Of a DNA stretch of 49,285 nucleotides, positions 1 to 49,285 are shown one piece after another. The notes beneath the pieces were generated by a model. That model was given only the letters and a program-made list of their open reading frames with translations. It was not told the DNA's origin and searched no databases. Both the position numbers and the translations under genes were made by a program. The stretch's first letter is position 1. Each line of letters begins with the position of its first letter. Source of the stretch: Planotetraspora mira (GTDB taxonomy: Bacteria > Actinomycetota > Actinomycetes > Streptosporangiales > Streptosporangiaceae); contig NZ_BOOO01000026.1 in assembly GCF_016863275.1 (NCBI RefSeq), positions 1-49,285 of the forward strand. The letters are read 5' to 3'.

Positions 1-145
1 CCTCGAATCGGCCCGGCTGAAATCGGCCTCTCGAATTGGCGCTGTTCAGCGGGATCTGGGAAGCTGTCCGCACTGGCCGGTCTGGGACTTCGCGTCCGTG
101 CACCGGCGCCGGGAGGGCACACTCACGCGGAGGAGACACCGCCCC

Positions 146-1708
146 GTGGCACTGGAAGTCAAGGACGAGGCACCGCCCCCCGCACCCGCGAGGCGCACTC
201 CGCTGCCCGTGGGGCATCCGCTGGTCCGTCTCGGAGCGTCGATTGCGGGCGGCCTCGTGCTGTACCTGGCGTTTCCCCCGATCGGACTGTGGTTCCTAGC
301 GCCGCCGGGCGTCGCGCTCCTCGCACTCGCCCTGTACGGCAGTCGCATGCGCAGGGCCGCCTGGCTGGGGTACGCGGGAGGCCTCGCGTTCCTGCTGCCC
401 ACCCTGGCCTGGGTCCGCCCCATCGGCTATGACGCCTGGGCGGCCCTGGCGGGGATCGAGAGCCTCTACTGGGCGGCCCTGGCATGCCTGGCCGTCCTCG
501 TGATGCGCCTGCGCCTGTGGCCGCTGTGGGTGGCCTGCCTGTGGGTCGCCCAGGAATGGGCGCGCGGCCGGTTCCCCGTCGGGGGTTTCCCCTGGGCGCG
601 GCTGGCCTTCAGCCAGGGCGAATCGCCGTTCACCCCCTACGCCGCCCTCGGCGGCGCGCCGCTGGTGACCTTCGCGGTGGCCCTGTCCGGCGCCCTGCTC
701 TGCCACCTGGTCATCCGGCTCGCGCGCGGCTTCAGACGGGACCGCCTGGTCGCCGGTGCGCTCCTGGCGGCGGTGGCCGTACCCGCCCTGGGGTTCGCGG
801 TGCCGCGACCGGGCGACGAGGGCAAGACGGTGACCGTCGGCATCATCCAGGGCAACGTGCCCGGCCGCGGGATGGACTTCCTCGGTGACGAGCCCTCGAT
901 CGTGCTGCGCAACCACGCCGACGAGACGCACAAGATGGCCGAGGCCGTACGGGCGGGCAAGCTCCCCAAGCCGGACATCGTGGTCTGGCCGGAGAACTCG
1001 ACCGACATCGACCCCTACCGCAGCGCCTTCGCGAGCGGGATCATCGATTCCGCGGCCAAGGACGTGGGCGTGCCGATCCTCGTCGGGGCGGTCGTGAACA
1101 TCGGGGACGCCAACCGGGCGACCAGAGGCCTCGTGTGGGACCCGGTCACCGGCCCGGGCGCCTACTACGACAAGCGCAAACTCGTGCCGTTCGGGGAGTA
1201 CACGCCGTTCAAGAGCATCGTGCTGGCCCTGTCGAAGCGGGCGAACCTGGTCGGCCGCCAGTCGGTCGCGGGCGACGTCCCCGGGGCCCTGCGGATGGGA
1301 CCGGTCACCGTCGGCACCGTGGAGTGTTACGAGGTGGCCTTCGACGACGACGTCCGGAGCACCGTGAAGGCCGGGGGGAGCCCGCTGGTCGTCCAGACCA
1401 ACAACGCCACCTACGCCCTCACCAACCTCCCGGCCCAGCAGCTCGCCATGTCGCAGTTGCGGGCGGTCGAGCACAACCGGGCCGTCGTGACGGCCGCGAC
1501 GACCGGCATCTCGGCATATGTCGCCCCGGATGGCAGAGTGGAATGGCGGACCGGTGAGCTCGTTCCGGCCATGAACGTGGTGAAATTGCCGGTCCGGACG
1601 GAGAACACGCTGGCCACCGATGTAGGTGCGATACCGGAGTGGATTTTGATACTGATGGGGGCCGGAGCCGTGGCGGCGGCGACCTTTGCGGCACGGAGGA
1701 AGAGCTGA
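146..1708 (+). CDS. lnt: Apolipoprotein N-acyltransferase
   Basis: This integral membrane enzyme transfers a third acyl chain to the N-terminal Cys of lipoproteins. The first half has several hydrophobic segments. The second half is a carbon-nitrogen hydrolase (nitrilase-like) domain whose triad is visible: Glu about 283 in VVWPENS, Lys about 343 in [12 protein letters not shown] and Cys about 394 in VECYE. A last membrane span precedes the basic C terminus (AARRKS). I start at GTG 146 because GGAGGAG lies 10 nt upstream; an in-frame GTG at 98 would add 16 unlikely residues. The product is 520 residues, usual for the family. Its stop overlaps the start of the next gene, the polyprenol-phosphate mannosyltransferase. 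In Mycobacterium tuberculosis these two functions are fused in one protein, so co-expression and physical pairing are likely. Confidence 0.95.
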
Positions 1709-2454
1709 TGGAGCGGACCCCCGGGCGGGTGCTCGTGATCGTTCCCACGTACAACGAACGTGAGAACCTGCCGTTGATCGCCGGGAGGCTGCGCGAGGCC
1801 CTGCCGGAGGTGCACCTCCTCGTCGCCGACGACAACAGCCCTGACGGCACCGGAGAGATCGCCGATCGGCTCGCCGAGCAGGACGACCACATCCACGTCC
1901 TCCACCGCCCCGGCAAGCAGGGCCTCGGCTCCGCCTACATCGCCGGATTCCGGTGGGGGCTGGCCGAGGGCTACGACGTGCTCGTCGAGATGGACGCCGA
2001 CGGCTCGCACCAGCCGGAGGAGCTGCACAAGCTGCTCAACCGGGTGGCACGCGGCGCCGACCTCGCGATCGGCTCACGCTGGGTGCGCGGAGGCCGGGTC
2101 GTCAACTGGCCGGCTTCCCGCGAGATCCTCTCCCGGGGCGCCAACATCTACGTGCGGCGGATGCTGGGCATCCCGGTGCGCGACGCCACGGCGGGGTTCC
2201 GCGCCTACCGGGCCGCCACGCTGGAGAAGATCGGCATCGACGACGTCGAGTCCCAGGGGTACTGCTTCCAGGTCGACCTCACCCTGCGGACCGTACGGCA
2301 GGGCCTGCGCGTGGCCGAAGTGCCGATCACCTTCGTGGAGCGGACGATCGGCACGAGCAAGATGAGCCGCGCCATCATCCTGGAGGCCTTCTGGCGGGTC
2401 GCCATCTGGGGTGTCGACGGGCTGCCCGAGCGGCTTCGCCGTAGGCGGCGGTAG
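1708..2454 (+). CDS. ppm1: Polyprenol monophosphomannose synthase
   Basis: This family 2 glycosyltransferase makes polyprenyl-phospho-mannose from GDP-mannose, the donor for mannosylated lipids and for protein O-mannosylation. Visible motifs are the nucleotide-binding start [21 protein letters not shown], the metal-binding DAD in [14 protein letters not shown] and GSRWVRGG. At 248 residues it is catalytic domain only, with no membrane anchor, so it probably docks on the Lnt-type partner encoded just upstream. The ATG at 1708 shares its A with the lnt stop TGA and has GGAGGAAG about 6 nt upstream, showing translational coupling. The GDP-mannose supply may relate to the ManC-like gene at the far right of the window. 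Confidence 0.93.
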
Positions 2455-2538
2455 GCCGTCGCGGGCCCACGAGGAACCAGGACCGCCACGGAAGCGTTGA
2501 CTGGTTCGTACGGCTGTCGCGGCGAGTGAGGCAAGTTG

Positions 2539-3057
2539 ATGTTGCGTATCGGGCTCTTCCTGGCGTTCCTGGTCGTCCCCGTCATGGAGATCTGGTTGCT
2601 GATCCGGATCGGGTCCGTGATCGGCGGCTGGCAGACGGTGGCCCTGCTCATCGCCGACAGCATCCTGGGGGCCTGGCTGGTCCGCCGGGAGGGCCGGCGG
2701 GCGTGGGCGGCACTGCAGAGCGCCGTCCAGTCGGGCCGCATGCCGGATCGTGAGCTGGCCGACGGCGGGATGATCGTCGCCGGAGGGGCGCTGCTGCTGA
2801 CCCCCGGGTTCCTGACCGACGTCCTGGGGTTCATCCTCATCTTGCCGTTCACGCGGCCCATCGCCCGGCGCGGGCTCTCATGGTTCCTGCGCCGCCGTGT
2901 GCAGGTCCTGGCGGCCCGCTCGCCGTACGGCCCGATCTTCACCGCCGGGGGCCAGGCCCCGAGGCGGGACGGAGCGGTGCGCGGCCACGTGATCGACGGT
3001 GAAGTGATCGAGGGCGAGGTCGTCGACGACGAGACCCGGCGACGCCGGGACGCCTGA
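2539..3057 (+). CDS. fxsA: FxsA family membrane protein
   Basis: This is a 172-residue cytoplasmic membrane protein of the FxsA family; the E. coli member suppresses phage T7 exclusion by the F plasmid, and the cellular role elsewhere is unclear. The N terminus carries the family signature: LFLAFLVVPVMEIWLLIRIG, then GGWQTVALLIADSILGAWLVRREG. A further hydrophobic segment follows around residues 85-105. The C-terminal tail is charged, with VIDGEVIEGEVVDDE, which is common in actinobacterial members. Start is ATG 2539; a TTG lies one codon upstream. It follows ppm1 by 84 bp in the same direction and may be read from the same transcript. It converges on rbpA across a terminator. Confidence 0.9.
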   Translation: MLRIGLFLAFLVVPVMEIWLLIRIGSVIGGWQTVALLIADSILGAWLVRREGRRAWAALQSAVQSGRMPDRELADGGMIVAGGALLLTPGFLTDVLGFILILPFTRPIARRGLSWFLRRRVQVLAARSPYGPIFTAGGQAPRRDGAVRGHVIDGEVIEGEVVDDETRRRRDA

Positions 3058-3132
3058 CACACAGGCCCCCAGGGCCCCCAGGAGGGCGTCAGGAGCGCCT
3101 GAAGGGCCCGGAAACACTCCGGACAACACGAA

Positions 3133-3165
3133 CGCCCCCGTCGGCCTGTCGGCCACCCGGGGGCG
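3133..3165. terminator. Bidirectional terminator between fxsA and rbpA
   Basis: CGCCCCCG (3133-3140) pairs perfectly with CGGGGGCG (3158-3165), with an inner GGCC/GGCC pair. It lies between two convergent genes and can serve both. Confidence 0.75.
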
Positions 3166-3182
3166 TCTGCATTACCTGCCGT

Positions 3183-3527
3183 CTACGCGCTCTTGCGTCG
3201 CTGGGCCCTGAGAATCGCGAGTCGCTCGTTGAGCACCTCTTCGAGGTCCTCGATGGAGCGGCGCTCCAGAAGCATGTCCCAGTGCGTACGTGGCGCCTTG
3301 GACTTCTTCTGCTGGGGCTCCTCGGCGTCCACCCGAAGCGCCGGGGCGCCGCAGCTGCGGCACTCCCAGTTCGTCGGGATCTCCGCCTCAGCGGCGAGGG
3401 GCACGGTGGTGAGATGGCCCTTGGGGCAGGTGTAGGACACCTCCTGGCGCGGAGCCAGATCGGTGTTGCGGTCGTTCTCGTAGCTGGTCGCCCCGAGCCG
3501 GGTACCGCGAAGTGCACGCTCGCCCAT
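3183..3527 (-). CDS. rbpA: RNA polymerase-binding protein RbpA
   Basis: RbpA is an actinobacterial transcription factor that binds RNA polymerase and group 1 or 2 sigma factors and stabilises the open promoter complex. The 114-residue product shows the expected order: a basic N-terminal tail, a core with Cys34, His38, Cys56 and Cys59 (YTCPKGH and WECRSCG), then a basic linker (QQKKSKAPRTHWDMLLERRS) and the C-terminal sigma-interacting helix (IEDLEEVLNERLAIL). ATG at 3527 has AGGAGG 9 nt upstream. A match to the SigR promoter consensus lies 55-80 nt upstream, in line with rbpA being a thiol-stress target of SigR in Streptomyces. Confidence 0.97.
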   Translation of the reverse strand: MGERALRGTRLGATSYENDRNTDLAPRQEVSYTCPKGHLTTVPLAAEAEIPTNWECRSCGAPALRVDAEEPQQKKSKAPRTHWDMLLERRSIEDLEEVLNERLAILRAQRRKSA

Positions 3528-3581
3528 GTTCTAAGCCTCCTGAGGTCCCCGCCATAAGAGGGGTTTGTCTCCACCGCGTAC

Positions 3582-3607
3582 AACGCCTGATACCGTGTGT
3601 GGATTCC
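3582..3607 (-). promoter_or_regulatory. SigR-type promoter of rbpA
   Basis: On the minus strand GGAAT (3607-3603) is followed by exactly 18 bases and then GTT (3584-3582). This matches the GGAAT-N18-GTT consensus recognised by the disulphide-stress sigma factor SigR. It points at rbpA with a leader of about 50 nt. Confidence 0.8.
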
Positions 3608-3651
3608 CACCAGAGACGTGATCCAATCGCGCTTTTTCCGGCGCGCCTGCC

Positions 3652-5073
3652 TCAGAGGTGTTCCGGGACCTCATTTCCCGCCTGGCGGATGGCTTTGGGC
3701 AGGTTGACCGCCAGGAGCATCAGGAAGCCGATCACGAAGAACACCACGAGCGAGACGATCGCGATCCGGTAGCTGTTGGTGAACTGCACCGCGAGCGTGA
3801 TGGTCAGCGAGCCGATGAACGCCGAGCCCTTGTCGCTGATCTGCAGGAGGCTGAAGTACTCCGCCTCCTTGCCCCGGGGGATCACGTGGGAGTAGAGCGA
3901 CCGGGACAACGCCTGTGTTCCGCCCAGGACGATCGCGATCGCGAAGGCCAGGCCGTAGAACTGGAGCTCCGCGCCCTCCGCGAGGAAGACGGCCATGACG
4001 ACGATCAACGTCCACACGAGCAGGCTGGCGAGCACGACGCGTTTGGTGCCGAACCGGCGGGCGAGCGCGCCCAGCAGCAGCGCGCCGCCGAAGGCGACGA
4101 GCTGGACCATCAGGATGGCCTTAATCTGGACGTCCTTGTCCAGCTTGAGGGCTTCTGAGGCGTACGGGGCCGAGTTGCCGATGACGGTCTGCACGCCGTC
4201 GTTGTAGATCAGGTAGGCGACCAGGAACAGCAGGGTGCCGGGGTAGCGGCGTAACTCGGAGATGGTCCGGCCCAGCTGGCGGAAGCTACCGCCGACGGAA
4301 CGCAGCGCGGTGCTCTCGTGCGCGGGGACGGGCCGGTTGCGCAGGGTGAGCAGCGGGATGATCGTGAAGATGGCCCACCACAGGCCGGCCGACATCATGC
4401 AGATGCGTACGGCCATGCCCTCGGAGACCCTGAAGTCGTCGCGAAATAGGTAGAGCCCCAGGTTGAGCGCGAGCAGCAGGAAGCCGCCGAGGTAGCCGAA
4501 CGCCCAGCCGCGGGAGGAGACCTTGTCCCGCTCGGCGGGAGTCGAGATCTGCGGCAGGAAGGAGTCGTAGACGACGATCGACGCGCCGTAGGCGACGTTG
4601 GCCAGGATGAACAGCCCGCCGCCGAGCAGGTAGCGGTCTCCCTCGAGGAAGAACAATCCCAGGGTCGCCAGCGCGCCAACGTAGGCGAAGCCGCCGAGCA
4701 GTTGTCGCTTGCGCCCCGTGTGGTCGGCGAGCGCGCCGACGACGGGCAGCAGGACGATCTGCAGCAGCGTCGACACGGTGAGGATCAGGCCGAAGTAGGC
4801 CGCCGGGCGGATGTCGAAGCCGAGGACGTCGACGAAGCCGAGTTGGCCGGTGGTCAGGGTGTCGAAGTCCCTGGCGCACGCGTCGGCCGGCATGGACGCG
4901 AAGTCCTGCTCGCAGGCGGCGGTCTTGGCGATCGGGATGAGGTACGGCCCGAGGAACACCGAGATGATCGTCGTGTAGAAGGCGGAGTTCGCCCAGTCGT
5001 ACCAATACCAGCCGCGCCGTTCACGCCCCTGGGCCTGGGGCGTGTCTTCCTTGGTGACCGGGGGGGAGGTCAT
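3652..5073 (-). CDS. MFS transporter, UMF1/Atg22-like family
   Basis: This is a 473-residue polytopic permease of the UMF1 group of the major facilitator superfamily, related to the yeast vacuolar effluxer Atg22. The N terminus WYDWANSAFYTTIISVFLGPYL is characteristic. About 12 membrane spans can be followed, and DHTGRKRQ is the conserved loop between helices 2 and 3. The substrate is not known from sequence. I start at ATG 5073 (MTSPPVTKED), which has GAGGAG about 6 nt upstream, instead of a farther start inside the previous gene. It lies 13 bp after the glycerophosphodiesterase gene on the same strand and is almost surely co-transcribed, so uptake or release of a phosphodiester breakdown product is possible (inference). 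Confidence 0.88.
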   Translation of the reverse strand: MTSPPVTKEDTPQAQGRERRGWYWYDWANSAFYTTIISVFLGPYLIPIAKTAACEQDFASMPADACARDFDTLTTGQLGFVDVLGFDIRPAAYFGLILTVSTLLQIVLLPVVGALADHTGRKRQLLGGFAYVGALATLGLFFLEGDRYLLGGGLFILANVAYGASIVVYDSFLPQISTPAERDKVSSRGWAFGYLGGFLLLALNLGLYLFRDDFRVSEGMAVRICMMSAGLWWAIFTIIPLLTLRNRPVPAHESTALRSVGGSFRQLGRTISELRRYPGTLLFLVAYLIYNDGVQTVIGNSAPYASEALKLDKDVQIKAILMVQLVAFGGALLLGALARRFGTKRVVLASLLVWTLIVVMAVFLAEGAELQFYGLAFAIAIVLGGTQALSRSLYSHVIPRGKEAEYFSLLQISDKGSAFIGSLTITLAVQFTNSYRIAIVSLVVFFVIGFLMLLAVNLPKAIRQAGNEVPEHL

Positions 5074-5086
5074 CGTGTCTCCTCGC

Positions 5087-5884
5087 CTAACTGCTCGCCG
5101 TACCGGGATGCCACTGGCCACGTCTATCGAGCACGTCGCGCAGGCCGGTGATGTTGTCGGTCATGATGCCGTCGACGCCGAGGTCGAGCAGGACCTCCAT
5201 CGTGACGGGGTTGTCGATCGTCCAGACGTGCACCTGCATGCCGATGGCATGGGCCGTGCGGACGAAGGCGCGGGTGGTGACCCGCAGGCCGCGGAACCCG
5301 ATGGGGACCTGGGCGCAGGGGACGCCGGCGCGGGCGAGACCGGTGAGGAGACGGCCGTAGCCGCCGGCGAGCGCGGCCGCGCGCAGGGCGGCGATCCCGC
5401 GGGGACCCAGGGCCGAGCAGACGTCGCGGCCCATGGCCCTGCGCGCCCGCTCGAGCCGCAGGTCGGAGAAGGAGGTGAGGCAGACGCGGTCGTAGGCGCC
5501 GGTCCTGCGGATCGCGCGGGCCAGCGGCACGATGGCCGGGCTCTCCTTGACGTCGATGTTCAGCCGGATGTCCGGCCAGGTGCCGAGCAGGTCCTCGATG
5601 AGCGGGATCTCGTCCTTGCCGCCGATGCGCGCCTTGGCGATCTCCCGGTAGGGCAGCGCGGAGATCCGTCCCTTACGGTCGGTGACCCGGTCGAGGGTGT
5701 GGTCGTGGAACGCCAGCAACACACCATCGGACGTCGCGTGCGCGTCGGTCTCGAGGTAGGTGTAGCCGAGGTCGACCGCCCGGGAGAAGGCGGCCATGGT
5801 GTTCTCACGGCCCTCCGCCGCTCCGCCGCGGTGCGCGAAGGCGAGCGGCCCCGGATGGTCGAGGAACGGATAGCGGCGTTGCAC
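5087..5884 (-). CDS. Glycerophosphodiester phosphodiesterase
   Basis: A 265-residue GDPD-family TIM-barrel enzyme that hydrolyses glycerophosphodiesters to glycerol 3-phosphate and an alcohol. Catalytic and metal residues are in place: His18-Arg19 (AHRGG), Glu45 and Asp47 (YLETDAHATSDG) and His60 (FHDHT). No signal peptide is seen, so it should act in the cytoplasm. GTG 5884 is the only sensible start, but the upstream bases are CTCCTCCTC, the opposite of a ribosome site, so initiation may be weak or the gene may depend on upstream translation. It sits 59 bp after the SpoU methyltransferase and 13 bp before the MFS permease. Confidence 0.92.
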   Translation of the reverse strand: MQRRYPFLDHPGPLAFAHRGGAAEGRENTMAAFSRAVDLGYTYLETDAHATSDGVLLAFHDHTLDRVTDRKGRISALPYREIAKARIGGKDEIPLIEDLLGTWPDIRLNIDVKESPAIVPLARAIRRTGAYDRVCLTSFSDLRLERARRAMGRDVCSALGPRGIAALRAAALAGGYGRLLTGLARAGVPCAQVPIGFRGLRVTTRAFVRTAHAIGMQVHVWTIDNPVTMEVLLDLGVDGIMTDNITGLRDVLDRRGQWHPGTASS

Positions 5885-5943
5885 GAGGAGGAGTATGCCG
5901 GTTACGGAGCCGGACCGTCAGCGAGCGGAAGTGAACATTTGCG

Positions 5944-6498
5944 TCACGAGTCCTCCATCGACGCCCATTCCTGGCGTCTGGACTCGGCGATCACGATGGC
6001 GGTGGCGACCGACACGTTGAACGAGCCGACTCTGCCCACCTGCGGGATGTAGACCACGGCGTCGGCGGCCTCCAGGGAGGCGGGGGAGCAGCCGTGGTCC
6101 TCGCTGCCGACCAGCAGGCAGACGTCGCCGGTGAGGTCGGCCGCGTGCAGCGGCACGGCGTCGGCGGTGAGCTCGACGGCGACGACCCGGAAGCCCTCCT
6201 CCTTGGCGGCCTTGACGGCGTCGGCGACGGGGACGGGCTCGTGCCACTCGACCAGGCGGTCGGTGCCGAGCGCGGTCTTCTGCACCTTGGGGTTGCTCGG
6301 CGGGGTGGCGTTGCCGGCCAGCCAGACCGTGTCCACGCCGAACGCCGCGGCGCTGCGGAAGATCGAGCCGACGTTGAACGGGCTCGTCACCGACTCGAGG
6401 ATCAGCGCCATGCGGCCGGTGGTGGCGCGGCGCCAGTTCCGGTTCAGCCGCTTCACATCGGTCGGCCGCAGTTGCTTGCGGGGATTGGGCGTGCTCAT
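5944..6498 (-). CDS. TrmH/SpoU family RNA 2'-O-methyltransferase
   Basis: A 184-residue SPOUT-fold methyltransferase for 2'-O-ribose methylation, probably of tRNA. The three SpoU motifs are present: SPFNVGSIFRSAAAFG (motif 1), LLVGSEDHGCS (motif 2) and IPQVGRVGSFNVSVATAI (motif 3), which together form the trefoil knot that binds S-adenosylmethionine. The exact RNA position cannot be fixed from sequence; tRNA Gm18 (TrmH) or wobble 34 (TrmL) are the closest family choices. The start ATG 6498 overlaps the stop of the upstream methyltransferase gene by 4 bp (ATGA), so the two RNA-modification genes are translationally coupled. Confidence 0.9.
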   Translation of the reverse strand: MSTPNPRKQLRPTDVKRLNRNWRRATTGRMALILESVTSPFNVGSIFRSAAAFGVDTVWLAGNATPPSNPKVQKTALGTDRLVEWHEPVPVADAVKAAKEEGFRVVAVELTADAVPLHAADLTGDVCLLVGSEDHGCSPASLEAADAVVYIPQVGRVGSFNVSVATAIVIAESRRQEWASMEDS

Positions 6499-7088
6499 CG
6501 GGCGTCCACTTTCAGGATTCGGTAGGCGGCGCGGGAGGCGAGCCGGGAGGTCGGCCGGCCCTGTTCGCCGAGCCAGCGCTGCAGGGAGTCGGAGCCGAGG
6601 TGCTTCTGGACGACCAGGTAGGCCGAGCCGCCGGGCGCGAGGCGGTCCAGCCAGCGCGTGAGCATCTCGTGGAGGGCGGTCTTGCCGATGCGGATCGCGG
6701 GATTGGACCAGATGGCCTGGAACCGCACGTCGTCCGGCACCTCGTCAGGATGGAGCGACCTTACTTTGTCAAGGCCGGCGCTCTTGGCGTTCCGCTCGCA
6801 GAGCTCGACGGAGCGGCGGTTGACGTCGACGGCCCAGACCGTCGCGCCGGGCGCCCTGGACGCCATGGTCAGCGCGATGGGGCCGTACCCGCAGCCCAGG
6901 TCGAGCAGGTCGCCCTCCCCGGGCGGCGGTGGCACGGTCTCCAGCAGCACGCGCGTGCCGGAGTCGACCCGGTCGGGGGAGAACACGCCCCGGTCGGTCT
7001 CCAGCCGCAGATGCAGATCCGGGAGGACCAGGTTGACCATGCCGGGACGGCTGGCCGCCTGGGGGCTTTCCTCGAAGTAATGTGCCAC
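6495..7088 (-). CDS. Class I SAM-dependent methyltransferase, RsmC-like
   Basis: A 197-residue MTS-domain methyltransferase related to the C-terminal half of RsmC (16S rRNA m2G1207). S-adenosylmethionine motif I is LLDLGCGYGPIAL, the acidic motif II is VWAVDVNRRSVELC, and the substrate motif is IWSNPAIRIGK (NPP-type, here NPA). I start at GTG 7088, giving MAHYFEESPQ, which is the usual beginning of this actinobacterial family; the longer open frame up to 7142 runs into the terminator hairpin of the neighbouring operon. It ends with a 4-bp overlap into the SpoU gene, so it is the first gene of the minus-strand run ending at 3652. Confidence 0.85.
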   Translation of the reverse strand: MAHYFEESPQAASRPGMVNLVLPDLHLRLETDRGVFSPDRVDSGTRVLLETVPPPPGEGDLLDLGCGYGPIALTMASRAPGATVWAVDVNRRSVELCERNAKSAGLDKVRSLHPDEVPDDVRFQAIWSNPAIRIGKTALHEMLTRWLDRLAPGGSAYLVVQKHLGSDSLQRWLGEQGRPTSRLASRAAYRILKVDAR

Positions 7089-7129
7089 GTGCACAAACGT
7101 ACCAACGCCTGACAGCGGTGATCGCCGGT

Positions 7130-7172
7130 CACCGCTGTCCACAGGTCTGTGGACAGCCTGTGGACAGCGGTG
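7130..7172. terminator. Strong hairpin with three copies of CTGT(CC/GG)ACAG
   Basis: A perfect 16-bp stem (7130-7145 with 7157-7172) has an 11-nt loop, TCTGTGGACAG. It lies 20 bp after the stop of the VWA gene on the minus strand, so it should terminate the MoxR operon. The loop carries a further copy of the stem element CTGTGGACAG, so a second, competing pairing with the left arm is possible. Confidence 0.75.
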
Positions 7173-7192
7173 TGGGCGACGGGTGTGGGCGA

Positions 7193-8140
7193 CTACGGTA
7201 TGCGGGAGCCCAGGAACATCGCCGACGCGGCGACGAGCAGGCCGGCGATGATCGCCCCGATGAGGAACCGCTGAGTGATCTCCTCGTGGACGACGCGGTA
7301 GCCGAGCGACGTGCCGATCTGGGAGTACACGTCCCGCAGTTCGCTGCCCGACTCCGCGGCGTAGGCACGGCCGCCCGTGCCGTCCGACAGGGACTTCAGC
7401 GTCGTCTTGTTGACCGGGACCTGCACCGGCCGGTTGTCGATGTTCACCGTTCCGTCCGGCGTGCCGTACGCGATGGTCGAGACCGGCACCTTGGCGCCGA
7501 CGGACGCCTCGATGGCCTCGTTGACCGACCTGCCGGAGGTGTTGTCCCCGTCGGACAGGAGCACGATCGCAGACGGGGGCGGGTCGGTGACCGCCCGCTG
7601 GTCGAAGGACCTGATCGAGTCGAGGGAGTTGAAGACGGCCTCGCCGATCGCGGTGCCCGGCCGCGTGGTCAGGTTGGAGATCGCGGTGGTGACGGCCACG
7701 TGGTCGGTCGTGGGGGAGATGACCACGGCCGCCGACCTGGCGAAGGCCACCACGCCGACGTTGAACCGCTCCGGCAGGTCGTCGACGAACTGCTGGGCGG
7801 CCTGCTTGGCGGCGATCAGGCGGGTGGGCGGGACGTCGGCGGACTCCATCGACAACGAGATGTCCACCGCGATGATGATGGTCGCGCGGTCGCGGGGCAC
7901 CCGTACGGCGTCGGCGGGCCTGGCCGACCCGAGGACCAGCAGGGTCAGCATCACCAGGAACAGCGCCGCGGGCACGTGCCGGCGCCAGGCCGGGCGCTCG
8001 GGGGCGACCAGGGAGAGCAGCGCCAGGTTGGTGAAGCGCACCGCGTAGCGGCGCCGGGTCAGCTGCACCACCACGTAGCCGGCGGCGAGCGCCGCGACCA
8101 GGGTGAACAACCAGAGCCAGCCGGGAGACAGGAAGATCAC
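7193..8140 (-). CDS. VWA domain membrane protein (BatA-like)
   Basis: A 315-residue protein with two N-terminal membrane spans (residues about 5-22 and 57-75), a von Willebrand A domain and a C-terminal span (LIGAIIAGLLVAASAMFLG). The metal site is intact: DISLS (DxSxS), the conserved Thr region TRPGTAIGEA and LLSDGDNTSG. Family knowledge: BatA-like proteins accompany MoxR ATPases and DUF58 proteins and may help fold or load metal into client proteins at the membrane. The GTG start at 8140 overlaps the stop of the DUF58 gene (GTGA), showing tight coupling. It is the last gene of the operon and ends before a strong hairpin. The longer frame reaching 8821 is only a shadow over the DUF58 gene. 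Confidence 0.9.
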   Translation of the reverse strand: MIFLSPGWLWLFTLVAALAAGYVVVQLTRRRYAVRFTNLALLSLVAPERPAWRRHVPAALFLVMLTLLVLGSARPADAVRVPRDRATIIIAVDISLSMESADVPPTRLIAAKQAAQQFVDDLPERFNVGVVAFARSAAVVISPTTDHVAVTTAISNLTTRPGTAIGEAVFNSLDSIRSFDQRAVTDPPPSAIVLLSDGDNTSGRSVNEAIEASVGAKVPVSTIAYGTPDGTVNIDNRPVQVPVNKTTLKSLSDGTGGRAYAAESGSELRDVYSQIGTSLGYRVVHEEITQRFLIGAIIAGLLVAASAMFLGSRIP

Positions 8141-9060
8141 TTCGCCGCCCCCCTGGTGGAGGCCATCCGGCGCATCAGGTACGCGGTCCGCCGCTGCCGC
8201 AGGACGAACTGGGCGATGTCGAAGACCCAGTCCCGATCGGTGCGCAGGACCAGGTGGGCGGCGCCGCATCGGCGCAGGGCGATCCGGTTGGACTCCCGCT
8301 GGGTCTCGGCCGCGGCGGCGTACCTCGCCCGGATCTCGCGCGACAGGTAGATGTCGCGGCTGCGCCCGGTCTCGGGGTCGGCGAGGGTGACCAGGCCCAC
8401 GTCGGGCAGTTCGAGCTCGCGCGGGTCGATGACCTCCACGGCGAGGACCTGGTGCCGGGAGGCGAGCCGGCGCAGGGCGGGCTCCCACCCGTCCGGGTCG
8501 TCGAGGAAGTCCGAGACGATCACGCGCAGCCCTCGCTTGCGGTGAGCGGCGGCCATCATCTCGATCGCCGGTCCCAGCTCGACCGAGCCGCCGGACGGCG
8601 GAGCGCTCAGGAGGGAGTGCAGCAGCGCGTAGAGCGGCGGCCGTCCCGGGCGGGCCGGGTAACGGTGGACGTCGTCGCCGTGCAGGATGTAGGCGCCGAA
8701 CCTGTCGCCGACGCGGCTGGCCAGGAACCCGATGGCGCCGATGGCGGAGATGACCAGGTCGCGCTTGGCGACGTCGGCCGTGCCGAAGTCCATGCTGGCC
8801 GACAGGTCGGCCAGCGCCCACGTCTCCAGCTCCCGGTCGGCGATGAGGTCGCGCACGTGCGGGGTGGTGGTGCGGGCGGTGACGGCCCAGTCCATCCGGC
8901 GGACGTCGTCCTCGCCCGGCACGTAGACGCGGGTGTCGCCGAGCTCGCTCCCCGGCCCGGGGATCAGCCCCTGGTGGCCCCCGTGCAGCAGGCCGTCGAG
9001 CCGCCGCACGACGGTGAGCTCCAGGCGCCGCAGCGCCTGGTCCGGCGTGGCCGGGCTCAT
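8137..9060 (-). CDS. DUF58 domain protein
   Basis: A 307-residue cytoplasmic protein of the DUF58 family, a VWA-related fold found beside MoxR ATPases. The family signature appears near residues 38-60: GDTRVYVPGEDDVRRMDWAV. A degenerate metal-site motif follows (LADLSASMDFG, resembling DxSxS), then VIVSDFLDD. No membrane segment is seen. Its start lies 7 bp after the MoxR stop, and its end overlaps the VWA gene. Known biology: MoxR-DUF58-VWA sets act as a chaperone-like unit, but the client in this organism cannot be read from the neighbours. Confidence 0.9.
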   Translation of the reverse strand: MSPATPDQALRRLELTVVRRLDGLLHGGHQGLIPGPGSELGDTRVYVPGEDDVRRMDWAVTARTTTPHVRDLIADRELETWALADLSASMDFGTADVAKRDLVISAIGAIGFLASRVGDRFGAYILHGDDVHRYPARPGRPPLYALLHSLLSAPPSGGSVELGPAIEMMAAAHRKRGLRVIVSDFLDDPDGWEPALRRLASRHQVLAVEVIDPRELELPDVGLVTLADPETGRSRDIYLSREIRARYAAAAETQRESNRIALRRCGAAHLVLRTDRDWVFDIAQFVLRQRRTAYLMRRMASTRGAAK

Positions 9061-9067
9061 CGGCCGA

Positions 9068-10117
9068 TCACCGGGGACCCTGGTTGTTCCACACGACGAG
9101 AGGCGGCGGCACCGCCATCAGGATCTGGCGCACCACGCTCTCGGCGTCGACGTCGTCGGCCAGCGCGTCGAAGGTGAGCATCAGCCGGTGCGACATCACG
9201 TCGACGGCGACGTCCCGGACGTCGTCGGGCAGCAGGTAGTCGCGGCCCCGCAGGAGGGCGAGCGCACGCCCGGCCGCGATCAGGCCCAGGGTCGCCCGGG
9301 GGCTGACGCCGATCTCGATGACCTCCTCCAGGTCGCGCAGGCCGTAATCGGAGGGCGTGCGGGTGGCCATGACCAGCCGGACGACGTAGTCGGCGACGAG
9401 CTGGTGCACCGACACCTCCTCGGCCATCTCCTGCAGCCGGAGCAGCCGCTCGGGATCGAGCACCGGGCCGGCCACCGGCGGGCGGACGCTCATCCGCTGC
9501 AGGATCTCCAGCTCCTCGTGGGCGCTCGGATGCGAGACCCGGACCTTGAACAGGAACCGGTCGCGCTGCACCTCGGGCAGCGGGTAGACGCCTTCGGACT
9601 CGATGGGGTTCTGCGTCGCCAGCACGATGAACGGCTTCGGCAGGCGGTGGGTCCGCCCCGCCAGGGTGACCTGCCGCTCGGCCATGACCTCGAGCAGGGC
9701 CGACTGGACCTTCGCCGGCGCGCGGTTGATCTCGTCGGCCAGCAGGAAGTTGACGAACACCGGCCCGAGCTCGATGTCGAACCGCTCGGTGCTCGGGTGG
9801 TACACGCGGGTGCCGACGATGTCGCTCGGCACGAGGTCGGGAGTGAACTGGATCCGGGCGAACGTGCCGCCCACGACCGTGGCCAGCGTGGAGGCGGCGA
9901 GGGTCTTGGCCACGCCGGGCACACCCTCGAGGAGGCAGTGCCCTCGTGCCAGCAGGGCCACCAGCAGCCGCTCCACCATGTGGTCCTGGCCGACGATCAC
10001 ACGTCGTACCTCGTCGAGGGCGTCACGGAGCAGCCCGACGTCCGCCGCCCCGGCGTCCGCCTGGGTCGCGATCGCCTTGCCCGGCTCCGGGTCACTGAGT
10101 TCATCGGCAACGCTCAT
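9068..10117 (-). CDS. MoxR family AAA+ ATPase
   Basis: A 349-residue AAA+ ATPase of the MoxR group and first gene of the MoxR-DUF58-VWA operon. Visible motifs are Walker A GVPGVAKT (about residue 65), Walker B LLADEINRAP, sensor 1 LATQNPIESEG, an arginine-finger region (VQRDRFLFK) and a C-terminal lid domain with SPRATLGLI. The protein likely works as a ring-shaped remodelling ATPase acting with the VWA partners. ATG 10117 begins MSVADELSDPEP. The 140 bp upstream are shared with the divergent plus-strand membrane protein and include a decayed copy of the 5' region of the gene at 10901. Confidence 0.93.
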   Translation of the reverse strand: MSVADELSDPEPGKAIATQADAGAADVGLLRDALDEVRRVIVGQDHMVERLLVALLARGHCLLEGVPGVAKTLAASTLATVVGGTFARIQFTPDLVPSDIVGTRVYHPSTERFDIELGPVFVNFLLADEINRAPAKVQSALLEVMAERQVTLAGRTHRLPKPFIVLATQNPIESEGVYPLPEVQRDRFLFKVRVSHPSAHEELEILQRMSVRPPVAGPVLDPERLLRLQEMAEEVSVHQLVADYVVRLVMATRTPSDYGLRDLEEVIEIGVSPRATLGLIAAGRALALLRGRDYLLPDDVRDVAVDVMSHRLMLTFDALADDVDAESVVRQILMAVPPPLVVWNNQGPR

Positions 10118-10142
10118 GCACGTTATTCAATCGTGACTCGGC

Positions 10143-10163
10143 GGGAGAATCCATTTCTCTCCC
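10143..10163. promoter_or_regulatory. Inverted repeat in the moxR divergent promoter region
   Basis: GGGAGA (10143-10148) and TCTCCC (10158-10163) form a 6-bp dyad, followed by TTTT on the plus strand. It could be an operator for either divergent gene or a weak terminator-like structure. Only the dyad is seen; its role is inference. Confidence 0.4.
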
Positions 10164-10255
10164 TTTTGCCCGCCGGGCCGCTGAACGACACACCGCCCGA
10201 GCGGCTGTCTTTTCCTGAGAGTGACGGTCACAGCTCCCCGGTACGGCGACTCGCC
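10152..10255 (+). pseudogene. Decayed copy of the 5' region of the gene at 10901
   Basis: This stretch aligns with 10840-10941 over its whole length. A 54-base block (10178-10231 against 10864-10917) is ungapped with 42 identities, and it continues into the coding start: CTG AGA GTG ACG GTC here, ATG AGG GTG ATG GTC there, then TACGGCGAC in both. The start codon has become CTG and the reading frame runs on into unrelated sequence. It looks like the remnant of a tandem duplicate whose body was lost or replaced by the membrane-protein gene at 10309. It may still carry a working promoter for that gene. Confidence 0.6.
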
Positions 10256-10308
10256 AACCAATGTGCCCAACCGTGGACGATCTTGCGGTTTGCCGCCATT
10301 GTGGCTCT

Positions 10309-10764
10309 ATGCCGGAGATTGACGACAAACGCGGGGCGCTCACGCTGGCTCTCGACCACGCGTGGAGGTGGTACGAGTACCACCTCAACATGGCCTCCCA
10401 GGTGGTGAACTACTTCCTGATCGTGACCGCGGTCCTGACGACGGCATACGCCACCGCGCTCAGCTCCCACCTGTACGGCGCGGCGGTCGCGGTGGATCTC
10501 GTGAGCGCTGTCGTCACCCTCGCCACCTACGTGGAGGGCACGCGGCTGCGCACCATGGCGATGCAGGCGGAAGAGGCCATCGGAGCGATCGAGGACCAGC
10601 TCGCCACAGACCTCGACATGGCGGCCCTGCGCCTCGTCGAGCTTCATCGAAACCGCCTTCGGTCCCGCAGGATGTCCTTCCCCGGCGCCCTCGCCGGCCC
10701 GCTCGCGCTGCTCGCGTTCCTGGCGAGCGTCTGCGGCGGGCTGTACGCACTGCTCGGGCACTGA
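10309..10764 (+). CDS. Small membrane protein of unknown function
   Basis: A 151-residue protein that I do not recognise with certainty. A cytoplasmic N terminus with an aromatic helix (ALDHAWRWYEYHLN) leads into two hydrophobic segments (VVNYFLIVTAVLTTAYATAL and AAVAVDLVSAVVTLATYV). Then comes a charged helix (MQAEEAIGAIEDQLATDLDM) and a last span (GPLALLAFLASVCGGLYALLG). The layout, with a helix, a membrane hairpin and a soluble helix, recalls SLATT or RipA-type oligomeric membrane proteins, but this is a guess from topology. ATG 10309 is chosen because translation from ATG 10261 adds a non-conserved-looking Cys-rich stretch; neither has a clear ribosome site. The decayed 5' region of the neighbouring gene lies just upstream. 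Confidence 0.65.
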   Translation: MPEIDDKRGALTLALDHAWRWYEYHLNMASQVVNYFLIVTAVLTTAYATALSSHLYGAAVAVDLVSAVVTLATYVEGTRLRTMAMQAEEAIGAIEDQLATDLDMAALRLVELHRNRLRSRRMSFPGALAGPLALLAFLASVCGGLYALLGH

Positions 10765-10900
10765 GCGCCACCGGGCGGCCCTTCCGCAGCACTCCGGTGC
10801 CATCCGCGCAGGCAGGCCGGCGGTTGCGGCCCTCACGAACATTTCTCCCTTCTGCTCGCCGGGCCACGGAACGACGCACCTGCCGTGCGCGTGTGTTTTC

Positions 10901-11665
10901 ATGAGGGTGATGGTCACTCCGCTGCAGTACGGCGACCCGCCCCACCTGGGGCCCTTCGTGTTGCAGGCACGGCTGCGCACGGCGCCGGCCGGGCTCGTCT
11001 ACCTGGGGCAGGCCCCGGACGGCCGTGCGGTGTCGGTGGCCGTGCTCACCAGCGGCGCGGCGCTCGACGCGGCCGCCAGGGACCGGTTCGTCACCGCCAT
11101 CAGGGACGCCGAGCAACCTCGCGCGGGCGTCCTCGGCTGGGGCGCCTCAATGCTGCACCGCGTCCGCGGGCGGGTCTCGCCCGACGCGCCTCCGGTCGTG
11201 GCCATGCACGACGGGCGGGCGCCGTGGGTGGCCGTGCCGTACGTGCCGGGCGGGCCGGGAGCCGAGCGCTTCCTCGACCCGGTGATGGTGTCGGGAACCC
11301 TGATCGGCCAGCGGCACGGGCCCGAGTTCGTGCCGCACTGGCTGGGCGACCGCAATCCCGCGTTCCCCGGACCGCCGCCCCCGCCTCCGCCGCCGATCGG
11401 CACGCGGCGTCAGGTGGTGCTGGCCTCGGCGCTACTCGCCACACTGACCCTGCTGATGATGGTCATGTTGTGGCTGCTGGTCTTCCGCGGCGACGGGGAA
11501 CAGGAGCCGGCGCGGCCGCTTCCCGCCACGAACTTCGTTCCGACGCCGCCGCCCGTGCCGACGTCGCCGGAACCTCAGGAGCCCTCGCCCACCCCGTCGG
11601 GCGGCGGCTCGGGCAGTCAGAGCCCGTTGCCCCGGAGCAGCGACGACGGCGGCCAGGACATCTAA
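10901..11665 (+). CDS. Membrane protein with degenerate Ser/Thr kinase N-lobe and Pro-rich tail
   Basis: The 254-residue product begins like an actinobacterial Ser/Thr kinase: HLGPFVLQARLRTAPAGLVY, then LGQAPDGRAVSVAVL. The Gly-rich loop is lost (RTAPAG in place of GxGGxG), the ATP-anchoring Lys is missing (VAVL in place of VAVK) and the catalytic C-lobe (HRD, DFG) is absent. A polyproline stretch (about residues 158-165) leads to one membrane span (172-195) and a Pro/Ser/Gly-rich extracytoplasmic tail. It is most likely a pseudokinase-type sensor or scaffold. An intact transmembrane kinase is encoded at 23033-24688. The 5' flank and first codons are duplicated at 10152-10255. An alternative ATG lies at 10910. 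Confidence 0.75.
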   Translation: MRVMVTPLQYGDPPHLGPFVLQARLRTAPAGLVYLGQAPDGRAVSVAVLTSGAALDAAARDRFVTAIRDAEQPRAGVLGWGASMLHRVRGRVSPDAPPVVAMHDGRAPWVAVPYVPGGPGAERFLDPVMVSGTLIGQRHGPEFVPHWLGDRNPAFPGPPPPPPPPIGTRRQVVLASALLATLTLLMMVMLWLLVFRGDGEQEPARPLPATNFVPTPPPVPTSPEPQEPSPTPSGGGSGSQSPLPRSSDDGGQDI

Positions 11666-11780
11666 CCCGCGACGCAGTCAGGCGGTCGGTAGCTCGGGCG
11701 CGCACGCGGTCGGGCGGTCAGGCGCGGTCGGGCGTTCGGGTGCTCACGCACTCGGGGCCGACAGGCCGGACCGCCTGAGA

Positions 11781-11808
11781 GGCCGGGGAGGCGGGAGCCT
11801 CCCCGGCC
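11781..11808. terminator. Bidirectional terminator, 12-bp perfect stem
   Basis: GGCCGGGGAGGC (11781-11792) pairs with GCCTCCCCGGCC (11797-11808) around a GGGA tetraloop. It lies between the convergent kinase-lobe gene and the chitinase gene, 6 bp past the chitinase stop. Confidence 0.85.
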
Positions 11809-11814
11809 GTCCGG

Positions 11815-14088
<2,274 letters not shown>

Positions 14089-14257
14089 ATGTGCTCCACG
14101 TCCAAGGGGCGGATGCGAGGGGAGGGTGCGGAGGACGCGTGTGCGAGGCGGCGCGAGGCCGGTCGCGGGGAATTCGGGGCACAGAGAATCGGAAAGACGG
14201 TGGGCGGCGACCGTGGCATGGCGCGGTTCCTGCCTGTGTGTTCGCGGGGAACTATTA

Positions 14258-14290
14258 GTAAGCTTTCCTTTTAATTTAAGGTGAACTTAC
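14258..14290. promoter_or_regulatory. AT-rich inverted repeat upstream of the chitinase
   Basis: GTAAGCTTTCCTT (14258-14270) and AAGGTGAACTTAC (14278-14290) are imperfect inverted repeats (10 of 13 positions) around TTAATTT. They form the only AT-rich island in the region upstream of the chitinase. This could be a promoter with an operator for a substrate-responsive regulator. No copy of the DasR consensus was seen here. Confidence 0.5.
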
Positions 14291-14333
14291 CCACAGGTTG
14301 AAGCAGCGTCAATATGTGAGATAGGCGGCGTGC

Positions 14334-14369
14334 CGAGGCCCCGGCGGGTCGTTTCCCGCCGGGGCCTCG
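14334..14369. terminator. Perfect 15-bp terminator hairpin
   Basis: The left arm 14334-14348 and right arm 14355-14369 are perfectly complementary (CGAGGCCCCGGCGGG), with loop TCGTTT. It lies 9 bp after the stop of the zinc-ribbon protein on the minus strand. Confidence 0.85.
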
Positions 14370-14378
14370 ATGGCGTGA

Positions 14379-14807
14379 TCAGCGTCCGATCACTTGGCCG
14401 TATATCTCGGAACCGGTGAAGACGAGCAGCGAGATCGCCAGCAAGGCGTACGGCAGAAGGAGAGTGGGGTGCCGGTGCCCGGTCGCCTCCAGCGCGGCGG
14501 GCGCGTCGACCCGGCGCACGGCGATGATCTCCGCGTGATGGGCCAGGTAGCCGGTGGGGAAGGTCGTCACGCTGCCGCACCCGCAGTGGGGACAGACCAT
14601 GCCCGACCAGGGAGGCTGGACCTGTGTGCCCTCCCGGGTCCAGATGACCACGTCGTTGCCGTGCCCGTCCGTCTGGCGGCGGACGAGGTACTCCTCCTCC
14701 CAGACGCGCAGGCAATGCAGGCACTCGAAAGGCCACGTCTCGTAAGTGCTGAACCCCTCCGGCACCTGGACCACCCCCTTGGTCGACGGGTCATCGCGTG
14801 ATCTCAT
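14379..14807 (-). CDS. Zinc-ribbon membrane protein of unknown function
   Basis: A 142-residue protein. Two Cys pairs (ECLHC near residue 30 and VCPHCGCG near 75) suggest a split zinc ribbon, with WPFECLHCLRVWEEEY around the first pair. A hydrophobic segment near the C terminus (TLLLPYALLAISLLVFTG) anchors it in the membrane, leaving the zinc domain cytoplasmic or external depending on topology. I recognise no specific family. ATG 14807 is preferred over a TTG two codons upstream. It is a single gene, divergent from the ppx-like gene and closed by a perfect hairpin terminator. Confidence 0.75.
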   Translation of the reverse strand: MRSRDDPSTKGVVQVPEGFSTYETWPFECLHCLRVWEEEYLVRRQTDGHGNDVVIWTREGTQVQPPWSGMVCPHCGCGSVTTFPTGYLAHHAEIIAVRRVDAPAALEATGHRHPTLLLPYALLAISLLVFTGSEIYGQVIGR

Positions 14808-14813
14808 GCCCAA

Positions 14814-15037
14814 CTGCCGAGATTGCGATAAGGCCCGTTTTCGAGTGTCGTCTTGTCATGGAATGACCCGCAAGGGGAGCGTCCGCCACGATACGTAATT
14901 ATTAAGTCGCAAATCGTAACGCTCAGTTAGGCCGGTATCGTGAAGTACGTCACTGAGCGACCGATTCCGGCGTTCCGCACGGCGTATTGGCAGGGGATGT
15001 GCGGATACCGGCCTGTCGTGGGCGGTAGCGTCGGATC
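14814..15037. promoter_or_regulatory. Divergent intergenic region with AT-rich island
   Basis: These 224 bp separate the zinc-ribbon gene (minus) and the Ppx/GppA gene (plus). TACGTAATTATTAAG near 14894-14908 is the only AT-rich patch and is the likely promoter zone. No small gene or RNA hairpin stands out. Confidence 0.4.
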
Positions 15038-16033
15038 ATGCGACTCGGAGTCCTGGACGTCGGTTCCAACACGGTGCACCTGCTGGTGATGGACGCGCAC
15101 CAGGGCGCTCGCCCCATCCCCGCCTTCTCCCACAAGGAGGAGCTGCGTCTGGCCGAGCACCTCGTGGACGGGAACCGGCTGTCGGACGAGGGCGCGGCGC
15201 GGCTGGGCGCGACCGTCGAGGACGCCCTGCGCATCGCGGAGGACAAGGGCGTGGAGGACCTGGTGGCCTTCGCCACCTCGGCGGTCCGCGACGCCGTCAA
15301 CGGCGAGGACGTCCTCAGCCGGATCGAGTCCGGGGCGCCGGTGGGAATCCAGGTGCTCTCCGGGGACGACGAGGCGCGCCTGACCTTCCTCGCCGTCCGC
15401 CGCTGGTTCGGATGGTCGTCGGGCCGGCTGCTCGTCGTCGACATCGGCGGCGGCTCGCTGGAGATCGCCTCCGGCATCGACGAGGAGCCCGACGTGGCGG
15501 TGTCGCTTCCGCTCGGCGCGGGACGGCTGACCCGCGACTTCTTCACCGCCGACCCGCCGCCCGCCGAGGAGGTGCGCCTGCTCCGGCGCCATGCCCGGGC
15601 CGAGATCGCCCGCCAGGTCGGAGCCGTCACCCGGTACGGCCGGGCCGACCACGCCGTCGCGACGTCGAAGACCTTCCGCCAACTGGCGAGGATCGCGGGC
15701 GCGGCCTCGTCGAGTGAGGGCCCGTACGTCAGGCGCACGCTGGCGCACGGCGCCCTGACGGAATGGACGGCGCGGCTGTCCGCGATGCCCGCGGCGGAGC
15801 GGTCCAAGCTGCCCGGAGTGTCCGTCGGCAGGGCGTCGCAGCTCCTCGCGGGGGCGGTCGTCGCCGACGCCGCGATGGACCTGCTGGGCCTGCCGGTCCT
15901 CGAGTTGTGCCCCTGGGCCCTGCGGGAGGGGATGATCCTCCGGCGCCTCGACCAGCTCCCGGGCGGACGCCCGGGGGCACCCGATCGGCGCGGTTCCGCG
16001 GTGTCCACCGGGCAAAGGTATGAATCACCTTAA
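15038..16033 (+). CDS. Ppx/GppA family exopolyphosphatase
   Basis: A 331-residue phosphatase of the ASKHA (actin-like ATPase) superfamily that removes terminal phosphates from polyphosphate or guanosine pentaphosphate. The two phosphate loops are visible: [15 protein letters not shown] at residues 3-17 and [14 protein letters not shown] near 135. The catalytic Glu region is [13 protein letters not shown]. The short length (about 330) matches actinobacterial Ppx1-type enzymes lacking the C-terminal HD domain. Rv0496 of M. tuberculosis is the closest named type. ATG 15038 follows TCGGATC. Downstream lies a small membrane protein in the same direction. The exact substrate cannot be told from sequence. 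Confidence 0.92.
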
Positions 16034-16109
16034 AAGGGGCACTCAGCCGCTAGACGCGATCTCGGGACGCCTTGTGAGATCGTGAGGCCGACCTCTTGGG
16101 GGACCACGC

Positions 16110-16319
16110 ATGGCGGAGCTGCTGGGAGCGCTCATCTCCCTGGCGGCGCTGACGGTGCTCGTCATCCTGGCGCTGCTGACGATCTCGGCCGTCGTGCTGG
16201 TCGCGCTGGGTGCGATGGCGGCCACCACCAAGCGGGAGCCGTACATGCCGCAGCCGATCCCCTCCGGGCGGCGGCAGGTGGGCGGCGCCGTACGTCCGGA
16301 TGACCCGCCGCCCCGCTGA
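16110..16319 (+). CDS. Small single-span membrane protein
   Basis: A 69-residue product with one long hydrophobic segment (residues about 4-38, rich in Leu, Val and Ala) and a short basic/Pro-rich tail (TKREPYMPQPIPSGRR). TTGGGGGA is positioned 6-8 nt before ATG 16110, which supports translation. No family is recognised. It follows the Ppx-like gene by 76 bp. Confidence 0.65.
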   Translation: MAELLGALISLAALTVLVILALLTISAVVLVALGAMAATTKREPYMPQPIPSGRRQVGGAVRPDDPPPR

Positions 16320-16407
16320 CAGCGCGGAACCGGGTGGAGCCCCGGCGGCGACCGGTCAGTGGCCGATCCGTGGCCGGTCTTTGTGGGCGGTCTTTGTGGG
16401 CGGCCGG

Positions 16408-16545
16408 TCAGGTGGGGTCGCGCTCGCCGGAGAGCGCCTTGACCAGCTCGGTGAGGTGGGCGACCTGTGTCTCCAGCCCGCGAACGCGGGCTTCCAGCTC
16501 AATGAGCCGGGGGTTCTGGAAGCCGTCGGCGATCTGCCTCGTCAT
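16408..16545 (-). CDS. 45-residue coiled-coil microprotein
   Basis: On the minus strand GGGAGGAACG leads directly to an ATG at 16545, opening a 45-residue frame that closes with TGA at 16408-16410. The protein starts MTRQIADGFQNPRL and continues as one amphipathic helix: IELEARVRGLETQVAHL, then TELVKALSGERDPT. Hydrophobic residues fall in a heptad pattern (I, L, V, L, V, L, L, V, L), so a short coiled coil, perhaps a homo-oligomer or partner subunit, is likely. The near-ideal ribosome site and helix periodicity support a real gene. Function is unknown. It is transcribed toward the small membrane protein at 16110. Confidence 0.7.
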   Translation of the reverse strand: MTRQIADGFQNPRLIELEARVRGLETQVAHLTELVKALSGERDPT

Positions 16546-16709
16546 CGTTCCTCCCGAGCGCCGGGTGGGGGCCGGCGTGTGGTGCGTGCCTCACGTCGGC
16601 GACGTGTCACGGCGGGGACGTGGGTTCCTATTCCCCCGAATATTCAGTGTTATCCCGTGATCCCCAGCCGACTTCCGGTGTCCGCGGGCGGTTCGAGGAG
16701 GATGGAACG

Positions 16710-17201
16710 ATGAGGCTCGTGGTCCTGTCGGACACCCACGCCCCGCGACGGTGGAAGTCCTGCCCGCCGGCGGTGGCGGAGCATCTTCGCGGGGCCGATC
16801 TGATCCTGCACGCCGGAGACGTCTGCACGGCGGAGGTGCTGGTCGAGCTCACGGCGTACGCGCCCGTCCGGGCGGTGCTGGGCAACAACGACGGGCCGGA
16901 CGTGGCCGCGTGGGGCGCGCCGGAGACCCTGGAACTCCAGGTCGACGGCCTACGGATCGCGATGATCCACGACAGCGGGCAGGCCACGGGGCGGACTGCC
17001 AGGATGCGCCACCGGTTCCCTGGCGCGGACCTCGTCGTCTTCGGCCACTCGCACATCCCGATGGACCTGACGGGCGACGGCGTCCGGATCTTCAACCCGG
17101 GCTCTCCGACCGACCGCCGCAGGCAGCCGAAGGGCACCGTGGGCGTCCTCGACGTCGAGGACGGCCGTGTCGTCGAGGCCAGGATCCTCCCGGTGACATA
17201 G
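16710..17201 (+). CDS. YfcE/MJ0936-type metallophosphoesterase
   Basis: A 163-residue calcineurin-like phosphoesterase of the YfcE group (usual size 150-180). All metal ligands are visible: DTH in VVLSDTHAP, GD in LHAGDV, GNND in VLGNNDGPD, H in MIHDSG and GHSH in VFGHSHIPM. The C terminus FNPGSPTDRRR is also conserved in the family. Substrates of related enzymes are small phosphodiesters such as bis-p-nitrophenyl phosphate; the true one is unknown. ATG 16710 has GAGGAGG about 7-10 nt upstream. No operon partner is obvious. Confidence 0.92.
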   Translation: MRLVVLSDTHAPRRWKSCPPAVAEHLRGADLILHAGDVCTAEVLVELTAYAPVRAVLGNNDGPDVAAWGAPETLELQVDGLRIAMIHDSGQATGRTARMRHRFPGADLVVFGHSHIPMDLTGDGVRIFNPGSPTDRRRQPKGTVGVLDVEDGRVVEARILPVT

Positions 17202-17277
17202 CCGTCACCGGGCTCTGGGGACGCCACGGCGTGGGGCAAGATCTGCGGACGGGTCTCCGAGGGGTTACGCTCTCACG

Positions 17278-17691
17278 GTGGCTGATGTTGAGGGGCCGCG
17301 GCACGAATGGCGGGTGCCCTGGCAGGTCACTGTTCTGAAGGCCGCCGGCGTAGCCGTCTGCGTGGGGCTGGCGCTCATCGGTGACCGCCGGCAGCTTCTG
17401 CTTGCCGGAATCGCCGCCGTCGGGTTCGCCGTGCTCGTGTTCCGTGATCTCTTCGCGCCCGTACGGCTGGCCGTGGGGGACGACGGGCTGATCGTCACCG
17501 GGCTCGCCGGCAAGGAGCGGATCTCCTGGAACGACGTCGACAGGATCCGGGTGGACAGCCGCCGGCGCTACGGCCTGACCACCGAGCTGCTTGAGATCGA
17601 CGCGGGGGAGCAGATCCATCTGTTCAGCCGCTTCGATCTGGGTGAGTCGGTGTTCGACGTGGCCGAGACCTTGATGCGCCTGCGACCCTGA
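17278..17691 (+). CDS. PH-like domain membrane protein (CFP-6/bPH_6 type)
   Basis: A 137-residue protein with two N-terminal hydrophobic segments (VTVLKAAGVAVCVGLALIG and LLLAGIAAVGFAVLVFRDLF) followed by a small PH-like domain: VRLAVGDDGLIVTGLAGKER, then ISWNDVDRIRV. This matches the bacterial PH domain family that includes mycobacterial low-molecular-weight antigen CFP-6. The function is unknown. The GTG at 17278 starts MADVEGPRHEW; GAGGGG lies rather far upstream (about 18 nt). Confidence 0.8.
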   Translation: MADVEGPRHEWRVPWQVTVLKAAGVAVCVGLALIGDRRQLLLAGIAAVGFAVLVFRDLFAPVRLAVGDDGLIVTGLAGKERISWNDVDRIRVDSRRRYGLTTELLEIDAGEQIHLFSRFDLGESVFDVAETLMRLRP

Positions 17692-17766
17692 CCGTTTCCG
17701 GGGAAGCTGCCGGCCGGGCAAGGCGATCGCAAGCCGGGGGCAAGCCCGACGCCCTACGGTGCGAAC

Positions 17767-18180
17767 GTGCCACCGGACATCCTGTTCCCCCTCGTTCTCG
17801 GCGTCGTCGGCGTCGTCACCGCTCTGGTCGGCGGCGGGCTGGGCATCGGCGCCCGCCGGTTTCGCAGGCGCGCCGAGCGCGTGGAAGGGGAGGTCGTCCG
17901 GCTGCGCCCGAGCCGGTCCCGCAACGGCCGCATCGTCTACCACCCGACAGTGCGCTTCACGACGGTCTACGGCCAGCGGGTGGAGGCCGAGTCCCCGCTG
18001 GGAGGCACGCCGCCTCCGGCCATGCCGGGGGACAAGGTCCCGGTTCTGTACGACCCGGCCAGGCCCACCCGGGTCCGCATCGACAACGCGACGGGCAACG
18101 GATTCCTCGCCGGAATGATCTTCCTCGGCACAGCCCTGGCAATCCTCTCCGCCGCCCTCCTCACCCTCCTCCGCGCGTGA
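17767..18180 (+). CDS. DUF3592 domain membrane protein
   Basis: A 137-residue protein with an N-terminal span (ILFPLVLGVVGVVTALVGGGLG), a middle extracytoplasmic domain typical of DUF3592 (VEGEVVRLRP, HPTVRFTTVYGQRVEAES, PGDKVPVLYDPARPTRVRID) and a C-terminal span (GMIFLGTALAILSAALLTLL). The function is unknown. GTG 17767 is used as start. Its stop codon TGA (18178-18180) lies inside the first 53-bp repeat unit, GTGATCATG, so the repeat array begins within the gene's last codons. Confidence 0.85.
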   Translation: MPPDILFPLVLGVVGVVTALVGGGLGIGARRFRRRAERVEGEVVRLRPSRSRNGRIVYHPTVRFTTVYGQRVEAESPLGGTPPPAMPGDKVPVLYDPARPTRVRIDNATGNGFLAGMIFLGTALAILSAALLTLLRA

Positions 18181-18759
18181 TCATGCACAGGTTCGTGATC
18201 AAGCGCCCCGACCTGCCCTTTCCCTCGCCGTGATCATGCACAGGTTCGGAAAAGTGGCCGCCGACCTGCCCCTTCACCGTTCGTGATCATGCACAGATTC
18301 GGGATCATGGGCCTTGGCCTGGTGTCGTCTCCACCGTGATCATGCGCGGTTTCGGGAACGCGCCGCCTGGCCTGCGCTTCCCATACCCGTGATCATGTAC
18401 GGCTGGGCGATCGGCCTGCCTCCCTTGGCCTGGATCAGGGCCATCCATGAGTACGCCGGAACGGCCGTAGCTCTGCGGCATGCAGGTTCGCCGCCGCGAC
18501 GAATCGGGGGCCCTTGTGATGGGGCGCAGTAGCGATTGCATGATCACGAGCATCGTTTCGCCTGCCCAGGGCCCACATCGGGGATTCCGTGCATGGTCAC
18601 GGATGACATCGCCGCAGGTCGAGGATGCTGATCCAGAACCTGCACATGATCACGAAACGTGAATGAGCAGGTCAGTGGCCACTTCTCCGAACCCGTGCAT
18701 GATCACGGTGAAGGACAGGGCAGTTCAAGGCGCTTGATCACGAACCTGTGCATGATCAC
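18177..18759. repeat. Mirrored array of 53-bp units, array 1 (giant palindrome)
   Basis: Five forward units begin at 18177, 18230, 18283, 18336 and 18389. Five reverse-complement units end at 18547, 18600, 18653, 18706 and 18759. Every step is exactly 53 bp, and a 53-bp centre (18442-18494) without a motif makes 583 bp, or 11 x 53. The unit starts GTGATCATGCACAGGTTCG, with GACCTGC at unit positions 34-40. Units at equal distance from the axis resemble each other beyond the motif: outermost pair 47/53 identical, second pair 45/53, inner pairs poorer. CAGGT (12-16) and ACCTG (35-39) could pair inside a unit. The array overlaps the upstream stop codon and ends 147 bp before the next start. No protein gene fits here. 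Confidence 0.92.
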
Positions 18760-18906
18760 GGCGGGGGGTGGGGGTGTCCTAGTGATTAATAAATCGGACA
18801 TTCAGGATTTTGGTGGCATTCAGCTTGGACGGGAGTGGGCTGGCTAGCGTTCGACGGGTTTCACCTCCGGGATCACCTCGGCGCCGGCAACAGATGGGGA
18901 ACGTCA
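18760..18906 (+). promoter_or_regulatory. Leader region of the CehA/McbA-type gene
   Basis: A G-rich run directly follows the repeat array, then an AT-rich patch (AGTGATTAATAAATCGG, 18781-18797), the likely promoter zone. The ribosome site GGGGA is at 18896-18900, just before ATG 18907. Confidence 0.45.
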
Positions 18907-21366
18907 ATGGAGCTGAACAGAAGGCGGTTCATGGTCGTCGGAGGAACGGCGGTCGCGGCCGCCGGACTTTCCGTGGAGCAGGCGGCCGCACAGGCCGCGA
19001 CCGCCCAGTCGACGGCCTCCGCACAGTCGAAGAAGGCGGCGCCGCGAGGGGAGTGGCTGGCGGGGGAGACCCACGCGCACGACGACCACTCGGCCGACGG
19101 CAGTCTCCCCCGCCAGACCTCCAAGCAGGCTCTGCCGGGGAACCTCCCCGTCAGCGACCAGATCGGCGAGGCGGAGCGGGTCGGGCTGGACTTCCTGCCG
19201 CTGACCGACCACCGCACCTACGACCAGCACTGGGACCCCCAGTGGCACTCGTCGAAGCTGCTCCTGATCCCGGGGGAGGAGGCGAACGGCTCCCCGCACG
19301 CCACCGTCCTCGGAGCGGTCGACACCATCGTGGACGGGGCGAACCCGCCCGGCTCCGCTGCGTTCCGGCACGTCCAGCAGTCGATCTGGGACGCGCACGC
19401 ACAGGACGCGTCGTGGGGGACGGCCCACCCCGACGACGGCGAGTACACCCGCGAAGCGGGTCCCAACGACAACGCCAGCGCTCAGGGAGTGAACACGGTC
19501 GAGGTGTGGAACGTCGCCTCCGACCCGGACGCTGAGATCGACTACGCCGAGAACCGATGGAACAAGGGGTTCCGCTTCGGCGCGGTCGGGGCGAGCGACT
19601 GCCACTTCCGCGAGGTGTGGGGGAAGGCGAGCCCCGGCCAGCCGACCACCTGGGTGTTCGCGGCCGAGCGCTCGGTGCGCGGGATCCTCGACGCGATCCG
19701 CGCCGGGCGCACGGCGGTCTCGGCCACCCCTCAGGGGGCGTTCGTCACGATCGAGGCCGACGTCGACGGTGACGGCGTGTTCGAGGCCATCGGGGGAGAC
19801 GAGGTGATCGTCCGTGACCGCCGTCTGCCGAAGAAGGCCCGCCTCCGCGTGCGCATCCGCGGCGGCGCCGGCGCCAAGGTCCTCGTCTACGCGTCCCCTG
19901 GCCGTACGGCCGGCCCGCTGGCGACCTTCACCCCCGGCTCGGCCGACCAGACGTATCTCGTCCCCTTCACCCTCGACGGCACGCACAACTGGTTCCGGGC
20001 CGAGGTCCGCGCGCCGGGCGACCCGTCGGGGGTGGACGCCGACCCGACGCTCCCCGACCAGTTGCGGGCGGCCACCTCGCCGGTGTTCGTCTCCCTGAAG
20101 GCGCCGGCCGTACCGGCTCCGGAGATCGCCCTTCCCCTCGCGGAGACCCGCGACGACCGGGCGTCCCTGGTGCTCGGCGAGACCGGTGAGTTCGCGGGCT
20201 TCGCCGACGTCGCCGGGCACGGCGGGGTCGCCCATGTCGTCGCCCAGGTCCATCGGGACCACCGGACCTCCGTCGTCTACCGCCGGGTGGAGTCGCACGG
20301 GCACTCCGCCCACACGCTGGAACTGTCGGCGGGCTCACCCACCGCCTGCTCTCCGCGGGTGGCGGCGTCGGGCGACGACGTCTGGGTCGTGTGGCAGGAC
20401 TCGCGGGGCCAGGAACGGCCGCACCGGTCGCAGATCTTCCTGCGCCACAGCCGGAACGGGGGGCGTTCCTTCGAGCCGGCCGTCCGCCTCACCGACACCC
20501 AGGGCCGGGCGATCCACCCGGCGGTCTCGGTCCTGGACGGCAGGCACGCCGTCGTCGCCTGGGCCGACAACGACGGCGGCGCGTTCGACGTCTACGCGCA
20601 GGTGATCGGCGTCGACGAGGCCCCCGTCAACCTGTCGGCGCCGGGCAAGACCGTCACCGCGGGCACGCCCGCCACGGACGCGCGGTCGCCGCGGTACCCG
20701 GCCTCGCTGTTCCCCGCGATCGCCGTCGGTGAAGACAAGAGCGTCGTGGTCACCTGGCAGGACAACCGGTTCGACCCCGACCCGCTGTGGACGGGGCACA
20801 CCCCGCCCGCCGGCCAGCCCGCCGGTGGCGGCACCGACCCGGACAACTGGCAGATCGTGGCGAGCGTTCGCGACGCCAAGGGACGCGACTGGACGACGCC
20901 CGTGCAGGTGAGCGCCGCCACGGACACGGCGGACCGGCACCCGGCCATCGCCAGGGACCGCGACGGCGCGTTCGTGATCATGTGGGAGACCAAGAAGCTG
21001 CAGAGCTCGGGGGCGAACCTGTCCCTGCGCGCCTGCCGGTCGGCCGATGGGGGCAGGACCTGGTCGGCCTCCGAGCCGGTCGGGCTGAACCCGGATGCGA
21101 TCAGCCAGCGTCCCAGCCTGAGCCAGGGGTCGGACGGCTCGGTCCACGCGGTCTGGTACGACACCCGTTCCGCCGACTGGCGGTGGAAGCTCTTCACGTC
21201 CCGGCTCGACCGGACCAGGGGATGGACGGCGCCGGTGCAGCTCAGCACCCTCGGCAACGGCACCTTCCCGTCCGCAGGCGACGGCTTCGTGGTCTTCACC
21301 AGCGATCGGCGGGCCACCCGCACCCAGCGGGACGGCACCCAGCAGATCTTCCTGCTGCGCGTCTAG
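18907..21366 (+). CDS. Tat-exported CehA/McbA-type metallohydrolase with sialidase-like propeller
   Basis: An 819-residue exported protein. The N terminus is a twin-arginine signal (NRRRFMVVGG, hydrophobic core to about residue 29). A PHP-type metallohydrolase domain follows, with GETHAHDDHSADG (His56, His58, His61), LTDHRTYDQHW, GEEANGSPHATVLG, HPDDGE and GASDCHFREVWG, the layout of the CehA/McbA family. The C-terminal 420 residues carry several BNR/Asp-box-like repeats (FLRHSRNGGRSF, SADGGRTWSAS) and form a probable beta-propeller. Tat export suits an enzyme that folds with metal before secretion. ATG 18907 has GGGGA 6 nt upstream; a frame extension to 18835 has no such site. The substrate is unknown; a phosphoester or carbamate-like ester is possible. 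Confidence 0.85.
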   Translation: MELNRRRFMVVGGTAVAAAGLSVEQAAAQAATAQSTASAQSKKAAPRGEWLAGETHAHDDHSADGSLPRQTSKQALPGNLPVSDQIGEAERVGLDFLPLTDHRTYDQHWDPQWHSSKLLLIPGEEANGSPHATVLGAVDTIVDGANPPGSAAFRHVQQSIWDAHAQDASWGTAHPDDGEYTREAGPNDNASAQGVNTVEVWNVASDPDAEIDYAENRWNKGFRFGAVGASDCHFREVWGKASPGQPTTWVFAAERSVRGILDAIRAGRTAVSATPQGAFVTIEADVDGDGVFEAIGGDEVIVRDRRLPKKARLRVRIRGGAGAKVLVYASPGRTAGPLATFTPGSADQTYLVPFTLDGTHNWFRAEVRAPGDPSGVDADPTLPDQLRAATSPVFVSLKAPAVPAPEIALPLAETRDDRASLVLGETGEFAGFADVAGHGGVAHVVAQVHRDHRTSVVYRRVESHGHSAHTLELSAGSPTACSPRVAASGDDVWVVWQDSRGQERPHRSQIFLRHSRNGGRSFEPAVRLTDTQGRAIHPAVSVLDGRHAVVAWADNDGGAFDVYAQVIGVDEAPVNLSAPGKTVTAGTPATDARSPRYPASLFPAIAVGEDKSVVVTWQDNRFDPDPLWTGHTPPAGQPAGGGTDPDNWQIVASVRDAKGRDWTTPVQVSAATDTADRHPAIARDRDGAFVIMWETKKLQSSGANLSLRACRSADGGRTWSASEPVGLNPDAISQRPSLSQGSDGSVHAVWYDTRSADWRWKLFTSRLDRTRGWTAPVQLSTLGNGTFPSAGDGFVVFTSDRRATRTQRDGTQQIFLLRV

Positions 21367-21472
21367 GCTGGCGACCGTCGCCCGCACCGGGCCCGCCCTC
21401 CGATTTCACCATCCGGAGACGGGCGCGGTGCGGCGGCGGTCCAAGGTCGGATTTCGGGGCAGGGAGTAGGTC

Positions 21473-22936
21473 ATGGGACGGCAGCTCAGCGCCCTCGACG
21501 CGCAGTTCCTCAACTTCGAGACGGCCACGAACCTCGCGCACATCGCGGGGCTCACCATCCTCGACCCGTCGACCGCGCCCGGAGGGGTGATCACCCGGGG
21601 CGATCTGGTCGGCCTGCTCCGCGAGCGGCTCCACCTCGCGCCGCCGCTGCGGCGCCGTCTGGTGGAGGTGCCGCTGGGTCTCGATCACCCCTACTGGGCG
21701 GAGGACGAGGAGGTCGACTTCGACTACCACGTCCGCGAGCTCGCGCTGGCGCCGCCGGGCAGCGATCACCAGCTCGCCGCCCAGGCCGCCCGGCTGCACA
21801 GCAGGCGGCTCGACCGGCGGCGCCCGCTCTGGGAGCTCTACCTGATCCACGGGCTCGCGGGCGGACGGGTGGCGGTCTACACCAAGGTGCATCATTCGGC
21901 CGTCGACGGCGTGACCGGCGCCGAGGTGCTGGCGGCGCTCATGGACTTCACCCCGGAGCCGCGGGAGGTCCCGCCGTTGGAGGACACGCCCGACGTGCCG
22001 GTCTGGGAGTCGGCGGAGCGCGCCCCCGAACCCCTCGAGATGATCATCAGGGGCGTCGCCCGGGTTCTGGACAACCCGCTGGCCCTGATGCGGTTCTTCG
22101 GCGAGGCCGTTTCGAGGCTGGACGAGGTGCCGATCGTCTCCCAGATCCCGGGCGCCGGGATGCTGGCCCGCCTGATCCGCGGCGGCACCGACCTGCCGGG
22201 ACTGCCGCGGATGTCGGTGCCGCGCACGCCGTTCTCCGGACGGGTGTCGGAACACCGCAGGTTCGCGTTCGGCGCGCTCCCGCTGGCGGAGGTCAAGCAC
22301 GTCAAGAACGCCTTCGGCGTCACCGTCAACGACGTCGTGCTGGCGCTGTGCGCGACGGCCCTGCGGCGCTGGCTGGACAAACGAGACGAACTGCCCCGCC
22401 TGCCGTTGGTCGCAGGCATCCCCATCTCGACCCGGGGGGAACTGCCCGACGACTCCCTCGCCAACGAGGTCATGCTGGCGATGACGACGATCCCGACCGA
22501 CGTCGCCGACCCGGAGGAGCGCCTGAAGTCGGTCAACCAGGCCATGAAGCTCGTGAAGGAGCGGTTCGCGGCGGCTCCGGCGACGTGGCTGCTGGAGTTC
22601 AGCCAGGCCATGCCGGCCGCGCTGAGCGCCCTCGCCAACCGCTCGGCCTTCCGGCTCGCATCCCGTACGGCTCCCGCGGTGAACCTGCTCATCTCCAACG
22701 TCCCGGGGCCCCAGTCGCCCCTCTACATCTGCGGCGGGCGGGTGCTGGCCCAGTACCCGATGTCGGTGATCACCGATGTGAGCGGCGGGATCAACATCAC
22801 GGTGTTCTCCTACGACGGCCGGATCGACTTCGGCATCGTCGTCGACAGGGAGATGGTCCCCGACGTCTGGGACCTCATCGACTACCTGAGGGACGGCCTC
22901 GCGGAGCTCACCGAACTGGCCGGACGGCAGCGGTAG
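21473..22936 (+). CDS. Wax ester synthase/diacylglycerol acyltransferase (WS/DGAT)
   Basis: A 487-residue acyltransferase that esterifies diacylglycerol or fatty alcohols with acyl-CoA for storage lipid. The catalytic motif HHSAVDG is at 140-146 (active His141). The start LSALDAQFLNFETATN is typical, and the second conserved block SNVPGPQSPLYICGGRV is intact. C-terminal motifs (NITVFSYDGRIDFGIVVD) are present. ATG 21473 has AGGGAG 6-7 nt upstream. Triacylglycerol storage by such enzymes is common in actinobacteria, which often carry several copies. It converges with the Ser/Thr kinase gene. Confidence 0.95.
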   Translation: MGRQLSALDAQFLNFETATNLAHIAGLTILDPSTAPGGVITRGDLVGLLRERLHLAPPLRRRLVEVPLGLDHPYWAEDEEVDFDYHVRELALAPPGSDHQLAAQAARLHSRRLDRRRPLWELYLIHGLAGGRVAVYTKVHHSAVDGVTGAEVLAALMDFTPEPREVPPLEDTPDVPVWESAERAPEPLEMIIRGVARVLDNPLALMRFFGEAVSRLDEVPIVSQIPGAGMLARLIRGGTDLPGLPRMSVPRTPFSGRVSEHRRFAFGALPLAEVKHVKNAFGVTVNDVVLALCATALRRWLDKRDELPRLPLVAGIPISTRGELPDDSLANEVMLAMTTIPTDVADPEERLKSVNQAMKLVKERFAAAPATWLLEFSQAMPAALSALANRSAFRLASRTAPAVNLLISNVPGPQSPLYICGGRVLAQYPMSVITDVSGGINITVFSYDGRIDFGIVVDREMVPDVWDLIDYLRDGLAELTELAGRQR

Positions 22937-23032
22937 CCGTTCGTCCTCGTCCGGCCCGGTCAGCGCGGACGGCGAGGATGCGCTTCGCCTCGTCGGCTCG
23001 GGACGGCCGAGGCCGCGCGTCTTCCAGCCCGG

Positions 23033-24688
23033 TCAGTTCGGGACGGTGAAGGCGCTGCCCGTCGTGTCCTTGCCGGTCACGTGACCGATGCAGCGGTAGA
23101 CCCGGGAACCCGCCGCGAACCGGGCGGCGCTCGGCGGCAGCACGTCGACCTCCCACCTGTCGGGTGTCAGTTTCGCCGCGGCGCCGTGCCGCGACCTGAG
23201 CAGGATGTCCATGGTGCACAGGCCGGCCACGGCGGGGTGTTGGGCCACCGTCTCCTGGTCGCTCGTGGTCAGGTCGAGGGGCAGGGGCGCGATGGCGAAG
23301 GTCTCCCAGGAGTGCGGGCCGTCGCAGGACGCGGGCCGCGCGGTCGTGTCCCCCGCGACCGACGTCAGTCCGTGCCAGCACTCCGGCTTGACGACGCACG
23401 CGGCTCCCATCACACCCGCGGCGGTGGAGGCCGGACAGCCGGTGGAGGTGACGGGGACCTCGTAGTTGGGCGGCGGCGGGCCTCCGGGCTGCCCCGGCGG
23501 CGGCCCTGGTGGCTGCCCCGCGCGGGGTGGCGGCGGTCCGAGACGGTCGATGATCAGGACGCCGATCCCGGCGGCGAGCAGAAGCGCGAACACCGCGGCC
23601 ACGACCGCGAAGATCGTCGACTGCCGCGAGCCTCCTGACGGCAGACCGGATGGGACGGTGTGGGGTCTGCCCGCCTCGGAGAGCAGCCCCGGCCCCGTCG
23701 ACTGCGGGTCCGCCGACGGCCGCCCGGCGCCAGGACCGGTCATGGCGTAGGGCGGCGCGGCCGGGTTCGCCGTCGACGACGCCCCGCGGACGCCGTAAGG
23801 CCCGGAAGACACGGGAGATCCGGAAGACATGGGAGACCCGGGGGACATGGACGAGCCGTCGACGTCCAGGGCGGCCAGCGCGTCGCGGAACTCGGCGGGC
23901 GTCTGGATGCGCTGCGCGGGATCAGTGGCCATGGCGTGCCTGAGCACGGCGGTCAACGCCGGCGGAACGCCGGGGATCTCGGGGATGGGCCGCCGATGCA
24001 ACACCATGATCACCGCGAGGTTGACCACACCGCCTTCGGGGAAGCGGGGCGGCCTGCCCTGCAACAGCGCGTAGAGGGTGGCGGCCAGCGCGTACACGTC
24101 CCCGGCGGCGGTGGGCTCGGTCAGGTCGAAGGCCTCCGGAGGGGCGTACGCGGGGGTGAGCGACTCCCTGGTCACCGACATCTCGCTCCGCGCGGGATCG
24201 CCCCCCGGCCGTGTGGCCAGCCCGAAGTCGGTCAGGGCCACCATCCCGTAAGAGTTGATCAGGATGTTGGCCGGCTTGACGTCCCGGTGCAGCACTCCGC
24301 TCGCGTGGGCGGCGGCGAGCGCGTCGGCGATCTTGATTCCGATGTCGCGGACCTCGTGGACGCCCAGCGGGCCGTTGCGCTTCAGCTGGTCCGCCAGCGA
24401 TCCGCCGGGGCACAGTTCCAGCACCATGTACGGCCGGCCGTCGGGGAGCACGCCCGCGTCGTAGATGTCGGCCACGTGGGGGTGCCCCGACAGGGCGCCC
24501 GCCGCCGTCACCTCGCGCATGAACCGCCGCTGGTCGCGCTCGGAGACCAGCACCCGATTGTCGATCTTCAGGGCGACCTCGCGACCCACCGCGAGCTGCC
24601 TGGCCCGGTAGACGACGCCGAACCCGCCCTGGCCGAGGAGGCCGAGCACCTCGTATCCCGGCACCAGTGGCGCGCCCGCCTCGTCCAC
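23033..24688 (-). CDS. Transmembrane Ser/Thr protein kinase (PknB-like)
   Basis: A 551-residue receptor-type kinase. The kinase domain (about residues 10-275) is complete: Gly loop GQGGFGVVY, Lys41 in VALK, catalytic HRDVKPAN (Asp136), DFG at 154-156, and YAPPEAF in place of the usual APE. A Ser/Pro/Gly-rich juxtamembrane linker leads to one span (STIFAVVAAVFALLLAAGIG) and a Pro-rich external stalk. The external domain has at least five Cys (TGCPAS, GAACVVKPECWHG, ASCDG, LCTMD, YRCIGHV), probably disulphide-bonded. I start at GTG 24688, with AGGAGG 8 nt upstream, instead of GTG 24733. The ligand is unknown; no PASTA repeats are present. Confidence 0.93.
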   Translation of the reverse strand: MDEAGAPLVPGYEVLGLLGQGGFGVVYRARQLAVGREVALKIDNRVLVSERDQRRFMREVTAAGALSGHPHVADIYDAGVLPDGRPYMVLELCPGGSLADQLKRNGPLGVHEVRDIGIKIADALAAAHASGVLHRDVKPANILINSYGMVALTDFGLATRPGGDPARSEMSVTRESLTPAYAPPEAFDLTEPTAAGDVYALAATLYALLQGRPPRFPEGGVVNLAVIMVLHRRPIPEIPGVPPALTAVLRHAMATDPAQRIQTPAEFRDALAALDVDGSSMSPGSPMSSGSPVSSGPYGVRGASSTANPAAPPYAMTGPGAGRPSADPQSTGPGLLSEAGRPHTVPSGLPSGGSRQSTIFAVVAAVFALLLAAGIGVLIIDRLGPPPPRAGQPPGPPPGQPGGPPPPNYEVPVTSTGCPASTAAGVMGAACVVKPECWHGLTSVAGDTTARPASCDGPHSWETFAIAPLPLDLTTSDQETVAQHPAVAGLCTMDILLRSRHGAAAKLTPDRWEVDVLPPSAARFAAGSRVYRCIGHVTGKDTTGSAFTVPN

Positions 24689-24777
24689 CTTCGCCACCTC
24701 CTCGCCTGGGTGGAACGTCCGCGTCGCGCACACTACCGGAGTCGGCGCGCCGTCGATCGTTTACGCGAGGACAGGGG

Positions 24778-26088
24778 TCAGCCGGTGGGTTCGTCCGGTC
24801 GTTCGGGAGTTGTTCCGGCGAGCGGGACGGCCTGGCCGTGCACCAGGTCGAGCTGCACCGTCTGGCGGGGCAGCAGCGCGTCGAGCAGCCAGTTGCCGGC
24901 GATGCGCGCCCGGCCGCCCGGGACGGCGAGCAGGTGGTATCCCCGGGTGACGGCCTTCGCCGGGAGGCCGGACAGCGGCACGCCCAGCGGGTTGGCCGCC
25001 GCCTTGACCCCGCCCAGGTCGACGACGAACCCGAGGTCGCCGTGCTTGTACGGCTCCCGCCTGCCCATGCCCAGGGAGGCGGCGACGTTGTGCGCGACCC
25101 GCTTGCCCTGACGGGAGGCGTGCTGGGCGGTCATCGCGGTGTACTGGCCGGGGTTGGTCAGGTCCGGCACCGCCGCGGCGTCCCCGCAGGCGAACAGCTC
25201 CGGATGGCCGGGGACGTTCAGGTACTCGTCCGTCAGCAGACGGCCCTTCTCCGTGGGCAGGCCCAGTGACTCGACGAAGGGATCCGGTCGCACGCCCACG
25301 CACCAGATCAGCGACCGGGTCGGCACGAACTCCCCGTCGGAGAGCTTGACCCCCTCGGCGGTCGCCTCCGACACGCTCGTGCCGGTGCGGATCTCCATCC
25401 CGCGCTTGACCAGGGTCCGGTGCGCGGTCCGGGACAGGTGCTCGTCGAGTTCGGGCAGGATGCGCGGGGCGAGGTCGGCGAGGATCCAGCGGAGCGGCTG
25501 GTCGCTCAGACCAGGCCGGTGCCGGCGCGCGTCCCGGGTCAGCAGTTGGCCCTGGGCCGCGACCTCGGTGCCGGTGTATCCGGCGCCGACGACGACGAAC
25601 GTGCAGCGGGCCCTGCGCTCCTCCGGATCGTCGGAGGCGTCGGCGAGCTCGATCTGACGGATGAGGTGATCGCGCAGGTAGAGAGCCTCGCCGATGCTGC
25701 GGAAACCGTGGGCGTGGTCGGCGACCCCCGGGATGGGGAGCAGCTTGTTGACGCTGCCGACCGCGAGAACCAGCCGGTCGTACTCGAGCTCCCGGGAGGT
25801 TCCCTCCGGGTCGGTGCAGGTCAAGCGCCGGGCCTGCACGTCGACGGAGTCCACAGTGGCGAGCAGGTGCCGTACGCCCGGGCAGTTGCCGGACAACGGG
25901 ATCGCGACCTTGCGCGGGTCGAGGATCCCGGCGGCGACCTCCGGTAACAGCGGGAGGTAGAGGAAGTAGTCGGTCGGGTTGATCAGGACGATCTCCGCCG
26001 TCCCCCGCGTGATCCGGGCAAGGGTCCTGGCGGCGGTGAAGCCGGCGAAACCGCCTCCGACGACGACCACTCTCTTCCGTTCAGCCAT
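24778..26088 (-). CDS. Type II NADH dehydrogenase-like FAD oxidoreductase
   Basis: A 436-residue flavoprotein of the NDH-2 family, passing electrons from NAD(P)H to quinone at the membrane face. Both dinucleotide-binding folds are visible: VVVVGGGFAGF (FAD, start) and FVVVGAGYTGTE (NADH, near residue 170). LVLAVGS and FACGDAAAVPDL are the other FAD-contacting motifs, and AMTAQHASRQGKRVAHN is the usual quinone-side segment. ATG 26088 (MAERKRV) is preferred because AGGAG lies 8 nt upstream; ATG 26094 is too close to it. It is divergent from nothing and follows its own promoter region. It ends 45 bp before the kinase start codon reported here. Confidence 0.9.
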   Translation of the reverse strand: MAERKRVVVVGGGFAGFTAARTLARITRGTAEIVLINPTDYFLYLPLLPEVAAGILDPRKVAIPLSGNCPGVRHLLATVDSVDVQARRLTCTDPEGTSRELEYDRLVLAVGSVNKLLPIPGVADHAHGFRSIGEALYLRDHLIRQIELADASDDPEERRARCTFVVVGAGYTGTEVAAQGQLLTRDARRHRPGLSDQPLRWILADLAPRILPELDEHLSRTAHRTLVKRGMEIRTGTSVSEATAEGVKLSDGEFVPTRSLIWCVGVRPDPFVESLGLPTEKGRLLTDEYLNVPGHPELFACGDAAAVPDLTNPGQYTAMTAQHASRQGKRVAHNVAASLGMGRREPYKHGDLGFVVDLGGVKAAANPLGVPLSGLPAKAVTRGYHLLAVPGGRARIAGNWLLDALLPRQTVQLDLVHGQAVPLAGTTPERPDEPTG

Positions 26089-26319
26089 GCTCATGCTCTC
26101 CTGGTCCCGGAATCGGTTGCCCTAGATGCGTGCCCTTTTTACGCCACATTGAGCATGTGGGGACACGGTATGAACGACGATTCCGCCCCGCAGGATGTGA
26201 CACCCGCTCGCTGAACCGGGACAGGCGGTCCTGAGATGCCTACCGGCCCCTGAAACAGGGGTCATGGCGGGATTGTGCCTCGATCACCCGGTGTTTCCAT
26301 GATCAGATCGATGGCTGCG

Positions 26320-26353
26320 GCGGCCCGGTGACCCGTCCAGGTCACCGGGCCGC
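26320..26353 (-). terminator. Terminator of the DUF3311-symporter operon
   Basis: GCGGCCCGGTGACC (26320-26333) and GGTCACCGGGCCGC (26340-26353) form a perfect 14-bp stem with loop CGTCCA, 31 bp after the symporter stop. The rest of 26089-26319 carries no convincing gene and should hold the promoter of the NDH-2-like gene. Confidence 0.85.
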
Positions 26354-26384
26354 GCCGGATGTCAGGTGGCCGTCCCGTGCGGCG

Positions 26385-27971
26385 TCATGTGGAGCTGGAG
26401 ACCTCCAGGTCGTGGACACGGGGGTCGCCCTGGTCGGCCGTGTAGTCGTCCGTACGGGTGGCGTCCGGACCGTCGGCGACCTTGGCGGACTTGGCGATGA
26501 CCGTGCCGAGCAGCGCGACGATCAGGTTGACGGCGAGCGCGAGGAAGCCGGCGTAGATCGTCATCTTGGTGTCCAGGCCCAGCTTGGACAGGGCGAACGC
26601 CGAGCTGCCGAAGTGGGCGTGGTTGGTCGCGGGGTTGGCGATGTTGTAGAGCATCAGCACGCCCGCCCCCATGCCGGCGATCCATCCGGCGATCAGGCCG
26701 GCCCGGTGGAACCAGCGGGTGAACAGCCCGAGGGCGACGGACGGAAGCGTCTGGAGGATGATGACGCCGCCGATCAGCTGCAGGTCGATCGAGAACTGCG
26801 GATCGATGAGCAGGATGAACAGCACGGCGCCGACCTTCACGACCAGCGAGGCGATCTTGCTGGCCGACGCCTGCTGCGCGTCCGTGGCGTCCCGCTTGAT
26901 GTACTCCCGGTAGATGTTCCTGGTGAACAGGTTGGCGGCGGCGATCGACATGATCGCGGCCGGTACGAGCGCACCGATGCCGACCGCGGCGAACGCCACC
27001 CCGGCGAACCAGTCGGGGAACATCTTGTCGAACAGCTGCGGCACGACCGTGTTCACGTCGGTGCCGATGGGCGTCACCCCCGCGGCGATGGCCATGTAGC
27101 CGAGCAGCGCGATCAGGCCGAGCAGCACGCTGTAGGCGGGCAGCGCGGACATGTTGCGCTTGATGACGTCGCGGTTCTTGGAGGCCAGGACGCCCGTGAC
27201 GCTGTGGGGGTAGAGGAACAGCGCCAACGCCGAACCCAGCGCGAGCGTGACGTACTGGAGCTGGTTGTTGGCGTTGAGCAGGATGCCGTCGGTGGCCGCG
27301 GGGGTTTTGTCGAACTTGGCCTGGGCAGCGTCGAAGATCGATCCCCAGCCGCCCAGCTGCGTGGGGATGTAGATGACCGCCACGAGGATCACCACGTAGA
27401 TGAGCGCGTCCTTGACGAAGGCGATCAGCGCGGGGGCGCGCAGCCCGGACTGGTAGGTGTAGGCGGCCAGGATCGCGAAGGCGATGATGAGCGGCAGGTC
27501 ACCGGTCACCCCCATCGTCTTGAGGACCGCCTCGATGCCGACGAGCTGGAGCGCGATGTACGGCATGGTCGCGACGATGCCGGTGATGGCGACGAGCAGG
27601 GCCAGGGTCGGCGATCCGAACCTCGCCCGCACGAAGTCCGCCGGGGTGACGAGCCCGTGCACGTGCGACACCGACCAGAGCCGGATCAGCACGATCATGA
27701 CCAGGGGATAGACGATCACCGTGTACGGCACGGCGAAGAAGCCCGTCGCGCCGGCGCCGAACAGCAGGGCGGGCACTGCCACGAACGTGTAGGCCGTGTA
27801 GAGGTCGCCTCCCACGAGGAACCACGTGATCCACGAGCCGAAGTTGCGGCCGCCGAGCCCCCATTCGTGCAGGCTGGCGATGTCGTCGGGCCGCCGCCAG
27901 CGGGAGGCCACGAAGCCCATGCCGCTGACGATCAGGAAGAGGACGGTGAAGATGACGATCTCGGTGGTCAT
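26385..27971 (-). CDS. Sodium:solute symporter, SSS family (MctC/ActP-like)
   Basis: A 528-residue polytopic transporter (about 13 spans) of the sodium:solute symporter family, in the branch that carries monocarboxylates such as acetate, propionate and pyruvate. Family features seen are WGLGGRNFGSWITWFLVGGD near residue 36, YTAYTFVAVPALLFGAGATG, and FLYPHSVTGVLASKNRDVIK in the middle. The C terminus is hydrophilic (KVADGPDATRTDDYTADQGD). The start overlaps the stop of the DUF3311 gene by 4 bp, the usual pairing for these symporters. A strong terminator follows. Confidence 0.92.
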   Translation of the reverse strand: MTTEIVIFTVLFLIVSGMGFVASRWRRPDDIASLHEWGLGGRNFGSWITWFLVGGDLYTAYTFVAVPALLFGAGATGFFAVPYTVIVYPLVMIVLIRLWSVSHVHGLVTPADFVRARFGSPTLALLVAITGIVATMPYIALQLVGIEAVLKTMGVTGDLPLIIAFAILAAYTYQSGLRAPALIAFVKDALIYVVILVAVIYIPTQLGGWGSIFDAAQAKFDKTPAATDGILLNANNQLQYVTLALGSALALFLYPHSVTGVLASKNRDVIKRNMSALPAYSVLLGLIALLGYMAIAAGVTPIGTDVNTVVPQLFDKMFPDWFAGVAFAAVGIGALVPAAIMSIAAANLFTRNIYREYIKRDATDAQQASASKIASLVVKVGAVLFILLIDPQFSIDLQLIGGVIILQTLPSVALGLFTRWFHRAGLIAGWIAGMGAGVLMLYNIANPATNHAHFGSSAFALSKLGLDTKMTIYAGFLALAVNLIVALLGTVIAKSAKVADGPDATRTDDYTADQGDPRVHDLEVSSST

Positions 27972-28171
27972 CGGGCCCTCCTCGTCATGTGATAGACGAC
28001 CAGGGTCGCGGCGACGCTGACGAGGACGAAGCTGAGTTGTAACCAGTAGAACAGCGGGATGCCGAACAACCGCGGCTCAACCGCATTGAACAGGGCTGGT
28101 ATCAGGGGAATGGCGATCGGCAGCAGGAGCAACCAGTTCCATGGACTGCGATCAGTGCGGGGTGTGGTCAT
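27968..28171 (-). CDS. DUF3311 small membrane protein
   Basis: A 67-residue protein with two membrane spans (WNWLLLLPIAIPLIPALFNA and FYWLQLSFVLVSVAATLVVY) separated by a short loop. This is the DUF3311 family, regularly encoded just before SSS-type symporters and probably an accessory subunit. ATG 28171 has AAGGAG 7 nt upstream. The 3' end overlaps the symporter start by 4 bp (ATGA), so synthesis is coupled. Confidence 0.88.
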   Translation of the reverse strand: MTTPRTDRSPWNWLLLLPIAIPLIPALFNAVEPRLFGIPLFYWLQLSFVLVSVAATLVVYHMTRRAR

Positions 28172-28299
28172 CGCATGCTCCTTCGGACACGGACTGCTCC
28201 GCAGCGTAAAGTCCGCAGTGAAAGTGAGGGATCACTGATCGCCAAACGGTCGTGTTGCCGCGACGAGCGACCCTCCTCCCATTTCCAACCCCCCCCGCC
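28172..28299 (-). promoter_or_regulatory. Upstream region of the DUF3311-symporter operon
   Basis: These 128 bp lie between the operon start and repeat array 2 and must hold its promoter unless it reads through the array. A C-rich run (28290-28296) abuts the first repeat unit and resembles, in reverse complement, the G-rich flank right of array 1. Confidence 0.4.
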
Positions 28300-28857
28300 G
28301 TGATCATGCACAGGTTCGTGAACCCCCGCCATGACCTGCCCGTCCTCCCGCCGTGATCATGCAGAGATTCGGTATCGCACGGATTGACCTGCGTCGATCT
28401 CGGGCGTGATCATGCACAGGTTCGGGAATTGCGGTCGTGACCTGGGCTTTCTCCCGGCGTGATCATGCACAAGTTCGGCGGCAAGGCTCGTGAGCTGCGC
28501 CCATGCCGACCGTGATCATGCACTCGCGCCGGCCGTCCGCGCCGGCCGTCCGCGCCGGCCGTCCGCGCCGGCCGTCCGCGAATGCTGCCGCATGCCCCGA
28601 TCGCTCATGTCTGCCAGAGCTGTGCCGGCTCACCACGTGTGTCGTGTACGGCGAAGCCGCACGCCGGAGCTGATCGCGGACGCCCTGTGCATGATCACCA
28701 TCTGAGAATTCGCAGGTCAGACCGTACGACCACGAATCTGCGCATGATCACGGCGCGCGTTCACGCAGATCAGGGTCCACGACGCCGAACTTGTGCATGA
28801 TCACGCCGGAAGAAAGCCCAGGTCACGGTCGCGATTCCCGAACCTGTGCATGATCAC
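28300..28857. repeat. Mirrored array of 53-bp units, array 2
   Basis: Forward units begin at 28300, 28353, 28406, 28459 and 28512. Reverse-complement units end at 28698, 28751, 28804 and 28857. All steps are exactly 53 bp and the unit is the same as in array 1 (GTGATCATGCACAGGTTCG, GACCTG at 34-39). The palindrome axis is not in the middle of the array: the third forward unit matches the last reverse unit at 49 of 53 bases, and the fourth forward matches the next reverse through ACAAGTTCGGCG. The axis is thus near 28631, with two extra forward units outside on the left. The array ends 7 bp before the stop codon of the CocE-like gene (minus strand). Confidence 0.92.
28525..28576. repeat. Four perfect 13-bp tandem repeats inside array 2
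   Basis: CGCGCCGGCCGTC is repeated four times without change, replacing most of the fifth forward 53-bp unit. The four copies total 52 bp, one less than the 53-bp unit. Slippage is the likely origin. Confidence 0.9.
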
Positions 28858-28864
28858 GCGCAAA

Positions 28865-30514
28865 TCAGGAGAGGTGGGGGAGGATCACGGCGCTGGGGTG
28901 GGCGGGGGTGTGCAGGATCTCCTGGTCGGAGGGGTACATGGTGGCGCCGAAGGGCAGCGGGTCGCCGGTCCCCGGATTGCGGGCGATCCGCGGGTAGGCC
29001 CCGCTCGCCACATGGACGCGGATCCGGTGGCCGCGGCGGAACCGGTGACCGATCGGCCACAGGTCGACCTCCACCCGGCGTACGCCGTCCCCGTCCGAGG
29101 GGATCGAAGGCGTCAGCCGCCTCACACCCTCGCACACGTTCATCGACGACCCGTCGGGGTGCACGTCGCAGACCCGCACCACCATGTCGGTGTGCTCCCG
29201 GCTCGACCGCACGTACAGTTCGGCCGTCACCGGCCCGATCACGTCGGTGTCCTCGGCCAGCACGTGCGACGTGTAGACGAGCACGTCCTTCCGGGACTCC
29301 AGCCTCCGGTTGTCGCGCGGCTCGGAGTTGCCGATGAGCACGGGGCCGCCGATCACCGGAGTGGGGTTGGCCGGGTCGTACCGGTACGCGTCGGGAGGGG
29401 ATTCCTGCGGGTTGTCCCGCGACAGCGCGAAACCGGGCTGGAGGTGCCACCGGGCCGGCCGCGTGCTCGCCACCGGCCAGTCCGGGAAGTCCCGCCATTC
29501 GTTCGCGCCGGTCACGTAGAGCCGGACGGGGGACGCCCGCAGCCCGGAGGGGTCGCCCATGAGGTGGGCGCGGAACCAGGCGAGCGCGTCGATGTTCGAC
29601 GCCCTTCCGTGCCGGATGTCGGCGTGGTACCACGGCCCGATCGTGAGGTACGGCTGCCGCCCCGCCGCCCGCATCGCCGCGTAGTCCTTGAGCTGCCACG
29701 GCAGGAAGACGTCGTACCAGCCGCCGGTCATCGTGACCTCGGCCGTCACCTCGCCCACGGTGCCCGAGAAGTCTCTCTTCTTCCAGTACGGCGAGGCCGG
29801 GTCGGAGTGATTGGCCAGCAGGTCCTGGAAGAACGGCATCGGCCGGCCCGCCGACGCGAGGTCGAGTTCCGACAGCGGGCGTCCCGACAGGACGGCGCGC
29901 CGCGTCCGCCACGGGGCCGTCAGCGCCGCCATGCCGCCCAGGCGGCCCTCCATCTGCGTGGTCAGCGTGGTCCAGATGAGCGTGGACTCCAGTGCGAACG
30001 CTCCGCCGACGTACGCCGCGTCCCGGAAGTTCGACGCGGTGACCTGGGTCGCCATGGCCGCGAGATCGGGCGTCTCCGAGGCGATCGCCCACTGGTTGTA
30101 GCCGAGGTAGGAGGGCCCGTGCATGGCGAAGCTGCCGCCGTACCACGGCTGGGCGCGCATCCAGCCGACGGTCGCGAGCCCGTCCTCGCGCTCGTCGCCC
30201 AGGGGGTCGAGCAGGCCGCCGGAGCCGAAGCCGCCGCGGCAGCTCTGAATGATCACCTGGAACCCCTGCCGCGCGAACGTCCAGCCGTACAGCCAGCCGA
30301 AGACCCCGGCCCGGCCGTACGGTGTGCGGATCAGGATGGTCGGGGGCTGGGGGGCGCCGACGGGGATGTAGTGGTCGGTCAGCAACGCCACCCCGTCCGG
30401 CATGGGGACGGGGATGTCGCGCCGCACCTGCACACGACGAGCGGGTACGCCGGGTGGCCGGGGGAGAACCGGCAGCCGTGGGACGGGTAGCCGGGGAACA
30501 GGCAGGTAAGCCAC
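28865..30514 (-). CDS. CocE/NonD family hydrolase (X-Pro dipeptidyl-peptidase S15-like)
   Basis: A 549-residue alpha/beta hydrolase of the S15/CocE group (cocaine esterase, X-Pro dipeptidyl peptidase). The nucleophile is Ser135 in HGPSYLGYNQWA. The oxyanion-side motif is RTPYGRAG, QSCRGGFGSGG is the conserved strand near residue 90, and GGWYDVFLPWQLKDY and IGPWYHADIRHG hold the likely acid and His. The C-terminal jelly-roll domain (VTAELYVRSSREHTDMVVRV) is complete. The N terminus is odd: three short Pro/Leu/Val repeats (PVPRLPV) before the core. GTG 30514 follows AAGGAGG closely. No signal peptide is evident. Its stop lies next to repeat array 2. Confidence 0.9.
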   Translation of the reverse strand: MAYLPVPRLPVPRLPVLPRPPGVPARRVQVRRDIPVPMPDGVALLTDHYIPVGAPQPPTILIRTPYGRAGVFGWLYGWTFARQGFQVIIQSCRGGFGSGGLLDPLGDEREDGLATVGWMRAQPWYGGSFAMHGPSYLGYNQWAIASETPDLAAMATQVTASNFRDAAYVGGAFALESTLIWTTLTTQMEGRLGGMAALTAPWRTRRAVLSGRPLSELDLASAGRPMPFFQDLLANHSDPASPYWKKRDFSGTVGEVTAEVTMTGGWYDVFLPWQLKDYAAMRAAGRQPYLTIGPWYHADIRHGRASNIDALAWFRAHLMGDPSGLRASPVRLYVTGANEWRDFPDWPVASTRPARWHLQPGFALSRDNPQESPPDAYRYDPANPTPVIGGPVLIGNSEPRDNRRLESRKDVLVYTSHVLAEDTDVIGPVTAELYVRSSREHTDMVVRVCDVHPDGSSMNVCEGVRRLTPSIPSDGDGVRRVEVDLWPIGHRFRRGHRIRVHVASGAYPRIARNPGTGDPLPFGATMYPSDQEILHTPAHPSAVILPHLS

Positions 30515-30647
30515 GCTGCCTCCTTAACCTCTTGGTAACAGAATATCAATACTCTGTGTCTTCTTGGGGCCTATCGTACTGTTTGTCCGATTTCATGATC
30601 GTATTGGGGCGTTGCCTGATCACGACGCGCGCCGCTACCCTTACGGC

Positions 30648-30686
30648 ATGCGAACTTCCGCAGCCCTTCAGTGGTGGCGCCGCTAG
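30648..30686 (+). CDS. trpL: trp leader peptide
   Basis: A 12-residue open frame reads MRTSAALQWWRR and stops at TAG. It carries two adjacent Trp codons (30672-30677) and lies 102 bp before the anthranilate synthase start. It is followed by mutually exclusive hairpins. This is the layout of a classical attenuation leader, where ribosome stalling at the Trp codons under tryptophan shortage prevents termination. Confidence 0.93.
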   Translation: MRTSAALQWWRR

Positions 30687-30744
30687 CAGGCGGCGCGGGT
30701 TCGTTGTGAGCAGATCGACTGGCCGCCCCGAGAGGCGGCCTTTT
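30677..30744 (+). promoter_or_regulatory. trp attenuator (1:2, 2:3 and 3:4 hairpins)
   Basis: Hairpin 1:2 is GCGCCGC (30677-30683) with GCGGCGC (30690-30696). Terminator 3:4 is GGCCGCC (30721-30727) with GGCGGCC (30734-30740), loop CCGAGA, followed by TTTTAT. The antiterminator 2:3 pairs GGCGGC (30689-30694) with GCCGCC (30722-30727). The second Trp codon touches arm 1, so a stalled ribosome would free arm 2 to pair with arm 3 and let transcription enter trpEG. Confidence 0.9.
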
Positions 30745-30788
30745 ATGTGTGTCCGCCCCCGGGGCATACGACTTAAAGGGGCGAGACA

Positions 30789-32915
30789 GTGGAGACCAGC
30801 GGATATACCACCGCAGGGGGCGTCGGGGTCGAGCGCGGCGTGCGCGAGGTGTCCGAGGAGGCCCTCGAAGAGATCGTGACGGCCCTGGGGGAGCGCCGTG
30901 GCGGGGCGTTCTCCTCCGGAATGGACTATCCGGGCCGCTACAGCCGCTGGGCATTCGGCTACGTCGATCCCTGCGTGGAGATCGTGGCGAGGGGGCGGCG
31001 CATCTCGGCGCGCGCCCTCAACGAGCGCGGCCGCGTCGTCCTGCCCGTCATCGCCTCCTGCCTGCTCGCCGCGGGCAAGCCGGTGTCGGAGCCGGACGCC
31101 GGTCACGTCGAGGTCCACGTGGCCGAGTCGGAGGATCTGCTGCCCGAGGAGTTCCGCAGCCGGCGGCCGACGGTCTTCACCGCGATCCGCGAGGTGATCG
31201 CCGCCTTCCGGGGCGACGACCCGCACCTGGGGCTCTACGGCGCGTTCGGCTACGACCTGGCATTCCAGTTCGAGCCGATCCGCTACCGCCTCAGCCGCCC
31301 GGCCGACCAGCGTGACCTCGTGCTCCACCTGCCCGACCGGCTGGTGGTGATCGACCGGGTCCGCGAGACGAGCATGGAGTACACCTACGACTTCACCGTC
31401 GACGGCGTCTCCACCAGGGGCATGGAACGGTCAGGCGACAGCTTCCCGCTCACCATTCCCACCGAAATACCGAAAAATCCGGAAAAGGGGACGTACGCCG
31501 AGATCGTCGCCACGGCCAAGGAGAAGTTCAAGCGCGGCGACCTGTTCGAGGTGGTCCCCGGCCAGGTCTTCCACTCCTCCTGCACCGATCCTTCCGCCTT
31601 CTACCGGTCCCTGCGCACGAGCAACCCGGCGCCGTACGAGTTCCTGCTCAACCTCGGCGACGGCGAGCACATGGTCGGCGCGTCCCCCGAGATGTACGTC
31701 CGGGTGACCGGAGACCGGGTCGAGACGTGCCCGATCTCCGGCACGATCGCCAGAGGTGCCGACCCGGTCGAGGACGCCGAGGCCATCAGGACCCTCCTGT
31801 CCAGCGTGAAGGAGGAGTCCGAGCTGACCATGTGCACCGACGTGGACCGCAACGACAAGTCGCGGATCTGCGTCCCCGGCAGCGTGAAGGTCATCGGCCG
31901 CCGCCAGATCGAGATGTACTCCCGGCTGATCCACACCGTCGACCACATCGAGGGCCGGCTGCGCCCCGAGTTCGACGCCCTCGACGCGTTCCTCACCCAC
32001 ATGTGGGCCGTCACCGTCACGGGGGCCCCGAAGACGTGGGCCATGCAGTTCATCGAGGACCACGAGGAGACTACCCGCCGCTGGTACGGCGGAGCCGTCG
32101 GCTTCATCGGCTTCGACGGCTCCATGAACACCGGCCTCACCCTGCGGACGGCCCAGATCCGCGACGGGGTCGCCGCGGTCAGGGCGGGGGCGACACTGCT
32201 GTACGACTCCGACCCCGAGGCCGAGGAGCGGGAGACCGAGCTCAAGGCCAGTGCCCTGCTCGCCGCGCTGGCCGCCGTCGGCCGTGACCGGGCGGAGACC
32301 GCGCCGGAGAGGGCCGCCGACCTGCCGGGCGAGGGCCACAAGGTGCTCTTGGTCGACTATGAGGACTCGTTCGTCAACACCCTGGCCGATTACTTCCGCC
32401 AGCAGGGCGCCTCCGTCGTGACCTTGCGGCACGGCTTCCCGCCGGAGACGATCGAGGAGATCGCGCCCACTCTGGTCGTGCTCTCGCCCGGCCCCGGCTG
32501 GCCGTCCGACTTCGGCGCCTCCGCCCTGATTGAGGCGGTGTACGCCAAGGGCCTGCCGGTCTTCGGCGTCTGCCTGGGACTCCAGGCGATGGTCGAGCAC
32601 GCGGGCGGCACGCTGGAGCTGCTGCCGTACCCCGAACACGGCAAGCGCGGCCACGTCCGCCGCGAGGGCCCGAGCGCGCTGCTGGAGGGCCTGCCGGAGG
32701 AGTTCGTCGCGGCCCGCTACCACTCGGTGCACGCCAAGGAGCCCGGCGTGCGCGGGTTCACGGTCACCGCGTCCACCGAGGACGGCGCGGCCATGGCGAT
32801 CGAGGACGTGGAGAACCGGCGTTTCGGGGTGCAGTTCCACCCCGAGTCGATCCTCACCACGCAGGGTGGCGCCGGGGCCCGGATCATCGCCAACGTCCTG
32901 CGGCTCGCCCGCTGA
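30789..32915 (+). CDS. trpEG: Fused anthranilate synthase (TrpE-TrpG)
   Basis: A 708-residue single-chain anthranilate synthase making anthranilate from chorismate and glutamine. Residues 1-500 are the TrpE part, with the chorismate-binding core (PISGTIARGADPVEDAEA, TMCTDVDRNDKSRIC, TVTGAPKTWAMQFIE, RRWYGGAVGFIGFDG). Residues about 515-708 are the TrpG glutaminase, with VLSPGPGWPSDFG, nucleophile Cys in GVCLGLQAM and the His/Glu pair in FHPES. GTG 30789 has AAAGGGG about 8 nt upstream. The gene stands apart from other trp genes and has its own leader peptide and attenuator. Fused, attenuated trpE(G) genes are known in rhizobia and, from memory, in Streptomyces venezuelae. It could serve primary or secondary metabolism. 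Confidence 0.95.
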   Translation: METSGYTTAGGVGVERGVREVSEEALEEIVTALGERRGGAFSSGMDYPGRYSRWAFGYVDPCVEIVARGRRISARALNERGRVVLPVIASCLLAAGKPVSEPDAGHVEVHVAESEDLLPEEFRSRRPTVFTAIREVIAAFRGDDPHLGLYGAFGYDLAFQFEPIRYRLSRPADQRDLVLHLPDRLVVIDRVRETSMEYTYDFTVDGVSTRGMERSGDSFPLTIPTEIPKNPEKGTYAEIVATAKEKFKRGDLFEVVPGQVFHSSCTDPSAFYRSLRTSNPAPYEFLLNLGDGEHMVGASPEMYVRVTGDRVETCPISGTIARGADPVEDAEAIRTLLSSVKEESELTMCTDVDRNDKSRICVPGSVKVIGRRQIEMYSRLIHTVDHIEGRLRPEFDALDAFLTHMWAVTVTGAPKTWAMQFIEDHEETTRRWYGGAVGFIGFDGSMNTGLTLRTAQIRDGVAAVRAGATLLYDSDPEAEERETELKASALLAALAAVGRDRAETAPERAADLPGEGHKVLLVDYEDSFVNTLADYFRQQGASVVTLRHGFPPETIEEIAPTLVVLSPGPGWPSDFGASALIEAVYAKGLPVFGVCLGLQAMVEHAGGTLELLPYPEHGKRGHVRREGPSALLEGLPEEFVAARYHSVHAKEPGVRGFTVTASTEDGAAMAIEDVENRRFGVQFHPESILTTQGGAGARIIANVLRLAR

Positions 32916-32958
32916 ACCCGCCGAGCCCGGCTGGGTGAACCCGCCGAGCCCGCCCGGG
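32913..32958 (+). repeat. 23-bp tandem duplication over the trpEG stop codon
   Basis: Two 23-bp copies (32913-32935 and 32936-32958) begin TGAACCCGCCGAGCCCG and differ at two positions. The first copy starts with the trpEG stop codon TGA, and the second supplies a repeat TGA in the same register only by chance, since 23 is not a multiple of three. Confidence 0.85.
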
Positions 32959-32990
32959 TAAAGCAGGTAAAGAGGGACGCGAAAGCCGCG

Positions 32991-33031
32991 CCGGCACGGG
33001 AGTGGAGCCGTAAAGTCCACTCCCGTGCCGG
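32991..33031 (+). terminator. Perfect 16-bp hairpin between trpEG and the amidohydrolase
   Basis: The arms 32991-33006 and 33016-33031 are perfectly complementary (CCGGCACGGGAGTGGA and its reverse complement) with loop GCCGTAAAG. It can terminate trpEG. The right arm also contains one candidate GTG start (33025) and touches the ribosome site GGAG (33030-33033) of the other, so it could block translation of the amidohydrolase. Confidence 0.8.
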
Positions 33032-33039
33032 AGATCAGA

Positions 33040-34194
33040 GTGGACGACGCGCTGCCCGTGCCCCTGCCCGACCCGGTCCGTGCCGCGCTCGTCGCCCCGA
33101 TGGTCGACCACCACTGTCACGGCGTACGGCGCGACGACCTGTCCAGGTCGGAGTTCGAGACTCTGATCACGGAGGCCGGCACACCCGCGCCGCCCGGCAC
33201 CACGCACTTCGACACTCCCGCGGGCATGGCGATCCGGCGCTGGTGCGCCCCCGCTCTCGACCTCGAGCCGCACGTGTCGCCCGCGGTCTACCTGTCCCGC
33301 AGGGCGGAACTCGGCGCGGCCGAGGTGAACCGCCGGCTGCTGAGGAAGGCGGGCATCGCGGCCTTCCTGGTGGACACCGGGCTCGACCGGCCCGAGCTGC
33401 TCAGCGCGGCCGAGATGGGCCGGACGGGCGGGGCGGCGGCCGACGAGGTGGTCCGGCTGGAGCAGATCGAGCAGGAGGTCGCCACCGCCGGCCTTTCCGC
33501 CGTGGGCTACGTGAAGGCGCTGCGCGACGAGCTCGCCGTCAGAGCCGCGCGCGCGGTGGGGCTGAAGTCGATCGCCGCCTACCGCTGCGGGCTCGGATTC
33601 GACCCCTCCCGGCCGTCCAGGGGAGCCGTGATCGCCTCCGCGGGCCGGCGGCTGTCCGATCCCAAGGAGCGGCTCACCGACCCCGTACTGGTGCGGCATC
33701 TGCTCTGGGCGGCGGTCGACGTCGCGAGGGAGCGGAGCCTGCCGCTCCAGTTCCACTGCGGCTACGGCGACGCCGACCTCGACCTGCACCGCTCGGACCC
33801 CTCACTGCTGACGGGGTTCATCCGGGCGGTCGCGCCGTCCGGGATGCCCGTCGTCCTGCTGCACTGCTACCCGTTCCACCGCCAGGCGGCCTACCTGGCG
33901 GCGGTCTTCCCGCACGTCTACGTCGACGTGGGCCTGGCGCTGACCTACACGGCCGCGGGGTCTGCCGCGGTCCTCCGGGAGATGCTCGAGCTCGTCCCCT
34001 TCCACAAGCAGATGTTCAGCTCCGACTGCTACGGGGTCGCGGAGTTGTGCCTCCTCGGGGCGGTGTACCACCGGCGAGGGCTCGCGCGGGTGCTCGCCGA
34101 CCGCATCGCCGAGGGGGAGTGGAGCGCGGCGGACGCGGCCAGGATCGCCCACATGATCGGGTCGGGCAACGCCAGACGGGTGTATCGGCTCTGA
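33040..34194 (+). CDS. Amidohydrolase family protein (amidohydrolase 2 type)
   Basis: A metal-dependent TIM-barrel hydrolase of about 384 residues. The metal site can be followed: VDHHCHG (HxH, near residue 25), the Lys region GLKSIAAYRCGL, FHCGYGDADLDLH, LLHCYPFHRQA and the Asp in SSDCYGVAE. This set resembles the N-terminal amidohydrolase half of FluG-like proteins and gamma-glutamylamide or decarboxylating amidohydrolases; the substrate is not determinable. I choose GTG 33040, which has GGAG 6 nt upstream, over GTG 33025 (MPEIRV), which has no ribosome site and lies inside a perfect hairpin. It follows trpEG by about 120 bp. Confidence 0.82.
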   Translation: MDDALPVPLPDPVRAALVAPMVDHHCHGVRRDDLSRSEFETLITEAGTPAPPGTTHFDTPAGMAIRRWCAPALDLEPHVSPAVYLSRRAELGAAEVNRRLLRKAGIAAFLVDTGLDRPELLSAAEMGRTGGAAADEVVRLEQIEQEVATAGLSAVGYVKALRDELAVRAARAVGLKSIAAYRCGLGFDPSRPSRGAVIASAGRRLSDPKERLTDPVLVRHLLWAAVDVARERSLPLQFHCGYGDADLDLHRSDPSLLTGFIRAVAPSGMPVVLLHCYPFHRQAAYLAAVFPHVYVDVGLALTYTAAGSAAVLREMLELVPFHKQMFSSDCYGVAELCLLGAVYHRRGLARVLADRIAEGEWSAADAARIAHMIGSGNARRVYRL

Positions 34195-34255
34195 CTCCCG
34201 CGGATCATCATCAAGAAGGAGGAAACGCCGCGCAGGCCACAAGATAATCGCCGAG

Positions 34256-35146
34256 ATGACTGCCATTGAGATCCGCGACCTTGCGAAGTCGTTCGGCTCG
34301 GTGAAAGCGGTCGACGGGGTTTCCTTCACTGTGGAGGCGGGCTCTGTCACCGGCTATCTCGGTCCCAACGGCGCCGGTAAGACGACAACGCTGCGTAGCC
34401 TGCTCGGCCTGGTCACCCCCGACTCGGGGGAGGCGCTCGTCGACGGCAGGCGCTATGTCACGCTGCCCCAGCCTGTGAGCGAGGTCGGGGCCGTGCTCGA
34501 AGCCACGAGTTTCCATCCGGGCCGCACGGCCCTCGACCATCTGCGCATCCTGTGCGTCGCCGCGGGCCTGCCCGATCAGCGCGCCGGCGAGTCCCTCGAA
34601 ATGGTCGGACTCGCCGACGTCGCGGGCAAGCGCGTAGGGGGCTTCTCGCTCGGCATGCGGCAGCGCCTCGCGCTGTCGTCCGCCCTGCTGGGCCGGCCCA
34701 AGATCTTCATTCTCGACGAGCCCGCCAACGGCCTCGACCCCGCCGGGATCGAGTGGCTCCGGGGCTTCCTCCGCCATCTGGCCCACGACCAGGGCGCCGC
34801 GGTGCTGGTCTCCAGCCACGTGCTCGCCGAGGTCGAGCAGACCGTCGACAACGTGGTGATCATCGCCAAGGGCCGGCTCGTACGGCAGGGCACCCTGAAG
34901 GAGCTCATCACGAACGGGGACACGGCCATCCGCGTCCGGGCGTCCAACGCGGCGGATCTCGCTCCGGCGCTGGAGGCGGCGGGGGCCGCCGTAGAGCGGG
35001 TGGAGGACGGCCTGCTGCGCGTCCGGGGGATCGACGCCGAGGCCGTCGGGCAGATCGCGCTCGACCGGCGCGTCGTGCTGACCGAGGTGACCCAGGAACG
35101 GTCCGACCTGCAGAAGGTCTTTCTCGAGCTGACGGGGGAGCGATGA
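34256..35146 (+). CDS. ABC transporter ATP-binding protein
   Basis: A 296-residue ATPase of the drug/bacitracin exporter type (DrrA/CcmA-like). Walker A is GPNGAGKT, the signature FSLGMRQRL, Walker B IFILDEPANGLDP and the switch His SSHVLAE. The C-terminal 75 residues form the extra domain often seen in this group. The ATG at 34256 has no close ribosome site (AAGGAGG is about 35 nt upstream). It is coupled to the permease gene by a 4-bp overlap, making a two-gene export operon. The cargo is unknown; self-protection against an antibiotic or lipid export is possible. Confidence 0.93.
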   Translation: MTAIEIRDLAKSFGSVKAVDGVSFTVEAGSVTGYLGPNGAGKTTTLRSLLGLVTPDSGEALVDGRRYVTLPQPVSEVGAVLEATSFHPGRTALDHLRILCVAAGLPDQRAGESLEMVGLADVAGKRVGGFSLGMRQRLALSSALLGRPKIFILDEPANGLDPAGIEWLRGFLRHLAHDQGAAVLVSSHVLAEVEQTVDNVVIIAKGRLVRQGTLKELITNGDTAIRVRASNAADLAPALEAAGAAVERVEDGLLRVRGIDAEAVGQIALDRRVVLTEVTQERSDLQKVFLELTGER

Positions 35147-35925
35147 TCGGGCTCGTCAAGGCGGAGCTGCGCAAGCTGTTCACCACGCGCCTGTGGTGGA
35201 TCATGCTGATCGTCATGGTCGTCCTGGTCGGGGTCAACCTGGCCTTCATCATCGCGTTCGCCGGGGTGAGCCAGAACGGAGGGCCGGCCCTGCCCGAGCG
35301 GGACACCATGGAATGGGCCCAGGTCGCCTGGTCGGTCGGCTCGAGCGGCGGGATCTTCGTCATGATCCTCGGAGTGGTCATGATCACCTCCGAGTACCGC
35401 TACCAGACGGTCACAGGAACCTTCCTCACCACGCCACGTCGCGAGCGCGTGATCGCCGCCAAGCTGATCACCGGTCTCCTGATCGGGTTGTTGTTCGCAC
35501 TCGTGATCCTGGTGTTCGAGGCCGCCACGGTGGTCCCCACGGTGCTGCTCTCCGGTGGGGAGTTCTCCTTGGCGGAGACGCGCATCCCCCAGGTGAGCGT
35601 CGGCATCCTGGCGAGTCTGGCCCTCTACGGGCTGTTCGGCATCGGACTCGGGGCGCTGGTGCGCAACCAGATCGCCGGCATCGTCGGCGCGGTGGTGTGG
35701 GCGTATGTGATCGAGAGCATCTTCACCGCGATTCCGGCGTTGCATTCGGTGGGCAAGTGGCTGCCGGGCGGGGCCGCCCAGTCCCTGATGAGCATCGACA
35801 TCGACACCGGGCTCGGCAGGCCCGAATGGCTGCCCGCGTGGGGCGGCGCGCTCGTCCTCGTCGCGTACGGACTGCTGTTCGCCGTCGTCGCCTCGGCCAC
35901 GACGGTCCGCCGCGACATCACCTGA
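35143..35925 (+). CDS. ABC-2 type transporter permease
   Basis: A 260-residue membrane protein, partner of the ATPase encoded just upstream. An amphipathic start (MIGLVKAELRKLFTTRLWW) leads to six spans; the conserved loop EYRYQTVTGTFLTTPRRERV lies between spans 2 and 3. This is the ABC-2 or NatB-like permease layout. ATG 35143 overlaps the ATPase stop (ATGA), with GGGGGAG about 4 nt upstream. The last residues VRRDIT are cytoplasmic. A hairpin terminator follows. Confidence 0.9.
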   Translation: MIGLVKAELRKLFTTRLWWIMLIVMVVLVGVNLAFIIAFAGVSQNGGPALPERDTMEWAQVAWSVGSSGGIFVMILGVVMITSEYRYQTVTGTFLTTPRRERVIAAKLITGLLIGLLFALVILVFEAATVVPTVLLSGGEFSLAETRIPQVSVGILASLALYGLFGIGLGALVRNQIAGIVGAVVWAYVIESIFTAIPALHSVGKWLPGGAAQSLMSIDIDTGLGRPEWLPAWGGALVLVAYGLLFAVVASATTVRRDIT

Positions 35926-35960
35926 GCGGACCCCGCGAACGCGGCGAGATCATCCGAGAG

Positions 35961-35989
35961 CCGATGGACGGCGCGAGGCCGTCCATCGG
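35961..35989 (+). terminator. Terminator of the ABC exporter operon
   Basis: CCGATGGACGG (35961-35971) pairs perfectly with CCGTCCATCGG (35979-35989) around a 7-nt loop, 35 bp after the permease stop. Confidence 0.8.
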
Positions 35990-36061
35990 TAGGGTGTTGG
36001 GCCGAGTGAGCCGAGCGGTGGCCCACTCGCCAAGTACGAACAGTGGACGGGGACGGTCATC

Positions 36062-36844
36062 ATGCGCAGTGTGGAACCCGAGGTCTTCATCGTCGCCCGG
36101 CCCGAGCTGGACTACGACGAGCTCGCCCGCTACCTGCGGGAGATCGGCGGGGACAGCTGGCTGGATCGGCTGGAGCGCGGCGACTTCGACGCGCAGAACC
36201 TCGCGGAGTTCGCCGGGCGGCTGTGCTACCGGTCGTTCGAGCCGGGGCTGAACCCGAACGTGACCCGGATCAGGACCGACCAGACCCAGTACCTCCAGAA
36301 CATCCTCGCCAGCGCGCACGGGTCGGTGCTCGAGCACATCAACTTCAGCTTCGTCCTGCACAACGTCAGCCGGGTCTTCACCCACGAGCTCGTACGGCAC
36401 CGGCCCGGTGTGGCCATCTCGCAGGAGTCGCTGCGGTTCGTCCGCCTGTCGGATCTTCCGTTCTGGTTCCCCGACTGGGCCAAGGAGGACGCCGAGCTGA
36501 TGAAGCGCGCGACCGCGGTGCTCGACCAGCTGGAGGAGTTCCAGACCTGGATGGCCGGCCACTTCGGACTCGACGAGGAGGGTGTGAAGTTCGCCGAGAA
36601 GAAGCACCACACCTCGTTCATGCGCCGCTTCGCCCCCGAGGGCCTGGCGACCGGCCTGGTCTGGACGGCCAACGTCCGCGCGCTCAGGCACACGATCGAG
36701 TCCCGCACGGCCGTGGGCGCGGAGGAGGAGATCCGCCTGGTGTTCCAGCGGATCGGCGAGCTCATGAAGCAGGAGGCGCCCGCCCTGTTCGGCGACTACG
36801 TCGTCGAGGACGGCGCCTGGGTTCCCGGCTGGCGGAAGGTCTGA
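36062..36844 (+). CDS. thyX: FAD-dependent thymidylate synthase
   Basis: A 260-residue flavin-dependent thymidylate synthase that methylates dUMP using methylenetetrahydrofolate and NADPH, acting as a tetramer. The signature begins RHR at 112-114 and reads RHRPGVAISQESLRF; relative to the common RHRxxSxxxxSxR pattern there is one extra residue, as in some divergent actinobacterial ThyX proteins. Other conserved parts are GSVLEHINFSFVLHNVSR (substrate loop) and LRHTIESRTAVGAEEEIR near the C terminus. ATG 36062 has GGGGA 8 nt upstream. It converges on the MoaD-like gene with only 19 bp between the stops. Confidence 0.93.
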   Translation: MRSVEPEVFIVARPELDYDELARYLREIGGDSWLDRLERGDFDAQNLAEFAGRLCYRSFEPGLNPNVTRIRTDQTQYLQNILASAHGSVLEHINFSFVLHNVSRVFTHELVRHRPGVAISQESLRFVRLSDLPFWFPDWAKEDAELMKRATAVLDQLEEFQTWMAGHFGLDEEGVKFAEKKHHTSFMRRFAPEGLATGLVWTANVRALRHTIESRTAVGAEEEIRLVFQRIGELMKQEAPALFGDYVVEDGAWVPGWRKV

Positions 36845-36863
36845 CCCCCGCCGTCCCGCCCGC

Positions 36864-37172
36864 CTAACCGAGCGCGGGCAGGACGTAGACCTCGGCGCCG
36901 GGCGGCAGGGCGCACGACAGTCCTCCGAGGTGTCGTGCGTTCTCCCCGCAGACGAACATGCTGATGTGCCGCCGGATGTGGCCGTCCGCGTCGCGCAGCC
37001 GTTCCTCCAGCGAGGGGTGCGTACGGCGGAGCGTGTCGAGGGCGGCCCCGAGCGTGGGGGTGTCCTCGTCCGGCGGCGCCACCGCGAAGACCCTGACCTC
37101 GGACCGGTCACCGATCCAGTGCCGGAGCATGTGCGGCACCACGAAGGTGACCAGCGTGACGGGCCTGGTCAC
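36864..37172 (-). CDS. MoaD/ThiS family ubiquitin-like protein
   Basis: A 102-residue beta-grasp protein of the MoaD/ThiS family. The fold is readable: VTFVVPHMLRHWIG, TLGAALDTLRRTHPSLEERL, HIRRHISMFVCGE and LPPGAEVYVLPA. Canonical sulphur carriers end in Gly-Gly, but this one ends PALG, so the activating terminus is degenerate or works with a single Gly. The GTG at 37172 begins 1 bp after the stop of the upstream BNR-repeat gene; a GTG at 37190 is an alternative that would overlap it. The pairing with a BNR protein suggests a joint role that is not known. Confidence 0.82.
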   Translation of the reverse strand: MTRPVTLVTFVVPHMLRHWIGDRSEVRVFAVAPPDEDTPTLGAALDTLRRTHPSLEERLRDADGHIRRHISMFVCGENARHLGGLSCALPPGAEVYVLPALG

Positions 37173-37173
37173 C

Positions 37174-38250
37174 TCAGAGCACCGCCGCACGGACGGTGAG
37201 GACGTCGGGAAGGTGGCGGGCGATCAGCGTCCAGCTCAGGCCGGCGTTCTCCGACCTGTACACCTCGCCGTCACGGGTGCCGAAGAAGACGCCCGCTTCG
37301 CTGGCGACCAGGGCGTCGCGGAGCACCGTGGAGTGCACCGGCCCGTCCGGCAGACCGTCGCCGAGGCTCTTCCATTCCGCTCCGCCGTCATCGCTGCGGA
37401 AGACGTTGTAGCGGTGGCCGACCGGCGTGCGGTCCATGTCGGCGTGCAGCGGGAACACGTAGACCGTGTCGGGATCGGAGGGGTGGACGGTGATCGGGAA
37501 GCCGAAGTCCGACGGCAACTCCGAGCCGATGTCCGTCCAGGAGCCCCCGAAGTCGTCGGACCGGTAGACGCCGAAGTGGTGCTGGAGGTAGAGCCGCTCG
37601 GGCTTGGCCGGGTGTTGCGCCACCTTGTGCACGCACTGGCCGAACTCGGGATACTGCGCGCCTTCCGGCAGGAAGGGCGCCCGGATGTTCCGGTTGGCGG
37701 GCTCCCACGAGGCGCCGCCGTCCGAACTGCGGAAGAATCCGACGGCCGAGGCCGCCACCGCGATGCGACGGGGATCGGTCGGGTGCGGGATGACGGTGTG
37801 GAGGCACAGGCCGCCTCCGCCGGGCTGCCACTCGGGCCGGGTGGGGTGGTCCCACAGACCTTCGACGAGCGAGTAGGTCTTGCCGCCGTCCTCGGACCGC
37901 CACAACGAAGCGGGCTCGGCGCCCGCCCACACCACGCCGGGCTCAGTCGGCGAGGGCTGGAGTTGCCACACGCGGGCGAGGGAGGCACCCGTCCGCTCGG
38001 GGAACGCCACCGGAGGCGTGGCCGCCTCCTGCCACGTCTGCCCGAGGTCGTCCGACCACATCACCGAGGGCCCGAAATGGCCGTACTCGATGCCCGCGAG
38101 CAGCCGCGGAGTCTCCCCACGGGTGTCGATCGCCACGGAGTGGACGCCGATGGTGGAGAAGCGGACGGGGTCGACCTCGAAGGGCCCGCCGCCGGACGAG
38201 CGTGCGATGAACAGACCCTTGCGCGTGCCGATCGCTAGCAGGGCTTCCAT
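37174..38250 (-). CDS. BNR-repeat (sialidase/VPS10-like) beta-propeller protein
   Basis: A 358-residue cytoplasmic propeller with at least four Asp-box motifs: MWSDDLGQTW, WRSEDGGKTY, FRSSDGGASW and FRSDDGGAEW, plus weaker YRSDDFGGSW and YRSENAGLSW. The beginning LLAIGTRKGLFIARS is typical of a widespread bacterial family often annotated as exo-sialidase, though the catalytic residues of true sialidases are not evident. No signal peptide is present. ATG 38250 has AGGAGG 6 nt upstream. A longer open frame to 39138 is a shadow over the flavohaemoprotein gene. It is followed at 1 bp by the MoaD-like gene. Confidence 0.88.
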   Translation of the reverse strand: MEALLAIGTRKGLFIARSSGGGPFEVDPVRFSTIGVHSVAIDTRGETPRLLAGIEYGHFGPSVMWSDDLGQTWQEAATPPVAFPERTGASLARVWQLQPSPTEPGVVWAGAEPASLWRSEDGGKTYSLVEGLWDHPTRPEWQPGGGGLCLHTVIPHPTDPRRIAVAASAVGFFRSSDGGASWEPANRNIRAPFLPEGAQYPEFGQCVHKVAQHPAKPERLYLQHHFGVYRSDDFGGSWTDIGSELPSDFGFPITVHPSDPDTVYVFPLHADMDRTPVGHRYNVFRSDDGGAEWKSLGDGLPDGPVHSTVLRDALVASEAGVFFGTRDGEVYRSENAGLSWTLIARHLPDVLTVRAAVL

Positions 38251-38311
38251 GAACACCTCCTGATGGGCTTCGTGCACGGCCCCTTTCCGGGTTGGGCCCA
38301 TCGTGCCAGGA

Positions 38312-38326
38312 GACCGGCGGCCGGTC
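38312..38326 (-). terminator. Short hairpin after the flavohaemoprotein gene
   Basis: GACCGG (38312-38317) and CCGGTC (38321-38326) form a short stem 20 bp after the stop. This is weak evidence for a terminator. Confidence 0.4.
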
Positions 38327-38345
38327 AGGGAGATACGGGAGTCGG

Positions 38346-39461
38346 CTAGGGCTCGCCCTGGATGGTGTCGCGATGGATCCGGCACAGGGGCACGCCCGAC
38401 ATCTGCAACCGCTGGACGGTCTCGTTCACCATGGAGCCCGGGCCGCAGACGTAGACCTCGTGCTCGGCCCAGGAGTGGAAGCGCTCCATGACGTCGGGCA
38501 GCCGCCCGCGCATCCCGTCGTAGGACTGTTCGTCGGAGACCACGGGTAACACGCGCAACCATGGGAAGCTCGACTCCATTCGGATGAGGTCGTGCATGTC
38601 GTAGAGCTCGGCCGAGCGCCGGGCGCCGAAGATCAGGTGAATGTTGGGCCGGCGGCCGGACGCGATGACGTGTTCGACGATGGCCTTGAGCGGGGCCAGT
38701 CCCGTGCCGCCCGCCACGAGCAGAATGTCCCGGTCCGACTCGACGGGTGCCATCGTGCCCACAGGCGGGCCGAGCAGGATCTGGTCGCCGATCCGGGTGT
38801 GCTGGACGAGTGCCGAGCTGACCCACCCGCCGGGGATGGCACGCACGTGGAGGCGGATGGTGTTGTCGTCGCGCGGCGCGTTGGCGATCGAGAACGTCCG
38901 CCAGACCCGTGGCCACCGGGCGGTCTGCACGGTGATGTACTGGCCCGGCGTGAACTCCAGCCGCTGCGCCGGCCGTACCGTGATGACGGCGATGTCGCGA
39001 GTCCGGCGGTCGTGGTCGAGGACCTCTCCCAGCCACCAGGGGGGCGCGACACCCGCGTCGGCGGCCGCCGCCTCGATCATGGCGGCGGAGGCCAGGCCGT
39101 ACGCCTCGACCCAGGCGGACTCGATCTCGTCCGTCCACATGTCGGCGGCGAAATGCTTGATCGTGGCGACGAGGGCGTTGCCCACGGCGGTGTAGTGCTC
39201 GTCGACGACACCGTATTTGCGGTGGTCGCGTCCGAGTTGGCCGAGGTAGGCCGTGAGCCCATCGGGACTGTCGAGCAACCAGACGATCCGTGTGAGCGCG
39301 CTGAAAAGGCGGTCACGCTGCATGTCCATCGCAGGCGGGAACATCGCCCGCAGTCGTGGGTTCTCCGCGAACAGTCGCCCGTAGAAAAACGCCGCGGCCT
39401 TACCCGCGACGGGTTCGATGACGGAGAAGCTCTCTTTGACGAGGCGCGGATTAAGCGTCAT
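38346..39461 (-). CDS. Flavohaemoprotein-like globin/FNR oxidoreductase
   Basis: A 371-residue two-domain protein: a globin (1-135) followed by a ferredoxin-reductase-type FAD/NAD domain (about 145-371). Globin residues are in place: Tyr B10 in FFYGRLF, Phe CD1 in MFPP, Gln E7 in DMQRDR and proximal His in GRDHRKYG. The reductase has RTFSIAN (FAD), LLVAGGTGLAPL (NAD) and YVCGPGSMV. This is the layout of Hmp-type nitric oxide dioxygenases, which turn NO and O2 into nitrate. It is shorter than E. coli Hmp (396). ATG 39461 has no clear ribosome site. A 311-bp regulatory region lies upstream, shared with the divergent gene at 39773. Confidence 0.9.
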   Translation of the reverse strand: MTLNPRLVKESFSVIEPVAGKAAAFFYGRLFAENPRLRAMFPPAMDMQRDRLFSALTRIVWLLDSPDGLTAYLGQLGRDHRKYGVVDEHYTAVGNALVATIKHFAADMWTDEIESAWVEAYGLASAAMIEAAAADAGVAPPWWLGEVLDHDRRTRDIAVITVRPAQRLEFTPGQYITVQTARWPRVWRTFSIANAPRDDNTIRLHVRAIPGGWVSSALVQHTRIGDQILLGPPVGTMAPVESDRDILLVAGGTGLAPLKAIVEHVIASGRRPNIHLIFGARRSAELYDMHDLIRMESSFPWLRVLPVVSDEQSYDGMRGRLPDVMERFHSWAEHEVYVCGPGSMVNETVQRLQMSGVPLCRIHRDTIQGEP

Positions 39462-39772
39462 CTACTGTGTCCCACCCTTGGGACCGGACCAGCTCCGGTC
39501 TTGTCGATCCACCTCCCTGACGGCTCCGGGTGATGAGCGCCGCCAGCCCCGGCTCAACCGCGCTCATTTGGAAGTCTTGCACTCGCAGTCGGACGTCACA
39601 ACCGATTCTTCACAAGGTGGTGCGAAAACCAACTCATTGTGATTGTCTGGTAATGGATTGTAATCGTGGATGCTTGCTGTTACCTGCGGTAATAGTGAGG
39701 CAAGTGGGACAAAGTGAATTCCGGCTACGCCATTATGGTTGTACCGATTTGTAAGACACCCGGGAGATCGCA
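39462..39772. promoter_or_regulatory. Divergent regulatory region, AT-rich
   Basis: These 311 bp separate the flavohaemoprotein gene (minus) and the C26-like gene (plus), and no gene is seen in them. Base composition falls sharply from about 39600. A perfect dyad TTACC-TGC-GGTAA sits at 39680-39692, and ATTGTGATTG/ATTGTAATCG form an imperfect direct repeat near 39637-39665. These are candidate operator sites for a nitric-oxide or amine-responsive regulator (inference). Confidence 0.5.
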
Positions 39773-40456
39773 ATGGCGCGTCCGATCGTTGGTATCACCA
39801 CCTACCTCGAGGCCGCGCGATGGAGCGTATGGGTGAGGGAGGCCGCCATTTCGCCCCAGGCGTACGCCACGGCCGTGGACAAGGCCGGCGGCGCCCCGCT
39901 CCTGCTCCCCCCGATCAGTCCCGCCTCCGCGGCCGACTACGTGCGCGGCCTCGACGCGTTGATCCTGGCGGGCGGCGTGGAGATCTCCCCCTCCCTGTAC
40001 GGCGAGGAGCCGGACAATCGGGTTGAGGAGCCACAGGTCCACCGTGACCGCTTCGAACTGGCCCTTGCCCGGGCGGCGGTGGAGGCGGACCTCCCGGTGC
40101 TTGCGATCTCCCGTGGCATGCACATCCTCAACGTGTCCCAGGGCGGCACGCTGATCCCCTGGCTGCCCGACGTCGTCGCCCACGAGCGGCACGAGACGGC
40201 CAGGCACGAGATCACCGTGAGCGTCTCCAGCAAGGTCGGCAAGGCGATCGGCGACCACGCCGAGGTGACCGGCGCGCACCGGCAGGGCGTCAGGCGGCTC
40301 GGCACCGGGCTGCAGGCGGTCGCGTGGGCGGACGACCAGATCGTGGAGGGGATCGAGATCCCCGGCCACCGGTTCGCCGTCGGCGTCCAGTGGCACCCCG
40401 AGCGCGGCACGGACAACCGGCTCGTCGAATCTCTGATGGAGGCCGCGCGGCCGTGA
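39773..40456 (+). CDS. Class I glutamine amidotransferase-like protein (C26/PuuD type) lacking the catalytic Cys
   Basis: A 227-residue protein of the gamma-glutamyl-GABA hydrolase (PuuD, peptidase C26) family, which normally frees glutamate from gamma-glutamyl amides. The fold is intact: [38 protein letters not shown], and the His208/Glu210 pair in QWHPER. However, the nucleophile motif that is usually GICRGMQ reads AISRGMH here, with Ser113 in place of Cys; codon TCC is clear in the DNA. The enzyme may be inactive, a binding protein, or work with Ser. The SxHHQ motif is also altered (GAHRQ). It has its own AT-rich promoter region and precedes the crotonase by 40 bp. Confidence 0.85.
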
Positions 40457-40496
40457 CCGTTCCCTCCGGGGTGCCGCGCGGTTACTGTGCCCATGC

Positions 40497-41279
<783 letters not shown>

Positions 41280-41297
41280 GGGTCCGCGCGACGGCGG

Positions 41298-41720
41298 TCA
41301 GCCGAACCGCTTGCGCAGGGAGTCGAGGCCGGGGGCGAAGACGCCACGTGTGAAGATCTTGGCCACCCGGCCCGGGTCGTCGGCCTCGAAGGACGCGTAC
41401 CACTCGACGAACGCCTCACCGGTGTCCGTCACCGGGGCCACCCGGCACGTCGCCCGGTAGTTCCTGACCGGCAGCGGGCATTCGAGGATCTCGTACGTCA
41501 TCGACCGCTCCGCGTCGTCGAGGGACGACAGGCGTTCCCGGAAGACCCCGCCGGCGCCCTCGATCCGGCGGACGGCCCCGGGAGAGAGCGCCCCGCCGTC
41601 CTCGATCTCGCAGGTCGTGATGCCGGGCAGCCACTCCGCCAGGTTGCCGAAGTCCCGGAGGTAGGCCCAGACCTCGTCGGCGTCCGCCCTGATCACGGTG
41701 CTCGCGTACGGCTTGTCCAT
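41298..41720 (-). CDS. SRPBCC family lipid-binding-fold protein
   Basis: A 140-residue protein of the SRPBCC (START/Bet v1-like) superfamily. The start [25 protein letters not shown] is the typical first strand and helix. [17 protein letters not shown] and [19 protein letters not shown] complete the helix-grip fold. It likely binds a hydrophobic ligand or acts as a cyclase-type polyketide enzyme; no specific ligand can be named. ATG 41720 has GGGGA 7-8 nt upstream. It lies 77 bp after the acyl-CoA dehydrogenase gene on the same strand. Confidence 0.85.
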
Positions 41721-41797
41721 CCGATGTCCCCTTCACCGCTGCCTTACGTATGTCTTTACTTCCCCCGAAGGCGCATACGCAATGGCGGATCCGGCGG

Positions 41798-42979
41798 CTA
41801 GAAACTCCGCGGCAGCCCCAGAACCTGGGTCGCGAGGTAGTTGAGCAGCAACTCCTCGGTCACCGGTGCGATCTTGCCGATGCGCGCGTCCGTGAGTAGC
41901 CGGGCCACCGGGTACTCCAGCGAGTAGGCCATGCCGCCGTGGGTCTGGAACGCGGCGTCGGCGGCCTCCCACGCCGCCTGGGACGCGGTCAGCTTCGCGA
42001 TGTTGGCCTCGGTGCCGCAGGGGAGCCCGTTGTCGAAGGACCAGGCCGCCTTGTACAGCATGAGCCTGGCCAGCTCGATCTTGGCCTTGACCTGCGCCAG
42101 CGGGAACGCGATGGCCTGGTTCGACCCGATCGGCCGGCCGAAGACCTCGCGCTGCTTCGCGTAGTCCACGCCGGCCCGCAGCGCGACCTCCGCCCCGCCG
42201 AGGGCGCTCGCGCCCAGCAGGATGCGCTCGGGGTTGAGGACGTCCCAGAGCACCGTGGCGCCCCCGTGGAGTTCGCCGAGCACGTTCGTCGCCGGCACGC
42301 GCAGATCGTCGATGAACACCATGTTGGACGGCGTGGTGTTCGCGCCCATCTTCGGGATCGGCCGGTAGGACAACTGCCCGGCCGCGACCGCATCCGGCAC
42401 GTTGACCAGGAAGACCGTCATGCCGTTGGTCCGCGGCCTGGCCTCGGCGGCGGGGATGGTCCGCGTGACGAGCAACATCCAGGTGGCGCGCTGCACACCG
42501 GTGATCCAGATCTTCTGCCCGTTGATGACGAAGTCGGAGCCGTCCTCGCGGGCGAAGGTGGAGATCGCCAGCGAGTTGGACCCGGCGTCCGGCTCGGTGA
42601 GGGCGAAGCAGGTCTCGAGTTCCCCCGTCGCAAGCTTCGGGAGCAGCGCGGCCTTCTGCTCCGGGGTGCCGTGCCTGGCCAGGGTCATCGCGCCGAAGCC
42701 CGGCGTCAGGACGTAGGTGAACGCGGAACCGCCCGCGGAACCGGACGCCGACAACGTCTCGGTGGCGACCGCGAGTTCCAGCAGTCCCTGCCCGGCGCCG
42801 CCGTACTCCTCGGGGACGGCGAGACCGAGCCAGCCGCCCTTGGCGAGGTCCCCCCAGACTTCTTCCGGCCACCGTTTCTCGGTCTCGCAGCGCTCCCAGT
42901 AAGCCATGTCGTAATGGGAGCAGATGTCCGCGACACCCTGTTGTACGGCTTGCGCGCTCTCCGGCAGTGAGAAGTCCAT
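41798..42979 (-). CDS. Acyl-CoA dehydrogenase
   Basis: A 393-residue FAD-dependent acyl-CoA dehydrogenase that introduces the alpha-beta double bond into acyl-CoA. Family signatures are ETCFALTEPDAGSNS (substrate and FAD site), FVINGQKIWITG, and RILLGASALGGAEVALRAGVDYAKQREVFGRPI. The catalytic base region near the C terminus is QTHGGMAYSLEYPVARLLTDARIGKI. I start at ATG 42979 (MDFSLPESAQ) with GGAG 6 nt upstream; the extension to 43249 overlaps the methyltransferase gene and is rejected. It is preceded by the methyltransferase and followed by the SRPBCC gene on the same strand. Confidence 0.93.
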   Translation of the reverse strand: MDFSLPESAQAVQQGVADICSHYDMAYWERCETEKRWPEEVWGDLAKGGWLGLAVPEEYGGAGQGLLELAVATETLSASGSAGGSAFTYVLTPGFGAMTLARHGTPEQKAALLPKLATGELETCFALTEPDAGSNSLAISTFAREDGSDFVINGQKIWITGVQRATWMLLVTRTIPAAEARPRTNGMTVFLVNVPDAVAAGQLSYRPIPKMGANTTPSNMVFIDDLRVPATNVLGELHGGATVLWDVLNPERILLGASALGGAEVALRAGVDYAKQREVFGRPIGSNQAIAFPLAQVKAKIELARLMLYKAAWSFDNGLPCGTEANIAKLTASQAAWEAADAAFQTHGGMAYSLEYPVARLLTDARIGKIAPVTEELLLNYLATQVLGLPRSF

Positions 42980-43055
42980 AACTGTCTCCATTTCCTGGTC
43001 GCGCGCAATAGTAGAACGAAGCGATCTCCCTATGAGTCTCCGTATCGGCGGGGAA

Positions 43056-43646
43056 TCAGCGGCGCGGGCGGCGCGCGTGGTAAACGAAGGCGGGCGGGAG
43101 GTTGCGCCACACCGTGCGCCCCGGCACGACCTCTTCGAACGACTCGGAGAGCCTCCTGCGGAAACGCAGCGCGGGGGGAAGCGCCCTGGCGTGCACGTAG
43201 GAGAACGTCGTGAACGCCCCGCCGGGAGCCAGGGCCTGCACGACCGCACGGAGGACCTCGGACTGGTGGCCGTAGGAGAAGGCGGCCCAGGGCAGCCCGC
43301 TCACGATCACGTCGGCCGCGGCCAGGCCCCGCTCGGCGAGGAGGGCGGGCAGCCGCGCGGCGCTGTCGACCACGATCTCCGCACCCGGATGGGCGCCGCC
43401 GAGGAGCCCGGCGAGCTGAGGGTTGATCTCGACGGCGAGGTGCCGTCCGCGCCCGCCCAGGCGGCGCTGGATCTCGCCGGTGAACGGGCCCGTGCCCGGC
43501 CCCAGCTCGACCACCACGGGGTCGCCCCGCTCCGGCACCGGCACGCACACCGCCGACGACAACCGCCGGGAACTGGGCGCTATCGCACCGGTGACGGCGG
43601 GCGCCCTGAGGAACTGACTGAAGAAGATCGCTGACTCGTTCGCCAT
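43056..43646 (-). CDS. Class I methyltransferase, phospholipid N-methyltransferase-like
   Basis: A 196-residue SAM-dependent methyltransferase resembling PmtA and rRNA adenine dimethylase-type folds. The start FFSQFLRAPAVTGAIAPSSRRL is characteristic of the PmtA-like group. Motif I is VVELGPGTGPFTGEI, motif II AVEINPQL, motif III VVDSAARLPAL and motif IV SGLPWAAF. The C terminus WRNLPPAFVYHARRP is also typical of the group. It may methylate phosphatidylethanolamine, though this is not certain in a Gram-positive host. ATG 43646 opens divergently from the histidine kinase gene, sharing 175 bp with three 22-bp iterons. Confidence 0.88.
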   Translation of the reverse strand: MANESAIFFSQFLRAPAVTGAIAPSSRRLSSAVCVPVPERGDPVVVELGPGTGPFTGEIQRRLGGRGRHLAVEINPQLAGLLGGAHPGAEIVVDSAARLPALLAERGLAAADVIVSGLPWAAFSYGHQSEVLRAVVQALAPGGAFTTFSYVHARALPPALRFRRRLSESFEEVVPGRTVWRNLPPAFVYHARRPRR

Positions 43647-43702
43647 GTCTCGAAGCTAGGGGCGCGCTTCCGCGCGGAGCCCCCGTCGTCCGGCCCGTGT
43701 GA

Positions 43703-43768
43703 GCGGCCACAAGGACCCGGGGAGGCGGCCACTTGGACCCGCCGGGGCGGCCAGAAGAAGGAGACGGT
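43703..43768 (+). repeat. Three 22-bp direct repeats (iterons) upstream of the two-component genes
   Basis: GCGGCCA recurs at 43703, 43725 and 43747, exactly 22 bp apart. The first two copies read GCGGCCAC-N2-GGACCCG; the third keeps GCGGCCA and is then degenerate. Two helical turns per step suits a tandem-binding regulator, perhaps the NarL-type protein encoded downstream (inference). Confidence 0.7.
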
Positions 43769-43821
43769 CTCGTCCCTCCGGAGGAAGGGGACCACGCCCC
43801 TGCGGCGGATACCGTTCCCCT

Positions 43822-45483
43822 ATGCGGTGGCGTGGCGGAGTGCTGGACGTCTTCCTCGCGGTGTGCGGGGTCGTCCTCGACGTGCTCGTCACCCATGGGC
43901 ACTGGGGCGGGCCGTCGGCGCCCTGGTGGATCAGGGCCCTGTTCGCCCTGCTCGCCGGCCTTCCGCTGGGACTGGTGCGCCGGCGGCCGGGCCCGGTCGC
44001 GATCTACTTCGCCGGCTTTCTCGTCGTCTGCGACCAGCTCGGCGCCTCCACCACGGACACTCTGCAGATCCTGCTCCCCATCGCCGTCGGCGTGGTGGCC
44101 CGGGAGAGGGGGTGGCGCTGGACGGCTCCGGTGGCGGTCCTCGCCGGTGCGGCGACGGCCGTCAACCTGGCCGATCCGGGGATCGCCTTCACCCAGAACT
44201 CGTGGTTCTACTCGGTCGGCATCATCGCCTTCCCGGTGCTGGTCGGCCGATATCTGCGCAGCGAGAAAGGTCAGGGCGAGGAGGACCCGGCGCCCCTGCT
44301 CGACCTGCTGCTCGCCGGCGGCGGGGTGGCGTTCGCCGTCCTCGGCACCTGGCCGTTCTGGGACAGCGGGACGCCGCCGGTGTGGGTGGTCGGCCTCGGG
44401 GCGGTGGTGGCGGGCTTCGCCCTCGGCGTCGTCCGCAAGCACCCGGGGGCCGTACTGCTGCTGGAGAGCGTGATCCTGGTCGTGGCCGACCAGTACGCCC
44501 CGCGGACGGGGAGCAGCCTCCAACTCCTCGCACTCGTCGCACTGGGCGTGTTCTCCACCCGGGCGAGCTGGACGTGGGTGGGCGCCGGATATCTGCTCAC
44601 CTGCTCCGTCACCGCCATCGTGATAGTCGACGACCCGGCCGACATCACGATCGTCCGCGTGGTCACGCTCATGGCCATCGTGACCGCCCCCGTCGCGATC
44701 GGCCGGTACGTCCGCGCCCGCCAGGCCGAGGGGCGTCAGGCGAGGGAGCTGAGCGCCGAGCGCCTGCGCGCCGACCGGCTCGCCGAGCGGGAGCGGATCG
44801 CCCGCGACGTCCACGACATCGTGGCGCACCACGTCGGGGCGATGGTGTTGCGGGCGAGCGCGGCCCAGTACGCCGGGGCGACCGGGCCCGCGGCCGAGGC
44901 GCTGGACGACATCAGGGAGACCGGCCACCGCGTCCTGGAGGACCTCCGCGGGCTGCTCACCGTGCTCAGGGACCCCGAACGCGACGAACTCGCGCGCACC
45001 GGGCCCGGTGACGTCAGCCTCGACCTCACGCTGGCCGACCCCGACGACATCATGCGCGACGCCGTCGCCCGGATGGCCGCCGCCGGTCTGCGGGTGGAGC
45101 TGAGCATCGCCACCGAGGCCGTGGCGGCGCCGCTGGTCGTCCGGGCGTCCGCGGCCAGGATCGTCCAGGAGGGCCTGACGAACGTCCTCAAGCACGCCGG
45201 TTCCGAGGCGACGGCCGAGATCACGGTCGGGATGGAGAAGGGCGCGATGACCGTGGAGGTCCGCAACGGCCCCGGCACGGCGAGACCGGGGGAGACGCTG
45301 CCCTCGACCGGGCAGGGGATCGCCGGGATGCGCGAACGGGCCCGCGCGCTCGGCGGCCGGCTCACGGCCGGTCCCGTGGAGGACGGCGGCTGGCGCCTGG
45401 CCGCGTCCTTACCCCTGCCCGACCCCGCGGAGGGCCCCGAGGCCGGCCCGGAATGCCGGTGGACCTCACGGAGCCCGTCGTGA
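43822..45483 (+). CDS. Sensor histidine kinase, NarL-system (HisKA_3) type
   Basis: A 553-residue membrane kinase. Residues 1-300 hold about 10 hydrophobic segments forming an integral sensor domain with no large external loop. The dimerisation/phosphoacceptor helix reads ERERIARDVHDIVAHHVGAM, with His331 as the acceptor. The ATPase domain is shortened but has VQEGLTNVLKHAG (N box) and GQGIAGMRERARALGG (G box). ATG 43822 is used; a strong GGAGGAAGG lies too far upstream (about 35 nt), so the true start is not certain. The stop overlaps the response regulator start (GTGA). The signal is unknown; membrane stress sensing, as in DesK-like kinases, is plausible. Confidence 0.9.
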   Translation: MRWRGGVLDVFLAVCGVVLDVLVTHGHWGGPSAPWWIRALFALLAGLPLGLVRRRPGPVAIYFAGFLVVCDQLGASTTDTLQILLPIAVGVVARERGWRWTAPVAVLAGAATAVNLADPGIAFTQNSWFYSVGIIAFPVLVGRYLRSEKGQGEEDPAPLLDLLLAGGGVAFAVLGTWPFWDSGTPPVWVVGLGAVVAGFALGVVRKHPGAVLLLESVILVVADQYAPRTGSSLQLLALVALGVFSTRASWTWVGAGYLLTCSVTAIVIVDDPADITIVRVVTLMAIVTAPVAIGRYVRARQAEGRQARELSAERLRADRLAERERIARDVHDIVAHHVGAMVLRASAAQYAGATGPAAEALDDIRETGHRVLEDLRGLLTVLRDPERDELARTGPGDVSLDLTLADPDDIMRDAVARMAAAGLRVELSIATEAVAAPLVVRASAARIVQEGLTNVLKHAGSEATAEITVGMEKGAMTVEVRNGPGTARPGETLPSTGQGIAGMRERARALGGRLTAGPVEDGGWRLAASLPLPDPAEGPEAGPECRWTSRSPS

Positions 45484-46169
45484 TCCGCGTCGTGGTCGCC
45501 GACGACCAGGCGCTGGTCCGGGCGGGCGTGCGGATGATGCTGGAGGCCGCCGGGGACATGGAGGTCTGCGGCGAGGCCGCCGACGGCGCGGAGGCCGTGC
45601 GGCTCGCTGAGCGCCACCGGCCCGACGTGCTGCTCATGGACCTGCGGATGCCCCGCGTGGACGGGCTCGAGGCCACCCGGCGCATCCTGGCCGCCGACCC
45701 GGCCGCGCGGATCGTGGTGTTGACCACATTTTCCGACGACGTGAACGTCTACTCCGCCCTGCGCGCCGGAGCCCTCGGCTTCCTGGTGAAGGACGACCCA
45801 CCGGACCGGATGGTCGAGGCCGTACGGCGGGCGGCACTGGGGGAGCCGCTGCTCGCCCCGTCGGTGTTGCGGCGGTTGGTCGAACGCGCGCTGGCGGCCG
45901 AGCGCCAGACGGCCCGTCTCCCCGGCAACCTCACGGAACGCGAGGTCCAGGTCCTCACGCTGGTCGGGATGGGCCTGTCCAACGCCGAGATCGGCGACCG
46001 GCTCCATGTGGGGGTGACGACCGTCAAGAGCCACGTCGCGGCGATCATGGAGAAGCTCGAGTTGCGCAACCGGACCCAGGCCGCGGTCGTGGCCCACCGG
46101 TTCGGCTTGGTCGACGCGGAGTTCAATGCCCTGGAACCGCCTCGCGGCGCGCGGGAAAGGGGCATGTAG
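45480..46169 (+). CDS. LuxR/NarL-family response regulator
   Basis: A 229-residue two-domain regulator paired with the upstream kinase. The receiver domain has VVVADDQALVRAG (acidic pair), phospho-acceptor Asp54 in LLMDLRMP, a Thr in VVLTTFSDD and Lys in FLVKDDPP. The C-terminal LuxR-type helix-turn-helix reads LTEREVQVLTLVGMGLSNAEI and VGVTTVKSHVAAIMEKLELRNR. GTG 45480 overlaps the kinase stop by 4 bp and has GGAG 6 nt upstream; it is favoured over ATG 45453. Likely targets include its own promoter, where three 22-bp iterons lie. Confidence 0.93.
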   Translation: MIRVVVADDQALVRAGVRMMLEAAGDMEVCGEAADGAEAVRLAERHRPDVLLMDLRMPRVDGLEATRRILAADPAARIVVLTTFSDDVNVYSALRAGALGFLVKDDPPDRMVEAVRRAALGEPLLAPSVLRRLVERALAAERQTARLPGNLTEREVQVLTLVGMGLSNAEIGDRLHVGVTTVKSHVAAIMEKLELRNRTQAAVVAHRFGLVDAEFNALEPPRGARERGM

Positions 46170-46179
46170 GGTCTGGGGC

Positions 46180-46746
46180 GTGAACTCTGCCGAGGACCGG
46201 ATCTACACGGTTCCCAACCTGCTGAGCGCACTGCGACTGCTCGGCGTCCCGGTCTTCCTCTGGCTCGTTCTGGGACCCCATGAGGACGGCTGGGCCATCC
46301 TGCTGCTGATGCTCGCGGGGTTCTCCGACTGGCTCGACGGCAAGCTCGCCCGCGCCTGGGGACAGACCAGCAGGCTGGGCCGCCTGATCGACCCGCTCGC
46401 CGACCGGCTCTACATCCTGGCCACCCTGGTCGGGCTGGTGCTGCGCGACGCCATCCCGCTGTGGCTGGCGCTCGTGGTGCCGCTGCGCGACGTCATGCTC
46501 CTGTGGGTCCCCCCGGTCCTGCGCCGCCACGGGTACGGCCCGGCGCTGCCGGTCCACTTCCTCGGGAAGGCGGCGACGGCGGCCCTCATGTACGCCTTCC
46601 CGCTGCTCTTCCTCGCCTCCCACGACGGTTGGTACGCGGAGATCTCCACGATCTTCGGATGGGCCTTCGCCATCTGGGGAACTGGTCTGTATTGGTGGGC
46701 GGGGGTGTTGTATGTCGTACAGGTGCGCCACCTAACGAAGGGGTGA
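46180..46746 (+). CDS. CDP-alcohol phosphatidyltransferase family protein
   Basis: A 188-residue membrane enzyme that swaps CMP of CDP-diacylglycerol for an alcohol in phospholipid synthesis. The signature is complete: [20 protein letters not shown] then LIDPLADR, matching DxxDGxxAR-x8-GxxxDxxxD. About six spans flank it. The acceptor (glycerol 3-phosphate, inositol phosphate or another lipid head) cannot be set from sequence. GTG 46180 ([13 protein letters not shown]) is used because GTCTGGGG lies close upstream; an ATG 18 codons earlier lies in the response regulator gene. Its stop overlaps the next gene, so both are probably in one operon. Confidence 0.88.
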
Positions 46747-46748
46747 CC

Positions 46749-49253
46749 GTGAAGGCCGTCGTCATGGCGGGCGGGGAGGGGACACGGCTGCGGCCGATGA
46801 CCGCCAACCAGCCCAAGCCCCTACTCCCGATCATCAACCGGCCGATCATGGAGCACGTGCTCCGGCTGCTGAAGCGCCACGGGTACACCGAGACCGTCGT
46901 CACGGTCCAGTTCCTGGCCGCCCTGATCCGCAACTACTTCGGCGACGGCGACGAGCTCGGCATGAGCCTCCACTACGCCACCGAGGAGATCCCGCTCGGC
47001 ACGGCCGGCAGCGTCAAGAACGCGGCCGACAAACTCCGCGAGGACCGGTTCCTCGTCATCTCCGGCGACGCCCTGACCGACATCGACCTGACCGACATGC
47101 TCCGCTTCCACCGGGAGAACCGGGCCCTGGTCACCATCGGCCTCAAGCGCGTCCCCAACCCGCTCGAGTTCGGGATCATCATCGTCGACGAGAACGGGCG
47201 GATCCAGCGCTTCCTGGAGAAGCCCACATGGGGCCAGGTGTTCTCCGACACCGTCAACACCGGCATCTACATCATGGAGCCCTCGGTCCTCGACGAGATC
47301 GAGCCGGGACAGTCCGTCGACTGGTCGTCCGACATCTTCCCCAAGCTGCTCGAGAGCGGGAAGCGGCTGTTCGGGTACGTAGCGGACGGCTACTGGGAGG
47401 ACGTCGGCACCCACGAGAGCTACCTGAAGGCCCAGGCAGACGTCCTGGAGGGCAAGGTCAAGGTCGACTTCGACGCGTTCGAGCTCGCACCGGGCGTCTG
47501 GGCCGCCGAAGGCGCCTCCGTCGACCCGGACGCCGTGCTGAAGGGCCCGCTCTACATCGGCGACTACGCGAAGGTCGAGGCCGGGGCCGAGCTGCGCGAG
47601 TACACGGTCCTCGGCAGCAACGCGGTGGTCAAGGAGGGCGCCTTCCTCCACCGCGCGGTCGTCTGCGACAACGTCTACGTCGGCCCGGCGGCCCACCTCC
47701 GGGGTTGCGTGATCGGCAAGAACACCGACGTGATGACCGGCGCGAGGATCGAGGAGAACGCCGTCGTCGGCGACGAGTGCGTCATCGAGGCCGAGGCCTA
47801 CGTCTCCTCCGGCGTGAAGATCTATCCGTTCAAGACCATCGAGGCGGGCGCGGTCGTCAACACCAGCGTCATCTGGGAGTCGCGTGGCCAGCGCAGCCTG
47901 TTCGGGCCTCGCGGCGTCTCCGGTCTCGTCAACGTGGAGATCACCCCCGAGCTGTGCGTACGGCTGGCCAGCGCCTACGCCACGACCCTCAGGAAGGGCG
48001 ACACCGTCGTCACGTCCCGCGACGCCTCCCGCGCCGCCAGGGCGCTCAAGCGGGCCGTGATCAGCGCGCTCAACTCCAGCGCCATCAACGTCGTCGACCT
48101 GGAGGCCGCCGCGCTCCCCGTCACCCGGTTCAACACCTCCAGGGAGAACGTCCGGGGCGGCATCGCCCTGCGGACCACCGCGGGCGACCCCCAGAGCGTC
48201 GACATCGTGTTCATGGACGAGTCCGGGGCCGATCTGTCCCAGGCGGCCCAGCGGAAGCTGGAGAGGGTCTTCTCGCGGCAGGAGTACCGCCGTGCCTTCC
48301 CCGGCGAGATCGCCGAGCTGACCTTCCCCGCGAGGGCCGTCGACACCTACGCCCGGGAGTTGCTGCGCTGCATCGACATGACCGGCGTGAAGGACGCCGA
48401 GATGAAGGTCGTGGTCGACTGCGCGGGAGGCACGTCCTCGCTCGTGCTGCCCAGCCTGCTCGGCCGTGCCGGCGTCGACGTGCTGACCGTCAACAACCGC
48501 CTGGACGACGTCTCGCCCACGGAGAGCCTCGCCGAGCGCCGCCGTGACCTCCAGAGGCTCGCCGAGCTCGTGGCCTCGTCCAGAGCGGCCTTCGGCGTAC
48601 GGTTCGACCCCGTGGGCGAACGGGTGTCCCTGGTCGACGAGATGGGCCAGCTCATCAGCGAGGAGCGGGCCCTGCTCGTCGTGCTCGACCTGGTCGCGGC
48701 CGAGCGCAGGGGAGGCAGGGTCGCCCTCCCCGTCACGACGACGCGGGTCGCCGAGATGGTCTGCCGGTTCCACGGCGTGCAGGTCGACTGGACCGCAACG
48801 GGCGTGGACACGCTCGCGACGGCCGCGCGGCACCCCGACATGATCTTCGCCTGCGATGGGCGCGGCGGCTTCATCGTGCCCGAGTTCGCCCCGACGGTGG
48901 ACGGGCTCGCGGTGTTCCTCCGGCTGCTCGGCCTGGTCGCGCGGACCCGGCTGTCCCTCAGCCAGATCGACGCCCGCATCCCGGAGGCGAAGCTGCTCAA
49001 GCGGACCGTGCCGACGCCGTGGGCCCACAAGGGGGCGGTGATGCGGTCGGTGGTCGAGGCCGCGGAGGGCCACAGGATCGACACCACCGACGGGGTGCGG
49101 GTCGTCGAGGACGACGGCAGCTGGGCCCTCGTCCTGCCCGACCCGTCCGAGGCCGTCACCCACCTGTGGGCCGAGGGCCACGACGTCGACAGCGCCCAGG
49201 GCATCCTCGAACGGTGGGCCCGCGTGGTGGAACAGGCCGCCGGCTCGCAATGA
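46749..49253 (+). CDS. Mannose-1-phosphate guanylyltransferase fused to a phosphomannomutase-like domain
   Basis: An 834-residue fusion. Residues 1-235 are a nucleotidyltransferase: [20 protein letters not shown] (active site), [12 protein letters not shown] and [18 protein letters not shown] left-handed beta-helix of hexapeptide repeats follows (about 250-370; [20 protein letters not shown]). Residues about 380-834 resemble phosphomannomutase but lack its landmarks: the catalytic Ser loop (TASHNP) reads RTTAGDP, the metal loop (DGDADR) reads DPVGER, and the sugar loop (GEESGH) reads DGRGGFI. The C-terminal part is therefore likely regulatory. Streptomyces has a similar protein of about 830 residues. 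Start is GTG 46749, with AAGGGG 5 nt upstream; GTG 46743 overlaps the previous stop. Confidence 0.9.
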
Positions 49254-49285
49254 GATTGATCACAGTGTTTGATTGCCGCGCCTCC

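Follow-up and report, generated by a model that had tools for sequence, protein, structure and literature searches.

Analysis of Planotetraspora genomes points to an undescribed family of 53-bp phased extragenic repeats that is probably recognised by a protein

Several repeat systems combine some of the features considered here. Mycobacterial interspersed repetitive units are tandem repeats of some tens of base pairs that lie between genes, at TGA stop codons. Eukaryotic foldback transposable elements have long inverted arms of tandem subrepeats arranged around a centre. Among bacterial repeats, the REP and BIME sequences of the GTAG and CGTC superfamilies are described by Di Nocera et al. 2013 (PMC3733652) as extragenic sequences of high copy number that lie downstream of genes, contain units in opposite orientation and carry a fixed tag. 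CGTC REPs apparently also occur without a dedicated transposase; the terms Actinobacteria, Streptomyces, CGTG and TGATC are all absent from the main text of that paper.

The repeat described in the present study was found in a 49,285-nt stretch of the Planotetraspora mira genome (contig NZ_BOOO01000026.1; hereafter the window). The original prediction had described one locus, array 1, as a palindrome of ten units on a 53-bp grid, five forward and then five inverted. The array is real and far beyond chance, its 19-base motif being present 14 times in the window at ≤3 mismatches compared with a mean of 0.00 in 100 dinucleotide shuffles. Both the grid and the order of orientations were recovered, although the number of ten is reached only when the two decayed innermost units are counted. 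The total length is 583 bp, or 11 × 53. Whole-unit identity of the mirrored pairs, from outermost to innermost, was 47, 45, 35, 29 and 18 of 53, which reproduces the predicted values for the first two pairs. Since mirrored units match over their whole length, array 1 is an inverted duplication, as had been proposed. The expectation that the outer units are best kept and the inner ones decayed was also borne out: motif mismatches (left/right) climb inwards from 0/0 through 0/1, 1/3 and 3/5 to 5/6. The two innermost units, with 5 and 6 mismatches, retain their initial 9 and 11 bases unchanged. The C at 18176 is part of a 12-bp core described below. The window contains another such array, array 2 (Table 1). 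Its outermost right unit pairs with the third left unit, with 88% spacer identity. The tandem repeat at its centre is expanded in the window but not in Planotetraspora silvatica.

Table 1. Positions of the arrays and of other repeats in the window, and of the stretches of genome G373 with the palindromic module (positions within its loci)
Feature	Position	Strand	Description
Array 1, left arm	18177..18441	+	five 53-bp units; GTGATCATGCACAGGTTCG beginning at 18177, 18230, 18283 and 18336, decayed at 18389
TGA of outermost array 1 motif	18178..18180	+	stop codon of the upstream DUF3592 gene (17767-18180)
Array 1, centre	18442..18494	.	exactly 53 bp, without motif
Array 1, right arm	18495..18759	-	five inverted units, ending at 18759, 18706, 18653, 18600 and 18547
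Array 2, whole	28300-28857		similar to array 1
Array 2, left arm	28300..28523	+	motifs at 28300, 28353, 28406 and 28459; truncated motif at 28512
Array 2, centre	28525-28580		perfect 13-bp tandem repeat, CGCGCCGGCCGTC × 4.3
Array 2, right arm	28680..28857	-	four inverted motifs at 28680, 28733, 28786 and 28839
Long tandem repeat	12933-13525		288-bp repeat, 2.1 copies, 88% matches, within a large minus-strand gene
G373 module, L224	2013-2297
G373 module, L225	1611-1896 and 2238-2499
G373 module, L226	1923-2241

Array 1 belongs, as one copy among many, to a dispersed family of extragenic repeats whose hallmark is the 12-bp core CGTGATCATGCA. The genome that contains the window (G000, 9.03 Mb) has 617 copies of the 19-mer at ≤2 mismatches and none of the reversed control. 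Same-strand neighbours less than 400 bp apart (overlapping loci kept) are spaced by 53 bp in 365 of 390 cases. The unit consensus, derived from 455 motif copies (overlapping loci kept), begins with the core and consists of CGTGATCATGCACAGGTTCG followed by a GACCTG-like box at positions 33-38 (numbered from the G of GTGATC), with variable sequence before and after the box. We describe the monomer as a C-rich leader, the core, a lineage-specific extension (approximately CAGGTTCG) and a spacer containing the GACCTG-like box; it is usually oriented away from the stop codon of the preceding gene. In alignments the innermost motif is often shortened to approximately the core, and the centre may hold two of these half-motifs opposite each other. 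A CRISPR array was considered and rejected: the spacers have a GACCTG-like box in common, and between orthologous units they diverge through point changes. No conclusion was drawn on helical phasing beyond the 53-bp pitch, because the Rayleigh figures contain multiples of 53 and few independent spacings.

For counts of arrays we used clusters of at least 2 hits (≤4 mismatches) located at least 700 bp from sequence ends, with identical copies removed. This gave 94 arrays, in which orthologous arrays of two species are counted separately and 68 of which come from loci selected for holding two exact units. By the 19-mer criterion 46 are mirrored, with outer ends pointing in, 45 are one-armed and 3 are mixed. 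The one-armed arrays retain both the motif and the pitch; in 39 of them a search of the inner side over 320 bp, at ≤2 mismatches, found no inverted core.

We also examined the distribution of the family in other actinomycetes. In a set of 60 genomes, the 19-mer was present 191-634 times in the four congeners of the window's genome (G001; G002, P. phitsanulokensis; G003, P. kaengkrachanensis; G004, P. silvatica) and 0-3 times in the 55 others. At least 80 motif loci were found in named genomes, all of them, among the matches listed, in P. silvatica, P. kaengkrachanensis or P. phitsanulokensis. The spaced pair CGTGATC-N46-CGTGATC occurred 9-593 times in 13 of 341 genomes of the family (the five Planotetraspora, G085, 5 of the 15 genomes of genus g86 and both of g55) and 0-3 times in the remaining 328. 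A search of 296 genomes of the class added G432, with 5. Period-53 arrays thus recur in the five Planotetraspora genomes and three other genera, and the anticipated recurrence of phased, mirrored arrays at intergenic sites of related genomes was confirmed. The core itself was present at least 20 times in 8 of 394 genomes of the class, from five families (G000, 684; G373, 288; G432, 287; G579, 100; G371, 35; G491, 29; G414, 22; G143, 20), and 0-8 times in the other 386; the reversed control of this count includes CTAG and is hence biased low. The core palindrome with a gap of 4-34 bp was found in 2 of 396 genomes of the phylum, G000 and G373. Distribution is patchy even within a genus, since G388, a congener of G432, lacks cores altogether; the arrays are therefore dispensable.

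The sequence following the core differs between lineages. The next base is C in 100 of 120 units of G000 and G in 24 of 29 units of G001, the spacers of which can no longer be aligned with those of its congeners; its dialect may have arisen by switching in place or by replacement of arrays. Loci of the more distant G373, G432, G579, G491 and G414 combine the core with other extensions, approximately ATCCCGCCACC, [CG][AG]TCCTGGG, CGCCAGCGCA, CGTTCGCCCC and GTTG. Their units form either inverted dimers or tandem series, at pitches of around 34, 38, 44 and 53 bp. In genus g86 a spacing series of 53, 53, 14, 53 and 53 (±1) recurs, with a palindromic centre. At the g86 loci L144-L158 the outer unit is usually near CGTGATCTTGTAGTTTGTCGCA while the inner ones are CGTGATCATGCA or CGTGATCTTGCA; consequently, position within the array seems to matter. 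In G373 the sequence between the cores contains a further conserved module, palindromic and ~80 bp long, which starts near CAGAATGCTGGGTT and ends near GCAGCATTCTG; no Rfam match was obtained on it.

Comparison with the described systems revealed likenesses and differences. Like the REP and BIME sequences of PMC3733652, the Planotetraspora repeats are high-copy, extragenic, mostly 3′ of genes and often inverted, and combine a fixed tag with family-specific sequence. They differ from that description in the tag, which is the 12-mer core rather than GTAG or CGTC, and in forming direct tandem arrays with a 53-bp pitch. A REP unit is a small (20-40 bp) palindrome, whereas single Planotetraspora units are not hairpins. 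Since neither the unit palindrome nor a GTAG/CGTC tag was found, we have not filed the repeat as a member of the REP family. Several loci in G579, G491 and G414 are inverted dimers around a short loop and in this respect resemble REPINs as presented in passages of PMC2817692. In contrast to the REPIN/RAYT system, 13 of 19 array carriers have no RAYT transposase (PF01797). Mirrored arms, a short conserved core, drifting spacers and many more copies distinguish the arrays from mycobacterial interspersed repetitive units. Unlike foldback elements, they are bacterial, small and mostly orthologous between two species, with no cargo gene in one candidate (G143). Neither Rfam nor literature searches identified a known named element. 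Among the matches listed, in literature other than subscription papers and preprints, there was no description of this repeat, and among the listed publications containing core strings none dealt with repeats, PMC5839063, on ArgR, alone being relevant. Together these findings suggest a so far undescribed family of repeats, probably recognised by a protein.

Gene contexts were assigned with a simple purpose-made gene predictor and are therefore approximate. Of the 94 arrays, 35 are flanked by convergent genes, 52 by tandem genes and 7 by divergent genes, compared with 80, 260 and 113, respectively, for a background of 453 intergenic gaps of at least 40 bp. In a contiguous sample of 26 arrays the corresponding numbers were 10, 16 and 0. 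The arrays sit directly behind stop codons: of the 142 outer ends of arms, 99 point to the 3′ end of a gene no more than 400 bp away, and 91 of these 99 fall between 60 bp inside and 50 bp past the called stop. In 28 of the 99, as in array 1, the TGA of the motif is itself the stop codon of the gene. The flank outward of the arms is C-rich on the sense strand. In the distant lineages, 17 of 22 core clusters have an outer end ≤75 bp from a gene 3′ end and 5 do not. Inspection by eye of locus L188 of G143 showed two one-armed arrays (~7060-7190 and 9700-9850) that interrupt an apparent purine-breakdown operon, the gene preceding the second array terminating within it. Cargo between arms was rejected for the only case inspected, these two G143 arrays ~2.6 kb apart, since the sequence between them resembles that operon and not a transposon.

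Comparison between species allowed the parts of the unit to be examined separately. Ten of the 11 arrays in a 340-kb stretch of G000 occupy orthologous places in G003. Between the two species 117 units were mapped in either direction, with no core required in the partner, and 49 with poorly aligned spacers were dropped. In the remaining 68, identity was 0.957 for the core, 0.767 for the extension, 0.657 for the spacer and 0.796 for the GACCTG box. The partner cores had 0, 1, 2 and 3 mismatches in 42, 18, 7 and 1 cases, respectively, and none had more than 3. A separate count of 52 ordered unit pairs gave 0.949, 0.779, ~0.67 and 0.745 for the same four parts. For units of different sites, core identity was 0.873 and spacer identity 0.33-0.36. 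Four-fold codon sites of the same two species are 0.808 identical (41,950 sites), while an ordinary intergenic control was 0.899 identical with 0.136 gap openings per mismatch. At that rate more than one indel per unit would be predicted; an indel was seen in 8 of the 68 mapped units, a number that the requirement for alignable spacers may lower by hiding indels. The unit finder also prefers intact cores, and mapping 117 units in the manner described lessens both biases but does not remove them; the near-constant 53-bp spacing is independent of alignment. The unit identities, the indel counts and the intergenic control show that core and pitch are constrained while the spacers drift, changing faster than their surroundings.

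The relation between the two arms was examined in 59 mirrored arrays. Spacer pairs with at least 80% identity numbered 15 of 1046 between arms, compared with 7 of 46,975 in a control between arrays; at a threshold of 65% the numbers were 51 and 280. At least one between-arm pair of ≥65% was present in 36 of the 59 arrays and absent from 23. In a separate count, copies of at least 80% identity made up 17 of the 1071 pairs joining the two arms and 10 of the 1122 pairs from a single arm. The arms are often shifted, so that pairing by unit index under-counts such copies (mean spacer identity 0.50 for mirrored and 0.44 for non-mirrored pairs, 37 arrays). Joint change was measured in eight array comparisons between species, restricted to pairs whose arms are ≥72% identical in one of the genomes; such a selection is biased towards joint change. 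In mirrored pairs 30 sites had changed jointly and at 9 each arm had kept its own base, versus 58 and 828 in all other pairs. Four of the 7 mirrored pairs account for the excess, and the remainder, including one in array 1, show the reverse (2:3, 1:4 and 0:1). These results show that the arms copy each other in inverted orientation. Mismatches between arms on the sense strand in tandem-gene contexts comprised 60 of the G-U type and 63 of the A-C type. Without a G-U excess, the copying looks like a DNA process rather than selection for RNA pairing. The mirrored arms look like the arm-to-arm copying in bacterial palindromes treated in a passage of PMC8794818, which presents it as a mutation route able to mimic compensatory change.

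With moderate confidence we propose that the arrays are a new REP/BIME-like repeat family whose units are putative docking sites for a DNA-binding protein. A sequence-specific protein, perhaps common to several actinomycete lineages, would bind the core on DNA, and the fixed pitch would let adjacent bound molecules touch. Tandem duplication and template switching at palindromes may generate new units, and at gene 3′ ends the likely effect would be on the end of transcription or on local chromosome architecture. The frozen core, the fixed pitch and the existence of one-armed copies favour recognition by a protein on DNA. The cooperative DNA-binding protein of the original prediction thus fits the constraint on core and pitch, although no protein that binds the core was found; ArgR, the closest by motif, was examined and is discussed below. 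The prediction that all motifs face the same side of the DNA agrees with the 53-bp pitch but does not hold universally, as distant relatives have pitches near 34, 38 and 44 bp, which are not whole helical turns. Those pitches argue against the docking reading, as do the patchiness of the family and the 3 of 7 mirrored pairs without joint change.

The chief rival explanation sees the arrays as a mobile repeat that is purely selfish and non-autonomous (MITE- or REP-like), moved in trans by a transposase recognising CGTGATCATGCA, with placement at stop codons reflecting tolerated insertion. We consider this possible but rather unlikely as the whole explanation; it and the docking model can both be true. 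Many copies, patchy occurrence across families, the lineage dialects and the scarcity of arrays between divergent genes are all in its favour, as is turnover at array 1 itself, which is present in G000 and G004 but missing from G001, G002 and G003. In G085 no array follows the gene upstream of array 1 and the right flank is non-homologous; by eye, this gene stops in G085 and G003 at the place of the motif TGA or two codons past it. Against a selfish origin, old orthologous copies retain core and pitch despite drifted spacers. Array 1 has no near-identical sister copy in G000, its best paralogue being 84% identical over 130 bp. When occupied and empty forms of array 1 were compared by eye, at this one site, the intergenic stretch was found to be replaced, with no clear target duplication of the sort that precise insertion of a DDE-transposon MITE leaves. 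Array 2, in comparison, was found in all five species, with a span estimated by eye at ~150 bp in G001 and ~170 bp in G002 versus 558 bp in the window. A RAYT partner was rejected, since PF01797, the only transposase type searched, had 0 matches in 13 of 19 carriers (G000, G002, G003, G004, G085, G209, G238, G373, G432, G579, G491, G414 and G371). It was present in G143, G216, G222, G060 and G109 and partially in G001. The four PF01797 matches of G001, the congener with a different dialect, are partial Y1-transposase pieces, one with internal stops. Among plasmids, phages and viral contigs nothing matched the initial 301 bp of array 1 or the core palindrome; the 19-mer occurred on two viral contigs, in one copy each and without a surrounding array.

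An RNA element of the 3′ UTR, in which transcripts of the array would form a long hairpin with a role in terminating transcription or protecting the mRNA, is in our estimation improbable. It would account for the location behind stop codons and for the C-rich leader on the sense strand, and arrays 1 and 2 do fold far beyond shuffles (z = −17.8 and −15.3, respectively). The long hairpin predicted for array 1 can therefore form, but it did not stand as a general feature. The hairpins arise from inverted pairs of units, and the single 53-nt units of the window fold no better than shuffles in 6 of 6 cases (z from −0.81 to 0.99). We dropped the whole-array hairpin as a selected feature because 39 of the 94 arrays have no inverted partner, the arm mismatches have no wobble bias and 23 of the 59 mirrored arrays have no well-paired spacers. 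Rfam gave nothing at gathering score on the arrays, either in window positions 17500-29500 or in 12 related loci; the matches off the arrays were three sub-threshold hits in the former and a tRNA and a TPP riboswitch in the latter.

That the arrays are massed ARG boxes, the core being bound by the arginine repressor ArgR, appears very improbable. The idea draws on a passage of PMC5839063, in which an S. coelicolor fragment shifted by ArgR is assigned the box CTCTCCGTGATCATGCACCC, which contains the core. We scored units with an ARG-box matrix built from 36 of the 44 published boxes, the CTCTCCGTGATCATGCACCC box excluded. Units of G001 (11.8 bits), G432 (12.7 bits) and the inner g86 units (15.0 bits) agree with the proposal, whereas lower scores were obtained for the outer g86 unit (6.4 bits) and for the Planotetraspora consensus, whose 8.8 bits come from a shifted register. 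A score for G373 that had been computed on a padded flank was set aside. In G000 the box preceding the argC-like gene gives 18.7 bits, and it carries A at a position at which G is nearly invariant in the arrays. ArgR (PF01316) is single-copy in 29 of 30 genomes, with arrays or without, and has 0 copies in the carrier G109. This genome, rated 99% complete, has 156 period-53 pairs yet no PF01316 match. Finally, it is very improbable that the arrays are a satellite without function whose uniformity is maintained by replication slippage and palindrome template switching. Tandem duplicates and inverted copies are both observed among the units, but homogenisation should even out the spacers too, and each unit's spacer drifts on its own, in contrast to the core.

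The docking model can be taken further. Chromosomes of some actinomycetes might carry a genome-wide phased lattice of putative sites for one DNA-binding protein, with a common core and a second part, the ‘dialect’, rewritten in parallel at hundreds of places, as if site and protein co-evolve, and with the arrays anchoring or insulating the ends of transcription units. We regard this wider picture as unlikely. The family itself would add a further tag class to the bacterial extragenic repeats, in a phylum that the main text of PMC3733652 does not mention. Its strict pitch, frozen core and fast spacers make the choice between parasite and docking site testable, and the lineage dialects are a natural experiment in how hundreds of sites change together.
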